NCBI RefSeq assembly: GCF_022201045.2
Contig: NC_068562.1
Location: 6,926,001 to 6,990,000 of the forward strand
DNA length: 64,000 nt
Origin: Citrus sinensis
Taxonomy: Eukaryota > Streptophyta > Magnoliopsida > Sapindales > Rutaceae
Reading direction: 5' to 3'
The notes under the pieces are model-generated. The model saw nothing but the letters and a program-made list of their open reading frames with translations. It made no database searches and had not been told where the DNA came from. Both the position numbers and the translations under genes were made by a program. The stretch's first letter is position 1. Each line of letters begins with the position of its first letter. Below, piece by piece: positions 1 to 64,000 of this stretch.

Positions 1-372
1 AGCTGCGACAACGATCTCGGAACCGACGGCAACGGCGTGTGATAGCGGAACCGACAGCAACGACGTATGATCTCGGAATCGATGGCTAGCGATTAAGCTT
101 CGAAGAGGAGAACACGGGTCACGGCTCACGAGTTCTAGGGATTTTGCTTTTTTTTTTAATCTTAGGTATTTGTATTTTTTATTTAAATGAGGGTAGTTTA
201 GAAATATTTGAATCTGAGTGGGGGTAAAATGGGAAGTCCCGGGAATGAGAGACTGATTCACACCTCCTCCCATGGGAATCAATCTCCCATTCCCCATTCC
301 CAAATAGTTGTGGGCCCCACTAATTTGATTCTGATTCCTGCTTCATTTTTGCGAAGTAAACGCGTTAATCAT

Positions 373-401
373 TCCGATTCCTCAATCTGGGAAGTAAACA
401 C
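373..401. repeat. PIF/Harbinger-like terminal inverted repeat (one end)
   Basis: Read on the minus strand, this stretch begins GTGTTTACTTCCCAGATTGA. That closely matches the left end of the Harbinger-type MITE near 36537 (GTGTTTACTTTCCGAAATTG). The flanking bases 225-300 hold the same kind of alternating GGGAATGG/CCCATTCC sequence seen just inside the 36.5 kb element. I infer one terminus of a Harbinger element whose other end lies off the left edge or is lost. No target-site duplication could be paired. Confidence 0.5.
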
Positions 402-550
402 ACCACAAGGGGAGACGCCACTAAAGATTATATATAATCCAATTTTTTTCTTTATTTGGAGGTAAGAAATGTAATACATGTTACTTTAATGTTTATGTCA
501 TATTAACATTTGATTAATAAATTAATAATTGTTACATATCTTTACAAAAG

Positions 551-1215
551 TGTATTGATGCAATTGATGGAACCCACATTACTGCGTGGTCACGATCACA
601 TAAACAAATATCATATTGAGATAGAAATGCTTAAGTGACTCAAAATATTATATGTGCATGTTCTTTTGACATGTTGTTCACATTTGTATATACGGGTTGG
701 GAAGGTGGTGCCAATGACTCAAGGATATTTTTGGATGCTTTAAGTATAGCAGAATCCGAGTTTCCACATCTAAAAGAAGGTAAGAATATTGCGATATATA
801 TATAAGTTAGTATTTTTAGCTTTTTTAAATAAGTTTTATTTATTGTTTTCATATTTTATGATATTACTATGTTGTGGACTCTGGCCATAAATATGAAAAT
901 GATTTTTGACACCGTATAAAGGTAAGAGGTATCATTTATGTGATTATAAATGATCAAGTCGAGTACATTGTTTAATTATAGACATTCATTATGCGTAATG
1001 TAATGGAGCAACGCTTTAGTGTTTTAAAAGCACGATTTTCAATTTTAAAGGATATGCATAATTATAGTTTACGTAAGAAACATGTAATTCCAATTGTATG
1101 TTGCATTTTATATTAGTAGACCACTTACTAATATTGATTTATCTCCAGCAAATGTTGCAGAGATGAATGCTACAGGAGATATAATTGCAACTTCCATGTG
1201 TCATGATACGTACGT
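551..1215 (+). pseudogene. PIF/Harbinger transposase remnant (DDE_Tnp_4)
   Basis: The frame from 551 reads CIDAIDGTHITAW, then after two in-frame stops (near 620-640) continues to YTGWEGGANDSRIFLDAL and ESEFPHLKEG. These are the first two catalytic-Asp neighbourhoods of PIF/Harbinger nucleases. Around 863 the motif YYVVDSGHKYEND follows, and from 991 the frame MRNVMEQRFSVLKARFSILK carries the third acidic residue. A tail near 1159 reads EMNATGDIIATSMCHD. Two stop codons, frame changes and missing upstream parts make it a dead copy. The Myb-like second ORF of such elements was not seen. The family assignment is strong; the exact ends are approximate. Confidence 0.85.
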
Positions 1216-1850
1216 AATGCATTATTTCTATCATGTAATTTTTTATAATTAGTTTGTTTAAATCATATGTGTTGTAATTTATATCTTAATTGTAATGTAA
1301 AAACAATGACAATGTAAAACTTTTTTGATTAATGCTAATACTAAAACTTTATGCTCATATAATTTTTTATAATTATTTTGTTTAAATTATTTATGGTATG
1401 TTTGTATATGTATTAGTTAAATAATTATTTTTTTAACAATAAATATGAATTAAATGTTTAATAAAAAATATTTTTGAAAATAATACTACAAAATATATAT
1501 TATATATTTTTAGCATTTTCAAATATCTACTGAATGCATATTATTATTAGTTATAAAATATAGGATATAAAAAATGATATCAGACGTATAATTAAATTTA
1601 AAATACAACAACTACAAAATACTATTTTAATTCTTTTTTTTTTCAAAAAATATAAATTCAAAAACAATACAGAACAACCTAAAATTCTCGTCGCTTCTTA
1701 TACTTTATTTAACAAATTTTCACTAGTATTACCATATGATTTTCTAAATTTCTTTTATGCTGTCAAAATCGAATACGCGAAAAAAAAATTGCTCTCCTTA
1801 AACTAATTTCGTTTTTTGTCCTTTCAACACAAATTTCTAAAATCCCCAAA
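1216..1850. other. AT-rich intergenic DNA
   Basis: Very AT-rich spacer between the Harbinger remnant and the promoter of the PMD gene. I see no coding potential or defined repeat ends in it. Confidence 0.6.
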
Positions 1851-1855
1851 ATACA

Positions 1856-1870
1856 AAAACCCTAGCCCTA
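1856..1870. promoter_or_regulatory. telo-box (AAACCCTA) upstream of the PMD gene
   Basis: The sequence AAAAACCCTAGCCCTAG contains a perfect telo-box, a motif common near transcription starts of plant housekeeping genes. It sits about 60 bases before a likely non-coding first exon that ends at the GT near 1936. The intron then runs to the acceptor CAG at 2317-2319, just before the start codon. Confidence 0.5.
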
Positions 1871-2333
1871 GAGCGGTCATCATTCTTTCGATTCCTGTTA
1901 AGAATCAGCGTTTTACAGCAGTTGGCATGTGAAAGGTACTGTCTAGCGCTCTTATTCCACTCTCTCTTTCCTTTTTTTACCCCGCAATTTCTAATTAGTT
2001 CACCAAGCTGATAGAATTTTCGGAAACTTACCTATTTTTGTTCGTTTTGCGCCTAAAATGTATTATTCGGCTCAGAAAAAGTGGTTTTGCAATTTGCAGA
2101 AAGATGGGTTAATTTAAGTTGTAGAATCACTTAAAAAAAAACTCGAAATGTTTGATGGTTGATACTCAAAATTCTGAGTCATTTTTTCATGCTATTTTGA
2201 AGTAATTTTAATTCTACTATTTGAAATTCTGTGGTTTCTCGGCTTTAACAAACATCGTTGCCACGAATCTAAAAACTGCTTGGGATTCGCCTATTACAAT
2301 TTTGTCTTTGTTTGAACAGGTTCCACTGGCCAA

Positions 2334-4208
2334 ATGTTAGAAATGAGTGTTCAAAATCCTCCAACAAATTTTCCTGGACCAATTGACCCGTCAGTGTTGT
2401 ATGAGCAAGAGCAACATATTTCCTCAGCTATATGGGAAGGACAGGACCGTGGTACGCTGAGGTGTCATGAACACACCTCAAAAATTGATGGGTGGAAGCT
2501 AACGAAGAAACAGATTGATTTGGTGGGGAAAGCTGGCTTTGGATATTTTAGATTGATTGGACAAGTCAGCTTGAACAATCCACTCATCTCTGCACTGGTT
2601 GAGAGGTGGAGGAGGGAAACTAATACATTTCATTTGCCAAGCGGTGAAATTACCATTACACTTGATGAAGTAGTCCGAATTCTTGGACTACGGGTTGATG
2701 GAGAAGCTGTAGTAAGAGATAACTCTGTCGTGGGTTCTAACACAGAAATTTGTGAAACTTTGTTAGGGAAAGCACCAAATTCAGATGCTAAGGAGATAAA
2801 GGGTGGAATGGTGAAACTTGGTTGGTTGAAGGAAAACTTTTCCGAGTGTCCTGAAGATGCTTCAAATGAAGAGGTTGAACGACGGACGCGTGCTTTTCTA
2901 ATGTACTTGGTAGGAAGCACAATATTTGCCACAACATCTGGCAACCTTGTCCCTCTGTTGTACCTCCCATTGTTCAAGGACTTTGACAAAGCTGGGAATT
3001 ATGCATGGGGTGCGGCAGCACTGGCGTTCTTGTATAGACAGCTCGGCAAAGCTTCCATGAAATCTCAAGGTACCATCAGTGGCTCTTTGACACTATTACA
3101 GGTAACTTACATTTGATTTTACATTCAGGTTTTTAATTCTCTATTCCTATTTATGGAAGGCCTAAATAGGTAAGGTATTTGACTTGTTTACTGTATTAAT
3201 ATTTTACAGCTTTTTGTTGGAAGGTTGGGATTAATTAGATAAAACACTTTTTTCAGTGCTGGAGTTACTTTCATCTTAACATTGGCCGACCAGAGCTTAA
3301 GCAAGACTTGTCTCATCGCTTTCCACTTGCTCTTCATTGGAAAGGAAGACTAAATACTCAAACTAAATCCGATGTAGTTATGTATCGCCAGAAATTGGAC
3401 TCTTTGGATTCAAGCGACGTAAGTTTTCTAGCTTTGTTGTTTAACTTGGAGGTCAATATTCAAAATTTTATTGCCTTACAGCTGATGCCTTGGATGATAG
3501 AAACAGATAGACTGGACTCCTTACAAAGATTTGGATAGCAGCAGCATTCCAGAGAATTTTAGAGGTGATTTAACTCTGGGTAGGTCTAGGACAATCTTGC
3601 TTTGTATGGATAAAGCTGAATGGCATTTGCCAGACCGTTGTTTGAGGCAGTTCGGTTTGCATCAATCAATTCCAAAAGATGTGCAGCGACGTGAGACTAA
3701 GAATAATGAAGTTGATAATGAGTTGGACATGTCAAAAAGAATGGATTCGGAGTTGCAAGAGTGGTCTAACCGTTGGCAAAACATTGTGGATGTTGTGGAG
3801 GATGGGGATGGCACAGACGAAAGTGAATACACAACATGGTACTCAAACATTACCCGGAAACTTGTTCATAGGCGGGCATTTGCTCCGTCTCAATTTCAAG
3901 AATCAGTGAGGCTTTTCTTTCCTCTCCTTTCGTACATTTTCCTAATCCAGATGCTCAGTGGTCCTATTCATATTGAATGTAATATATCATATGTGTAACT
4001 TTTACAGGTTTCGGAAATGATGAAAATTCAAGAAATAGCATATGCAGCTTCAACAGAAGACTTGAATATGAAAAACAAGTTAGCATTCGAGAAGATTAAA
4101 GCATTGGTGGATCGGTATCTGGCAAATCGTGTTGAGGGTTTCAAGGTGCTGGAGAAAAGGAAGAGAAGTAGTGAGAGTAGTCAGAACGATGAGGAACCTC
4201 TAAATTAA
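2334..4208 (+). CDS. Plant mobile domain (PMD) protein, MAIN/MAIL1 type
   Basis: Exons 2334-3101, 3257-3418, 3507-3905 and 4008-4208 join in phase to give 509 residues. The N-terminal part holds PGPIDPSVLYEQEQHISSAI, LRCHEHTSK, then GFGYFRLIG, LISALVERWRRETNTFHLP and EVVRILGLRVDG, hallmarks of the PMD (PF10536, aminotransferase-like plant mobile domain). Exon 3 opens IDWTPYKDLDSSSIPENF and carries AEWHLPDRCLRQFGL, also typical. The C-terminal tail is basic and serine-rich (KRKRSSESS). The acceptor at 3506 was chosen over 3480 because the latter runs into a stop. Free-standing PMD proteins of this clade (MAIN, MAIL1) are nuclear factors that in Arabidopsis repress transposons and sustain meristems; that role is from family knowledge. 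The next gene encodes a PP7L-type partner. A second in-frame ATG lies three codons downstream. MAIN and MAIL1 cannot be told apart by eye. Confidence 0.9.
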
Positions 4209-5380
4209 ACCTACTGTATTTTTCTAATGATGTTATAGCAATGATGCTTTTAGAAACTATACAGCCGTAATTATCACTAACGACCATGTCGTCTGAACTT
4301 TCAATTGCTGAATAGGGACGTCTTTTTGATATTAAGTATGACAGGTCGTCAAATTATGACAACTTATGAAATCGAAGAGCAGCATACCGTCCTCCGATTT
4401 TATGTTTATATATGATCACATACTCGCGTATGATATTATCGAATGTTTTCTCGTATTTTATCAAAATATTTTATATGTTTGCTTGCCTAGAAATTCGAAG
4501 TCGGCCAGAAAAACTAATATCAAATCTAGAGAACGGATATGGCCGTGGTTGATTTCATTAGTAGTTTATTTATTTATTTTTTTTTCAGGTTTCAAATCTT
4601 GCCTACAAGTTATTAACTATATGTTTCCCAATTGGAAATAAAATTTGAATTCTAAATGATGTGTTATTAATCATTATTAGATTGCATCATTCATTCCTTA
4701 TACAAATCAATTATTGATTTACGTACGAGTTTCATTGCTTAGGTGACAGTGTGATTAGTAATATTTAGTATTCAAATTTTGGATTATTTTTTAAAACTTG
4801 GGTAGTCATTTGTATTTAAACCAAAAGGCGAGGGGACACTTTAAATTTCCTTAAAAAATGAAACGACGGTGTCGTCTATCTGGAAACTAATAAACGACAA
4901 CTAAAGGTCTTGGAAATCCCCAAACCAGATCGTCTCGCTGCCTTCCAATTCGAAACACCACGTAACCTAACTTCCTCGAGCGCGACGGCGGTTTGTCCGT
5001 CACCGGTATGTTTCTTTTTTTCTTTTTCTTTTTCTTATTTTTCTTATTTTTGTGTTCAGATAACATTTAGTCATCATTCCAGTGTTTATTGAATTTATTT
5101 ATTTGTTCAGTCATTTTATTTTATTTTATTTTATTTTTTTGCTTTCTTATAGAAGTAATTTTTATCTATTTTTCTTTTATTAAGCAGTATCACTAGAAAT
5201 AATTACGAAAAATACTTCATTTTCCATTGTTCGTTATTATTGTTGCTGTAATTATTTTCCTTTTAATATAAAGCGATTTTGCTAAACTATATTTTGATTT
5301 CCATTTTAAAAAATTAATATGGTTAAATATCTCAGTGAATTTTTTTTTTCCGCACTTGCAGTTATTTTGATTGGTACAAA
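4209..5380 (+). other. Spacer and 5' untranslated region between PMD and PP7L genes
   Basis: The first 650 bases are AT-rich with no supported gene; a 91-codon ORF at 4366-4641 has no family features. From about 4860 a GC-richer block (ends near CGTCACCG|GTATG at 5008) looks like a leader exon. The intron that follows ends at the acceptor TTGCAG at 5356-5361, 20 bases before the ATG. PP7L therefore appears to have its own promoter and not to depend on read-through from the PMD gene. Confidence 0.55.
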
Positions 5381-8300
5381 ATGGACCTCCTTCCTTTGAT
5401 AGGGGATGTTGATGAATTCAAAGAGATTATGGGAATCATCAATAAAGAAATGGATTTGGTTAGTTTGAGTGATGAGAATCTTCGCCGTGTATTTATGATC
5501 TTTGAAATAGCAGGTGGCGTGGTTAATGGCCGAACTAAACAGGTAGACTGAGAGAAATGACATAATGGGTATATCATTTTATCATTTGCTTATTGCTGTT
5601 TGAACTATATTTATGAATTTACAGGTTACGGAAGCTGATGCCGAACAGTTATGGTGCTCTAGTGTTGATGGAGTGGTGAGTACTTGGTTTTTGTGTTTTC
5701 TGGTTGCTTTAATGCCTTTGCTTTTTTGAATTCAGAGAAGTTGAGAGAAATAATTCGGTAGTTACTTCCAAAATATTGCAAGTTAAATTTGCTTTCTAGG
5801 GATATTGATACTTGTCTCTAACTTAGAAATGAGAAAATCGTCTTATCCAGCAGTACGTTTATCTAAAAATTCTTTTTACCGAATGATATGCAATTTTTTG
5901 CAGGTGGCTGTGGCCAAGCAGGTAATTGATTATGCATGTGAGATGAATTTTCAGGATTTAGATGGACTGTTGAAGCAAGCAGTGGTGGAGATATTAAGAA
6001 GTGCGTGTAATATCGTAAGTAAACAACGTGTGTTTGACTCAAGTCTGCAAGGTTTACTTGAAGAACTTCAAGTGGAAGTTGGTTCAACAATGAGAGAGAG
6101 ATTGGTTGGTGGCAAATTAGAGAACCTGACAAAGGAGCAGGACACTTTACCCCTTTCATGGCCTCGTAACGGACGTATAAGCCTGGAATGGATTCAGCTT
6201 CTTATTTCAACCTTCAAGTGGTCTTCATGGAAAGATCCAAAGGAATTTCAAAATGTAATGCCTGTCACTGTGGTGAAAAAGTTGATTAGTGCAGCTTCAA
6301 AAATCATGAGGGAAGAAAGAAACTGTGTGAAACTTCGTGTTAGAGAGGATTCGGAGGTTATTGTCGTTGGTGACATTCTTGGACAGTTTCATGATCTGGT
6401 TGCACTTTTTGAAGAAAATGCTGGGTTTCCATCTGATCATCGATACTTTGTTTTCAATGGTAACTATGTTGATAAAGGTTCATGGGGTTTGGAAGTGCTT
6501 TTAGTTTTGTTGGCTTGGAAGGTATATTAAAGTTGCTATATTTATTTTGGTTTACTTTATTATTCTAATTATAAGTATATCTCTGACATGAATAGAAAGA
6601 AGATAAAGGAAATTAGACAATATAAGATGACTTGCTGTTAGTTTGTTGCATGTACTTGCTTGTTTATTTGAATTCATAGATTTGCGAGATAATTCTCTTA
6701 TGCTTGGCCTATAGATGTTGTTATTGTTCTTATTAATACTATTTTTTTTGTTTCCTATCAAAAGACCAAAAAAAAAAAAAAAAGATGTGCTAATTATGCT
6801 ATTTTTGTTTTTGAAATTTTAATCACTTATGTGTAGGTCTTGATGCCTCATAGAGTATATTTACTCCGTGGAAATCATGAAACAAAGAATTGCACATTGG
6901 CATATGGTTTCTGGGCAGAGTTATGCACCAAATTTGGCAAAAAAGATTGCAAATTGGTGTTTGATAAATGCTTGGAGTGTTTCAGAACACTTCCCCTGGC
7001 CACAATCATTGCTCAAGGTGTTTACACAACACATGGGGGCCTATTTCGTCGCACATGCAGTGCTAGTACACAATGTTCTACAGGAGAAAAGAGACAAAAG
7101 CTGGATGCTTTATCTTTGGGTTCTTTAAAGGAGTTTGCTAAAGTAAACAGATTTCTTGAAGATGTGCCTGAAAATGATTTATTGAGTGATGTTCTATGGT
7201 CTGACCCATCTTCCAAAGCTGGGCTCAGAGAAAATACTAAAAAGTTTGGTCTACTGTGGGGTCCAGATTGCACTGAGGAGTTCTTAAAAGAGAACCATTT
7301 GAAGGTTAGAATCCTTCAATTGCTTATAATTAATCATTTGAACTTAACTTGTTTTCAATATATCCTATGTCAATCTTATTAATATTCCTTCAAGTAGTAC
7401 TTATAATATCACATCTAGTTCTGGTTCTAGATCTCACAACTACATGTCTCGAATACTCCTTCAAGGCAAACTTTTTGAGTTCTGCCTTTTCTTATGGTTC
7501 CAGGATATTCTGTCCTCTGACATTCTTAGATTTACCTTTCTCTAATTTTAATACCAAAACTATTTTTGTTTTTTCTTCTTTTTGTTGAGAAAATCCCAAG
7601 CATTTATGATGAAACAAAGGTAATAGCTAGAACTTCGGAAGTTATGGCTTTAGATGTTTTTAATGTAGCACTCATTCGTTGAAAATTCTCTCTTAATCCC
7701 ACCCTCTCTACGTTAACCTCTGTCAACAATAAGAATTCCTATTCTAAGATTGGGTTACTTTGTTTGTTGCTGTTACAGTTAATTATAAGATCACATGAGG
7801 GTCCTGATGCACGGACTGGTGCGGATGATGCTAGAAATATGTTAAATGGTTACAGCAAAGATCATGATACAGTCTCTGGGGAACTGTATACTTTATTCAC
7901 TGCTCCAAATTACCCACAGGTTCAGATTCTTCTTGGCTGTACCATGCACTCGCGTAGATTTATCTTCTAGTGTTAATCCATTATCCTCTGTGAATTGTCT
8001 TAACAATCTGCGGAGCTGCAATGGATTTGACCTTTTATCAACCTCTTCACATTTCTATTGGAGTTGATTCATGGGAAAGGATGGTTTGATTTTAAGTCAT
8101 TTGAATCTCCTATCATGGCTATGCGCCTAAATGTAGGGTTGTAATTTGGGGATATGATGACAGAATTTATACTTGCCTGAAAACTTGGGTATGCATCATA
8201 TGGATATCCCATCCCATATAAAAGTATAATAATAATAATAAAAAAAAAAGAGATCAATTGATATCTATACTCTGGGAAAGGATAATTTGGAAAGGTTTGG

Positions 8301-9396
8301 TCCTTATCTTTATTGCTAAAATGCGAAGATGGTTTTTTTGCTTTTATTGCTTTATCTGCTTCCTTTTCCCTTTTCTTTCTTTTTCTTTTTCAATCACAAC
8401 CTGCCATAGTAGTGGTGCCTTTCAGAGTTGTAAGGAGAAGCTGAATCTCATACACTCATGGCATTTGGAAATTATACAGGTTGATGGGTTTGATAATGTA
8501 GGAGCATATGCTGTATTGAAGCCTCCTCTGTTTGATTCTCCTTTGTTTCTCCAACTGAAAGCTGCAGAAAAGCCAGAGGTGTGGAATTTTGATGTCTTTT
8601 ATTTTTTATTTTTTCCACCCTCTGAGGGGATAAACATGGATGACAATGGTATACAACGTAGGACTTAGGGAGAAAACTGACACTAAAATTGTAAGTAATT
8701 GAAAACCTTGGGTGCTTGAGAATGATATGAAGATATCATAAACCAATGCTTCTTGTCGGTGGATTAAATTGCATCTAAAATCAGGATGGTACATGGCTGC
8801 ACGCTTCGTATAGGTATTAGGCTGTAGGTTGGGGAGATGATGCAGAAGACTTGACAAAGGTTTGTCATAAATATTTGTACCAACATATGTATATGATTAA
8901 GCTGATGCTGCTCGTTTCTCAGGTACCTCCTTATGATGTTTTCATTTATGAAGACATGGATTCAGATGAAGGGGAAGATTCTAGGTTGACAGATTCAGAT
9001 GAGGAACAAGACATGGTATCAAGGGATGCTGTTGGAAAAAAAGACTCGACTCTGATGGTGAGTTGGTAACATTGCCCTTAAAAAATAGAACCTCTGGTCT
9101 CTCCATATCCATACCTAAGGCATCCTTGACTTTGTTATTTGACAGCCAATTTCGTGTGTGTGTGTGTGTGTGTGAATTTCTTTATTTCATATCGTTAATA
9201 ATATTGGAATGATTAGGTGACTAAAGTAGAACTCAACAAAAAGATACAAGACCAAGCTGAAAAAATAAAGCAGTTGGAGAGCACGGTTGAGTTGTTCTTG
9301 AAAGACCGTGATGATCGCTCGAGGAGGATGGAAGAGATGTTGAGCACTCTTTTACAGCAATCATCTCGCAAAAAACGTGGGAGAGGTAGCACTTAA
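5381..9396 (+). CDS. PP7L: PP7L-type serine/threonine protein phosphatase 7 homologue, probably inactive
   Basis: Eight exons (5381-5542, 5625-5675, 5904-6521, 6837-7304, 7779-7919, 8480-8578, 8923-9057, 9217-9396) join in phase to give 617 residues. Near residue 170 LPLSWPRNGRISLEWIQLLI marks the PP7 class of the PPP superfamily. PPP motifs follow in order: GDILGQ (about 227-232), GNYVDKG (257-263), RGNHET (288-293), THGGLF (about 342), DVLWSDP, RSHEG (437-441) and TAPNYPQ. The first two should read GDxHG and GDxVDRG, so a metal-ligand His is Leu230, a metal-ligand Asp is Asn258 and a catalytic Arg is Lys262. Arabidopsis PP7L (AT5G10900) is likewise described as an inactive PP7 homologue that binds MAIN and MAIL1. 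The acidic DSDEGED stretch and C-terminal coiled coil (about 560-605), with a basic end, could mediate binding. Intron 7 holds a (TG)n run at about 9155-9173. Confidence 0.9.
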
Positions 9397-10020
9397 AAAC
9401 CTATCTTCTTCCCTCGGCAACACATTTCGTACAACCTGCACATGCATCTGATGCTCTTGAAACCATGACAGGTTCATGAGTACATGCAAATGGGAAGACC
9501 AGTGTTTTGGGTTTGCAGGGAAAGAAAACTTCACGGTGTGGCTTGCTTGATTCGCAAGTTTTCTCTTCTCTGACCGGGGTAGCTAAACATATAATTTTAG
9601 GTGTATGTAATTTTTTTCTTTTTTTTTTAAAGATTAGTTGAAAACTTCTAATTTTGTGAACTAATTTAACTCAATTCACTATCTGACTTTCTAAGAGGAT
9701 GGAGACAGCAAGCATTAGTTGGATAAGATTCCAAATTTTCATTTGTCATGTACATCAAAGAAATTTTTTTTGATTAATTAATAAAATGCTCATGTATGAG
9801 GAAATCATCAAAATGAAGAACTGTGTGCAATAAGAAGACACCACGTGTGATCCTATTGCCAATGACGGCATATGACTAAAGACGACGTGCCACGTTGAGG
9901 GAAAACATTTCATACGGTGGGGCAAGACGATTGCCTCTTCTCGTCCTTTTTGGACGGCTAAAAGTCGCACGTCCCCCATTTTCATATTGTCACAAGATTA
10001 CATAAGGCAATCTATATCTT

Positions 10021-10070
10021 ACAACTAATGTAAGATAAATTTCTTACAACTAATGTAAGATAAATTTCTC
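10021..10070. repeat. 25-bp tandem duplication
   Basis: The unit ACAACTAATGTAAGATAAAT plus TTCTT occurs twice with 25-bp spacing. Each unit holds the near-palindrome CTTACAACTAATGTAAG. A relative (ACTTACAACTAATGTAACAT) occurs alone near 45122, suggesting a dispersed family. Confidence 0.7.
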
Positions 10071-11410
10071 TCGCATAAACAGTATATGTGTGAGATTTAT
10101 GTATTATTTATATAAGAGGTGTATCTTATATTAATTGTTAGATAGGGGGATCCCTTAACATAAACAAGAGAGGAAAAAAAAAGAATCAAATTAAAATTGT
10201 CACAAGTTTTTCAAAGGAAATTAAATATCATGACATGTACTAATTTCCGAAGAAATTTATTAAATTAAACATAATTATTTTTTATTCCAATCCAATCATA
10301 GTTGAAACATCTTAGCATCAGTTGTCAGAAATGTACGTGTGTGTAAAGATATCAAAATACAAATTTCTTCCAACATCCTAATCGCGCGAGATGGGATGAC
10401 AAAACAAATAAATGAATTAAATTCGAATCGAATTGTACATAAATTGGGTGAAAACTTTGCTGATTTTAATTTAATTTGTTTATTAAACAAATATTGAATT
10501 CGGTTCAATTAATTCATTGAGTAGAATTAATAAACAAACGGAATTAAATCTAGACTCATTTATTATTTGTTTATCTTATAATGAATTAATAACAAATTGA
10601 ATTGAATATGAATTTCTTTACAAAAATATAATTAATGAACAAAAATTAAGCAAAATAAAATATAAAAGACCTCAAATTTAACATCCTTTAAAATATATAA
10701 TTACTATATTAGCTTTCAAACTTTAAAATTTTTTCATATATATTTTTAGATAAATAAATAATTTAATTAAATGAATAATAAACTAATTTTCAATGAACGG
10801 GTCACATTCAATTCGTTTATGACTCATTTATTGAACGAATTCTAATCAAATAAATGAATTAATGTTCTCAAACCAGGATTCGATTCATTTAATTAGCAAA
10901 TCGAATCGAATTCGCTCATTTATTAAATTAAATAATTTTTTCAAACCAAAACTCATTTAATTCGCATCGAACCAAATCGAATAAATGAATTCTAAAACCC
11001 TAAATTGCCACTCCGAATCATGAGCAAGATTAGATTTTTTCCTTCTGGAAATACAAATAAGATAGCATTGTAACTTCTTAAAAATATGCCAACAACTTTG
11101 TCATCAATTAATACTTTTTTCCTTTATCCATGTTCAAGTAAATTAAAAAAAAAATCTTAATAACATTATTTTCTTTATAGCCTCTTGTTAAAAATTTTTA
11201 TATAAAAAACAATGTCAGGAATCCTAAAAATTGAATCCCAATGAATTTGGTATTTATTTAGTGGTGAATAAATATTCATTTTATTAATTATAAAATTTAT
11301 TATCTAATAGATGAATACAACATAATAGTTGAAACTCAACTCAAGAGTTGATTGTTGGAATCTCAATTAGTATTGTGTAAAAAATAATTTGCCAATCAAT
11401 ATTCGGGTCC

Positions 11411-11991
11411 AACTATTGTGCACCTGGTGCATGGTGCCCCCATTTTGTCCACACGTGAGTTGTTCATTAGATCTAACAAAGAACTTGCTTAAATGGAATG
11501 GATGTATTTTGTTTTTTTTTGGTTTTTAACATTGATGTTCCTCTAGTTTTTTTTTTTAAAGTAAAATAGTCAAAGATTTGATATATAATTTTAAATTATT
11601 TTATATTTTTATATTTTGATCAATTGACATAATTTGACTATTAAAATTAATAATAGTACAAGGATAATAACTTGTAAAACTTTTTAGTACATAGATTTTT
11701 TTTTTAATTTTTTGGAAGCAACATAAAATCTATTTAATAAATAATTAAAATTTAATTTATCAATAATAATATAACTAAATAACAATGTAAAAAATTTCAT
11801 AATAATCAACTATGATTTAGTAATCAAATATAAATAATAGAAATATTCTCTTAAGTGCAAATAATAGATATATATTGGACTTATGTGTTAAAATTTGAAA
11901 GCTTCTAAGTTTTTTACTTTTCGGAAAATATGAGGGACCCTAAAATAGTTTACCAAAAATTGGGTACAATGCACCCGGGGCACCATTGCTT
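11411..11991. mobile_element. Candidate foldback MITE
   Basis: The left end, AACTATTGTGCACCTGGTGC then ATGGTGCCCC, is matched in reverse complement at the right end by AAGCAATGGTGCCCCGGGTG then CATTGTACCC. The match is imperfect (roughly three quarters). The interior is AT-rich without coding potential. No convincing target-site duplication was found, so the superfamily is left open. Confidence 0.45.
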
Positions 11992-12226
11992 CGTCCTCAT
12001 AAAATTATTGAGAAAATACTAATACTATACAAAAATTTATATTTATTTTTATATGCACATAATTAACGTTTTATTTTTAAAAAAAATAATAAAATAACGT
12101 ACAAATGTCTTTAACGGCACCTACAAAAAAAGGAGATGTCTAGATTTGAACATGTCAATGTCATGTAATAGGGCGATCATTAAAGGCAAACTTAATTTGT
12201 TGAAGTTGTATTAACCTTCTTTAAAA

Positions 12227-12558
12227 ACCACTCGGGCAGTAGCCCGAGTGGCCAGGGCTGCTGCCCTACAACTTGGAGGGCAGCAGTTCGAACCCCCACA
12301 AAAATATTGTGGGAGTATTTATTTTTTTAATTAATTTAAGTGAAGGTAGTCTTTTTTCTTACTCATGAGTAAGGAGTAGACATCCTTCGAATATTTATGA
12401 GGGTTAAAATCTGGAGCTCTGGATTAAAATCTGGGCAGAGCTCTATTAGCATTGATGTCAGTTGGTCCCAGTAATAGTCTGATTTGTAAATATCAGTAAT
12501 AATCTCATGTATATGAGTTGTAATCTGAGCAATAGTCTCGTGTAATAAAAAAAAAAAA
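12227..12558 (+). mobile_element. tRNA-derived SINE with target-site duplication
   Basis: Near the 5' end, GTAGCCCGAGTGG (12239-12251) fits a Pol III A box and AGTTCGAACCC (12285-12295) fits a B box. The body of about 330 bp ends in a 12-base A tract. The flanks carry AACCTTCTTTAAAA on the left and AACCTTCTTAAAAA on the right, a 14-bp target-site duplication with a single-base slip. Together these make a SINE insertion very likely. It lies about 260 bases upstream of the SurE-like gene, close to its promoter. Confidence 0.85.
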
Positions 12559-12819
12559 CCTTCTTAAAAATAATTATCGATTTTTTTTTAAAAAAAAACT
12601 GTTCCTTCTTCCCCTCTCAATCAATCCAATTTTTCACCCTCCAATCCCAATCACTCTCTCTCTCTCTAAAAGAGTCCCCGTTAGACCCGGTCTATTTTTC
12701 TCTCTTCATCAATCTCTCTTTTTCATTAACACACGCTTCTCTCTCTCTTTAGGGTTTTGTTTTGTCCAATTTCTCTGCTCAAAAAAGCACTTCAATTTGA
12801 AAAAAAAGAAAAGGGAAAC

Positions 12820-15800
12820 ATGACTTCTGTGAGAAACAACTTAATGCCTCCAGGTCTTGTGTCTAACCTGGAACAAGTGCTTTTAAACAAGAAGAAGAAG
12901 AGTAAAGACAATGAAGATGATGGTGATGATGGCACCAGTAAGCAATCAAACGAAGAGGCCAATGAATCAACGGAGCCCTCTACTTCTGATTCGACGGAGA
13001 ATGTTGATAGTTCAAAGCCTGTGCTTTTGGTCACAAATGGGGATGGAATTGAGTCTCCTGGCCTTGTTTATCTTGTTGAAGCTTTGGTTCGTGAAGGGCT
13101 CTACAATGTCCACGTTTGCGCTCCTCAATCGTGGGTTTTGTTTCCTTTTTATTGTTTATTGCCACTTTTTTAAACCAAAGTTTTAGTTTTGGCAAATGGG
13201 TTTTGTTAAAGTTTTTATTTTGGTATCTGTGTATTGTTAAAGTTTTGATATTTTAGTGGGTTTGTTCGTTTCTCTGTCTGTGTTCTCTGTGATTTTTGTA
13301 ATTTGTATGTTGTCGTTTGTTTCTCTTGATTTATTATTTGGGCTCTTGATTTATTATTTGGGTTTGTGGGTGTTATTTAAATAATGATTTTTTCCGTCTT
13401 TCTGTGTTTAGTTGGCTATTCTTTGAATTTTCTTATCTGAGGCAATCTTTTGTATTCAGAATTTCTCGTGTATGGCCATTCGAGTTGTCTTTAGCAGTTT
13501 AGCTGATTATTTATGTATTTTTGTTGTTTTTTTCTCGCTATATTTTGATTGACTTTTCTTATCTGGGTATATTGTGTTTCTGAATTGACTTTGATTTGTA
13601 GGTTATTTGAATTTTGGGAGTCTTTTCTGATTTGCTACTTTGTGAATGAACTGCTTTAGGGACAAATCAGTGTCAGGTCATTCTGTGACACTCCGAGAAA
13701 CGATTGCTGTAAGTTCTGCTGAAATTAATGGTGCCACAGCGTATGAAGTTTCAGGTATGGCTTCAAATTTACTATCTGTTTCACTCGAAGCTTTTCTTTT
13801 GACTGCTTGGTATCATTTTATTCATTTGGAATGTGAAATGATCTTAATTATCATGTATGAGGAATAAACTAAGCTGCATCTAGTAGTTAAAGATTCTTGT
13901 ATGTTCTGTAAGAGGGATATGGCTTATGTGTTTTTTTCTAGAAAATGATGAATTATATCTTGCATTATTGACTGTCATCGGTTATAAACGATGTTTGTAT
14001 TGTTATATGCCTCTAATGTGTAAATCTAATATAATTTAGTCATACTTGTTGATAGTAATACGACCTTTACTAATGGCACTTGTCACTCAGGGACTCCTGT
14101 GGATTGTGTGTCATTAGCACTATCTGGGGCACTATTTTCTTGGTCAAAGCCTTTGCTGGTTAGTAATGATTTCCTGTTATTTGTGATTTTAAATTTAGAT
14201 TTCAACTGTAAGCATTTTTCATAGTCCTCTTGGAATATGATTTTCAGGTAATTAGTGGAATCAACCGAGGTTCAAGCTGTGGTCATCACATGTAAGTTGT
14301 TTCCATGTGCACGTGCCTCTGTTTCATCTTGTTAAGCATCAATGGCATTCAATTCAATACTGCCCTTTCGAATCACTGTTTAGCATGCATAAGTTATTCT
14401 TTTCTTGAACAACTGTTACTCGGTGATATCTGCTTAAAGCTGTCCATGACTTTTTATCGCTTCAAAAGTTCTTCTTAATACTTCTGGCACTTAGTTGTAG
14501 TTTGCAGTTATTCTTATATCTTAAAGAAATTCATCAGGTTCTACTCAGGTGTTGTTGCCGGAGCCAGAGAGGCATTAATTTGTGGTGTACCTTCTCTGTC
14601 CATATCCCTAAACTGGTGGGTTGATCTTTATGTTATATGGAAGTAACTATGATTTTGCTTAATCATCGACAAGTAATTATTGTCTTTTATAGGAAGAAAG
14701 ATGAAAGCCAAGAGAGTGATTTCAAGGATGCAGTCAGTGTCTGTTTACCTTTGATAAATGCTGCTACTAGAGATATTGGAAAGGGAATTTTTCCAAGGAG
14801 TTGCTTGCTCAATGTAGAAATCCCGACATCTCCATTAACCAACAAGGTCTTTCCTTCAAAAGTAGTTTGTGAAGAATATTGATTTTGCAATTTATAAGTT
14901 TCATGTGATACATGGTTGAAGACTGATTTTTGGCAATGGTTTCTGGTAGTATCTTTACATGAATGGAAGAGAGGATAGCAGGTGGAAGTATAATGAACAT
15001 TGGTTGCTTAATATTATAGTCAAGCTGTTCACCAAAGCTCATTAATCTTTGGCTCTGGCCTAAAGCACAACATATTAATTCCTTTCATAAACCCCACTTT
15101 TGAGCTGTCTTTTTTCCTTTTAAATTTCTTTAAACTCATCTTTCTGCACATTAAAGCAATATCATTGCTAGCCTTTGAGAGAATAGTTGTTTTTTTCCTT
15201 CTGTGTTTTATTATGCTTATCTGCAAACAGTCAACCTTTTGCTTAAAATGGTTAATGACCCATAAAATTTTCCTCCTTTTATTGGCCCATTGCCAGTTGC
15301 TTTTGCCTTGCAATGTGATATCCTCCATGTGAATAAAGTGACATGCATCAGTACCCAACTTTTATGTCAGCTTACTTGATGTCATAGCTAAGTTATATTC
15401 TGTACTTTATTTGCTTTGTTGTATTCTCTAAATTTTTCTTTGTTATCAGCTTTTAACCTCACTGTAATATGCATATTATTTATCTTTTGCTTGGCAGGGT
15501 TTCAAATTTACCAAACAAAGCATGTGGAGATCCACTCCTAACTGGCAAGCTGTTTCGGCAAACCGGTATCCTGCTGGACATTTTATGTCTAATCAACAAA
15601 GTCTTGGCCTACAGCTTGCACAGCTTGGCCGAGATGCCTCTGCTGCTGTGAGTACATTACATAATTCTATCCTCTCTCCTTGTTTGTGTTTCATCTAAAT
15701 TGCTTTTTTGTCTAGCATCCATTCTTGGGGTTATACCTTCTTTTACTTGTGCTTAGGGTGCAGCTCGTCGTTTGACCACACAAAAGAAGAGTATGGTGGA

Positions 15801-16327
15801 GATTGAGTCAGTTGGAGCTGCAGGCAAGTCTGATACTGGCCGTGTCAAGAAGTACTTTAGACTAGAGGTAAATAAAATTTCTGCAGTCTTGTATTTAGTA
15901 ATTGCATATGTACGGACATTAATCTGCTGGTTCTCAGTTATTTTCTCAAGTACTGCCAACTTTGTTTCTCTTTCACGGAAGAATCTATAGTTTTACACAG
16001 CTATGAACTGAGTTAGCCATGGGTTTTTTGCAGTTTCTGGACAAGGAGCAGGAAGATACCGATGAGGACCTGGATTTCAGAGCACTGGAAAACGGATTTG
16101 TAAGTCAACGGCATAAAAGAGCTTTTCCTGCTAATCCTTTGTCGTTCTTAGAAATCAGTTGATTCAGTACAAAGTTTGATGAAGCAAACTTGATTTCTTC
16201 TGTATTTTAGGTGTCAATTACTCCTCTACCACTTCATTCACATACCGAGTCAGAAACACTAGCAGCTGCATCAGAATGGGTCTCTGCTGCACTTCTTGGT
16301 GATACAGAAAGCTCGACACAATCATAA
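12820..16327 (+). CDS. SurE-like phosphatase / 5'-nucleotidase
   Basis: Ten exons (12820-13130, 13660-13754, 14091-14158, 14248-14291, 14538-14615, 14693-14846, 15498-15647, 15757-15867, 16034-16099, 16211-16327) join in phase to give 397 residues. After a Lys- and acidic-rich N-terminus of about 65 residues comes PVLLVTNGDGIESPGLVYLV (about 67-86), the SurE nucleotide-phosphatase signature. VHVCAPQSDKSVSGHSVTLR, SGTPVDCVSLAL, ISGINRGSSCGHHMFYSGVV and AGAREALICGVPSLSISL follow in family order. The bacterial metal pair is DD; here it is G74-D75, which I believe is usual in plant members. SurE enzymes dephosphorylate nucleoside monophosphates; the plant substrate is unknown to me. An in-frame upstream start at 12757 exists, but 12820 is preferred because MTSVRNNLMPPGLVSNLEQV resembles other plant N-termini. 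The leader at 12655-12750 is CT-rich. Confidence 0.92.
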
Positions 16328-16755
16328 TCAGTGGCTTTGTACACATTTTCGGAAGCAATTCTCTTAATTCAATCATCAAAATTTGTTGAGTTTCTTTTTT
16401 CTTTTATTTTGTATTATTACCATTTTCTTTTTCTCTTTTGGCTTCCAATATTGGTGGCGTTGGGTGGTGGGTTTGTTTCTCTTAGTTGATGATCATGAAT
16501 CATGATGATACCAAATGTAATTGGAAACAGCAGGGTCCAAAATTTGTATGACCTTGTGATTTATTCTGTATCTTACTGATGTTTGCTTAATTATCTTTTC
16601 ATTTTTGTTCTTTTTTGAGTGATCTCCATAATTAATCAGGAACCAAAATATCGAGTTTGTTAATCTTTTAATTTAATAGTATTTTGTGAATTATTGGCTT
16701 CCATCTTACAAGAAAATAATCCTGCAATGAAAGATCATTATTTTAATATTAAATT

Positions 16756-17893
16756 GAGAAAATATTCACCGTCCACCTGATTTTATCTATTTTTTTAAAA
16801 ATATATAAATTTTAATTTTTTTGGCTGCATTCTACTTAAACTTATTATTTTTTCACATTTCCACCTATGTTCGCAAACCGTTAAGACGTTGCCGGCATCA
16901 TAAGGATAAAATGATAATTTCAATTGGGCTTCAAAAACGACGTCGTTTAAGATCTGTAATAAGAAAAAAAAAAGGAAAAAGAGGCATAGTGGCACCCGCA
17001 CCAGCACATCAAGCAATGAAAACGGCCATAGTTTATTCCCCACAAATGAAAACAGCCACAGTTTATTGACGGTTTGCAGACAAAGAGAAGAGAAACAAAA
17101 CGAGTGAGAACAATTCACCGCCAAACTTCATAACAAAAAGGTGTCCACCGTGGGCGAATCAACGGCCGCGATTGGAGGCCGCCAAGTGGAGAGAGATCAA
17201 ACGGACAAAAAAAAAAACAACAGAAACAGAAAACAAAAATAAACATACGCGGGTTTGCCTTTCTCTAACTAATCTCTTCAACACGAATTTCCTCTCCTGG
17301 TTACCCAGACCTCTCTCCTCAATTCCTATTGGAATTGCGGCCTTCCTCGGAGAAGATATTTTTTTTAACCTAACGCGAACCAGCCCCCGGAGCTCCTTGA
17401 CAGAGGAGCATTTCCGTGACTCGGAGCTCTCTCCATTCTATTCAATGGACTATTTGCTAAAGTTCAAAGGCCAAGCTCGAATAGGAACGAATGGATCTTA
17501 CCTGACCAACCTTGACCTCTTCTCTCAAAAAAGACGCAGTGTGAGCAAGTCGATCAAAGTCAGAGCGAGGAGGGACGAAGTCAAAATGAAAATCTCAGAA
17601 GAAGAAAGAATAAGCGAATTTGTTTCTGTATTTGGAATTAGAGGTTTCTTCGGCTTGGCTTGGAAGGCGCGTGAAAGGGGAGACTTATTATCTTCTCAAA
17701 AAAAAAAAAAAAATTTTTATTGTCGGGGTTAAAAAGTAATTTAGATAAAATTTTGTTAATTTTATTGACGATTTGTAGACGGAGGTGGAAATACGAAAGA
17801 ATTTATAAATTTAGGTGAAGTGCAGTTAAAAAAATTAGGATATGTGTATTTTAAAAAGATGGATAAAATTAAGTGGACGGTGAATATTTTTAT
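16756..17893. mobile_element. Non-autonomous Mutator-like element (MULE) with long TIRs
   Basis: The left end GAGAAAATATTCACCGTCCA and the reverse complement of the right end, ATAAAAATATTCACCGTCCA, stay alignable for about 130 bases. Both arms contain TATTTCCACCT-like and TCTACAAATCG-like blocks near their inner ends. Directly outside lie identical 9-bp copies of TATTAAATT (16747-16755 and 17894-17902), the duplication length of MULEs. Total length is 1138 bp. No transposase is present; the interior is GC-richer than the flanks and contains a 186-codon ORF. A short internal repeat (GAAAACGGCCATAGTTTATT / GAAAACAGCCACAGTTTATT) lies near 17018-17066, and AAACGACGTCGTTT near 16935. Confidence 0.88.
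17172..17732 (+). CDS. ORF of unknown function inside the MULE (possible captured fragment)
   Basis: A 186-codon ORF fills much of the MULE interior. The protein is basic, starts MEAAKWREIKRTKKKTTETE, has a central part around SSLTEEHFRDSELSPFYSMD and ends in a Lys run from a genomic A tract that is followed by the stop. I recognise no domain. It may be an acquired host fragment as in Pack-MULEs, or an open frame by chance. The poly-Lys tail and lack of any family motif argue for caution. Confidence 0.25.
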   Translation: MEAAKWREIKRTKKKTTETENKNKHTRVCLSLTNLFNTNFLSWLPRPLSSIPIGIAAFLGEDIFFNLTRTSPRSSLTEEHFRDSELSPFYSMDYLLKFKGQARIGTNGSYLTNLDLFSQKRRSVSKSIKVRARRDEVKMKISEEERISEFVSVFGIRGFFGLAWKARERGDLLSSQKKKKNFYCRG

Positions 17894-18216
17894 TATTAAA
17901 TTTAATGTTGCAATGTACAGCTTACCAGAATAAAATTTTCATAAATAAAAAAGTTTTTGTTAGAAGAATTATAACATTAAATTCTATATATCTTAAAATT
18001 AAAAAAATTATAATTATAATAAATATATCATTAAAACAATCTATGTATATTTAATATATCTGATGTATCATTTTATTTTCTTAGAAAAAAATTATATATA
18101 TTGTAAAACTGATGTGTCGCTTAATTTCCTTTTATAATAATAAAAAAAGAAATTCTGTAAATGCACAGCAAAGTGTGAACTAACACTATTAAGAAGACTC
18201 TGTATTGAAGCTCTAG

Positions 18217-18226
18217 GCTAGGGTTT
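18217..18226. promoter_or_regulatory. telo-box upstream of bL34m
   Basis: GCTAGGGTTT, the reverse complement of the telo-box AAACCCTA, lies about 50 bases before the start codon. Telo-boxes are typical of plant ribosomal-protein promoters, which agrees with the gene that follows. Confidence 0.55.
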
Positions 18227-18272
18227 ATCAAAACGACGACAGTGGACAGACCATTTTCTCTAGCAAACGTCC

Positions 18273-20692
18273 ATGGCGACCAAAACCCTAATCCGAACGG
18301 GAGCGTCTCTGCTGAACCGACTTGTATCTTCAAAACCAAACACATTACTCGTTCATCAAAGTAACACGGCCCATCACCATCAATTCCCTTCTCTCTCCAA
18401 AATCCAAACTTCACTTTATCTTCCCTCCAGCAGCGACTCCGTTTCGCTCACTAGAGTCGCCTCTCAAGGATTCTTGTACCCCTCTGGCCTTCCTTCTCTC
18501 GAATTCTACTTACCCAATGGTATTTTTTTCTCTGTCATTTCTATTCTCTGTTTATTTGTTTGTGCTTCTAAAGTTTTGATTTTGATCAATTTTTTTTTCG
18601 TTTTAATGTTTTTTTGGTATTATGTAGTTTTGTCGATTGATCATTCTTTATGTTGATTATATATGTACTAATATCTTTTTGTAAGTGGTTATTTTGGCTA
18701 CAAATTGAAAATTTTATTATGTCATTTGCCTTTTACTACATTGTTTAAAATTGGTATGTAGTGTTTCTGCTCTATATATTTGATCCCTGATATTATCATG
18801 CTGTCACAGTATATGATTGTACCTGGTATTTCATAATTGGGATTTGGCATTGTGTTTTCTGTTGATCGGATTCTCAAAACATTAGCTCTAGCTTCTTTGT
18901 TCATGCAGTTAGGTTGTGTTGATGGTTTTAGCAGGAACCAAAAGCAATATGTTATTTAATTGCAGATATGGCTTTTGTTTCTCAATAGGTATGCTTTCTT
19001 GCGGCTGTAGGTGCCTTAGAATTGGATTGCATTTAGGTTCTATGTATGTTGGTAAAAAATGATGATTATTATGAATTAATCATTGATCCATTCCCTTTAT
19101 ATATGAGATTCTCGTCTGACTGATGTCTCCTAATATGACATATATATTCTTAAGGGCTTTTGGTTTTTCAACTTATTGACTTAATTTCAATCAGTTAAGT
19201 TATTAAGTCTGTTTTTTTTTCACTTTGTTGAAAATTTTCAGTCATTAAGTTATTAAGCTAATTTTTTTAGCTTTTTGATTAATTTAAAAAGTCTGAATAA
19301 TTCATTAAAAGATATTATCCAAAATATCATTATCTAATTAATTAATTTTCATTTATACCTAAATAAAATTTCATAATTAACATTATGATCCATCTCTATA
19401 ACTTATGATAATGTACTGATAGATTATTATTATTTTTATCTTTTTGTTTTCTTCATTTTTTTTATAAATATTTTTCATATAAAAACATCATCAACTACAA
19501 TAAAATTGATTAACATATATTAATTAAGAATATCAAAGGATTGTATTCAATTGAAGTTAATTTATGTTATGACAATATATTATCTTATTTATATTTTTTG
19601 ATATGTTTATTATTTGTTTCACATTTATAATTTGTAAGGGCACAAATGTAAAAATACTAGTTTCTAGACTTTGTAAGTTAAAAAAAAAAAACTTAATATT
19701 TATTTTTAGCAATTCAGTGGGAAAAAAAAAAAAAAAACATATCATTTAGATTTAGATATTCGACTCTATTCAGAATCCAAACTAATTCAAGTCTATTCAG
19801 ATTCCAAATGAAAAACAAACTCAACCTTAGTCTTGAAACCATTTGATCTCTAATTTGATGTGATCGGGTCTGTTATTTTGGGATTTGCTTTTTCAACAAT
19901 TGTGTGTGGATGGACATTTAATAATTCGCTGAAGACATCAAGGGAGAAATCTTTTAGTATTTTGCTTAAAACAATTGCAATTCACTGCTGCTTGATTTTG
20001 CTGGAGAAAATAGGTCTGCTACCTATCAATTGCTGCTGGGTTTTTTTCTTACCTTTTATGTGCTTTACTCTTTCATTCTTTCAGCTGTAAAAAGTTGGAG
20101 AGGATTGGTCAATGGTGTTATCTTGGATTCCATTAACCTGTGTTCTCTTTTATGTTTGCATCACTGAAAATATGTTTCTTTCTGCAGGAAATTTATCAGA
20201 TGAGCCAATGCTCTTGTTTCCCAAAAGGACATTCCAGCCTAGCACCATCAGGCGAAAGAGGAATCATGGATTCTTTGCTCGGTACATCTCTTTCTCTTTC
20301 TCTTCTCTAATTAATATTCAATGACAATTTAAGAACTTGGAATATGAAACAAACCTCACTTTCTCCCTTTCTTGAGTTATGGTTTTTACTAGAATGAAGT
20401 CTTTAATTGCCTCCAGTTTTAGGGTGGCAATTTTTTATTTCTGGGATGCGTAAGTTGAATTAACGTTTGCATGCAGTTCTGATATCTTGGAAATAGGATA
20501 GTGACCTGTTCCTGGTTGGATGCCCTTGCTAGTGAATTTCTCTTCTCATTTTTGCTTTTTGGATGAACATGTAGAGCTTCGTGGACTTGTGTAATTAACT
20601 TACTTTTCTACATGAGCAGCAAGGCAACCAAGGGTGGGCGAAGAGTCATTGCTAGAAGAATAGCGAAGGGTCGGTCAAGAATTACTGCATAG
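18273..20692 (+). CDS. Mitochondrial large-subunit ribosomal protein bL34m (nuclear gene)
   Basis: Exons 18273-18519, 20188-20281 and 20620-20692 give 137 residues. The C-terminal 45 residues read KRTFQPSTIRRKRNHGFFAR, KATKGGRRVIARRIAKGRSR and ITA, the complete bL34 family. The first 80 residues are Ser-, Leu- and Arg-rich with few acids, beginning MATKTLIRTGASLLNRLVSS, as expected of a mitochondrial presequence. bL34 binds 23S-type rRNA in the large subunit. The last acceptor is a tandem site, GAGCAG: use of the second gives ARKATKGG, of the first gives ARSKATKGG. The second fits the family better. Intron 1 is 1.67 kb and probably contains a MITE. Confidence 0.93.
19155..19828. mobile_element. 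Candidate hAT-type MITE in bL34m intron 1
   Basis: The left end TAAGGGCTTTTGGTTTTTCA and the reverse complement of the right end, TAAGGTTGAGTTTGTTTTTC, are similar in the pattern seen at hAT MITE ends. The left subterminal region has repeated TTATTGACTTAA-like and GTTATTAAG words and the right has paired ATTCAGA words. I could not pair an 8-bp target-site duplication, so this is only a candidate. Confidence 0.4.
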
Positions 20693-22029
20693 TAACTCCA
20701 CTTATGGCAAGTTGATATAATCGGAATCAAGACTAGGACCTGCCTGTATGTGATGGTAGGGTTAAGTGAATTGGAGACACATTTGCCGGCTATCCCGACA
20801 CCTCAAATGATCTTGAAATGCAGTTGGAATGACAGGGCTTTTGGACATTGTTTTGTTCACTTAAAAGATTGTTCTTTCTATACACATGCATGCAGGGATA
20901 TCTTATTACTTGGAATGTCTTGCTTTTTTCTGTAGTTTGAATTAGCTATGAAATTTAGTTGTATTCCATGATCTGCTTCAGAACTTCAATGCAAGAGCAA
21001 ATAACCGATGCTCTAGTCGGGTTGAAACGGCGTTAGAGAGCAACCTTTTTTTCTTCCAGCCAACCTCATGCACATTTTTCTGCTGATGCATATTTTTCTA
21101 CTGATGGGCAGATAAAAGAACAATGTTGTTGAGTTTATAGCGATTTTCATTTTTAATTGAAATAGTCATGACAGCATAATCACATCAGGGAAGTCACCCG
21201 TGGTATGGGCTGCTGAGTAGATTGGCGGCTTCAGAAACAGAGCAAACGCTATGCTGCCAATTCTGATGGGTGAATTTCCGCAACATGATCAGTATTTGAA
21301 ATGAGTTCTTTTGGGTCAAAATATTGGAGTCTTGAGGTCCCAAAGCCCAAAAAATCTCTGAACTTATGCACTTTGCCTGGAGCCTTCGTTACAACCCGAA
21401 ACCCAATTAGTTAAATCATCTTCTAAAAGACTCGTCTCGAACTATGATAGCACAAGTGGAAATTTAATTTATGTGAAAACTTCAAGTGCATAGAGTAGTT
21501 GGTAGAGGTCTTGGGGATTTAATCCGGTTAATTTCAAGGTCGAAGGTAAATAGTAGAAAAAGACAAGAAGGCCTTTTCATTCTTTTGCAGTTGAAAGCAA
21601 ATGAAAATAGCTGCACCACAAACTTCGTTTCATCTTTTCATATGAAGTATGTGTCCCTTATTCATATCGAAACTAGCCTAAGCTACTCATTATCATGCAA
21701 TAACCGCCGATTGACTGCATTTGTAAGGAGGGTGTGAATCATCTCAAGAAAAGTCATTATCAGGAGACTAAGCGAGAGAGTGACTTACATTCTTAAGCCT
21801 TGACAAGTGAGTCATGAATTTTTGTCAGGTCAACGATTACGAGAGAATATCTTACTGAAAAGAGGGAGTAAAATTATGCATGTAAGAGGTAACTAGTTCA
21901 TCAGTGACATACGTACAAATATTATTTGTAAAACCGTTTGGGTTCTGCTACAACATAGGAAATATTGTTCAAGAGGAATTAAAGTTTTATCATAGACGTT
22001 GTAGGATTAATTCACCTGTTCACCATTGA
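20693..22029. other. 3' flank of bL34m and intergenic DNA
   Basis: The first few hundred bases are probably the bL34m 3' untranslated region. Around 21490 GTAGTTGGTAGAGG resembles a Pol III A box but no good B box, A tail or duplication was found. Nothing else is supported. Confidence 0.5.
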
Positions 22030-22037
22030 ATTGTTTC

Positions 22038-22764
22038 TAGGGATGGCAATGGGGAGGGGAGGGGAGGGGACCAATCTCCCCGTACCTATCCCTGATATTT
22101 TGTGTATGCCCCCATCCCCGTTCGTCAGAATTGCTTAAGAGAATCCCCATCCCCTCCCCAAATAATAGCAGGGGATCCCCGAATAATTAATATATTTTTT
22201 TGTTTTCGATTTTGAGTTAATTATATTAAAATAAAAAATTCAAATAAAAGTAAAATTCGAAATATATCTTACATTAACATTGATCCATTACAAAAGTCAC
22301 ATGCAAAAGACAAATTATCAAAATAATTATCTTTCTCAATTTTCATAATCCTACAATAAAAAGAAAAAGAATTTACTTTTATATCGACAATAAAATAAAT
22401 GAAATAAATGTAGATGCTTAATTAATATTTTTAATAAAACAAAATATTTGGGTTAATAGAATTTACCCGGCTTTTTTAATGTTCTAAATAAAAATTTAAG
22501 ACTTTAATTAGTTGATTAGGCCTAAAAGTTTAATAATATAAATATTTTGATATTTTTTATTTTTACCAATATTTATAATTTTATAATATAATTCAAATTT
22601 TATTATTTATTTACTAGTAATTTTAAAAAATTAAAATAAAATTAAAAATTAAAATAGAGGAAATGGGGAATGGATGGGGATTCCACCTCATCCCCGTCCC
22701 TTCCCTGAATAAAAAATTGGGTAAAAAATTTTTTCCCTCCCCGTGAGGATTTTTGTCATCCCTA
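22038..22764. mobile_element. hAT-type MITE with 8-bp target-site duplication and G-rich ends
   Basis: The ends are TAGGGATGGCAATGGGGAGG and, in reverse complement, TAGGGATGACAAAAATCCTC. They are flanked by identical 8-bp copies of ATTGTTTC (22030-22037 and 22765-22772), the hAT length. The 727-bp element has GC-rich ends (runs of GGGG/CCCC) and a very AT-rich middle without coding potential. GGGGAGGGGAGGGGAGGGG at 22051-22069 is a perfect G-quadruplex pattern. A sibling lies at 42264-42946. Confidence 0.88.
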
Positions 22765-22772
22765 ATTGTTTC

Positions 22773-23333
22773 AGCTTCAGCATGTTTAACTATGGAGTTT
22801 TGAAATTAAATTTAATTGGCGATAAAAAAAATTAGTAAAAATCATCCTATTTAATGTCATCCCTCTAAGAACACTGGACGTTATCCTTCCCGTAAGGCCA
22901 TCAAAAGTTCAAATGTATATAAACCTTTTACTGTGTACTGGATTATATTATTGTTAACTGGGGAGAGAGAGAGAGATAAAAAACTGAGGCACTAAGGAAC
23001 AGAAAGGGGAAAAGAAAAAGAAGACATAAGGTATCAATTAACTACTGAAATATTAAGGAGTACTTCATCACAACAGAATTAATAAATGAAAGCACACAAG
23101 ATGTATATTCTCATTTCTCAATTTTCAGAGACATCTGAAAGAACCTAGCAACACATTATTTTATGGAACATTAAAAAGCATCACTCACTGAAGCACCCGA
23201 ACTAGCAACCACCTAGGTCTTCCAATATAAGTTGCACTTACCATCTTAATTATATTTATATGCATAATTCAAGAAATAAATGCTCTATATTGACTGAATA
23301 GTACCTAGAACTTTTCAATGAAGTATCATATCT
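22773..23333. other. Intergenic / 3' flank of the MYB gene
   Basis: A short spacer that should contain the 3' untranslated region of the minus-strand MYB gene. I see no gene in it. Confidence 0.5.
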
Positions 23334-24779
23334 CTAAGGACCCCAGCTGGTTGAAGGGAAATTAGGGTTTGTAGTAGTAGCATATGTCCCTCTTGATAAT
23401 GGTGACAATGACGACAATGACGACGATGGCGAAGTTGATAATGGCTGCAGTGTTGACATGATTGCATCAGTGTACTCCATTGGATCTGCTGGTACATGAT
23501 AAAGATATGAACCAGATGAAAATGTAGTACCACATGAGAGTTTAGCAATTGGGTCAACTCCTTCTAAGGAAGCTGATGAAGATGGCAGGTTACAGACAGT
23601 TCCTTCAAGAATCTCACAAAGTTTAGGCATTGTGGGTACCAAAAAAGGGTTTTGATCATATGGCATTGTAACTATGCTTGGATCAGTAGTATTAAGCTTA
23701 TTATCATGATCTCCTATAATATCATCATAGTAATGTGGAAGAGCTACTGGTTCAATATGGCTGAAAATTTGATTCTCTAATGGATTGGGATCAAGGTGTA
23801 CTTGAGGCTGAAGATGATGAGGCAATGACCAATCCAATGAAGATGAAGAAGTTGACGATGATGGAATGATTGTAGGAGGTGGTGGGAAATGAATAGAAGC
23901 AACGTTGTAATTGCTTAGATTCAGTTTGAATTCAGCTTGATCAAAATTGTTGTGGAACATTGGTGGTGGTGGAGAAGGAAGGTGGAATTGATGATCTTGT
24001 TGATGAGAATTTAATATCAAATTAGGGTTTGTGTTCAAAGAAAAGAAACCGACTTCTTCAGGACAAGTAGAGTTGTGGAAATCAGCTGGGAAGCTGGCTA
24101 AAGCTGGAACAATTTCATGGGACATGAGCTTCTTCTTTATGCTTGAATTCCAAAAATTCTTCACTTCATTATCTGTTCTCCCTGGCAAGTGCCTCGCTAT
24201 CTGTGCCCATCTGTCCAAAAGATAAAATAAAAAGTCTTCATTTGCATGAATATGTATAATTGTAACACAAATTTGGAGACGTAACTTATGTTAGTGATGC
24301 TCTCGCTCGAACATGCTAATTACCTGTTGCCTAGAATGCTATGGAGCTCGATGATGAGGGCAGCTTCCTGAGGAGAAAAGCTCCCACGTTTTAAGTCAGG
24401 TCTGAGATAATTTATCCATCTCAGTCTGCAACTCTTTCCACATCTTTGCAGGCCTGCACCATCAAACAAGAGGAAAAAAAAAGGTATATTTTTCTTACAA
24501 TTATACAGTCCTTTTAAGAAATATTTCAGTACTGCTATTATATGTAGTAACATAAAAATAATTTGCCGTAGAACCGGTCAGCAACTCTTACCAATCTGAC
24601 TGAACAAATAAAACCTTTAAAAAATAATAAGTGTAACAAATAAAACCTGCATGTTTTGGAACAGAACTCCAGCAGCCATGGCCATAAGTTGTAACGTAGT
24701 TTATGAGTTTCTCATCTTCCTCCGGTGACCATAATCCTCTCTTCACTTTCTGCTTGTTGCAACAAGAGTGATGCCCCAT
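23334..24779 (-). CDS. MYB26: R2R3-MYB transcription factor, MYB26-like
   Basis: Exons on the minus strand are 24779-24647, 24453-24324 and 24210-23334, giving 379 residues. [20 protein letters not shown] opens the protein; R2 (about 14-62) and R3 (about 67-113) show the regular Trp positions, ending in [17 protein letters not shown]. The two intron positions are those common to R2R3-MYB genes. The N-terminus and repeats match Arabidopsis MYB26 (MALE STERILE 35) and its relative MYB67. MYB26 drives secondary wall thickening in the anther endothecium and is needed for pollen release. The C-terminal 260 residues are rich in Ser, Pro and Asn, with acidic patches, and are likely activating. The assignment between MYB26 and MYB67 is by recognition of the start and overall length only. 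Confidence 0.88.
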
Positions 24780-24780
24780 C

Positions 24781-24831
24781 TCTGTCTCTGTCTCTGTCTT
24801 TCTGTCTCTCTGTCTCTCTGTCTCTCTCTAA
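24781..24831. repeat. TCTG/TCTC microsatellite in the MYB leader
   Basis: A run of TCTG and TCTC units directly abuts the start codon of the MYB gene, so on the coding strand the leader is a GAGA-type tract. Such tracts vary in length between alleles and may affect expression. Confidence 0.8.
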
Positions 24832-27800
24832 AACAAATTAAACAAAGAGAAAACAAAACAGAAGAAGCTCGCTATATGATCTCTTCTTGATCTTCCCTCC
24901 CACTCTCTGAATATCTTTTGATGATGATTAAAAATGAAAAGAAAAGACTTTTTAAATAAAACGAGAGACTTAGAGTACACTGTCATGGATATAAATGTGG
25001 AGAGGAGAGCAGTACCAATGGCATTGTCATCAGTGTGGCCCCAGATAGGGTTTTTTTGGGGCAAAAGGCTAAAAGCTGCAGTTCTTCTCTGTAAGAATTT
25101 GTATGACTCATAGGGGGGGATCCCTTCTTCGTTTTTGTTCAGAGATGGTCTGGCATGCCTGTGTGCACGTGTTCATCATGCACAGTTGTGGGTCCCACTT
25201 TGGACTTATCGATCCGATGCCCCTCATGAGTCATGTCATTTAACATAACCTTTTCACTAGTTTTGCATGCTTCATTTCATCACCGTCGCTTTTGATGATT
25301 ATGTAATGAGTAAACTACACAGTCACGAAATTCTTATACAAGTTAATTTTCTATAAACAAATGCCATACGATATGATTGGTTGTACGAAGGTCTCTTCGT
25401 ATATTCCGTAAAATGTATTTAATTACCATTTATTTTTCATTTGATGTATCATAAATCTTTTGAATTTTAAGTTATATCAAATAAAAATACTATTTGAATC
25501 TTGTAGTTATGTTAAATCCAGCCGTTGCAAAATAAAAACTTCACTGTTTTAGATCATTTTTTTAGATTCGAGCTCAAACTCCAGTGATTAAAAGAGTATT
25601 TACACAAATCCATTCAATATTGAGGCAATCGGAGACTAAACAATATTTTGTAGCTTTAATTTAGGATAACAATTATTTTACTTTTAAAAAGAAAAGGCGT
25701 TTTTATTTTAACTTATCCCCCTTTCAATTATTTGCTACTCATCGAAAAACTTCATCAACTTTCAAATGGATTTAGTTTCTCTCATCAAGGGAAGAACTAT
25801 GCTGAGGCTTATGGAGGGTGGTGGCCGGGAGCGGGCGCTTCTCCACATGCCAAAGAAGTTAAGAAACATATTATGTAAATTTCATGTTAGACCTCGTCAT
25901 ATTTATAATTGTGGTGATTCGCTGAACCAAAATCCTAATTATTAATGTTGCTAATGCCTCTGATATTAATAATATATAACATGTATCAGTAATGCAATCA
26001 TATTCATGTTTATAAAGATTTTTCGGGTCGAAAATCTTTCTTAACATAGAAGTTTAATTAGAGCACTAATCAGTCTAATTCTTATAGTTGATTAGATTAT
26101 AGATCAGTTTATTACCTAATTATTGAAGATAAATTGATCTCTTTTTCTAATTTAATCTCCAAGGATCTATTTCATTTCCTCCTTTGAATTCCTCTCGCAT
26201 CTCTTCTCAGTTTAAAGGATGTTAATATTTATCAAGTTGAATCTCTTTGATCTTATGATAAAGCATGCATCCATTAGTATAATTTGATATCGAGCGAGTT
26301 ATTAATTATTTGACAAACAAATTTTGGAGTGCTAGCTAAGTATAAAAAAGTCTGAAACAATGATTCCCAAAAGGCTGTATTTAGGATGATCTAATAAAGC
26401 AAAGCAATGAAAGACAGCTAAAAATTTGAATGAAACATTTCTAGTTCAAGCGAAAAAAAAAGTTATATCTAGTTACAGGCATCTTCTGATGTTCACTTAG
26501 TGGCAACACTTTGGCTCCATTGTGTGATAGCAAAAAATTCCAATGGAATCTTGGCTTTTTCATCAACTTTTTCATTTTTTTCTCTCTTGATTGGACTTGG
26601 GTGGGAGACATTGTTAACCGTGTATTAAGAATATGTCGATTTTTCTTTTATTGGATCCTTAAATATTGCAGGTTGAAGAGAATAGAAGCCCACATGTAAC
26701 ACAAGGATTAGTAGTAACGTACCTTTTAATTAATAATCATTTTATTTGAGACGCAAAATAAAGCACAATTATTAATAAGTCAAAAGAATAGTAATCATAA
26801 TGTACTATAAAGATTGTTATGATTCAACTGGGGTCAAATCTTTAAAAAGAAGAAATGCATGGAATCCATTTTAGGGTAAACATGAAAGATGCAAGGACAC
26901 ACCAGTGGTATTGGAGTACAGATAAAATATTGCCGACCGGCCCGCCTTCAATTAATTGATTACTTAAAAGAAAACAAAAATTAGCTTCATTTAGTTAGTA
27001 TACTATTGTATAATTAATTTTTATAATAACTTGGACAATGATATGCTTACATGGTTGTAATTAAACTATTTCTTTACTCAGCACTTTGATGAAATGATAT
27101 GATTATGGAATTTGGTAGGTATGGTGTTAGATTTTTTTTTCCCCCCGGGCAATCTCAAGTAGAAATCAATTGGTTTTCATTGAGGCAACAACATATCACA
27201 AAATATCTATGACATTCAACATCACACCCGTCTCCCCCCCAAAAAAAACATACACCCTTCGTCTACATTGATGAGGGGGCCATATTCATTCACATGCATA
27301 CAGTTTTATATATACTACCCGAACAGTTATCACAATTAGGGCTTATATGCATAAATATGATTTAGTTAATGGCAACTCATTATTGATAATAACAAACTCG
27401 ATGAATAGATAATGAAGAAGATAATGATGCTAATAATGAATAATCAGAATATTCATTTACATATGATAGGCTCCATAATTAATTAGCTATTCATTTACAT
27501 TACTTTTAACCTTTCATATTCATTCTCTCCATTGAATTAGATTGATGCTGATAATTACTGGGCCAAAAAGTTCTTCTGAATAAGAGAGGCGGTGGTAAAG
27601 TTTTTACACACACCAGCTTCGACTAGTTATAACGCAATGTCCAACTATTCTTCAAGAGACTTGGATGTTAGGGTCCCCACCGTCCAATTTGATGATTCTT
27701 TCATATTGATCAATGTTCCTATAGATCCATTATTCTTGTTAACTTATGGCAATATAGTTAGTTAATCGATTAAAATAAGTATCATACATAATTTACTACT

Positions 27801-29591
27801 TTTTCATTTCATTAAATAAAAGCCCCTAGCTAGCCTATATATTCTTGGATGTTATTCAAGTATTACATACAAGTCTAGACTAAATTTTACAATATTATAA
27901 TATGGACTACACCAATATATTTGTAAACAATATAATCTTTTGACAAGGACTAAGGTGATTAATAATAATCTTTGAAAGAACCAACTTTAGGTCACCATTC
28001 CGATCAAATAGAGCTCCTTTTGTTTTATTCAAGTAGATAATTCCAAATGTATAAGGAATCCACTAATAAGTTTTCCATTTTCTTTTCCTTTTGCAAAGTG
28101 GGTTCTAAATTGAGCTAGCAGCAAAAACAGAACTAGCTTAATTGCCTAAATTATCAATTTTTGAATCAAACTTCACTTCTATACATATATAATCCCTTTG
28201 TCGAACTACACTTATCTCCCCAAATTTGCTATATATATAAAACTACTACTGTACCCTAGTCGCAATTCCCGGCAGGTTTAGTAATTCAATTTAATCACAT
28301 CATTTTTATATTAATTCTCTGCTAAGAATTTACAAAAAGAATTTTAAGCAGTAAACTGCAATGTCAACATTAAAAGGGTTGTTATTAAAATTAACATATA
28401 ACAGTGAAAGTTACATGATAGCTAACAGCAATTAAGGTGGATTTCTAAACTTGATTCACAAAAAACAAGAGATAAAGGGATTTATTTAGAAGGACGAAAA
28501 AATAGCAAATGGGAAAATCTCATGGCAACTTTTTTCGGGTACCAAAGGCAGCATTTATTTTGATCAATGATGAAAGCAAATTGGATTACTAAAGTAAATT
28601 AATTAAAGGTTTTACTGTCCGTTGAAAGATTCCTTGTGATTAATTCTATATTAGATTTTTTATTCTAAAAAATTATATATTAGATTTTTTTTGATATCTT
28701 AATCTAGATTAAATTTTCTATATATGTATAGGTGATTATTGTACGACTGGGCATTCAATATTATTTAAGAATATTTTTTTCGGTTGTTGGGAGATGTGTT
28801 CAATATAGGGATTAATACTGAGTTAGAAAAATGCAGTAATTAATATAATTGAATCGGAATTTGACCTATGTTCCAAAAAAAGAAAAGGAACCATCAATAA
28901 TTAAAGAACAAATTTTCTTCATGGTTATTGTTCATGATTAAAAAAAAAATTGAATGTTTAAATGTTGTCAAGAATGTCATAATCAAAAAATAACTTTATG
29001 ATTTTGATTTCCAGGTTGTTAGAAAGAAGCATAAAAAATGTGTTTAGCCAACTAAAGATTGATAATTCTGAATTAAAAAAGAAAAATTAAGAAGCATAAA
29101 AAAATTAAAAACAAAAAAGATCCTTTTAATATATTTTTCCCTGAAAATTGGTTCAAAACATAGTAGTAGGGAAAATAGGAAACATGACAAGAAAGGCATA
29201 TTCTTTTTCTATTTTGGGAAGCGAGCTGCATATTATTGAGCCTTGAAATTAACCAAAAGTTAAAAAAAAAAATTGGGTTTATAATCTAGTTCCTGTGATG
29301 AAGGTTTATTTGCTAAGTACTTTAGGTTACACATATTTGAACTTTCCCACATGGTCCTGAAAGAAAAAGTAAGAGTTTGGAATGCTTGTGATGAAAGAAA
29401 TAGATAACCCATAGGACCAATAAAGATTCTTGACTTAATTGTTGCACATGCAACAATTAATAGCATCAGACTCTTTTGCTTTATTTGTTGAGCCATCAGA
29501 AGACACAAACAGTAGCAGAAATTTTGTTTCATCCCAACTTCTAAAATACTGTGAAGTCAGCACCCTGTGCATCTCTATATCACAAATTAAT

Positions 29592-29810
29592 ATCTAGCAA
29601 GGTATTTCTTTGTCCTCTTTGAAAGAAAATTTTGATTTTGGTATAGGTCATTTTCATTCAAGAGGGTTTTTTTTTTGTTTTCCTTTATTTTCATTCATAT
29701 CAATAGCTAGCGAGGTATTTATTTGTCGTCTTTGAAAGAAAAATCTTGGTATTGATTTAGGTCATTTTCATTCAAGAAAGTTTCTCTCTTTTTTCCTTTC
29801 TTTTCATTTT
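29592..29810. repeat. Diverged direct tandem duplication, unit about 110 bp
   Basis: Two neighbouring blocks share the order TATCTAGCAAGGTATTTCTT / TAGCTAGCGAGGTATTTATT, CTTTGAAAGAAAA, TAGGTCATTTTCATTCAAGA and a T-rich end with TTTTCATT. The copies differ by several substitutions and small gaps, so the duplication is not recent. Confidence 0.7.
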
Positions 29811-30550
29811 TGCATCTCTTATATATATCAAACTAAAATTGACATATATCATTCCTTTCCATGTAATGAAATGCTAAAAATTCCAAACGTCTTAATGTCC
29901 CATCGTATTTATAAGATCAATAATGTGAGATATATGAGGGTTACAAATTTAGTCCCCTTTTGATTTTGACTCGTACATAGAACCGAGACATATTTACATG
30001 TAATTAATTAGCTAATGATGGCCCTATTCTCACTAGTTATGAGCGCCTCAAGACCAAAACGCAGATGTGACAAGAATTGATTTTATTTATTTTTTTATTT
30101 TGGTAAAAGAAGATTAACTAGTTCTTACAGTAGGATGCCCGCATGAACAATTATTTTTCTATAAATTATGGAGTTTGCGATAAGAATAATGGGTGGGGTG
30201 AGCGGAGTATGCAATAGGGTTACTAGACAATCACTTTATTTCATGAGAAAAGTGATGCGCAATCATATACATTAAACTCAAAACTTCTTTTACCCTTGAC
30301 AATTGATAAGGAATCCTAATAATTTTGACAACAATAAAAGAATTTGCATGTGGAAATCAACAAACTTGATATGCGTACATCTTCATCAATCAATCATGCA
30401 TGGCTGGCTAGCTAGCTAGCTACCAATTATTTGACGGAGACATATATTTATCTCGTTAAATATTAAGTGTGTATAGAGTCCTTATACATATAATTCTTGT
30501 CTAATGTGGATGTCTTTATTTTTTTTTTAAAGATACTCTATGAGGTCACA

Positions 30551-31330
30551 ATCCATTATTTTTACCATTAATTCTAATGGACCAAGAGTAAAATTAGAAA
30601 AATAAATTTATTTTAGGATTGATTACCATCATGTGATGCTTGACACTTGTTTTGACATGTTTAAAAAATATAACTTATGTTTTAAAAGTACTCGATTAGA
30701 TGACAAGTTGTTAACTCTAGCGGGAGTAGTCAATTAATTATGAACAAATTATGCCCTATAATTAGTGACAAAATGATGTTTCTGCCCGACTTATAAATAT
30801 ATAGTTAACAGAGATTTTTTTTGTTAAATCAAACTATTTTTTTTAATTTCTTGTTGAATCAAACTACTTCTTTGGTTCCATGAGCTTGCAGCTGCTATCA
30901 TGCTATAGCCGTGGAGAAGATGAAGAAAGGAGGAAGGGGGGGGGGGGGGGAAAAGAAAACGAATTGAAGAAGATGAAGAAAAAAAGAGAAAAAGAGAGCA
31001 AAAAATGAATGGAAGAGGACGGAGAAATAAAGAGAAAAAGAACTAGAGAAAATGAAAGAAGAAGAAGATAGTGAGAGAGGAAAATGAAAAAAGTAAATCA
31101 ATATAATAAATCTTTTTTTCCTAATATTACCTTCGATCTGTTAGAATTTACAGTAACAATTAACGAATTGTCGCATGATTGAGTATTTTTAGATCATGTG
31201 TCATCATTTTGAAATTTGTCAAAACTTGTGTCACACATGTATAATTAATCATAAAATAAATCTTTTTTTTATTTTACCCTTGGTTCGTTAGAATTAGTAG
31301 TAAAAATTAACGGATTGTCACTTGATCCAA
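30551..31330. repeat. Inverted and direct repeat cluster
   Basis: The reverse complement of about 30551-30625 (AAATTTATTTTTCTAATTTT, then TCCATTAGAATTAATGGTAA) matches 31256-31318 (TTCGTTAGAATTAGTAGTAA) and, less well, 31108-31175 (TCTGTTAGAATTTACAGTAA). So three diverged copies of one unit occur, one inverted to the others. They may be the ends of a degraded element. Between them lie a run of 14 G (about 30937-30950) and a GAA-rich tract to 31090. Confidence 0.55.
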
Positions 31331-33536
31331 TATTTTAAAAATATATGTCACCAGGTATAATTATCTCATTAAATAGTTCTTCTTTAATTAGAATATCCTC
31401 GTTTCCACTAATATATAGATTTTAATATATTGAAAACTATAATTTTTTTAATCTGTTAGTGCATCCAATATGTTTTTTTGTTAGTAGCATCCTTATTTTG
31501 TAATGCGTAATGTAATGTAACTCTCCTATCACATAAAAGAATTTCATGAGTATGCAATAAAATAGCGATGATTTGAGACCCCACAATGCTTCCTTCTCTT
31601 CATGCCAATCCCCCATCGAAAGAAAGTCCACTTACTCACACTTGAAGGAAAGCTTTCCCATAACTTTTCTCTTTTCTTTACTTTTCATCAAATCATATCA
31701 ACTTTGACACATACGTATGCTTACATTGCATTGCCTTCATTGCCCTGCATGCATATGCATCCAAGAAAAGCTTACAGCTTTTGATGATACCAAACTTGTT
31801 TTTTTGCTTTACTTTGTGCTTCCTCCCACGCGGTACCTCATCTTCTTGTTTTTGTCCTCTATATGCAATTCATGCTCTTGAGAGAGAAGTCAAACTCTAA
31901 CCTATTGAAGATACTGTCTAAAGCTACCCAAAATGTATAATCTGGTACTCACTTCTGAAACTGACCCATTAACCATTTCATCTTGTGCGGTCTCTATATC
32001 ATGTGAACATCAAAATTTGCTACTGTATGCATGCGCTGTTGTTAAAGCTACGAGTTATTTGTCATCTGTAACGTATGTAAAACTTGTAACCAAAAATAAA
32101 AAATAAAAAAATTTATATACTCATATCAACACCTCTAGTATATCGTTGTTAGTGTATATCTATAATATCGTGTTGTTCATTGGAGGGGTTAGTAACAAAG
32201 ACATAAAAAATTCAAGGTTTTTCAAGAGAGAGTGGCGGTGGGAGCATTGTATCAGACAACTCTATATTGTAGTCATTATGTGGTTGTTAAGCCTGTGTAT
32301 TTTGTTTAATATCGTCTTTGCATTTCTTTCAATTTCTTGAAAGAGATGAAAACATCAACTCATTCACAATATTCGTCAGCTGGGACGAGGTTGATGATTG
32401 TGGTCCTTCTATTTGAGCGTGAATAACGGGACCATAATTTGTTATATAAACGTTACATCAATGGCCATGCACGGTTATTTCATTTGATCGAAACTTATTT
32501 TATTTGTGTTTAATGGTAACATATCATAGTCATTTATATTGACCAATGTTTGATAGAGCTTAATTATTGCTAGTCGCATGATTTGAAATCTTATGCATGG
32601 TCCTTGAAAATTGGAATTGCTTTTAGCAGCAAGCTAGCCTGTTGTTTAAGAGTTACCTGTGAGCTGTAATACCATTTTGCTTTATGATTGAGCTTATTCA
32701 ATTTCTGGGACCAGAATGAAAAGCATTGAAAACTGAATCAAAATTCTGAGTGCTTAATTACGAGAAAACAAAGACACCCCACAGTTTCTTTTGTGTTTGA
32801 TTCTTCCATGAATTATTATTGGCTTTGTATGTGGGGTATTCATGGAAAAGAGCTTAATCACTACTTGGGAGAATCTTTCATGTTTTTGATAAAGCTAGAA
32901 AATCTTTATCTGATATGTATGCTATCCTGCCTGCAAAGTATATGAGAATCTTCAATATTTCGATAAAGCTAAATAATTTCCATCCATGCCATTTTTCCTG
33001 AAATTTTTATGGGATTTGTGAACCGTATTTGACTGGACTAGATGGAATTAGATAAACGGGGACAACAAAACAATGAAGAAGAACAAGAAACGGTGTGAAA
33101 TAGATGTCACCTGCAGTCTTGTTTTCGTCCCATATACAACCAAGCTAGTGATAGAACAAACAAGAAGCCTCCTTAAACCTCAAAACAGCACTCTTTCAAT
33201 CTTCATTGAAAATTCCAATACTCAACAACAATATACGCTAAAACTTAATGTCATTTCTCTACAACTTTTCTTACAAATAAATAGAAGAGGAAATGACAAT
33301 TCAATCTTCTATCAGAACGTCCATTAACTCACGGAAGTAGTGCATATTTCTTTCAACTCTATGAACAAAATCCTGCCAAACATCTACATTTTTAGTATAA
33401 ATATCTCAAATAATAATATGCCATTATACTTGTTTGGATCAAGAATTAATCCTATGATGAAAATCTCTATGTAATTTGCAATGTGCAACAAGCTGTTGAA
33501 CTCAAGAAACCTTAATGTCGTTGATACTTCAGCTGA

Positions 33537-36036
33537 TCATGTCGGCCCCAATGGTATTGGTGGGTATAGATCTTTGCACAAATTGAATGATGGTTCAGAA
33601 TCAGCCAAGCTTCTGTCGTCTCCATTAGAAAGTTCCATCCACTTCTTAGGAGAACAAAACCTCGATGCTTTTTGCTTAGCTTTGATAGACCGAGTGAGAT
33701 TCATGTAGCTGGGTTTTCGGTAGTAACTCTCTTCTGCTCTTTCCATCGTGAGTGTATTGCCGGAAATTGGAGTTACAGATGTGGATGAAGATGAAGTGGA
33801 TGGTGAGGTCCCGTCATAAAGAGATTCAGAACTCGGGGAGGATGATGAGCGAGTAATCTGAGTAGTTATAGGAGGTTTAGCAATAATTTTAGTATTGACA
33901 TTATTCCTTCTTCCTTTCACCGAGTCTTGCTCGGAAGAACAGGAATAAAACCCAACAATGTTGTCTTCACTTTTCCGATAGAAAGGAGTCATCTCTGACG
34001 GGTCTGAATGCATCTCTTCGAACAACCTGCTATCCCACGGTTTAACTGCCATCCAACTGTCTAGCCAGCTCCAGCCGTGGCCCTTCTTATCCAGCCTATG
34101 ATGTTTGATGGACTTTACAGGCTTGTTTGTTCTTGAATTTGGACTAGGACATGATCTTGATTGCTGAAAGCAAAGAAAATTAGACATACTGTGAATTTAT
34201 ACAATTAAGGCTATATATCTTAATTAAGCGCTTATGAATTTCTCTTTACCACACAGCATTAATTAGAAAATGCGTTCTGCTAAATAGCTGACCAAGATGA
34301 AGGATAAGAAAGAACCTTTTGGGAGAGGTAGTATGCAATTGCTCTCTCCCTCTTGATTGCTCCTTCTTGCCTCAGCTGTAGCTTTGTTCTAACTTCTTCC
34401 GCAGTTCCAGGAATATCACACCATCCTTTCTGCAATCAATAACACCCAACACATAACAAACAACATTACCTTTGCATTTCACATATGTAACAATACTACC
34501 ACCCAGAATCATATAAATCTGAGAACATCTAACCTCAGCCTGTGTGGTGGGGTCAACCTGGCTGCAATGTTCGTCCAACAGGCTATGCATCATAGCCTGC
34601 TTTTCAGAAGCCATCCCCACAGACCTTGCCCTTACTTGAGCCTGAACTCGGACAAGAGCTTGCATGCACCTCAGTGTCACAGCAGCTTGCTTCCGGACGT
34701 GTCGGCCTCGAAATATTGCTTGGAGCCTGACCACAGCTTTCAAGGCCCTGAAGGCCCGTCTTGCCTGCAATCATTTCGAAATTCACACACAAAAGATGAA
34801 AACTATAAAGCACACATGACTCTTCTCCAAATAAGTATCGTAAGATTCTATGACATAGCTCACTGTTGTGTAATAGACTGATAAACTTCGACACCCCATT
34901 GATTAAGCCACAATGGCTGTTTTCCAGACCGATCTTTCAAATGGTTTAGTTCACTTGAAGATAGTGACTCTTCTGTTTTTTCAGCTTTTAGAAAGAGGAA
35001 AAGAGGACAGCACACTAGGAAACGAACATTGTTTCTGGATTTTACATTCAACAAACTTGCATATTCAGAAAAACCTGAATAAAACATCTGGTTATTTTCT
35101 TTGACCTCTCACGCTTCTCGTTAAGATGAAGCAACATGATGAACCTCATCTATAAGTAAGATATTATACAACCATATCAGCACAAAATGTCCTTACAAAT
35201 CCAAATCCAACTTTTTTCCACACAACTATGAAATGGGTCAACAGACTCAAACAAATTAATGGAGGCCATACGGATACATACAGGACCAAAATCATGAGCT
35301 ATTTTCCTTCTCATTTGTCAAAAATTGATCTTCACCAACTATGTAGAATTAGAAATCTCACCAGCTTATTACTCCAAAGCTAAGCTTGCCTAGACGATTG
35401 TTTATATAACAAAATTCCAAAAATTGTAGTTGTATAAAATTTTCTTTTCAATGCATATACCTATAACTGAAACTATTTCTACACATCTAAAGGTCACGGT
35501 CCTGAACCAGAACAGATGGTAGAAAATTAAATTAAATAAAAATTTGACACAGTTGCACACATAATTAAATATTAGTTCTGGAAATCTGATGAAACAGAAA
35601 GAGAAGAAGAACCCAATTACCAACAATCCTCGAAAGGCCGTTTGGATCCGAATTGCTGCCCATTCTTGCCTGATCAACCTGAAATCTTTGGGTAGAGCAC
35701 GGACCACAGTAGCCATAGCTGCACCGAAAGCATCATCGGAATCGGACGACTCTGATGCCGCCAAGTGACTTCTCTTTGATGAAGATCCATACCCTTCCGA
35801 TGAACTCCTCCATAGCCTCCACTTCTTCTTGGTCTTGTCATTCACTTTTTCCTGCAAAATAAACATACACCCAAAAATAAAATAACGAAAAACATGGGAA
35901 ACAATTAAAAAAAAAAGTAAACAAAAAACAGAATTTTTTTATTCTTAATTTTTTTGTTGTTACTTACGTTGTCTGCGATCTGGGGCTTTTTACTTAGAGT
36001 CACAAGTGATTTCAGCCATTTTCCTGAGACGCCCAT
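33537..36036 (-). CDS. IQD family calmodulin-binding protein (IQD7/IQD8-like)
   Basis: Minus-strand exons 36036-35968, 35851-35621, 34764-34534, 34429-34316 and 34163-33537 give 423 residues. It starts [17 protein letters not shown], the usual IQD opening. The IQ67 region at about 88-154 reads [20 protein letters not shown], then [20 protein letters not shown] and [17 protein letters not shown]; the intron within it, after the Leu-Leu of the first IQ motif, is the hallmark intron of the family. [13 protein letters not shown] and [15 protein letters not shown] are further IQD motifs, and the C-terminus carries a Ser-rich tract and ARFC-like [12 protein letters not shown] proteins bind calmodulin through IQ, 1-5-10 and 1-8-14 motifs and act as scaffolds at microtubules, membrane or nucleus. 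The subclade is by resemblance only. Confidence 0.9.
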
Positions 36037-36530
36037 TTCAAGATAATTTACAGCAAACTCTTTTCCGGAAACGAAATCTAATTTGAAAACAGAGTTGTGA
36101 GTTTATTTAATTTAATTTTTTTTTTTTTGGAGACAGAAGTTGATAATAGAAGAATGGTAATTTGAAAACTATTTTCTTCGTTTGTGATTCTTTGAATTTT
36201 GAAAACCAGTTTTCTGGCAACGAACCGTTGGTGGAAGTGGGAATATAAGTGGAAGCAACTTTTATTGAGGGTGAGAAGAGAGAGACAGGTGTCGTATTTT
36301 GAATTTCGAATTTCGAATCAAAAACAGAATTGTAACGGATATAAAGACTTTTATTGCCGCTCCTTGATTTTAAGTAATCCTTTTTGGTTTCTAATTAAAT
36401 CAGCATTATAGACTACAACTAAAACGATTAAAACAAAACCAATGTCACAATATATATTTATAATTTTGTTTAATTATTTTTTGATGGTTGTGAAAAATCT
36501 TTTACCTATTAGAAATTTACTCCATCTACA

Positions 36531-37278
36531 ATAATAATGTGTTTACTTTCCGAAATTGAGAATCAAAATCTGAAATCTAGAATAATTGACAACATTTATT
36601 TCGCAAAATAGAGGCATGAATCAGAATTAAAATCATAGGATCTACCCCATCTTGAGAATGGGGAATGGGAGAGGAATCAGTCTCCCATTCCTATGAATTC
36701 TAATTTTGCACCTCCAAAAATTCATTAACTCAATTTTACCCTCAATTCCAAAGGAAAAAAAAAAAAAGAATAGGTCATCTTTGTCATTTCTATCTTCACC
36801 ATGATCACTGCCAAAATCGAGCCTCACCGCATAATCTTCGTCTTCATAGTTGGTGATGATGTCGACTACGGCGATGTTCCTGATGTGATGATGATGATGA
36901 TGATGAAGAAGAAGAAGAAGAAGAAGATGATGATGATGATGATTATTATTATTATTATTATTAACAATTATTATCAATTATAATAATTTTGAATAATAAT
37001 AATAATCACAATAATTAAAATACAGATTAATAATCATAACAATAGTTAATTAAGGAATTTTTAATAATTTGAACAATATAACTCATTACAATTTTGATTC
37101 CAAGACAGAATAAACACATTAATGGAAATACGGTCAATTTCGATTCCAATTATTATAGTTTAAATAAAAAATTTATTCTAATTCCCGTACTCTATTTTCA
37201 TTTCATCCCATTCCATTTCTTGTCAATTATAATTTCAGTCCATTCCAATTTTTATTTAGTAAATGCACCATTATTGTG
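36531..37278. mobile_element. PIF/Harbinger-type MITE
   Basis: The left end AATAATGTGTTTACTTTCCG is matched at the right end, in reverse complement, by AATAATGGTGCATTTACTAA. Inside both ends are runs of GAATGGGA/TCCCATTCC-like words typical of Harbinger ends. The interior carries a compound microsatellite. It lies about 500 bases upstream of the IQD start codon, in its promoter side. A trinucleotide duplication (TAA/TTA) is expected and compatible with the flanks, but cannot be proven in such AT-rich DNA. Confidence 0.65.
36886..36963. repeat. Compound microsatellite (ATG)n(AAG)n(ATG)n(ATT)n
   Basis: Consecutive trinucleotide runs ATG, AAG, ATG and ATT. All long ORFs on either strand here (poly-Met, poly-Lys, poly-His, poly-Asn) come from this repeat and are not genes. 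Confidence 0.9.
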
Positions 37279-37497
37279 AAACTCTGCCAATATTTGCTTG
37301 TAATCAGTTTTAAAGGCATGGACCTAATCCTTTGGGATTATGGTGTGTATAGTGTTTGATTGTGAAGTTAATTTATTAAGCTTGTTAGTTATATTAATGA
37401 TACTAATATCTAAAAAAATTATACGAATAACATTTTTACTTTCTTAGTGTGATTTACATTTTTTTTAATGTGGTGAAAGCTGAAAATATAATCGGGA

Positions 37498-37682
37498 CTA
37501 AGATCCTCTCCTGATTTGAGCTCTCCTGATCTTTTACAAATTTTATGTTACCTATATTTTAGTGCTAATATATAATTAAGATTTAACTACCTTTATTTTT
37601 TAATTTAGCAACCACCAATCAAGTTAATAAAATTTACTAAGAAAAAGATTAAATTAGGAGAGAATTATAAGAGAATCAACCA
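37498..37682. mobile_element. Candidate short MITE
   Basis: The left side GATCCTCTCCTGATTTGAGC and the reverse complement of the right side, GATTCTCTTATAATTCTCTC, are similar inverted ends around an AT-rich core of about 130 bases. No target-site duplication was identified. Confidence 0.35.
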
Positions 37683-38199
37683 TAAAAACTATCTGTGTGC
37701 CTTAATTATCAAAAGTAATTGAAACAATGAAATAATCAATCAAACTGCCGAATTGAATTCTCATACTTGTGCTTAATGAATGAAATATTAACTTTCATTA
37801 AAGATAATAGTTGCAGTAATGAGCCAATGCGTTTTAACAATTAACTAATGATCTGTATAATTTGATAAGGTTAAGTGTGTAGAAACTAAATGAAAGGAGC
37901 AGGCAAATTAATTATTAAGGCCATATAGAGGACCTAAAAATTTAGGCACAACATGAACATCTCCATAAACATGGCATTTGATGAACATATAAGCTAATTT
38001 TCTTTAGAAATTTACATCAATTTGGAATTTTGCTAAAAAGTATACAGTATCCCTAATAGCGTGTTAATCTTTCAAATTATTGGTCAAGTCGCTAGGAAAA
38101 TGACGTTACCCTTCCACTTATATGAACGAAGTTGAAATTGCCCCGTCAACTCGTGGTAATTAATTAACTACGACATATAATAAAAACATAATAATAAGT

Positions 38200-39220
38200 T
38201 TATTGACGCACATGAATTTGACCTGACCTAGGACTGGGGCTGGAAAGTCCCATACAAGAAAGTCTGGGGGAGAGAAGAATCTTGGGACTAGGTCTTGGTG
38301 AAGGGACTGGAGCATTCATTATACTAGAGCTTGCGATGGATGAAGGTCCTGGTCTTGGAGACAAATTGACTTGTTCAAGTGCATGGAATTGCAGCTGGGT
38401 TGGGTAATCTCTAACACAACTGATTCTGGGACCTGCTCCTGTTGTCCATATTTTGCGTGACAAAGGCTTCTGATCGTCATCAATTTCAAACACTTCTGCT
38501 TCTGCTTCCACATCATTATTATTGCTATTGTAATTCAGCTTTGGGTCTTCTTCTTCATTGATTAAGGCTGCCGCTGCGGTGCTGACGTTCTTTGTTTCGA
38601 CATCAACTTTAGCAGATGAGTCCAATTTAAGTTCTTTACTATCGGAGGCTTTTGGAGGGATGTCATCATCAATGGGATGTTTCTGCATAAATGAAAATGG
38701 AGACCAAGGTAACATACATTACTTAATATATGCACACTTGATTTAATTTGCTTATTCATAGGAATATTTGTGAATTAATGCTACGTTGTCTGAAACTTAT
38801 AACGTACGAACGAAATTCAATGTCCCTCAAACAATGGAAATATAGAGACATCCTTTAATTATTATTTGTAAGCCATTCTCATATTTAACTAGTAGGCTGT
38901 AGGTTGCAACAACGACTATACATAACTTATTAGCTCAAAGCCTTGAAACGAAAATATAATTTTAATTTTTCTTTTTTATATAGCTAGTGTACAGATATTT
39001 CAGTGCTTTCATAGTTTCGAACATCTCGAATGATTAATAAGAGGGATATTATTTTAATTACCTTAACATTTGTCAAGTCCACTTGATGATCCTCTAGGAA
39101 GCTACAAAATTCCATGAAGTTCTCCTCTGTTGGCCGATAATGACCGCTGAAGGGCCATATAGCCTAAACAAATTAAGCATCAAGTTATCTATATCATAGA
39201 ACAAGATGTAAACGAAATTT

Positions 39221-39260
<40 letters not shown>

Positions 39261-40966
39261 CTCTAGGATCCCATCAAGGACAACCAATCTCCCGGATGCA
39301 ATGGTGGCGCCGCCGGCAAGAAAACTAGAGTGCTGAAAAAGGCCTTTCTTCTTCTCCCCAACATACAATTTTCTTGAAGTACTGAGGACAAATATCCATT
39401 TAGAACCCTCCACTGTACTTACACAAACCCTACTTTGTCTGTAAAGAAGCTTTCCATTTTCTATTACCACTTCATATGTTTCCCTCTCTTTCTGCAAGAT
39501 CAATTGTAAATAACAAATATATATCACTACTTTTTTTTATTATATATATTATATATAGGTCATATACATGTAATGTAACAACTCTTAAATGAGGACTTAG
39601 TAACTCTAGTAATAAACGCCGAACACTATATATGGAAATGTGAAGTAATATTTGTAGTACGCGGTTATCCATTTATGTTAGAGTATATATGTGCTTACTG
39701 GTCCAAGGTATTTGATGCATTGATGTTGTAGATCATTTCTCGGGCACTTCGCAACATTTACTTCTTTGCCATCTCCAATGTCCAACCTTCAGTAATTTTC
39801 ACAAATCAAAGAAGGTAATTAAAAATATGTAGTATTAAATTAAAGAAGGAAATGATCAATTCCTTAATTATATATCAAGGGTATTCTTTAACTAGCTTAC
39901 CAGTAGAAGAAAGGTTGGGTGCTCTCACTGGCAAACCAGACTTCATAATACAGATGAAGATTGTGACCATAACGATGGCGGGGATCAATCTAAGCAACAG
40001 AAGAAGGAAAAAGTAACAATTTTGTAGCAAGTTGTTCTTTATCGAAAATATTCAACTAATATTGAGATGAAAGATGTTTTCTCTTAAATAACTGTGAACT
40101 GACCGCTTCAAGCCAGTGTCTTAGAGCCAATTTCTGAGCCTTTTCATCCTTGCACAGACCCTTTCCAAGCTGCGTACAGTTAACAATATTAACCAAGTCA
40201 GCCATTGACAAAACAGAAATTTAATAATGCTAGATAGAATGGGAACATATTGTGGATCACTAATATTCAAAGGTTGCGCTGTTGAATCTTCTCAAGTAAA
40301 TTAAGATATTAGTTAATTTCCAAACAGTAAATTTGCCCTAATATATATAATTAATTAAATGTACCAAAATGCAAAGGAGATACATGATCTTTTGGGTTTA
40401 TCAAATCCTTATAAACGAACTGATGAAATTAACATAATTGATTAACCTTGGCAGCCCTTATCCTAGCCCGTTCCCATCGAGAAACTGCAGATTCTGCCTT
40501 ATCAGAGTTGAAGAATGACACTGAGCTTCGCGTTAAAGCTGCCCTATCTAATTCTTTCCACCTGCATGCAAAAACCTAAAATTAAATAATAAATTATAAT
40601 AATACTAACAATAACTGACCGTTTCCATATATAGAGAGAGAGATTAATTAATTAATTAATTAATTAAAACAATTGATAATACCATAACTCCTCCACAACG
40701 ACAGCGCAATCTGCTAGGTTTCTTCGCGTCCGATAGCTCTTATAAAATTTTTGCAGCTTGGTTGCAGCTCTGTGATGATCAACCAGCTCATCGTCACTTC
40801 CGAATTCCCTCAGCTTCTTACAATTATTATCAGATTCATGATGATCGCCATCAATGCCATTATCCAACTGACCCCTCTTCTTGAAGCTCTTATTAATTCC
40901 CATCATCGGCTTCGTCTCCTGATGATCGTTCTTCAATTCGAAGGTCGGTGATTTCGCAGTAATCAT
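38200..40966 (-). CDS. IQM family calmodulin-binding protein
   Basis: Minus-strand exons 40966-40683, 40561-40447, 40169-40104, 39989-39901, 39786-39699, 39491-39261, 39163-39062 and 38682-38200 give 485 residues. A single IQ motif sits at about 67-87 ([20 protein letters not shown]). Then come [114 protein letters not shown] and [15 protein letters not shown], the conserved IQM core. The C-terminus has [18 protein letters not shown] proteins bind calmodulin, and Arabidopsis IQM1 works in stomatal and stress signalling. An upstream TTG in frame at 40972 is ignored in favour of the ATG. Intron 6 starts in a TA/CA repeat. Confidence 0.93.
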
Positions 40967-41045
40967 ATGCAATAGTTACTATTATTTGCTGAATATTACT
41001 TTAAATCTTGCTGTGAACGTAACGAAATCTGCTAGCCAGGCCCTT

Positions 41046-41053
41046 TATTTATA
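41046..41053 (-). promoter_or_regulatory. TATA box of the IQM gene
   Basis: On the minus strand TATAAATA lies 80 bases before the ATG, leaving a leader of about 50 bases. Position and sequence fit a plant TATA box. Confidence 0.6.
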
Positions 41054-42255
41054 CAAATGGAAAGCTCGGTCACTACGATTGAGACCTTCAAATACGCAAC
41101 ATGGACACAACAAATATTGAATGAATAAAAATCTAGAAAATATTCAACGTGTATTGTTTGAACGTAGAAAATAAAATGGCCAGCGTTCTAAGTTGTAATA
41201 ATACAAAGTACCACCACTGTGCACGAGGTTGAATTTGAGAGGAAGTTGGAAGTCAAGCTTTGTACTCTTTTTCTTTTTTTATTATTTTGTTGGGGAAAAT
41301 GAGGATCACCGTGTTGTTTACATAAATTAAACAGAATTCCCTCATCTTTTAAAATGCCTAAACCCCTAGCACTTATAACGGAGTTAGTTTTACATATCAT
41401 TTTACTATTATAATCTTAATCTCCATGTACGTTATAAAATTTAAATATTTTAAGAATATTTTTTAAGTAAAATGAATTATATACTCTTTATGATTAAATT
41501 AATTTGATAATGAACTCTAAAGTGTGAAGACAAGTTATAATTAGGGACAATATGATAAAAATCTCTAATAATTATATAAAGTATTGATTTAAATGACATC
41601 ATTATAACTACCTGGGGTTTGAACCTATTTTAAAATATGAGAGGGATTTCACTTTGTTTCTCCAAACGGCAATGGGATAATCCTCTTTTTTTTTTCATTT
41701 GGGAGCCATAATGATACTGAAGGATAGTTTGTGATTGCGATGGTTATACAATAAGTTGTTTCTACTGTACAAGTGAAATAAGTTGCTAATTAAAAAAGTA
41801 ATTAGATTTTTAGTAAATTATGTTATTACAATTACTGTGAATTTGAAAGGTTGAGTATGCGCATTTGGTAAATTTATTACGAAAATATTGTTATAATAAT
41901 AGTGACCAAAATAGACATAAATTTAAGTTGTCCTTTATCGATATATAACGGTATATAGAAAAGTAAGATATAATAGTCCTTTTATTAAAATATTAAGGTT
42001 GTAATAAGAACTTCAAAAAGTATGGTGATTTATTTAATAAACTATTTATTAAAAAAGTATCAAAATATAAAAACTTATGAAATAATTAGTATTTAAAAAG
42101 TTTACCAAACATCTTTTTTGTCAAAATTTCACTAGTTATAGCATTTCAATCCAATCTCTGACAAGATCTTGTGTGTTATTGAGGTGTTGTAGTTTTTAGG
42201 TCACAATTACTATATAAAAAAAAAAAAAAAAACTCTAACTATGAACAAAAAGTTA
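41054..42255. other. Intergenic AT-rich DNA
   Basis: Upstream region of the IQM gene. No further gene or defined element could be supported. Confidence 0.5.
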
Positions 42256-42263
42256 ATAGTGCA

Positions 42264-42946
42264 TAGGGATGACAAAATCTTCCACGAGTTTGGGTCCTCA
42301 TGGAGCCCCACCCCAAATGGGAAAAATTTTAAATAATTTTTGGAGAATGAGGGAAAAATAATCTTCAAATTCTTAACGGGGTGAGGTTTAGTTTTGTGTT
42401 CCCCACCCCACCCCCACCCCAATCCCCATTATATATAAATGTTTTTAATTCTTATTTAATAATTTTTATTTTATCAACTATAATGTCAATTAATAATTTT
42501 TTTTATTCTTACGTAATATAAACATGATATGAATAAAAGAAAACCCTACAATATAATTCTTTTTCAACTTTAAAACATTATTATATTTTCTTTTCTTTTT
42601 TAAGGTGTTGTTCTTTTTAAATATTTTTCAATTTTAATATCATTTTAAGATATTGTTTCAAACTTTGAGAGATTTTTTAAAAATAATTTAAATACTTTAT
42701 AATATGGTGATGATTTTATTTTAAATCTCTAATTTTTAATTTACTGAAATCATGTATTTATACTTAATATAAAATTTAAAAAAAATGGGGAATGGGGTGG
42801 GGATGGGGATGGGAAAATAATTCCTCACGTGGGGATTCCCTATCCCCACCCCATTAAATTTATTGGGGAATGGAGACAAAAAATTTTAATGGGGTGGGAA
42901 ATGAGGTAGACCTCTCCACCCCCACCCCACCCCATTATCATCTCTA
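42264..42946. mobile_element. hAT-type MITE, sibling of the 22.0-kb element
   Basis: The ends are TAGGGATGACAAAATCTTCC and, in reverse complement, TAGAGATGATAATGGGGTGG. The flanks carry ATAGTGCA (42256-42263) and ATAGCGCA (42947-42954), an 8-bp duplication with one mismatch. GC-rich ends with repeated GGGG/CCCC runs and an AT-rich core match the element at 22038. CCCCACCCCACCCCCACCCC at 42401-42420 gives a G-quadruplex motif on the minus strand. Confidence 0.85.
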
Positions 42947-43137
42947 ATAGCGCAAATATAATTTTTAAATAATAATTTTAAAAAATAATAAAAATATTAT
43001 AAATTTTTTATTATACTGATATGAAATTAAATCAACTTAACTTTAAGTTATAGTAATAAATATTTACTAAATAATTTTATACTGTAACTTTCAAACTGTA
43101 CCTATCCAACCTAAATATTAAATAGACCTTTAATGTA

Positions 43138-43277
43138 GGATCAGGTTACGGTGCAACTGTGGTACCGTGCTACAGTTGCATCCAGCCGTTGGATACACTT
43201 GAATTGGTGGGATCTACTGATATCTAACGGCCAGATGCAACTGAGGCACGGTACCACAATTACTCTTAAGGTTTCCC
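43138..43277. mobile_element. 140-bp foldback MITE
   Basis: The two arms pair almost fully: AACTGTGGTACCGTGCTACA, then GTTGCATCCAGCCGTTGGAT on the left, against AATTGTGGTACCGTGCCTCA, then GTTGCATCTGGCCGTTAGAT from the right arm. The loop is about 25 bases. The flanks CTTTAATGTA (43128-43137) and CCTTAATGTA (43278-43287) suggest a 9-10-bp duplication, pointing to a MULE-type foldback element. Confidence 0.75.
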
Positions 43278-43616
43278 CCTTAATGTAATTGCTCTTTGAT
43301 TAAAAAGAGAAAAATATAAAAATTAGCACAAAGACACAAAAGACAAAATTTTTTGTTTGTCTTATTATAAAATATTTTTTGGTTTCTAGTGAAACCGTTT
43401 TAGTTGTCATATAAATGAATTAGATGAAAAGATTGAAGATTTTAGCAAAAATATCCCTGAATTAATTCTACCTTTTTTGCGATATAAATAAATTCATACA
43501 AATTTTGGTTAACCTTTTCGCGTGAGAGAAAGGAAGAACTAGTCAAACACGTAGAGCCTCTCATACGTGTGCTGGGAAAATGTTACGTTGTCTCGGTTCC
43601 CCCTTGCCCAGCCAAC

Positions 43617-43641
43617 AAGAAGAAGAAGAAGAAGAAGAAGA
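43617..43641. repeat. (AAG)n microsatellite
   Basis: A run of GAA/AAG triplets produces the poly-Arg part of a 74-codon ORF (43567-43791) that I do not accept as a gene. Confidence 0.8.
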
Positions 43642-43791
43642 GAGAGAAGAGTAAATATTAAGACAGAAGCAAGTTCCAAGAAAGAGGTTGAAGAGAGTAA
43701 AGAAAACTTCAACATCAAAATAAAGAAATTAAATCAAATGAGAAAGCTTGAATTGAGTTTTCTTCATTTCAATTTTCATCACTGGCATTAA

Positions 43792-45749
43792 AATATTTAC
43801 TAAAAAGATGCATATTGAAGAATAAATGTGACATACTAACAAATAAATTCAAATTAGATAAAACAGGGTTTTAATTAGTCAATTAATGTAGTATATTAGT
43901 AGGTAACATGTATTTTTCCCCAATGTGTTTTATCCATTAAAATTTTTTTCTCGTGTTTGAAACAACAAATTTGGGTTTGAAATCCACTCATTGAGTTTTC
44001 TTTAGGTTAAATAATAATAATAACGAAAGTTGTTTTCAATTTAAATTTTTAAAAAATTTTGTCATGATTTCAAGAAAATCCTTTGCATATGGGTTATTAT
44101 GTGTACAATCTGACCAGACCCTAAAGAAAATAGGTTTAATAGTTAATACCCTTTGGGAAAAAAAAATAATGCAATTTTTGAAAGAATTGCAAAGAGAACG
44201 ACTTATGTTGAGTTTCCATTTTCGGTCTAAAATAGGCTAAAAAAAGAACGACTTATGTCATTGTCTGACTCTTCGGCCTTTATTTGACGGCCCACTTCAG
44301 CATCATATCCGCATGACTCGCACGTGACGTGACACTGTCCACTTAATAATTTTCAACCAAGAGTACATTTGCCATATGATTCTGTATTAAAATAATTTGT
44401 ATCAGAATTTTTGGTACCTATATTATTTGGAATAAATTAGGGAGAAATTAGAAACCTTTAGAGAAACCAAGACATCTTAGCATAAATTAATATTTTTCTT
44501 TTCACAATATTCCGGATCATCGATCGTGCCTCATTTTATGAAAGAGGATATTATTGAGTATGGCCTGTATGCCAAGAATTTAAAGCTTGGAGTTTGATAA
44601 ATTTACTAAATGTTAAGTTACTGCCCTGCAAGTTGCAAGATATATTTTCATGTATGGTGCAATCAAAACTTGCTGCCTCCTGGAATTGAAGACTTTGCAA
44701 ACAGTACATGTTAGCATATTCAAGAAGAAAGACAACATAATGCTATGATGAATATGTATAGCTATGACAAAGATGAAATCGGTTACCGTGTAAAACATGT
44801 CTACGTAGAAAGTTTGTTGGGTAGTTGCTTATTTTTAGGCTCCAAAGCCCTTTTGAAAAGGCCATACACGTTGGCGCACAAATTAAATAATATAGGTAAG
44901 TTTCATTACACTGTTTAAACTTATTAGTTTATCAATCTTTAAGAACTTTATGTTCTAGAATGGCAGGTATGGAGATAAGAGAGAAGGGTGTTACTGTAAA
45001 GTAGTGTGAATTATATAATGTAGAACTGTAGATCTCACTGACAGTATAAATCGGTCTTCAAAAAACCCACCTCAACAAAATGGGAAAGTCAATCAATTTG
45101 AGGCATCTAATAAACAAAAGTACTTACAACTAATGTAACATACATTTAAAATGGAAACAAAGAGATTAACTTGTCTTTGGATATTAGATTAACAACAAGA
45201 TTCTAAGGTTTAACTAAAGGATAAACTGATAAAATCCATAATTCATGTGCTATATGACATTCTTTTCAATGGCGGTGTGACTAATAGAGTGTAGCAATTG
45301 CATGGTAGGTAATAATAACTAAATAAATTGAAGTCAATAATTAATAACACATTGCTTCGTTTGTTCAATTGATTTTTTTTTTGTTAAATTTAGTAACACA
45401 TCATTTTTTGAAATTTTGAAAACACAATGAGGAATGCGTGAGAAGCAAGTAAGAATGTCATGTCAGCTTCTTGAAGTAAATAGTTTGTTAAAAAAGTCAG
45501 AATTAAATTTTTGATCCCGCTATAGAAAATGTTTTGCACAACACAATTAATAAGCAAAAACTGACAACTCGAAGAAAATTAATTGTTTTGCTTGTGGATA
45601 ATAACATTAAGTGTTTATTTATTGCTTTGATCTTAGTGAATCATTATCTGATTAATTGATTCGTTTTGTTTGTTTGGGATTGAACATGTTTTTCTTTTAA
45701 AACTCTTTTTATTGATTAATCATTTATGTGTTTGTGAAGAAGAATAAGG
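43792..45749. other. Intergenic AT-rich DNA
   Basis: No gene supported. One isolated copy of the ACAACTAATGTAA word family occurs near 45127. Confidence 0.5.
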
Positions 45750-46768
45750 ATGGCTAAGGGCGCATTTGATGAAGTGGATGACGCAACAAATGAAAATGTT
45801 AGGGCATTTTTTAAGATAATAGATAGCCTATTGAATTTGCATGGAAGTCTTGAGCGTTTGGACAAAGATTTGCGAGAGTCAAAGATAAGTAATGAGAGAG
45901 TGAAAACAATTATGTCTAATGTGAATGTGCAAAGGAGTAACTTGCTTGGTGTGGAGAAGAGAGTTAAGTGGCTGAAAGAAGATTTTTCTAAGCATGAGCT
46001 AGATGCCTTGAAGAAAATGATAACAAATTTAAAGGAGGAAGAAGATTGTTTGAAACCAAAGGTAAGAAGATTGGATATTGAATTTGGAAAAAGTGTAGTA
46101 AAGTTTGAAGATGGTATTGCACAGGAGTTTGAGGATGGTATTAAGTTAAAGCAAGAGGAAGTAATTGGTGAGTGCAAATGAGCAGAGGATGATTTTATGA
46201 ATGCATGTTACAAAGAAGGAAGATTAAGGATAGTTGATGATAATGATGCACTTGAAGTTGCTAGGTTGAATTATAGAATTAAAAAAGCAATAGGGAATTG
46301 CTTGAGATAAAAGACCTCCAGGATCTACATAAAAGTCTTGAGTTTTTTTTTACGGAGATTTGAGAGTCTCAAAAGTAAATAATGAGAGAGGGAAAGCAAT
46401 TACGTCTGATATGGGTATGTAGAGGAATAACTTGTTTACTACGTAAAAAAAAAAGAGTTAGGCTGAAAGAAGATTTTTCTAAGCGTGAGTCGGACATCCT
46501 GCAGTCACTGATAATAGAGTTGAAGGAGGATGTAGCTTTTATAAAACAGAGGGTGAGAAGATTAAATATTAGATATGGAAAAAGTTCAGTGGAGACGGAG
46601 GATGATATTGAGTTAAGTAAAGAGAAGATAAATGACAAATGTAAGGGAACAACTGATGATTCTATGGATGTTGGGAGAAAACAATATGAATATAAATTTG
46701 ATTATGTTAAAGACAGGGCAGTTGGTATGCTTTGGAATTTGATTAGAGGAGATATTTTTCAAGAATGA
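45750..46768 (+). pseudogene. Decayed coiled-coil repeat protein gene of unknown family
   Basis: The frame at 45750-46181 encodes 143 residues, charged and helical throughout, ending at a TGA. The same frame stays open beyond it for about 40 codons (AEDDFMNACYKEGRLRIVDD, then ALEVARLNYRIKKAIG) to 46310. A second ORF (46382-46768) repeats the first: RVKWLKEDFSKHELDALKKM against RVRLKEDFSKRESDILQSLI, and PKVRRLDIEFGKS against QRVRRLNIRYGKS. So the ancestral protein held at least two tandem repeats of about 130 residues and this copy has lost its frame. The sequence to about 47650 looks like further remnants, split by a SINE. The family is not recognised; a FRIGIDA-like or other plant coiled-coil protein is only a guess. 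A short translated first ORF is possible. Confidence 0.6.
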
Positions 46769-47070
46769 CAGATGAAACTTAGAAGGCTATTCTTGTGATG
46801 ATGGATATGATATTATTTAGAATTTGTTGTTCCTTTATCAAAAATGAGATTCTTGATGATCCTCCTTCAATGGTTCACAAAAGGTAAAGCATATATGTGA
46901 AAAATTGGAGTAAAAAAAAAGTAATTAAAGATTTGCATGATCAATCATAGAACCTTGCTACTAAAAGTTTAAATCTGCTCATTGACCTCATGGATAAGGT
47001 GTCGGAGAACGGACAAATGTGGGTGCCATTTCTTGCATTAGAGCGTGTAATTCATAATATGGATGAATTT

Positions 47071-47289
47071 TTTTTTTTTTGGTTTTGACCACGAGGTATC
47101 CTGGGGAGGGCCCAAACTATGGGAGGCACCTTTAAACCCGTACTACAACCCAGACTAGAAGTCTCATTCGAACCGAGAGGCACAGGTTCTCCCAACAAAG
47201 GCGAGTTCCCTGCGACTCGAACTGGGGAGCAAACCCAATCAAGCCACTTAAGGGGACTCCATTGCCAGTGGAGTCAACACTTTGTTGGT
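47071..47289 (-). mobile_element. tRNA-derived SINE, minus orientation, with target-site duplication
   Basis: Identical 14-bp copies of ATATGGATGAATTT flank the element (47057-47070 and 47290-47303). A T run at its left edge is the A tail on the minus strand. Read on the minus strand, it begins CCAACAAAGTGTTGACTCCA. CAGTTCGAGTCGC, and further on GGTTCGAATGAGAC, fit the B box. At about 220 bp with a sharp duplication, a SINE inserted into the decayed gene is well supported. It is a different family from the one at 12.2 kb. Confidence 0.85.
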
Positions 47290-47878
47290 ATATGGATGAA
47301 TTTATACTCATGTAAAAGATGGAATTTTAAAGGCAATGAAAGGGATTTTAGAATAGACAAGAAATATGTGGGAAAATTAGAGGGAGAAAGTGGACAACAA
47401 GTCAATCCGAGCAACTAAGAAATTTATCGTATTTTTTATGACCCTTGTCAAGGTGGTTATTAGATTGAAAATTTTGCTAAACATAACAGAGCATTTTTTC
47501 AACTCAATTAAAAATGCAGATGAAGAAGATTTATTTGAGGGAACGGAAAAGCATTAAGAAAAAAGTCAAAGCAGGTGAAGAAGATTTACTTCCAAATAAT
47601 GCATATGGGATTGTGATCAATAAGAGAGAAGCAAGTGATCAACAATAGAGATGTTTGGAATTGAAAGGAGTTTGATTTTATGATGTCGTTTACTAAGGAG
47701 ACTTGACCATTTATCATAGTTTGATTTTATCTCTTTTTTGGAGATTTATTTTGCCCTTTTTATGTCTTTAAAAAAAATAATTTATGTTTTTGCATGGTAT
47801 ATTATGCAATAATCGGTGTATATTATGCCTTTCTTGTTTTGTAAATGAGTGATCTTCGTGCCAACATGTCTTTTGTGC

Positions 47879-48000
47879 AGAGCCGACTCTACTACTACGT
47901 AAATTATGCAATTGTTTAGAGCCTCACATTTTAGGAAGATCCCAAATTTAGAGAAAATCTAACTGCCTGAATAAGTAATATAAAATATCAAAGATTACAC
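47879..48000. mobile_element. Candidate hAT left end related to the eIF1A-linked element
   Basis: CAGAGCCGACTCTACTACTA, then GTTTAGAGCCTC, then GATCCCAAATTT follow the same order as CAGGGGCGACTCTTCCTCTA, TTGCCTAGAGCCCC and GGCCCCAAATTT at 53717. The right end was not found, so its extent is unknown. Confidence 0.4.
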
Positions 48001-48239
48001 AAGGTTCTAGAAAGCTTATAATTAATGTACTAAAAGTAAACAATAACATGTATACTTAATGAGCACTAACATGTATATTTAATATAATAATAAAGTTAGA
48101 ATTATAAAAATTTTGATTCGGATTATGAGAATTTTACTTAATTATTTTAATTATTTAGCCATCATCATTTAGCCATCATCATGCCATTATTTTAATTATT
48201 TTATTTTTCAGTAGTATCACTCATATTCTTTTACAAATT

Positions 48240-48445
48240 TAATTAGTTTTATATTGACCGATGATGATATAGCATTGATTGATGATATGGCAACATCATA
48301 TTGAACCAATAATGTGGCATTGATTAATGATGTGACATGATTCTATTGGACTGAAATACTGATGTGGCATTGACTGATGATATGGCAACATATTATTATG
48401 CTAAAATGTTGATATGATGTTGACTGATGACGTGTTCTAACCAAT
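48240..48445. repeat. Minisatellite-like imperfect repeat
   Basis: Variants of ATGTGGCATTGACTGATGAT recur about four to five times with spacing near 50 bases. The copies are diverged. Confidence 0.65.
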
Positions 48446-48754
48446 CAAAACTTACCACGTGGCGCAATCACGAGTGTCTAAATTGTTTTTATTTGATGGT
48501 CATGATTTATCCATGGTATATATAAATGGAGGACTCACCTCCTAATTAGACATACTTGAATCTATTTTTAATCTCATTTTCTGTAATCTCTCTCTATTTT
48601 GTATTTTATACGTATTTTAGTAAAATTACCATTTTACCCCTAATTTAATTATGAATGACTAATTTAGTTTCGAGCTTGGGTTGAAAGTGAAGTCTTAACA
48701 TGATCCATGAGCTTAATTAAGTAGTTTATTTTCTTTTTCTCTTTGAGTTATGTG

Positions 48755-49015
48755 GTTGTTTTGACTTATTGTCGATAAACAACATATCTTGTCTAGACTT
48801 TATATGGTATACCAACTTCCTAATGAAAGATTGTTACTGTCTAGCACAATAAATACTAAATACTATAGTTATTGGAGAGAAATTTCCCTATAGTATTTTG
48901 TAGGTCGTCTTGACTCAGTGTCGACAAAGAGTGCATCTAAGCTATTTAGCGGACAATGTTACCACGTTGTCGACAGAAAATTATTATCGTCTGGCACAAT
49001 GTGTTCTTGACACTA
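48755..49015. repeat. Diverged direct repeat pair
   Basis: Two blocks of about 110 bases (near 48757 and 48907) share TTGACTTATTGTCGATAAAC / TTGACTCAGTGTCGACAAAG and TACTGTCTAGCACAAT / TATCGTCTGGCACAAT. They lie just left of a solo LTR and may belong to an older element it entered. Confidence 0.5.
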
Positions 49016-49033
49016 CACTTAGTGGAAGATCAT

Positions 49034-50481
49034 TGATGTGCTCATAATTTATCTATTATTTTAATTTAAATTATATTTTATTATATTAATTTTTATCTTA
49101 ATTTTTATATTTTGTCATTGTAGGAATACTGGGAATATTTAAGTGAAAGAAAGCAAAAAGAGAAAACAAATTGGAGCTTAATGGAAATAATTGCGGATTG
49201 TGGAAGAAAAAAGGGAAAGAAATAAAAAAATATAAATCAATGAAGATTTAATTAACCAATTTTAAGCATGCATGCACGTGGGGAGGATTATAGAACTAAT
49301 TGGCAATTCAAATGGTAAGTTAAACGTGCATGAGCTTAAAAGTAGGCTGGATTTGTTTTGTTTTGAAATCCTTTTCATTTAAGGATTTGGAAGTGGCGTA
49401 ACAATATAAAAAGAAAAGTGAAGAGGGCAGCCGCACGAAATTGGAGCCAAGAGAAAAAAAAGAACAGAGCAGCAGTCACAAGTCTTGAGCAAAAGCCGAG
49501 AGCAGCCGGAGCAATTTGGAAGAGGAGGCAGACGCATTAATTCTTGAGTTTTTCTTTTTCTCTTCTCGATTATCTTGCTTGAATGTTTCTAATTAAATTC
49601 ATGGATTCTCTTTATATTCCATAAACTAATTTATTTTACTAAGGCTACGATGTAGCCTAACTATGAAGATTTAATTCCATAAATTTATGTTATTTTTAAT
49701 TTATTATTCCATGGTTGAGTGTTTATTATTGTGCTTAATTCTTTTAAATATCTGGCCAATATTTGAATAATTTGAGGATACATAATAAGACCGAGAGGAG
49801 ATTTATGTATTTTTGCTCTGTGTAATGGATGCCATGAATTGAACGAAAGATAGAGATGTGCCCACATGATTCGTGCAGTTTTTCTAAGAATTTCCATGGA
49901 GCTTAATGAATCTTTGCATATTTAAATTCACATAGAGATATAGTGGGTTAATGTGTGGAGGTATTTTTAATATTACTCGAGAGAGTATATTGAATGGATT
50001 AGGGAAATTCATTGTCAACATGGGTAGTAATAAATCGTGCAGTTTTTCTAAGAATTTCCATGGAGCTTAATGAATCTTTGCATATTTAAATTCACATAGA
50101 GATATAGTGGGTTAATGTGTGGAGGTATTTTTAATATTACTCGAGAGAGTATATTGAATGGATTAGGGAAATTCATTGTCAACATGGGTAGTAAATTTTA
50201 ATAGCAGTGATGGAGGATTAAATTGGATTGGTTATGGTGAAATAGGATGTCCTAGTGTTTTAATCTCTTGGTGATTTCTATTACTGCCTGCGTCTTAATT
50301 AAATTTTCGGTTAATTTATTTTATTTTAGTTTTTAATCTAAATTTGCTTATTCGATTGTTCAAATAAATTACGGTTAGAATAATTTCGGTAGCTAATAGG
50401 ATATACAATCTCTGTGAGACGATACTCTACTCTTCATTGTATTACTTGTGCCGACTAGTACACTTGCTAATTTATGCATCA
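49034..50481. mobile_element. Solo LTR (probably Ty3/gypsy), 1448 bp
   Basis: It starts TGATGTGCTCATAA and ends TTATGCATCA, so the ends form the inverted repeat TGATG...CATCA. Perfect 5-bp copies of ATCAT flank it (49029-49033 and 50482-50486). No primer binding site, polypurine tract or coding domain adjoins it, so it is a solo LTR. The late part, GAGACGATACTCTACTCTTC and CACTTGCTAATTTATGCATC, resembles gypsy LTR 3' regions, but the superfamily is a weak inference. Confidence 0.82.
49871..50194. repeat. Near-perfect 164-bp tandem duplication inside the solo LTR
   Basis: The block starting TCGTGCAGTTTTTCTAAGAA at 49871 recurs from 50035 with no difference that I can see over about 160 bases, ending GGGTAGTAA in both. 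Such identity implies a recent duplication or gene-conversion-like upkeep. Confidence 0.9.
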
Positions 50482-50623
50482 ATCATTACCCTCTAGCACA
50501 CCAACTGCTTGATACCATATTTCTTAAAGTGAGGATTATGAGAAGTGGAAATACCCCTCATAAATTAATTACAACTAAAAAAGAAATATTAAACCTATGG
50601 TGAAATGTTGAGTATGAATCTAT

Positions 50624-51774
50624 TGTTAGCCTATATGGCTATAAATATTGATTTTGATGATAACAAACCACGTGTATTGATTAAGCAAAGATTTATGAAT
50701 TGCGCTTTTATAATAAGAAAATGATGTTATGGAATCAAAGTGTTTTGGACTAAAATGAATGTATTTTAAAACCTTTGATATTGTTTTAAATTTCGGATTT
50801 AGATATATTTGAAACTATTTAAATATTTTGGATCATTCTATAATTTCACATAGTTTGGGTGAAATCATAATTTCAGAAAGTTTTGGGATTGACAAAGTAT
50901 TATTTAGAAATTCTGAAATTTGACCTATTTGCAAAGTTTCATAACGTTTTAGGCTATAATACAATTTTATAAAGTTTTGGGGTCAAACTATAAAATTGAA
51001 AAATATTTCACTGTAGCAATCGGCTAACCGGATCTTGACAAACGAAAATTCGGTTGTTGGGCAGTAAGCTTCTGAGCATAAACGGCAATCCGGATTTGAC
51101 AAAGCGTCATACCGGATGTTCAGAAATTCAAAATTGTGGCTGTAACGGTAACATTAAGCGGCTATTCGGATGTCCATAATTGGTAATCCGGTTACGACCA
51201 AAATGTGCATAATGACTAGTTTTTGAGCTCAAACTATAAGAACTCAAATCCAACTCATTTTCAAGCTCTCCAACAAGCAAAAACAAAAAGCACACGAGAT
51301 ATCTTGAGCCTTCAAACTTGCAAAATACAAACATTGAATCATTTCTTGCTCTTCATTTTTTAATATCTACTCATTGAGTGAGTTTCATTGTAACTTTCAT
51401 TTCTTCATTTCAATTGTAAGAGTTTGAGTATGTGAGACACTTGAGTGAAGAGATTGGGAGATAATCTCTTTGTTGTAAAGGTTCATTGACACCTTGAAGT
51501 CAATTGTAATCGGTTGAAGCCTTGGAAAGGGTTGGATAGTGAAATCCTCAAGCTTGGATCACTTGGAAGCGTGGACGTAGGCGGGGATTGCCGAACCACG
51601 TAAAAATTCGTGTGTTTGTTTCTCTTCTCCCTTACTCTTTAATTATTGTGCTTTTATTGAACTTATTGCTTTCAATTTTTATTAAGACATTAGATTGCTT
51701 GTTGTGTGGATTTGTTAGGATAATTTTTAAAATTTCAATTCACCCCCCCTCTTGGGTTGCACACTTATATTTCA
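50624..51774 (+). mobile_element. Solo LTR (Ty1/copia-like), 1151 bp
   Basis: It starts TGTTAGCCTATATGG and ends CTTATATTTCA, with perfect 5-bp copies of TCTAT outside (50619-50623 and 51775-51779). TTTTGATGATAACAAACCAC near the start and TTCAATTCACCCCCCCTCTT near the end are typical of copia LTRs. No internal retrotransposon region is attached. ORFs inside it are incidental. Confidence 0.87.
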
Positions 51775-51779
51775 TCTAT

Positions 51780-52547
51780 AGACTCAAACACTTCATTTAC
51801 ATAGTTTTCGTCTATAATCCATTCATGCCATTTTATTTTAAAACGTTAAGATAAAAAAAATCACTTGCAACCAAATCACATATACGCTTAGAAAATTAAC
51901 CCTACTCATAATTAAATCTACTTCCTCTGGGATTGACATTCATCACTACAAATATATACTACAATATATTCACGTGCTTGCGAGTACAATAAAATTTGCA
52001 CAACAAACTCATTTTCAGGTATGTTATTATTGTGGAGCTTAGAATTAAGTAAAAAAACTTTTGATGCGTCAACCTGTTCATTAAATTTTTCATTTGTTTT
52101 TGAAAAATAAGCCACTCGTTTGGTAATATGGAGTTTGATATCATATTAAAACAATAAAAATATATTTGATAATTAAGTTGACTGAGAGCCATGTTTTGGA
52201 TTATTAAACCTTTAAAAGTATATCTGTATGAATTCTTGATAATACAAAGATAAATAATCTAATAGGAAAATAGAAAGAAGATTTTTAATTAAAAATTAAA
52301 TATCAAAATGTTCCTTCACGTAACAAAATAACAATCCTAATCTAACTTGGATCTACCCAAATAAGTAATTAAGTTCAAATTCTAATAAACTTAGAAAAAA
52401 AATAACACAAATAAAAAAACCCCGGAGGCTCTTTTTATTTGACATATATAATTGTGAACTCGTAAACAAAAGTGAATTACTTGTTCAACAAGAAAAAAAG
52501 GTAAATTAAAGTTGCTCAGGGTATTTCTTTTCTCCTTGAGATATATA
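51780..52547. other. Intergenic AT-rich DNA
   Basis: No gene or clear element seen between the second solo LTR and the pogo-like remnant. Confidence 0.45.
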
Positions 52548-52548
52548 T

Positions 52549-53280
52549 ACTGCAAAACCTCTATAAAATAATATTGTTGGGACCTAAAAAAATATTATTT
52601 TAGTGAGGTTATTTATTTACTGATAAATGAATAACTTATTAAGTTTTCAATAAATGAATATTTATTAATTTATGAAGAGTTTTCTTGGTACATGTATAAA
52701 AGAAGTGTGTAAAAAAAAACAAATAAAAATAATTATTGTTATGATCATAGAATATGTTAAAATTAGTCTAGAATTTGCTTTGTATACATGATATAAGGGA
52801 AGAAATAATGGAGTAGTGAGCCCAATCAAGGAGGGATATGGTTGATAAATAATCTTTGAGATTTGGCTTTAATAGCCACAAGATTTGTGTGATACCATTA
52901 CTACTTTACACATAAATTACATGAAGTTATTTCTGGTTTACACTATAGAAATGCCATGGATATTGAGCATCTTTTGAATTATCTTTGTGAAATGATGCAA
53001 TAATGGAATTTCCTGCTAATAAAGAGATTATTCATAAGGTAATGGGTACATTCACTGATGATAATCATGATCCAAATGACAATTATACTTTATCAACTGT
53101 TTCCATAAAAGACGCTTTTTAAGGAATAGTAACCTTAAATACCTACTTTCTATAGCGAGAAAAAATATATTACATGCTTTACAAAAAAATTAAGGATGAG
53201 GCAATGTTTAATTTAGGAATAAAGAAAAAACAAACAACTTTAAATGCATATTTTAGAAAAGAATTGAAAAATGCAAGTCA
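52549..53280 (+). pseudogene. pogo-like (Emigrant/Lemi1-type) transposon remnant
   Basis: The left end CTGCAAAACCTCTATAAAAT resembles the Emigrant/Lemi1 terminal repeat (CAGTAAAACCTCTATAAATT). Near its other end one frame reads KVMGTFTDDNHDPNDNYTLS, then EAMFNLGIKKKQTTLNAYFR after stops, which resembles the C-terminus of pogo-type transposases. Most of the transposase is missing. A (TATG)n run follows at 53313-53338; the right terminal repeat was not found. Confidence 0.5.
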
Positions 53281-53391
53281 TCAAGAAAAAAATTCTTAAT
53301 AATATAAATTTTATATGTATGTATGTATGTATGTATGTTAAAGATGGTGCAAAACAATGTATAAATGTAAAATATGGCGTAGAACAAAGAA

Positions 53392-54738
53392 AAAAGGAGG
53401 GAACAATCGGAAGAGAGCAAAAAATGAGGATGAGGCCGGTGAGGACGCAAATAAGAGAGAGCTGGTACATAAAGAATAGGGTCAAGAGTATGCCCAAGTC
53501 ATTCGAATGCTTAGAAACGGTTGCTGCAAGGCCACATGCACTAGCGGCACCAGGCGGCTCTGCCACCAGTGATATTATTCATGTTGGCTCGAGAGATTAT
53601 CAAGACGAGAAGGCCAATGTCATGCTTAAGTACATGTCTGATGAGGCCAGGAGATAAAAGAACTTAGAGGAATTACCTGATAGTATTCGATTAAATGAAG
53701 GCAATGTTGCTGATTTCAGGGGCGACTCTTCCTCTAGGCAACTTAGGCAGTTGCCTAGAGCCCCACTGTATATGAAGGCCCCAAATTTTTCTCTAACATT
53801 ATAACTATTAAATTATTCATTTATATTTATTATTATTATTATGATTCTATAATAATCTTTACTCAAATAAATTATCAAATTCCTACAACAATCTCTATTC
53901 AATGTTATTTCATTTAAAACTCTATAAAAGTCACACATTTGCTAACTTGTTATCTATTATTTTTTTATCAATTAAAAGAAAAAGGCACGACACATTCAAT
54001 GCTTTAATGCATAAGGGAAAAAAAGCTTTCTTCAATTTTTGCTTAAGAAAAAAAATCAACTATTTCCATTGATAATTGCTGTATAAAATATCAATCCACC
54101 AAAGTTAAATTTCAAATATCCAAGTTTTTTCTTCCTATTTTTTTCTTAATTAGTTGTGTTATTCAATTGTTGTTGTTTCTTTTTTAAATATTATAGTTGT
54201 TTTCTTTTAATTATCTAGCATAATTGTTTGCTTGTTTACTCTTCTTTCACTAAAAAAAGAAAAAAAATATCTAATAGAAAATGTGCATCAAGATACAAAA
54301 AACTTGGGAAAAAAAGAGAAGAATACAAAAGTTAGTTCGATCTCAAAAAGGAGCTCTTGATAAGTTTGACAAAAATAGTAAAAATGATGTGAATTAGAGT
54401 GAAGAATTAGTAATTGACGAAAATTTTCAAAATTAAAATTGATAAAAACTTATTTAAGATCAACTAAGTCGAAAGAAAAGTTAAAAGATTTAGCTAAATT
54501 AAGAAAAATATATTAGCGAAATTAGAATATAAAAATTTGAACAATAATTTTGCACCTAAGAAAGCTAGCAAATTTGATTTTAAATAAATAACTTTTTAGT
54601 AAAACTGATACATATATTTAACCTCAAATTTTCTAAAAAGCTTAATTAAAATAATTCGCCTAAAATCCCAAAATTGACCATGATGCTACTTCCAGTAATT
54701 TTATCGAGTTTGAGGATGACGATATCGATAAAATTTAA
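53392..54738 (+). pseudogene. eIF1A pseudogene, copy 1, split by a hAT insertion
   Basis: From 53392 one frame reads [20 protein letters not shown], then NKRELVHKE, stop, [20 protein letters not shown] and TSGTRRLCH. After a small deletion the frame shifts and continues HVGSRDYQDEKANVMLKYMS to about 53700. These are the basic N-terminus and OB-fold of translation initiation factor 1A. The acidic C-terminus (DHDATSSNFIEFEDDDIDKI, stop) resumes near 54676-54738 after about 960 bases of inserted hAT DNA. A stop, a frameshift and the insertion make it non-functional. Whether it arose by retroposition cannot be judged. Confidence 0.88.
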
Positions 54739-54833
54739 TTTTTAATTTCTTATTATTAGGGTTTAGGGGCCTAAAATTTTACTCTTGTTTGATTTTTCTT
54801 TTCCTTTTCCTTTTCCTTTTTCATATAATTTAT
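53411..54833 (+). repeat. Segmental duplication, copy 1
   Basis: Aligns in direct orientation with 56650-58090 with only scattered substitutions and small gaps. It carries eIF1A pseudogene sequence with its hAT insertion and about 95 bases of downstream flank. Copy 1's pseudogene extends a little further left than the duplication. Confidence 0.92.
53717..54675. mobile_element. hAT element in eIF1A pseudogene copy 1 (right end deleted)
   Basis: It starts CAGGGGCGACTC directly after GCTGATTT, which is the target sequence seen intact at the right end of the copy-2 element. The right terminal repeat and the second target copy are missing here: the sequence jumps from CCAAAATT to GACCATGATG. No intact transposase is present. 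Confidence 0.8.
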
Positions 54834-54871
54834 CAAATTTACTCTTTATCTTCCACCCTTTTTCCGTTCAG

Positions 54872-55302
54872 TGGATGATGTGTACCTCTTGATAGGATCT
54901 GCAAATATAAACCAAAGATCAACGGATGGGCAAAGAGACACTGAAATTGCAAAAGGGTGTTACCAGCTGCCCAAAAATGATGATCAAAACAGCGAAGATA
55001 TTAGTGCATACCGTTTGTCGCTATGGTACGAACATACTGGACTTGCAGAGGGACTATTTCGAGAACCTGAAAGCCTGGAATGTGTGCAGAAAATATGTTC
55101 AATAGGAGATGAAATGTGGAATATTTACAGTGGTGAAGAAGTTGTAGACACGGACGGTGTTCACCTGGTAACTTATCCTGTGAATGTAACACCTGATGGA
55201 TTGATTGAGGATCTTGTTGATGAAGGTGGAAATTTTCCTGATACAAAAACTCCAGTGAAGGGAAAGAGATCAAAAGTATTGCCTCCCATATGCACCATTT
55301 AG
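54872..55302 (+). pseudogene. C-terminal fragment of an alpha-type phospholipase D
   Basis: After the acceptor TTCCGTTCAG the frame reads VDDVYLLIGSANINQRSTDG, then AYRLSLWYEHTGLAEGLF, EPESLECVQKI and FPDTKTPVKGKRSKVLPPI before a stop. This is the segment just after the second HKD motif through to the C-terminus of plant phospholipase D, closest in style to the alpha class. The frame is intact for 143 codons but the C2 domain, first HKD and the HxK of the second HKD are absent from the window. It cannot encode an enzyme and is best seen as a final exon left behind by rearrangement. Selection may have relaxed recently. Confidence 0.85.
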
Positions 55303-56649
55303 TTATATTGAATCTGAGGCTTTGCTGGAACTTGTACACATTTGAAAGCTGCGAAGACACGAATGTATGATATCGATGTAAAAACTTTTAGCACTAGAGT
55401 TTAATCATAAATTTTAGAAAAAATAGAAAAAAAATATATTTAGAGAAGGGGGGGGGGGGGGGGGAGATTTTATTTATGAAAGAAATTATAAAGAAGGTTA
55501 CTGTAACATGTATCTAGATCCATTTTCTAAAACAAAGTTGTATGAACTTGGCCGCAGGACTTAGAGCAGCTTTCCCAGAAGCCCAAAAAGTTGAATATAG
55601 AATATCATCAACCGGTCTCAATAAGCTGAATACCTGATGTCAATTTCTAAAAGTTGACTGTCCCATATCAATTTTTATATTAAGTTTGGTTAGAACAATC
55701 AAAGCAATGTGCTGGGTCATCTCTCTAATAGCATTTCCTCACAAGCAACTCTGACGGATAATGACAAGCGAGTTCACCATAGCCACTACGATGATCATGA
55801 CCAATTGACCATGGCTACCAAATTATACAGTAATACAAAATTACTATTCAAAACATTAATTGTGGACTCCATTGGATAGAATCGTAGAATATGCTAATAT
55901 ATATTCAATAATAAAGTTAATTTAATCTTATCTTATCTGCTCTATGATTGAGTTTCCCGGTTGGATTATTGGACCCTACAGTTATCAATATGATGTGGGC
56001 CGATTAGCAAAGCATTTTCAATTTTTTTTCAGCATTTGGGGTCTGTAATACACATATTTGGTACAGCATGCAATCATATGGCAGCAAAATATTTATTACT
56101 TTCATTAGTGTCGTACAAATGCATGTTGTAACTCGCTGCTGATACAAGTTCCATTTTCATTTATATTCCGTTTTTGTTTTTGTCTGGTTCAGGCCGAGCA
56201 AAAAATATTATGCAAATCATCTACAAACCAGGCAGCAACAGTGAAATCAGAAAGCCTGAATCTGGGATATTTCATTCTGGAAACTTTGTTTTAGAGGATT
56301 TCACTACTTGATCAATTATCTGTTTATTCATTTCTGATATGATTCTTTCTTTCATTGTTTGTGTGGGAATGTTTTCGAACAAATATGGTTTTTAGTCAGT
56401 GGTTATTACAAGTTCTATTTTTCATCTTCCTTTCCGGCTTAGAAAGTTCAGTTATTTGATGCAAAAATGGATTCTGCAATGAACTCTTTCACTTGGGTAA
56501 GTCTTCAAATGAAGTTGTCTCTTTCCAAGTAATTGTGATTTTCCCAAGCAATCTGAATTTTCTTTTTATGTTGGTATGTTAGGGATCAAGGTCTTTACAA
56601 ATCGGCAGCAAGCTTTGTTCTGTGTTCTCGCCATTTATAGGCTTCGTTG
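55303..56649. other. Spacer between the two duplication copies
   Basis: Contains a run of about 16 G (from 55448). I see no gene or defined element. Confidence 0.5.
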
Positions 56650-58007
56650 AAGAGAGCAAAAAATGAGGATGAGGCCGGTGAGGACGCAAATAAGAGAGAG
56701 TTGGTACAGAAAGAAAAGGGTCAAGAGTATGCCCAAGTCATTCGAATGCTTAGAAATGGTCGCTGCAAGGCCACATGCACTAGCGGCACCAGGCGGCTCT
56801 GCCACCGGTGATATTATTGATGTTGGCTCGAGAGATTATCAAGACGAGAAGGCCAATGTCATGCTTAAGTACATGTCTGATGAGGCCAGGAGATAAAAGA
56901 ACTTACAGGAATTACCTGATAGTATTCGATTGAACGAAGGCAATGCTGCTTATTTCAGGGGCGACTTTTCTTCTAGGCAACTTAGGCAGTTGCCTAGAGC
57001 CCTACTCTATATGAAGGCCCCAAATTTTTCTCTAATATTATAATTATTAAATTATTCATTTATATTTATTATTATTATTATGATTCTATAATAATCTTTA
57101 CTCAAATAAATTATCAAATTCCTACAACAATCTCTATTCGATGTTATTTCATTTAAAACTTTATAAAAGTCACGCATTTGCTAACTTGTTATCTATTATT
57201 TTTTTATCAATTAAAAGAAAAAGGCACGACACATTCAATGCTTTAATGCATAAAGGAAAAAAAAAGCGTTCTTCAATTTTTGCTTAAGAAAAAAAATCAA
57301 CTATTTCCATTGATCATTGTTGTATAAAATATCAATCCACCAAAGTTAAATTTCAAATATCCAAGTTTTTCCTTCCTATTTTTTCTTAATTAGTTGTGTT
57401 ATTCAATTGTTGTTGTTTCTTTTTTAAATATTATAGTTGTTTTCTTTTAATTATCTAGCATAATTGTTTGCTTGTTTACTCTTCTTTCACTAAAAAAGAA
57501 AAAAATATCTAATAGAAAATGTGCATCAAGATACAAAAAACTTGGGAAAAAAAGAGAAGAATACAAAAGTTAGTTCGATCTCAAAAAGGAGCTCTTGATA
57601 AGTTTGACAAAAATAGTAAAAATGATGTGAATTAGAGTGAAGAATTAGTAATTGATGAAAATTTTCAAAATTAAAATTGATAAAAACTTATTTAAGATCA
57701 ACTAAGTCGAAAAAAAAGTTAAAAGATTTAGCTATATTAAGAAAAATATATTAGCGAAATTAGAATATAAAAATTTGAACAATAATTTTGCACCTAAGAA
57801 AGCTAGAAAAATTGATTTTAAATAAATAACTTTTTAATAAAACTAATACATATATTTAACCTCAAATTTTCTAAAAGGCTTAATTAAAATAATTCGCCGA
57901 AAGTCCCAAAATTAATTGAGCCGCCCCTGGCTGATTTTAATGATGACCATGATGCTACTTCCAGTAATTTTATCGAGTTTGAGGATGACGATATCGATAA
58001 AATTTAA
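56650..58007 (+). pseudogene. eIF1A pseudogene, copy 2, split by a hAT insertion
   Basis: The frame [20 protein letters not shown], then [20 protein letters not shown] and [10 protein letters not shown] shifts, as in copy 1, to DVGSRDYQDEKANVMLKYMS. The earlier N-terminal codons present in copy 1 are absent; the copy begins abruptly after TTCGTTG. The deletion shared with copy 1 shows that both descend from one already broken copy. The C-terminus DDHDATSSNFIEFEDDDIDK, then I and stop, lies at 57940-58007, after the hAT. Confidence 0.88.
56956..57929. mobile_element. hAT element in eIF1A pseudogene copy 2 (both ends present)
   Basis: Starts CAGGGGCGACTT and ends GAGCCGCCCCTG, giving terminal inverted repeats of about 12 bp. 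The right flank is GCTGATTT (57930-57937), identical to the left flank in copy 1; the left flank here is the mutated GCTTATTT. The 974-bp element holds AT-rich DNA with short remnants, no intact transposase. Confidence 0.87.
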
Positions 58008-58090
58008 TTTTTAATTTCTTATTATTAGGGTTTAGGGGCCTAATAATTTACTCTTGTTTGATTTTTCTTTTCCTTTTTCATATAATTTAT

Positions 58091-60150
58091 TATGTTTTCT
58101 CCTGCCGATTATTATCCTATGCAATGATTGTAGGTACATGAGATACGATTTTAAACACAATTATGAACACAAATTTCTGACCATTAATTAAAAAAAAGGT
58201 GAAAATTAGAAGACATAATTATTATTTATTAGTTACAAAATAACGTGGATCTTATCATGTGGTAATTAATTATTTCCCTAATTATTCTCTCTCTTACCTC
58301 ACGTTTCTCACTCCTATCAAATCTAAAAAGCTTTTCATATACTTCAAGCAAACAAAATCGTAAAACACGAACAAATTTTGCATGTCAAATTGATTTGCAT
58401 GGATTTATACGGAGAAGTTGCATAAAAATATCAACAAAAATAATAATAATAATAATGGGCAAAATAAACGAACAAGAGCATACGCACTATTCCAGTTCCT
58501 CCAATTGCATAAAACTTAAAAGATCTTAGAGACTAATATAAAGAAATTGATTTTGATGGTTTTAATATTTCCATCTATTTCATTGTGCAATATAAGAGAG
58601 AGAAACATGAAAATATGAGTAAAAGAAGAAATATAGATGAAACACTAAAGGGAGGAAGGAGAAAAATATTACTGTAATTAATAATTCATGTCCTTTAATC
58701 TTCATATTTCATTCTTTTTTAATCTAATGGTAAAAAATATGTGTTTATGATTATGTCTAAAATTGTGTCTGTTAAATCTAACCCATATTTATATATACAT
58801 TGGCTGACTTTTATTAAATCAAACTTATAATTTTAAGACATCAACTTTATGATTTTTTTTTTCTATTTCAAATTTTATGTTACAAGTAGCTATAAGATTT
58901 AGTGTAGGTCTTTTCACCTTATTAAAAAAAAAAAAAGCAGGCCTTTTGAAACCTCTCAAAATTCTTCATAAAGCCCCTTTTTCAATTAAAATTATCTAAA
59001 TAACCAAATAAATTGATTTTTTTTTTATAATGGGAATTCAATCAAGCACTCAAAATATTATTCTTTTAAAAAATTATTTATACACATCCGATATCATAAT
59101 TTGTATATATATTTTAAATTTTAATTAAAAATATATATATTTAAATTATTAGACTTTAGACTTATGGAGACAAAAACTATATGATAAGGAGAAAACAATT
59201 TAAGATTTTAAGATTTGTATATATTTAATAAATAAAAACTTTAAAAAATAATTTTTTAGGATAAAATTTTATGAAAAGGTAGTTAAGTTTAATATATGAA
59301 TTTGTATTTTATCAATTAAAATTGGGGTATTTTAAAAAATAAAACTAAAAATAAGTGTTATGGAGGATTAGAGGGATGTTAAAAGCTCCACTCTAACATG
59401 CTCCACTTCTGTGAAAACTACCAAGGAAAAACGATCCTCGGGCCTCAGCCGAGCAAGTTATTTTTAGTTTGATTGGACCTTCAAACACCCCCCCTAAGCC
59501 GCTTATGCCACTCTGTTGAATTTTATTTCCTAAAACACCCCTGATTAATTTATAAGATAAAAACCCATATATTACAATAACTCATCTTGCCACCCTAAAA
59601 TGAGTAACTGTTTTAAGTTTTTGTTTATAAAATATACATACAAGTTCTAAAATCTTAAATTAATTTTTCTTTTTATATAATTTTTATCTATAACTCTAAG
59701 CTACAATAATTTTCTCTAAAAAAAATTTAATTAAAATTTATAATATAAATATTTATGAAATGTGATCGGTGTAATAAGTTTTTCAAAATAATAATTTAGT
59801 TATTTGTTTAATTGAATTTCCATTCGAAATAATAATTGAATTGATTCGACTTAGTTGTTTAGGTAATTTCGGTAAGGGGGCTTCGTTAGAAATTTTGAGG
59901 GGTGTCATAAGACATACTCTTTCCAATGTGGGTCTGAAAATATGAACCTGCCCAAAATAAACCGGAGTTATTTTTGATCCCATCACTTCGGTCTTTGTGT
60001 GAAAGGCCAACTCCCGCACCTTTATCCACACGTCTCGCACGTGACACCAGGAAAAAGAGCTCAGCTGAACCACGACTCCAAGAGTTAAAAATTTCAGAAA
60101 ATTCTGAACAGTGATCAGAATCACACCCACAAAATTTTATTGCAGGCTCA
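58091..60150. other. Intergenic DNA and 5' region of the next gene
   Basis: AT-rich spacer. From about 59880 the composition becomes more balanced, as expected of a leader and promoter. I see no gene in between; ORFs on the minus strand at 59783-60182 lack family features. Confidence 0.5.
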
Positions 60151-60948
60151 ATGACAGAACCAAAACCAGACCCATCAGTCAATCAATCAGGTATAAATAT
60201 ATTGTCAATATGTCATTTATTTCAAGTTTCCATCTGATTATTATATAAGGTTTAATTAAAAAAGTGTAATTATTTTGAAAATATTGCATTACTTTAATAA
60301 TAATGCAAAACTGTGAAATTGACATATCGCTCATGAAATTTGATATTATTTGTTTTAATCTTCTCTATAAACAATCATGTTCAATGGGTGCTTTTCATTT
60401 CATGCTAATTTGTTTTCTTTGTATGATGCCAGAATATTGAAAGTTTCAATCTTTAGTACAAGCACAAACTAAAAACTTCAGCTTTTGATTAATGAGAATC
60501 GAGTTTTGTAGATAACATTTGATTCCATTGTTTAATACAAAATGTCAAACCACTGTTATAAGTTGAGGTTTAGAATTTAGATGCATAATTTTCGTAAGGA
60601 TCTTGCTAGTAAAATTTTTGTGGGAGTTGGAACTATAATTGTAGCTGATATAATTTACATTGCTTTTTTCTTTTTTTTTCAATTCCTGTTAAAGAAAAAT
60701 ATGTGAAGGCTCCAAACATTTTGGAAAGAGCTAAGGAAGAGATTGAGGCAATTATTCACCATGATAAATCACCACGCCATACCAAAGAAACTCATGGGAC
60801 TAGTAATGACATCGATGAGAACACCCCAATAGAAGAAGTGAAAGGGCCAGGTGTGATTCAAAGAGTCAAGGAAGAGATCGAGGCCCTTGTTGAAGCTGTT
60901 CATCCAAAGAAAAAAGATTCTAGCAGTCATGATTCTTCTTCAAAGTAA
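60151..60948 (+). CDS. Small conserved plant protein with duplicated ERAKEEIEA motif
   Basis: Exons 60151-60190 and 60695-60948 give 97 residues. The start MTEPKPDPSVNQS is joined to EKYVKAPNILERAKEEIEAI by a split Glu codon; the acceptor is TTAAAG. Two similar motifs stand out: KAPNILERAKEEIEAIIH (about 18-35) and KGPGVIQRVKEEIEALVEAV (about 64-83), separated by a polar linker with SPRHTKETHG. The end is Lys- and Ser-rich (HPKKKDSSSHDSSSK). There is no signal peptide or membrane segment; the repeats probably form amphipathic helices. I recall similar uncharacterised plant proteins, but no function. An internal start at 60703 would lose the first motif's context and is not preferred. Confidence 0.75.
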
Positions 60949-63061
60949 GTCATGGATGGAGTGCTTTGAGTGCTGCTGCCTGTGAGAGAAACTTTGAACC
61001 TAATGAGCTTGTGTAGGAAAAATCTCTTGTATTCTTCACTAAATTTACTTTGATATGTATTTGGTACAAATTTTATCATTCACAGGATAGAATGTGTGTG
61101 CTCTTTAAAATTTTGATGTCCATTTATCTTTCCTCTCACATTCTTTGGAGTGAATATGAATGATTTGTTGCATTAGTCACTGAAATTGCTTCATATGAGA
61201 TGGTACCATTTCCATTTAAGCTTAGTATCAATTCTTTAAGCAATTTATACTGAGAGATTTTAAAGTAGAGGCCAGGTATTTGCTTTTTATACTGAGTTGT
61301 ATGGAATACTCAGACTATTTTGAGACCATACTAATTATATTGCTGTATTGTGGCAATTATGATACACCAGAGCTGTCCAATTTTGCATGGACAAAATGGT
61401 GCTTGATAAGAGTTTTGCAATGGCCATAATGTTTAAAAGCATGAGCTGTCCTGTATTACTGTAATGGACTTGAAATGACCTATTGACTACTTGGTAGGCT
61501 GCCAGAGAGTAGAGACTTGAGAGCACTGACTGAGTGACTGGAATTGTACAGCATATTGAATGATCTAATCACTGAACTTAGGCACAGGTGTCAATGTGTA
61601 ATTTCTAGCAGAAAATCAAATATCAAGTCACCATATATTCAAAAACAAAATAAAATAATGAGAAAGATGAAGATATAGATGCAGTTGTTGCTTACCACTG
61701 ACTTTGATGCTTACCATTTCATCCTTTCTTGATTATCGTCTTATTTTCTTCTTTTTCTTCTCTCTTTTTTTCTTTTTTTCTTTTGCTTTTTCCTCCTCTG
61801 AAAGAAAGTTTTATTGTCATCTTGGTGACACCAAAGCACCTGATTGTGGAAATTATGACTCACAAACAAGTACCAAATTGTCTATTATAACAATGCCTGA
61901 ATCTAGCCGCCAAGACCCTAGAGGAAGACAATTGAATGGTTATATCAGGGTTTCCTTTTTTCAATCTTTGCTTTCCAGTTTCACTTTCATAGCTCACACC
62001 TAAAAATTGCATAGTTATAGGATGATCTTGAGTGAATAATAGCTTCTCATTTTCTTTTCCTGCATGCTTTGCTTCCGTTCCCTACTCTGTCTTTTGTTAA
62101 ACCAGGACCAGCTGGTCCGGTGTAATGAGTGATGTAATAAAAAAAAAAAGAGGAAGTAAAATGACATGGTGATAGAGTGTACTCGGATCTACTGCTCATT
62201 AAATGGGCACATCTGCAGATGCCCAAAAGGGAATCTGGACCACCATGATCCTTAATTACTTCATGGCCGATGTTAATGGATGGCTCGGATTTGATCAAGT
62301 TAACCGAAGTCCTGGTGTTCCCGATCTACCAGCCTCTACAACTACAAAGTTGACTCAAGTAGTACCATACTAAGTTTATTAATTCACTCATTAAAATTTA
62401 AAACCTATCTGCATTGCTGATTGTCTCAGATATTGATGCATTTATTCTCCTTTTAAATAAGTGGGGAGTCTGCAGCAATGGATTCTTTTTCCTTTTATAG
62501 AAATAAGTCTTGAGAGAAAAGCAAAAGGCACTGCAGTCTAGGCAAGATTTCTTCTGATCTTTATATGGTCATGCAGGTTTTTTTTTATCCTTTTCCTTTT
62601 CTTTTCTTTTTTGGCAGACCCCAAAAAAGGGAGCTGTTATTCTAGCCTTATGGAACGGAGTTGGACAGCTCATAGAGTATATCAGATTGGTTTGAGTAAG
62701 CAAAAGAGAAAGTGGCTTGTACTAAAAGAAAAGACCAAGATAAAAGCTGAAAAGGAAACCTCACTGTTGTTTCTAACCCATGACTTTGCTTGTGAAGCAA
62801 CCAAATCTCCATACCAATGAATGTTAAAGAGAGGCTGAGGAGAAATCCAAGAAACTTTTAGAGGTTCTGGGGAAATGGGAGTTTGATTGTTTTGTCTTTT
62901 CTCATTTTCCTGGTTATATACTTGAGCAGTCATGCATGGCCTCATCCAGCTAGTAAAGTTTGTGTGCTTTTAAGACATTAATATCTCTATCGCTCTTTTT
63001 CCCTCTGCCATCATCATTTAAGTTCATTGTCATAATCATCATCACTTGAAGTCTTGAAGAA
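60949..63061. other. Intergenic DNA
   Basis: Includes the 3' untranslated region of the small gene and the promoter of the EPFL gene. ORFs at 61704-62003 and 62203-62373 show no family motif. Nothing else is supported. Confidence 0.5.
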
Positions 63062-63789
63062 ATGGAGAGAAGGTTATGCTGCTTTTTGTTGTTACTAGCC
63101 ATTCAAATTGTGAGTTGGGTTTCTGCAACAAGCAGGCATTTTGCACCAAATGATGGTGTTGGTATTGGTAGTCATCCACCTGGTAATTAACTTATATATG
63201 CTGAAACTCCACCCCCTATTTTTTTGGGCAATGATTATATCTATTAGTTTTTCTCTTTAGACCAAAAAATAGCCTTTTGCATATCAAAACTTAATTACTT
63301 TTACATGATTTCTTTTTTAAGCTTCCATTTGACTTAAAAGTATCACAACCATGCCCTATTTTTCCTTATGAAAAAAATCTTCTTCGGCTTTAGCTTGTGA
63401 AGAAACACAGTACTAACCAAACTTCATTGCCTTCTGAGTTACAGGCCAGAGCCCGCAGGCTTTACCAGTCACCATAGACCCAAATTCGAGCTCAAAAGAG
63501 GTGTGCCTGTCTCTTTCTCTCTTCTCTGTTCTTCCGTTGTGTCTGTCATTAACAAATGTTTTGACAAAATACAACCTTTGTTTTGTTCTCTTTGAAGGGT
63601 TATAATTTCGATAGCAAAATAGGATCAACCCCTCCAAGCTGTGAGAACAAGTGTTATGGATGCATTCCATGTGAAGCCGTACAAGTGCCCACAACCAGCA
63701 AGCAGCGCAGCCAGTTGGGTATTCAGTACGCAAATTATGAGCCTGAGGGTTGGAAATGCAAGTGTGGCCCTTCTATTTACACCCCATGA
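63062..63789 (+). CDS. EPIDERMAL PATTERNING FACTOR-like (EPFL) secreted peptide precursor
   Basis: Exons 63062-63182, 63445-63500 and 63598-63789 give 122 residues. The N-terminus (MERRLCCFLLLLAIQIVSWV, then SATS) is a clear signal peptide. The C-terminal domain reads GSTPPSCENKCYGCIPCEAV, then QVPTTSKQ, and YANYEPEGWKCKCGPSIYTP. Six cysteines in the pattern C-x3-C-x2-C-x2-C...C-x-C, with PPSC, AVQVPT and the final GWKCKCG, identify the EPF/EPFL family. These peptides are processed, held by disulphides and perceived by ERECTA-family receptor kinases with or without TMM, controlling stomatal spacing, stem or organ growth. The loop between Cys4 and Cys5 is short. The paralogue is not settled; an EPFL1-3 or EPFL7/8-like member is possible. 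Confidence 0.9.
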
Positions 63790-64000
63790 ATGAATGACTC
63801 AACCCACAACTACAACAACAGAGATTCTTCCAATTCCTCTCTCTTTTTATCATCTCAATATTGTTGTACAAAAGCTCAGATTGGCATGGCTATTTGAAAA
63901 TGTTAGTTGAGACTAGTAAAATAGTTGGTGTAGTAGCTAGAAATTTTATTTCTTTTAAACAAACGGAATGTATTTGGCCTTTTTCTCTTTTCCTTTCCTA
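63790..64000 (+). other. 3' flank of the EPFL gene
   Basis: Probable 3' untranslated region; nothing further seen up to the window edge. Confidence 0.5.

Follow-up and report, generated by a model that had tools for sequence, protein, structure and literature searches.

PMD and PP7-type proteins are already known to associate both as separate proteins and as fusions. The separate form is found in Arabidopsis, where MAIN, MAIL1 and PP7L co-immunoprecipitate and have the same mutant phenotypes, an interaction that had been invoked in the first-pass annotation of the present locus and that the available text of PMC7156037 bears out. Arabidopsis PP7L is described as inactive in the available part of PMC11180769, and as presumably inactive in that of PMC9899485. 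Fusion is represented by MAIL3 of the Brassicaceae, whose PPP part falls in the PP7 clade, and by grapevine VvMAIL2.2, reported as a MAIL2 paralogue fused to a PPP domain; MAIN and MAIL1 are themselves given as Brassicaceae-specific paralogues of MAIL2 (PMC7156037, available text). Neighbouring but unfused PMD and PP7L genes would represent the missing middle arrangement between the separate and the fused forms. Such an adjacency is not found in the available portions of PMC5418596, PMC11152179, PMC12797933 and PMC8616336.

It is this arrangement that is encountered in Citrus sinensis, within a window of 64,000 nucleotides (the whole stretch of DNA that was analysed), where a PMD gene is followed by a PP7L gene, both on the + strand and with a gap of 1172 bp between them. 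The anatomy and the domains are observed directly, and the spliced frames, Pfam and a PPP tree uphold the families, order, direction and adjacency proposed in the first-pass annotation, whose limits of 2334 and 9396 are exactly the ATG of the PMD gene and the stop of the PP7L gene. The frames are intact, as had also been claimed, with 509 codons plus stop for PMD and 617 codons plus stop for PP7L, and all ten modelled coding introns are in phase 0 with GT-AG borders. In Arabidopsis the MAIN, MAIL1 and PP7L genes lie apart, as their locus names At1g17930, At2g25010 and At5g10900 imply, whereas the Citrus PMD and PP7L genes adjoin. The likeness to the Arabidopsis complex (PMC7156037, available text) lies in the combination of a standalone PMD-C protein with a standalone, probably inactive, PP7-like protein. 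We regard it as rather probable that the locus holds two complete, separately transcribed head-to-tail genes, whose products would probably take part in a nuclear complex like that of MAIN, MAIL1 and PP7L, and that their adjacency is no fusion intermediate.

The coding part of the PMD gene begins with the ATG of exon 1 (2334..3101), continues through exons 2 (3257..3418) and 3 (3507..3905) and closes with the stop of exon 4 (4008..4208), all on the + strand and all set by the splice model, with the open frame and PF10536 in addition for exon 1 and the alignment for exon 4. A non-coding exon probably lies upstream on the same strand, with a donor near 1936 and an acceptor at 2319/2320 suggested by reading the sequence by eye. 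The spliced protein carries a complete plant mobile domain (Pfam PF10536, E 1.1e-104, 350.8 bits against a cut-off of 34.9, profile positions 1-346 of 347). Within the genome, 34 rows of a PMD listing correspond to about 22 loci when grouped by eye; among the PMD types compared, this genic and intron-containing copy is closest to a MAIL2-type gene at C2:20.58 Mb, with 55% protein identity over an alignment of 496 codons, against 23-26% to seven members of an array on C9. We take the C2 gene to be of MAIL2 type from its length, its tail and its resemblance rather than from a tree. It differs from the PMD gene in encoding 745 amino acids, with a long C-terminal tail that exon 4 of the PMD gene (product 509 amino acids) does not have, in possessing one extra intron, and in having no PPP row near it in the PPP genome listing. 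Three of its four coding introns are at the same place in the PMD gene, including those that bound exons 2 and 3, and these common positions indicate that the PMD gene is a DNA-level duplicate and not a retrocopy. The duplication appears to be old and under constraint, since differences between the two genes are lowest at second codon positions (0.24) and highest at third positions (0.53), with dN of 0.37 and dS of about 1.87; the divergence itself is directly observed. The first-pass label of MAIN/MAIL1 type holds for the PMD-C family and less well for the name: with MAIN and MAIL1 specific to the Brassicaceae (PMC7156037, available text), a PMD partner outside that family is more aptly called MAIL2-like. 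The PMD query gave no match to solved structures at E up to 1, and none of four candidate stretches in viral contigs was confirmed.

The PP7L gene starts with an ATG at 5381, preceded by an upstream in-frame TGA stop at 5336, and its splice model runs on the + strand through coding exons 1 (5381..5542), 2 (5625..5675), 3 (5904..6521), 4 (6837..7304), 5 (7779..7919), 6 (8480..8578), 7 (8923..9057, with an acidic stretch) and 8 (9217..9396, with a charged segment that looks helix-like by eye, a basic end and the stop). Its protein matches PF00149 Metallophos (Pfam, spliced protein, E 2.8e-25), and its PPP domain is closer to PP7 than to five further PPP loci from the same genome. The grouping with PP7 has a FastTree support of 0.997 in a tree of seven sequences (PP7L, PP7, four PP1-like and PP5) that takes in roughly half of the PPP loci suggested by the genome listing; its PP7 model is incomplete (424 codons, ending before a stop) and its PP5 entry includes some intron translation between the pieces. 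In enzymes of the PPP type a histidine and an aspartate act as metal ligands and two arginines belong to the active site. The PPP domain, which starts in exon 3, reads GDILGQ there in place of GDxHGQ (H to L) and GNYVDKG in place of GDYVDRG (D to N and R to K), and exon 4 has a further R to K change in the (D)RG motif; GNHE and HGGL in exon 4 and RSHE and APNY in exon 5 are kept. The loss of these four residues, all of which are retained in 6/6 of the other PPPs compared, identifies PP7L as a pseudo-phosphatase, and from its sequence the protein is predicted to be catalytically inactive. At the sensitivity used it is also the sole PP7L gene found in the genome; the residue loss and this copy number are, like the anatomy, direct observations. 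A search of solved structures returned 92 distinct sequences at E up to 0.001, and the 60 of these 92 that were listed are PPPs, while 0/34 candidate stretches in bacterial and archaeal genomes were confirmed.

What lies between the two genes bears on whether they form one transcription unit or two. The gap (4209..5380, + strand) matches only itself in the genome and contains an AATAAA at 4637, a TATA-like TATTTAA at 4813 and a splice donor at 5006, from which a PP7L 5'UTR intron probably runs to near 5361 (acceptor by eye), although these signals are consensus matches in an AT-rich stretch and so constitute weak evidence rather than proof. The longest stop-to-stop frame within it is 93 amino acids (4360-4641). 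A single-copy gap with poly(A)-like, TATA-like and 5'UTR-intron signals makes two transcription units likely, and the genes are thus likely to be transcribed separately. A single merged PMD-PP7L gene is rejected, as each frame closes and each starts separately. Read-through and splicing could still yield a chimeric protein, making the pair a cis module already, through an in-phase donor (AAG|GTGCTG) at 4146 in the last PMD exon that could be spliced to the phase-0 acceptor at 5625 with loss of the first 54 PP7L residues; this donor fits six of nine consensus positions, and the ten modelled true donors fit five to eight, four of them no better than six. Such a chimera is nonetheless very unlikely, because the PMD stop, the AATAAA, the TATA-like box and the 5'UTR-type intron intervene and because PP7L has a standalone full-length start with an in-frame stop upstream. 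The promoter motif CATGCAGTTT, taken from the available part of PMC9899485, gives no signal: it has no exact match in the window and 8 matches at up to one mismatch, with 6.26 expected by chance, one of them at 2273-2282 in the 5' part of the PMD gene.

How, then, did the two genes come to lie together? The first-pass annotation had offered the alternatives of a pre-fusion or a post-fission state, with MAIL3 as the fusion. Brassicaceae MAIL3 does unite PMD-C and a PP7-type PPP in the genome, but it is a single fused protein, and at the Citrus locus the PMD stop at 4208, the separate PP7L ATG at 5381 and the inactive PP7L type of the PPP exclude membership of MAIL3. MAIL3 carries its PMD before its PPP, and since this order is also that of the Citrus pair, the latter could be read as having arisen by fission of an earlier PMD-PP7 fusion, for example MAIL3. 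This origin is disfavoured and extremely improbable, as no other locus compared is as close to the PMD gene as the MAIL2-type gene, PMD and PP7L each have their own start, stop and complete domain, and the PPP of MAIL3 is of the PP7 clade (PMC7156037, available text) whereas the Citrus gene is a PP7L that has a long N-terminal region of its own. The same difference in clade leaves the pre-fusion idea unsupported. A case can be made that the pair is an ancestral linkage present in several eudicots, with VvMAIL2.2 representing this pair after a true fusion or after a merger by gene prediction. VvMAIL2.2 is reported to join a PPP to a PMD of the kind found in Citrus, a MAIL2 paralogue, and fusion requires the Citrus order, in which the MAIL2-like gene is immediately followed by a PPP gene on the same strand; however, the available wording of PMC7156037 places the grapevine PPP with PP7 and not clearly with PP7L, and the Citrus pair is an unfused one involving PP7L. 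We hold this reading to be unlikely. Slightly less likely still is the extended scenario in which an early eudicot ancestor had PP7L beside a MAIL2-like PMD gene, the two then remaining linked and unfused in Citrus-like plants, being fused or merged into one gene model as VvMAIL2.2 in grapevine, and being separated in the Brassicaceae, where the linkage re-evolved independently as MAIL3. If true, repeated PMD-PPP fusions would have this linkage as their genomic source.

A lineage-specific accident, in which a MAIL2-like duplicate landed beside PP7L and nothing depends on the pairing, is quite possible without being probable. The upstream flank is made of dispersed repeats, and probes for the SurE-like, phospholipase D-like and IQD-like neighbours found no copy (0/3) near C2:20.58 Mb, so that there is no sign of the PMD gene arriving within a large collinear block, and a duplicated block from the MAIL2 region is rejected as its source. 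Moreover, across two genome listings PMD and PPP rows less than 10 kb apart occur only at this pair and at C2:22.80 Mb, where an unrelated PP5 gene is followed, about 2.3 kb further downstream, by a PMD-C relic. The latter two are true neighbours, but the PPP is PP5 (frames against a PP5 alignment) and the relic PMD is broken up by an element that we take to be Copia-like; PMD-PPP neighbours can therefore arise without a MAIL/PP7L partnership. Standing against an accident is the improbability of random adjacency, which for two intact PMD-C and two PP7-type genes scattered at random is about 0.0003, or 0.0004-0.0005 if the PMD-C relic counts as a third gene, on an assumed 25,000-30,000 genes and for a hypothesis chosen after the pair was seen. 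Overall, the two genes probably lie together through a linkage that was retained or that arose by chance, and not as a fusion intermediate.

Under the favoured reading, a PMD-C gene belonging to the MAIL2-like (MAIN/MAIL1-type) group stands head to tail with the one PP7L gene detected in the genome, and it would probably be as proteins that their products come together, along with the MAIL2-type PMD encoded on contig C2. The catalytically dead PP7L would most likely serve as a scaffold, and the resulting nuclear complex, by analogy with that of Arabidopsis, may sustain the expression of certain genes and help to silence transposons. That the pair acts as one module is plausible in the light of the Arabidopsis co-immunoprecipitation, and any regulatory benefit from adjacency is conjectural. 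The locus offers a concrete place to study the beginnings of PMD-PPP fusions and to ask if the fusion reported from grapevine is genuine. Were the adjacency confined to one lineage it would be a curiosity; were it conserved, it would represent a pair of linked plant genes for the silencing of transposons.

The PMD gene (plant mobile domain, MAIL2-like PMD-C group) and the pseudo-phosphatase gene PP7L follow each other on the forward strand of contig C7, where the window occupies 6,926,001-6,990,000. In our splice models the former (2334-4208) has four coding exons and 509 codons and the latter (5381-9396) eight coding exons and 617 codons, and all ten of their coding introns lie in phase 0 with GT-AG borders. 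The end points proposed for the pair by the first-pass annotation, 2334 and 9396, prove to be the exact start and stop codons, and its family assignments are also correct, since the PMD protein matches positions 1-346 of the 347 in the Pfam PMD profile and PP7L groups with PP7 in a tree. The genome searched comprises 299.7 Mb in 11 contigs, nine of them chromosome-sized (24.8 to 52.3 Mb).

From stop to ATG the genes are separated by 1172 bp of 29.7% GC, for which a sequence search of the genome returned no second match. Consensus matches in the gap include an AATAAA at 4637 and a TATA-like box at 4813, which together with a splice donor at 5006 (7/9 consensus positions) make it likely that PP7L begins with a short untranslated exon and has a 5'UTR intron. 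The genes are thus taken as two transcription units, as predicted from these signals. A chimeric PMD-PP7L transcript is unlikely but could arise through a candidate in-phase donor at 4146 in the last PMD exon, since four of the ten donors in the splice models fit the consensus no better than its 6/9.

The nearest relative of the PP7L protein in the genome is PP7 (C7:0.15 Mb), the two grouping with a FastTree support of 0.997 in a set that also held PP5 and four genes that we take to be PP1-like. PP7 retains GDVHGQ, GDYVDRG, GNHE and the RG motif, whereas PP7L has GDILGQ for the first, GNYVDKG for the second and TKK at the RG motif, with GNHE, HGG, RSHE and APNY retained. The four residues lost, which by established PPP residue roles are two metal ligands and two active-site arginines, are kept in all six other PPPs compared, a subset of the PPP matches in the genome. 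These matches number at least 26, of which seven belong to PP7L and three to PP7, the rest being weaker (E 8.8e-27 or worse), and no second PP7L was found among them. Arabidopsis PP7L is described, in passages of PMC11180769, as an inactive PP7 so named for its lack of catalytic residues.

The PMD family search gave at least 34 matches. Among the loci compared, the nearest intact relative is a gene of 745 codons with a long tail at C2:20.58 Mb, 55% identical over 496 aligned codons and sharing three of its four coding intron positions with the window gene. It is provisionally called MAIL2-type here, which agrees with the presence of MAIL2 in all eudicots tested, as given in parts of PMC7156037. 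The window gene lacks the long tail and the first MAIL2 intron. The divergence is old (dS about 1.87, dN 0.37), and differences are lowest at second codon positions (0.24 vs 0.53 at third), so the pair has evolved under constraint. The genome has a third copy of the PMD-C type, a relic at C2:22.805 Mb, whose best stretch is 65% identical to the MAIL2-type gene (143 residues) vs 52% to the window gene (148). Seven members of an array of PMD genes at C9:26.67-26.86 Mb (loci L001-L007) share only 23-26% identity with the window PMD; the six best copies have intronless frames open over 532-794 aa, and pairs of them are 96.6-99.6% identical.

Upstream of the PMD gene, the sequence at 48-1690 (C7:6926048-6927690) is composed of dispersed repeats, with at least 60 other matches among the 40 of 497 candidates scored. 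Most of these cover parts of 402-1113 or 1110-1690 (78-84% identity), and one covers 48-403, at 91%. Downstream of the pair and on the same strand (+) lie two exons of a gene at 12820-13756, presumably a SurE-like nucleotidase; apart from itself, the genome has a single, weak match to it (52% over 44 residues, at C1:21.32 Mb). The minus strand carries Myb-type transcription factor exons at 23337-24577 (PF00249 on a 318-aa frame) and two genes of the IQ calmodulin-binding type, one at 33540-35938, which we assume to be IQD-like, and one at 40667-40975 with an IQ motif (PF00612) at 40.7 kb. An exon at 54868-55299 (C7:6980868-6981299), from what we believe is a phospholipase D-like gene, recurs at 98% identity about 313 kb upstream (C7:6667821), which reflects either a local duplication that happened recently or sequence duplicated in the assembly.

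Could the adjacency be fortuitous? If two intact PMD-C genes and two of PP7 type were distributed at random over an assumed 25,000-30,000 genes, the chance of a neighbouring pair would be about 0.0003, a figure that is small but was computed after the pair was seen. A second pair of neighbours in the genome counts against more than chance: PP5 is followed, about 2.3 kb downstream, by the PMD-C relic. That locus (C2:22.800-22.812 Mb) holds PP5 with intact motifs (L037, 5212-7856) and then the MAIL2-like relic (L038, from about 200), which a Copia-like element on the opposite strand interrupts. Only at these two places do listed PMD and PPP matches fall within 10 kb of each other; among those listed, none of PPP type lies near the MAIL2-type gene and none of PMD type near PP7. 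As both sets are lower bounds, a fusion outside them could in principle exist elsewhere in the genome.

Fusions of PMD-C and PP7 domains are described in portions of PMC7156037 for Brassicaceae MAIL3 and grapevine VvMAIL2.2. The suggestion that the window pair represents a stage before or after the MAIL3 fusion is unsupported as told: MAIL3 carries a fused PPP domain of the PP7 clade, whereas the unfused partner here is PP7L, so the pair is not the MAIL3 progenitor. A relationship to VvMAIL2.2 can be hypothesised, in that a MAIL2 paralogue is fused to a PPP there, but by the wording in the same portions of PMC7156037 the PPP part of that fusion belongs to PP7, and the window genes are a PMD gene and an unfused PP7L.

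Parts of PMC7156037 also report that MAIN, MAIL1 and PP7L co-immunoprecipitate in Arabidopsis and that their mutants have common phenotypes. By analogy with Arabidopsis, the source of every functional step in the model, it is likely that the window PMD protein, PP7L and perhaps MAIL2 would form a complex, with PP7L as a dead scaffold. The MAIL2 part is weakened by passages of PMC5418596 in which no role in gene silencing was seen for Arabidopsis MAIL2. No title or abstract opening among the matches listed from open-licence PubMed Central concerns PMD-PP7L gene adjacency, and the words 'adjacent', 'tandem', 'synteny' and 'neighbour' (British spelling) are absent from the main text of PMC7156037. 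That PMD and PP7L act as one module is a reasonable idea, which hangs on synteny elsewhere among plants. The adjoining, unfused pair represents a third arrangement of these genes, beside separate partners and fusions.
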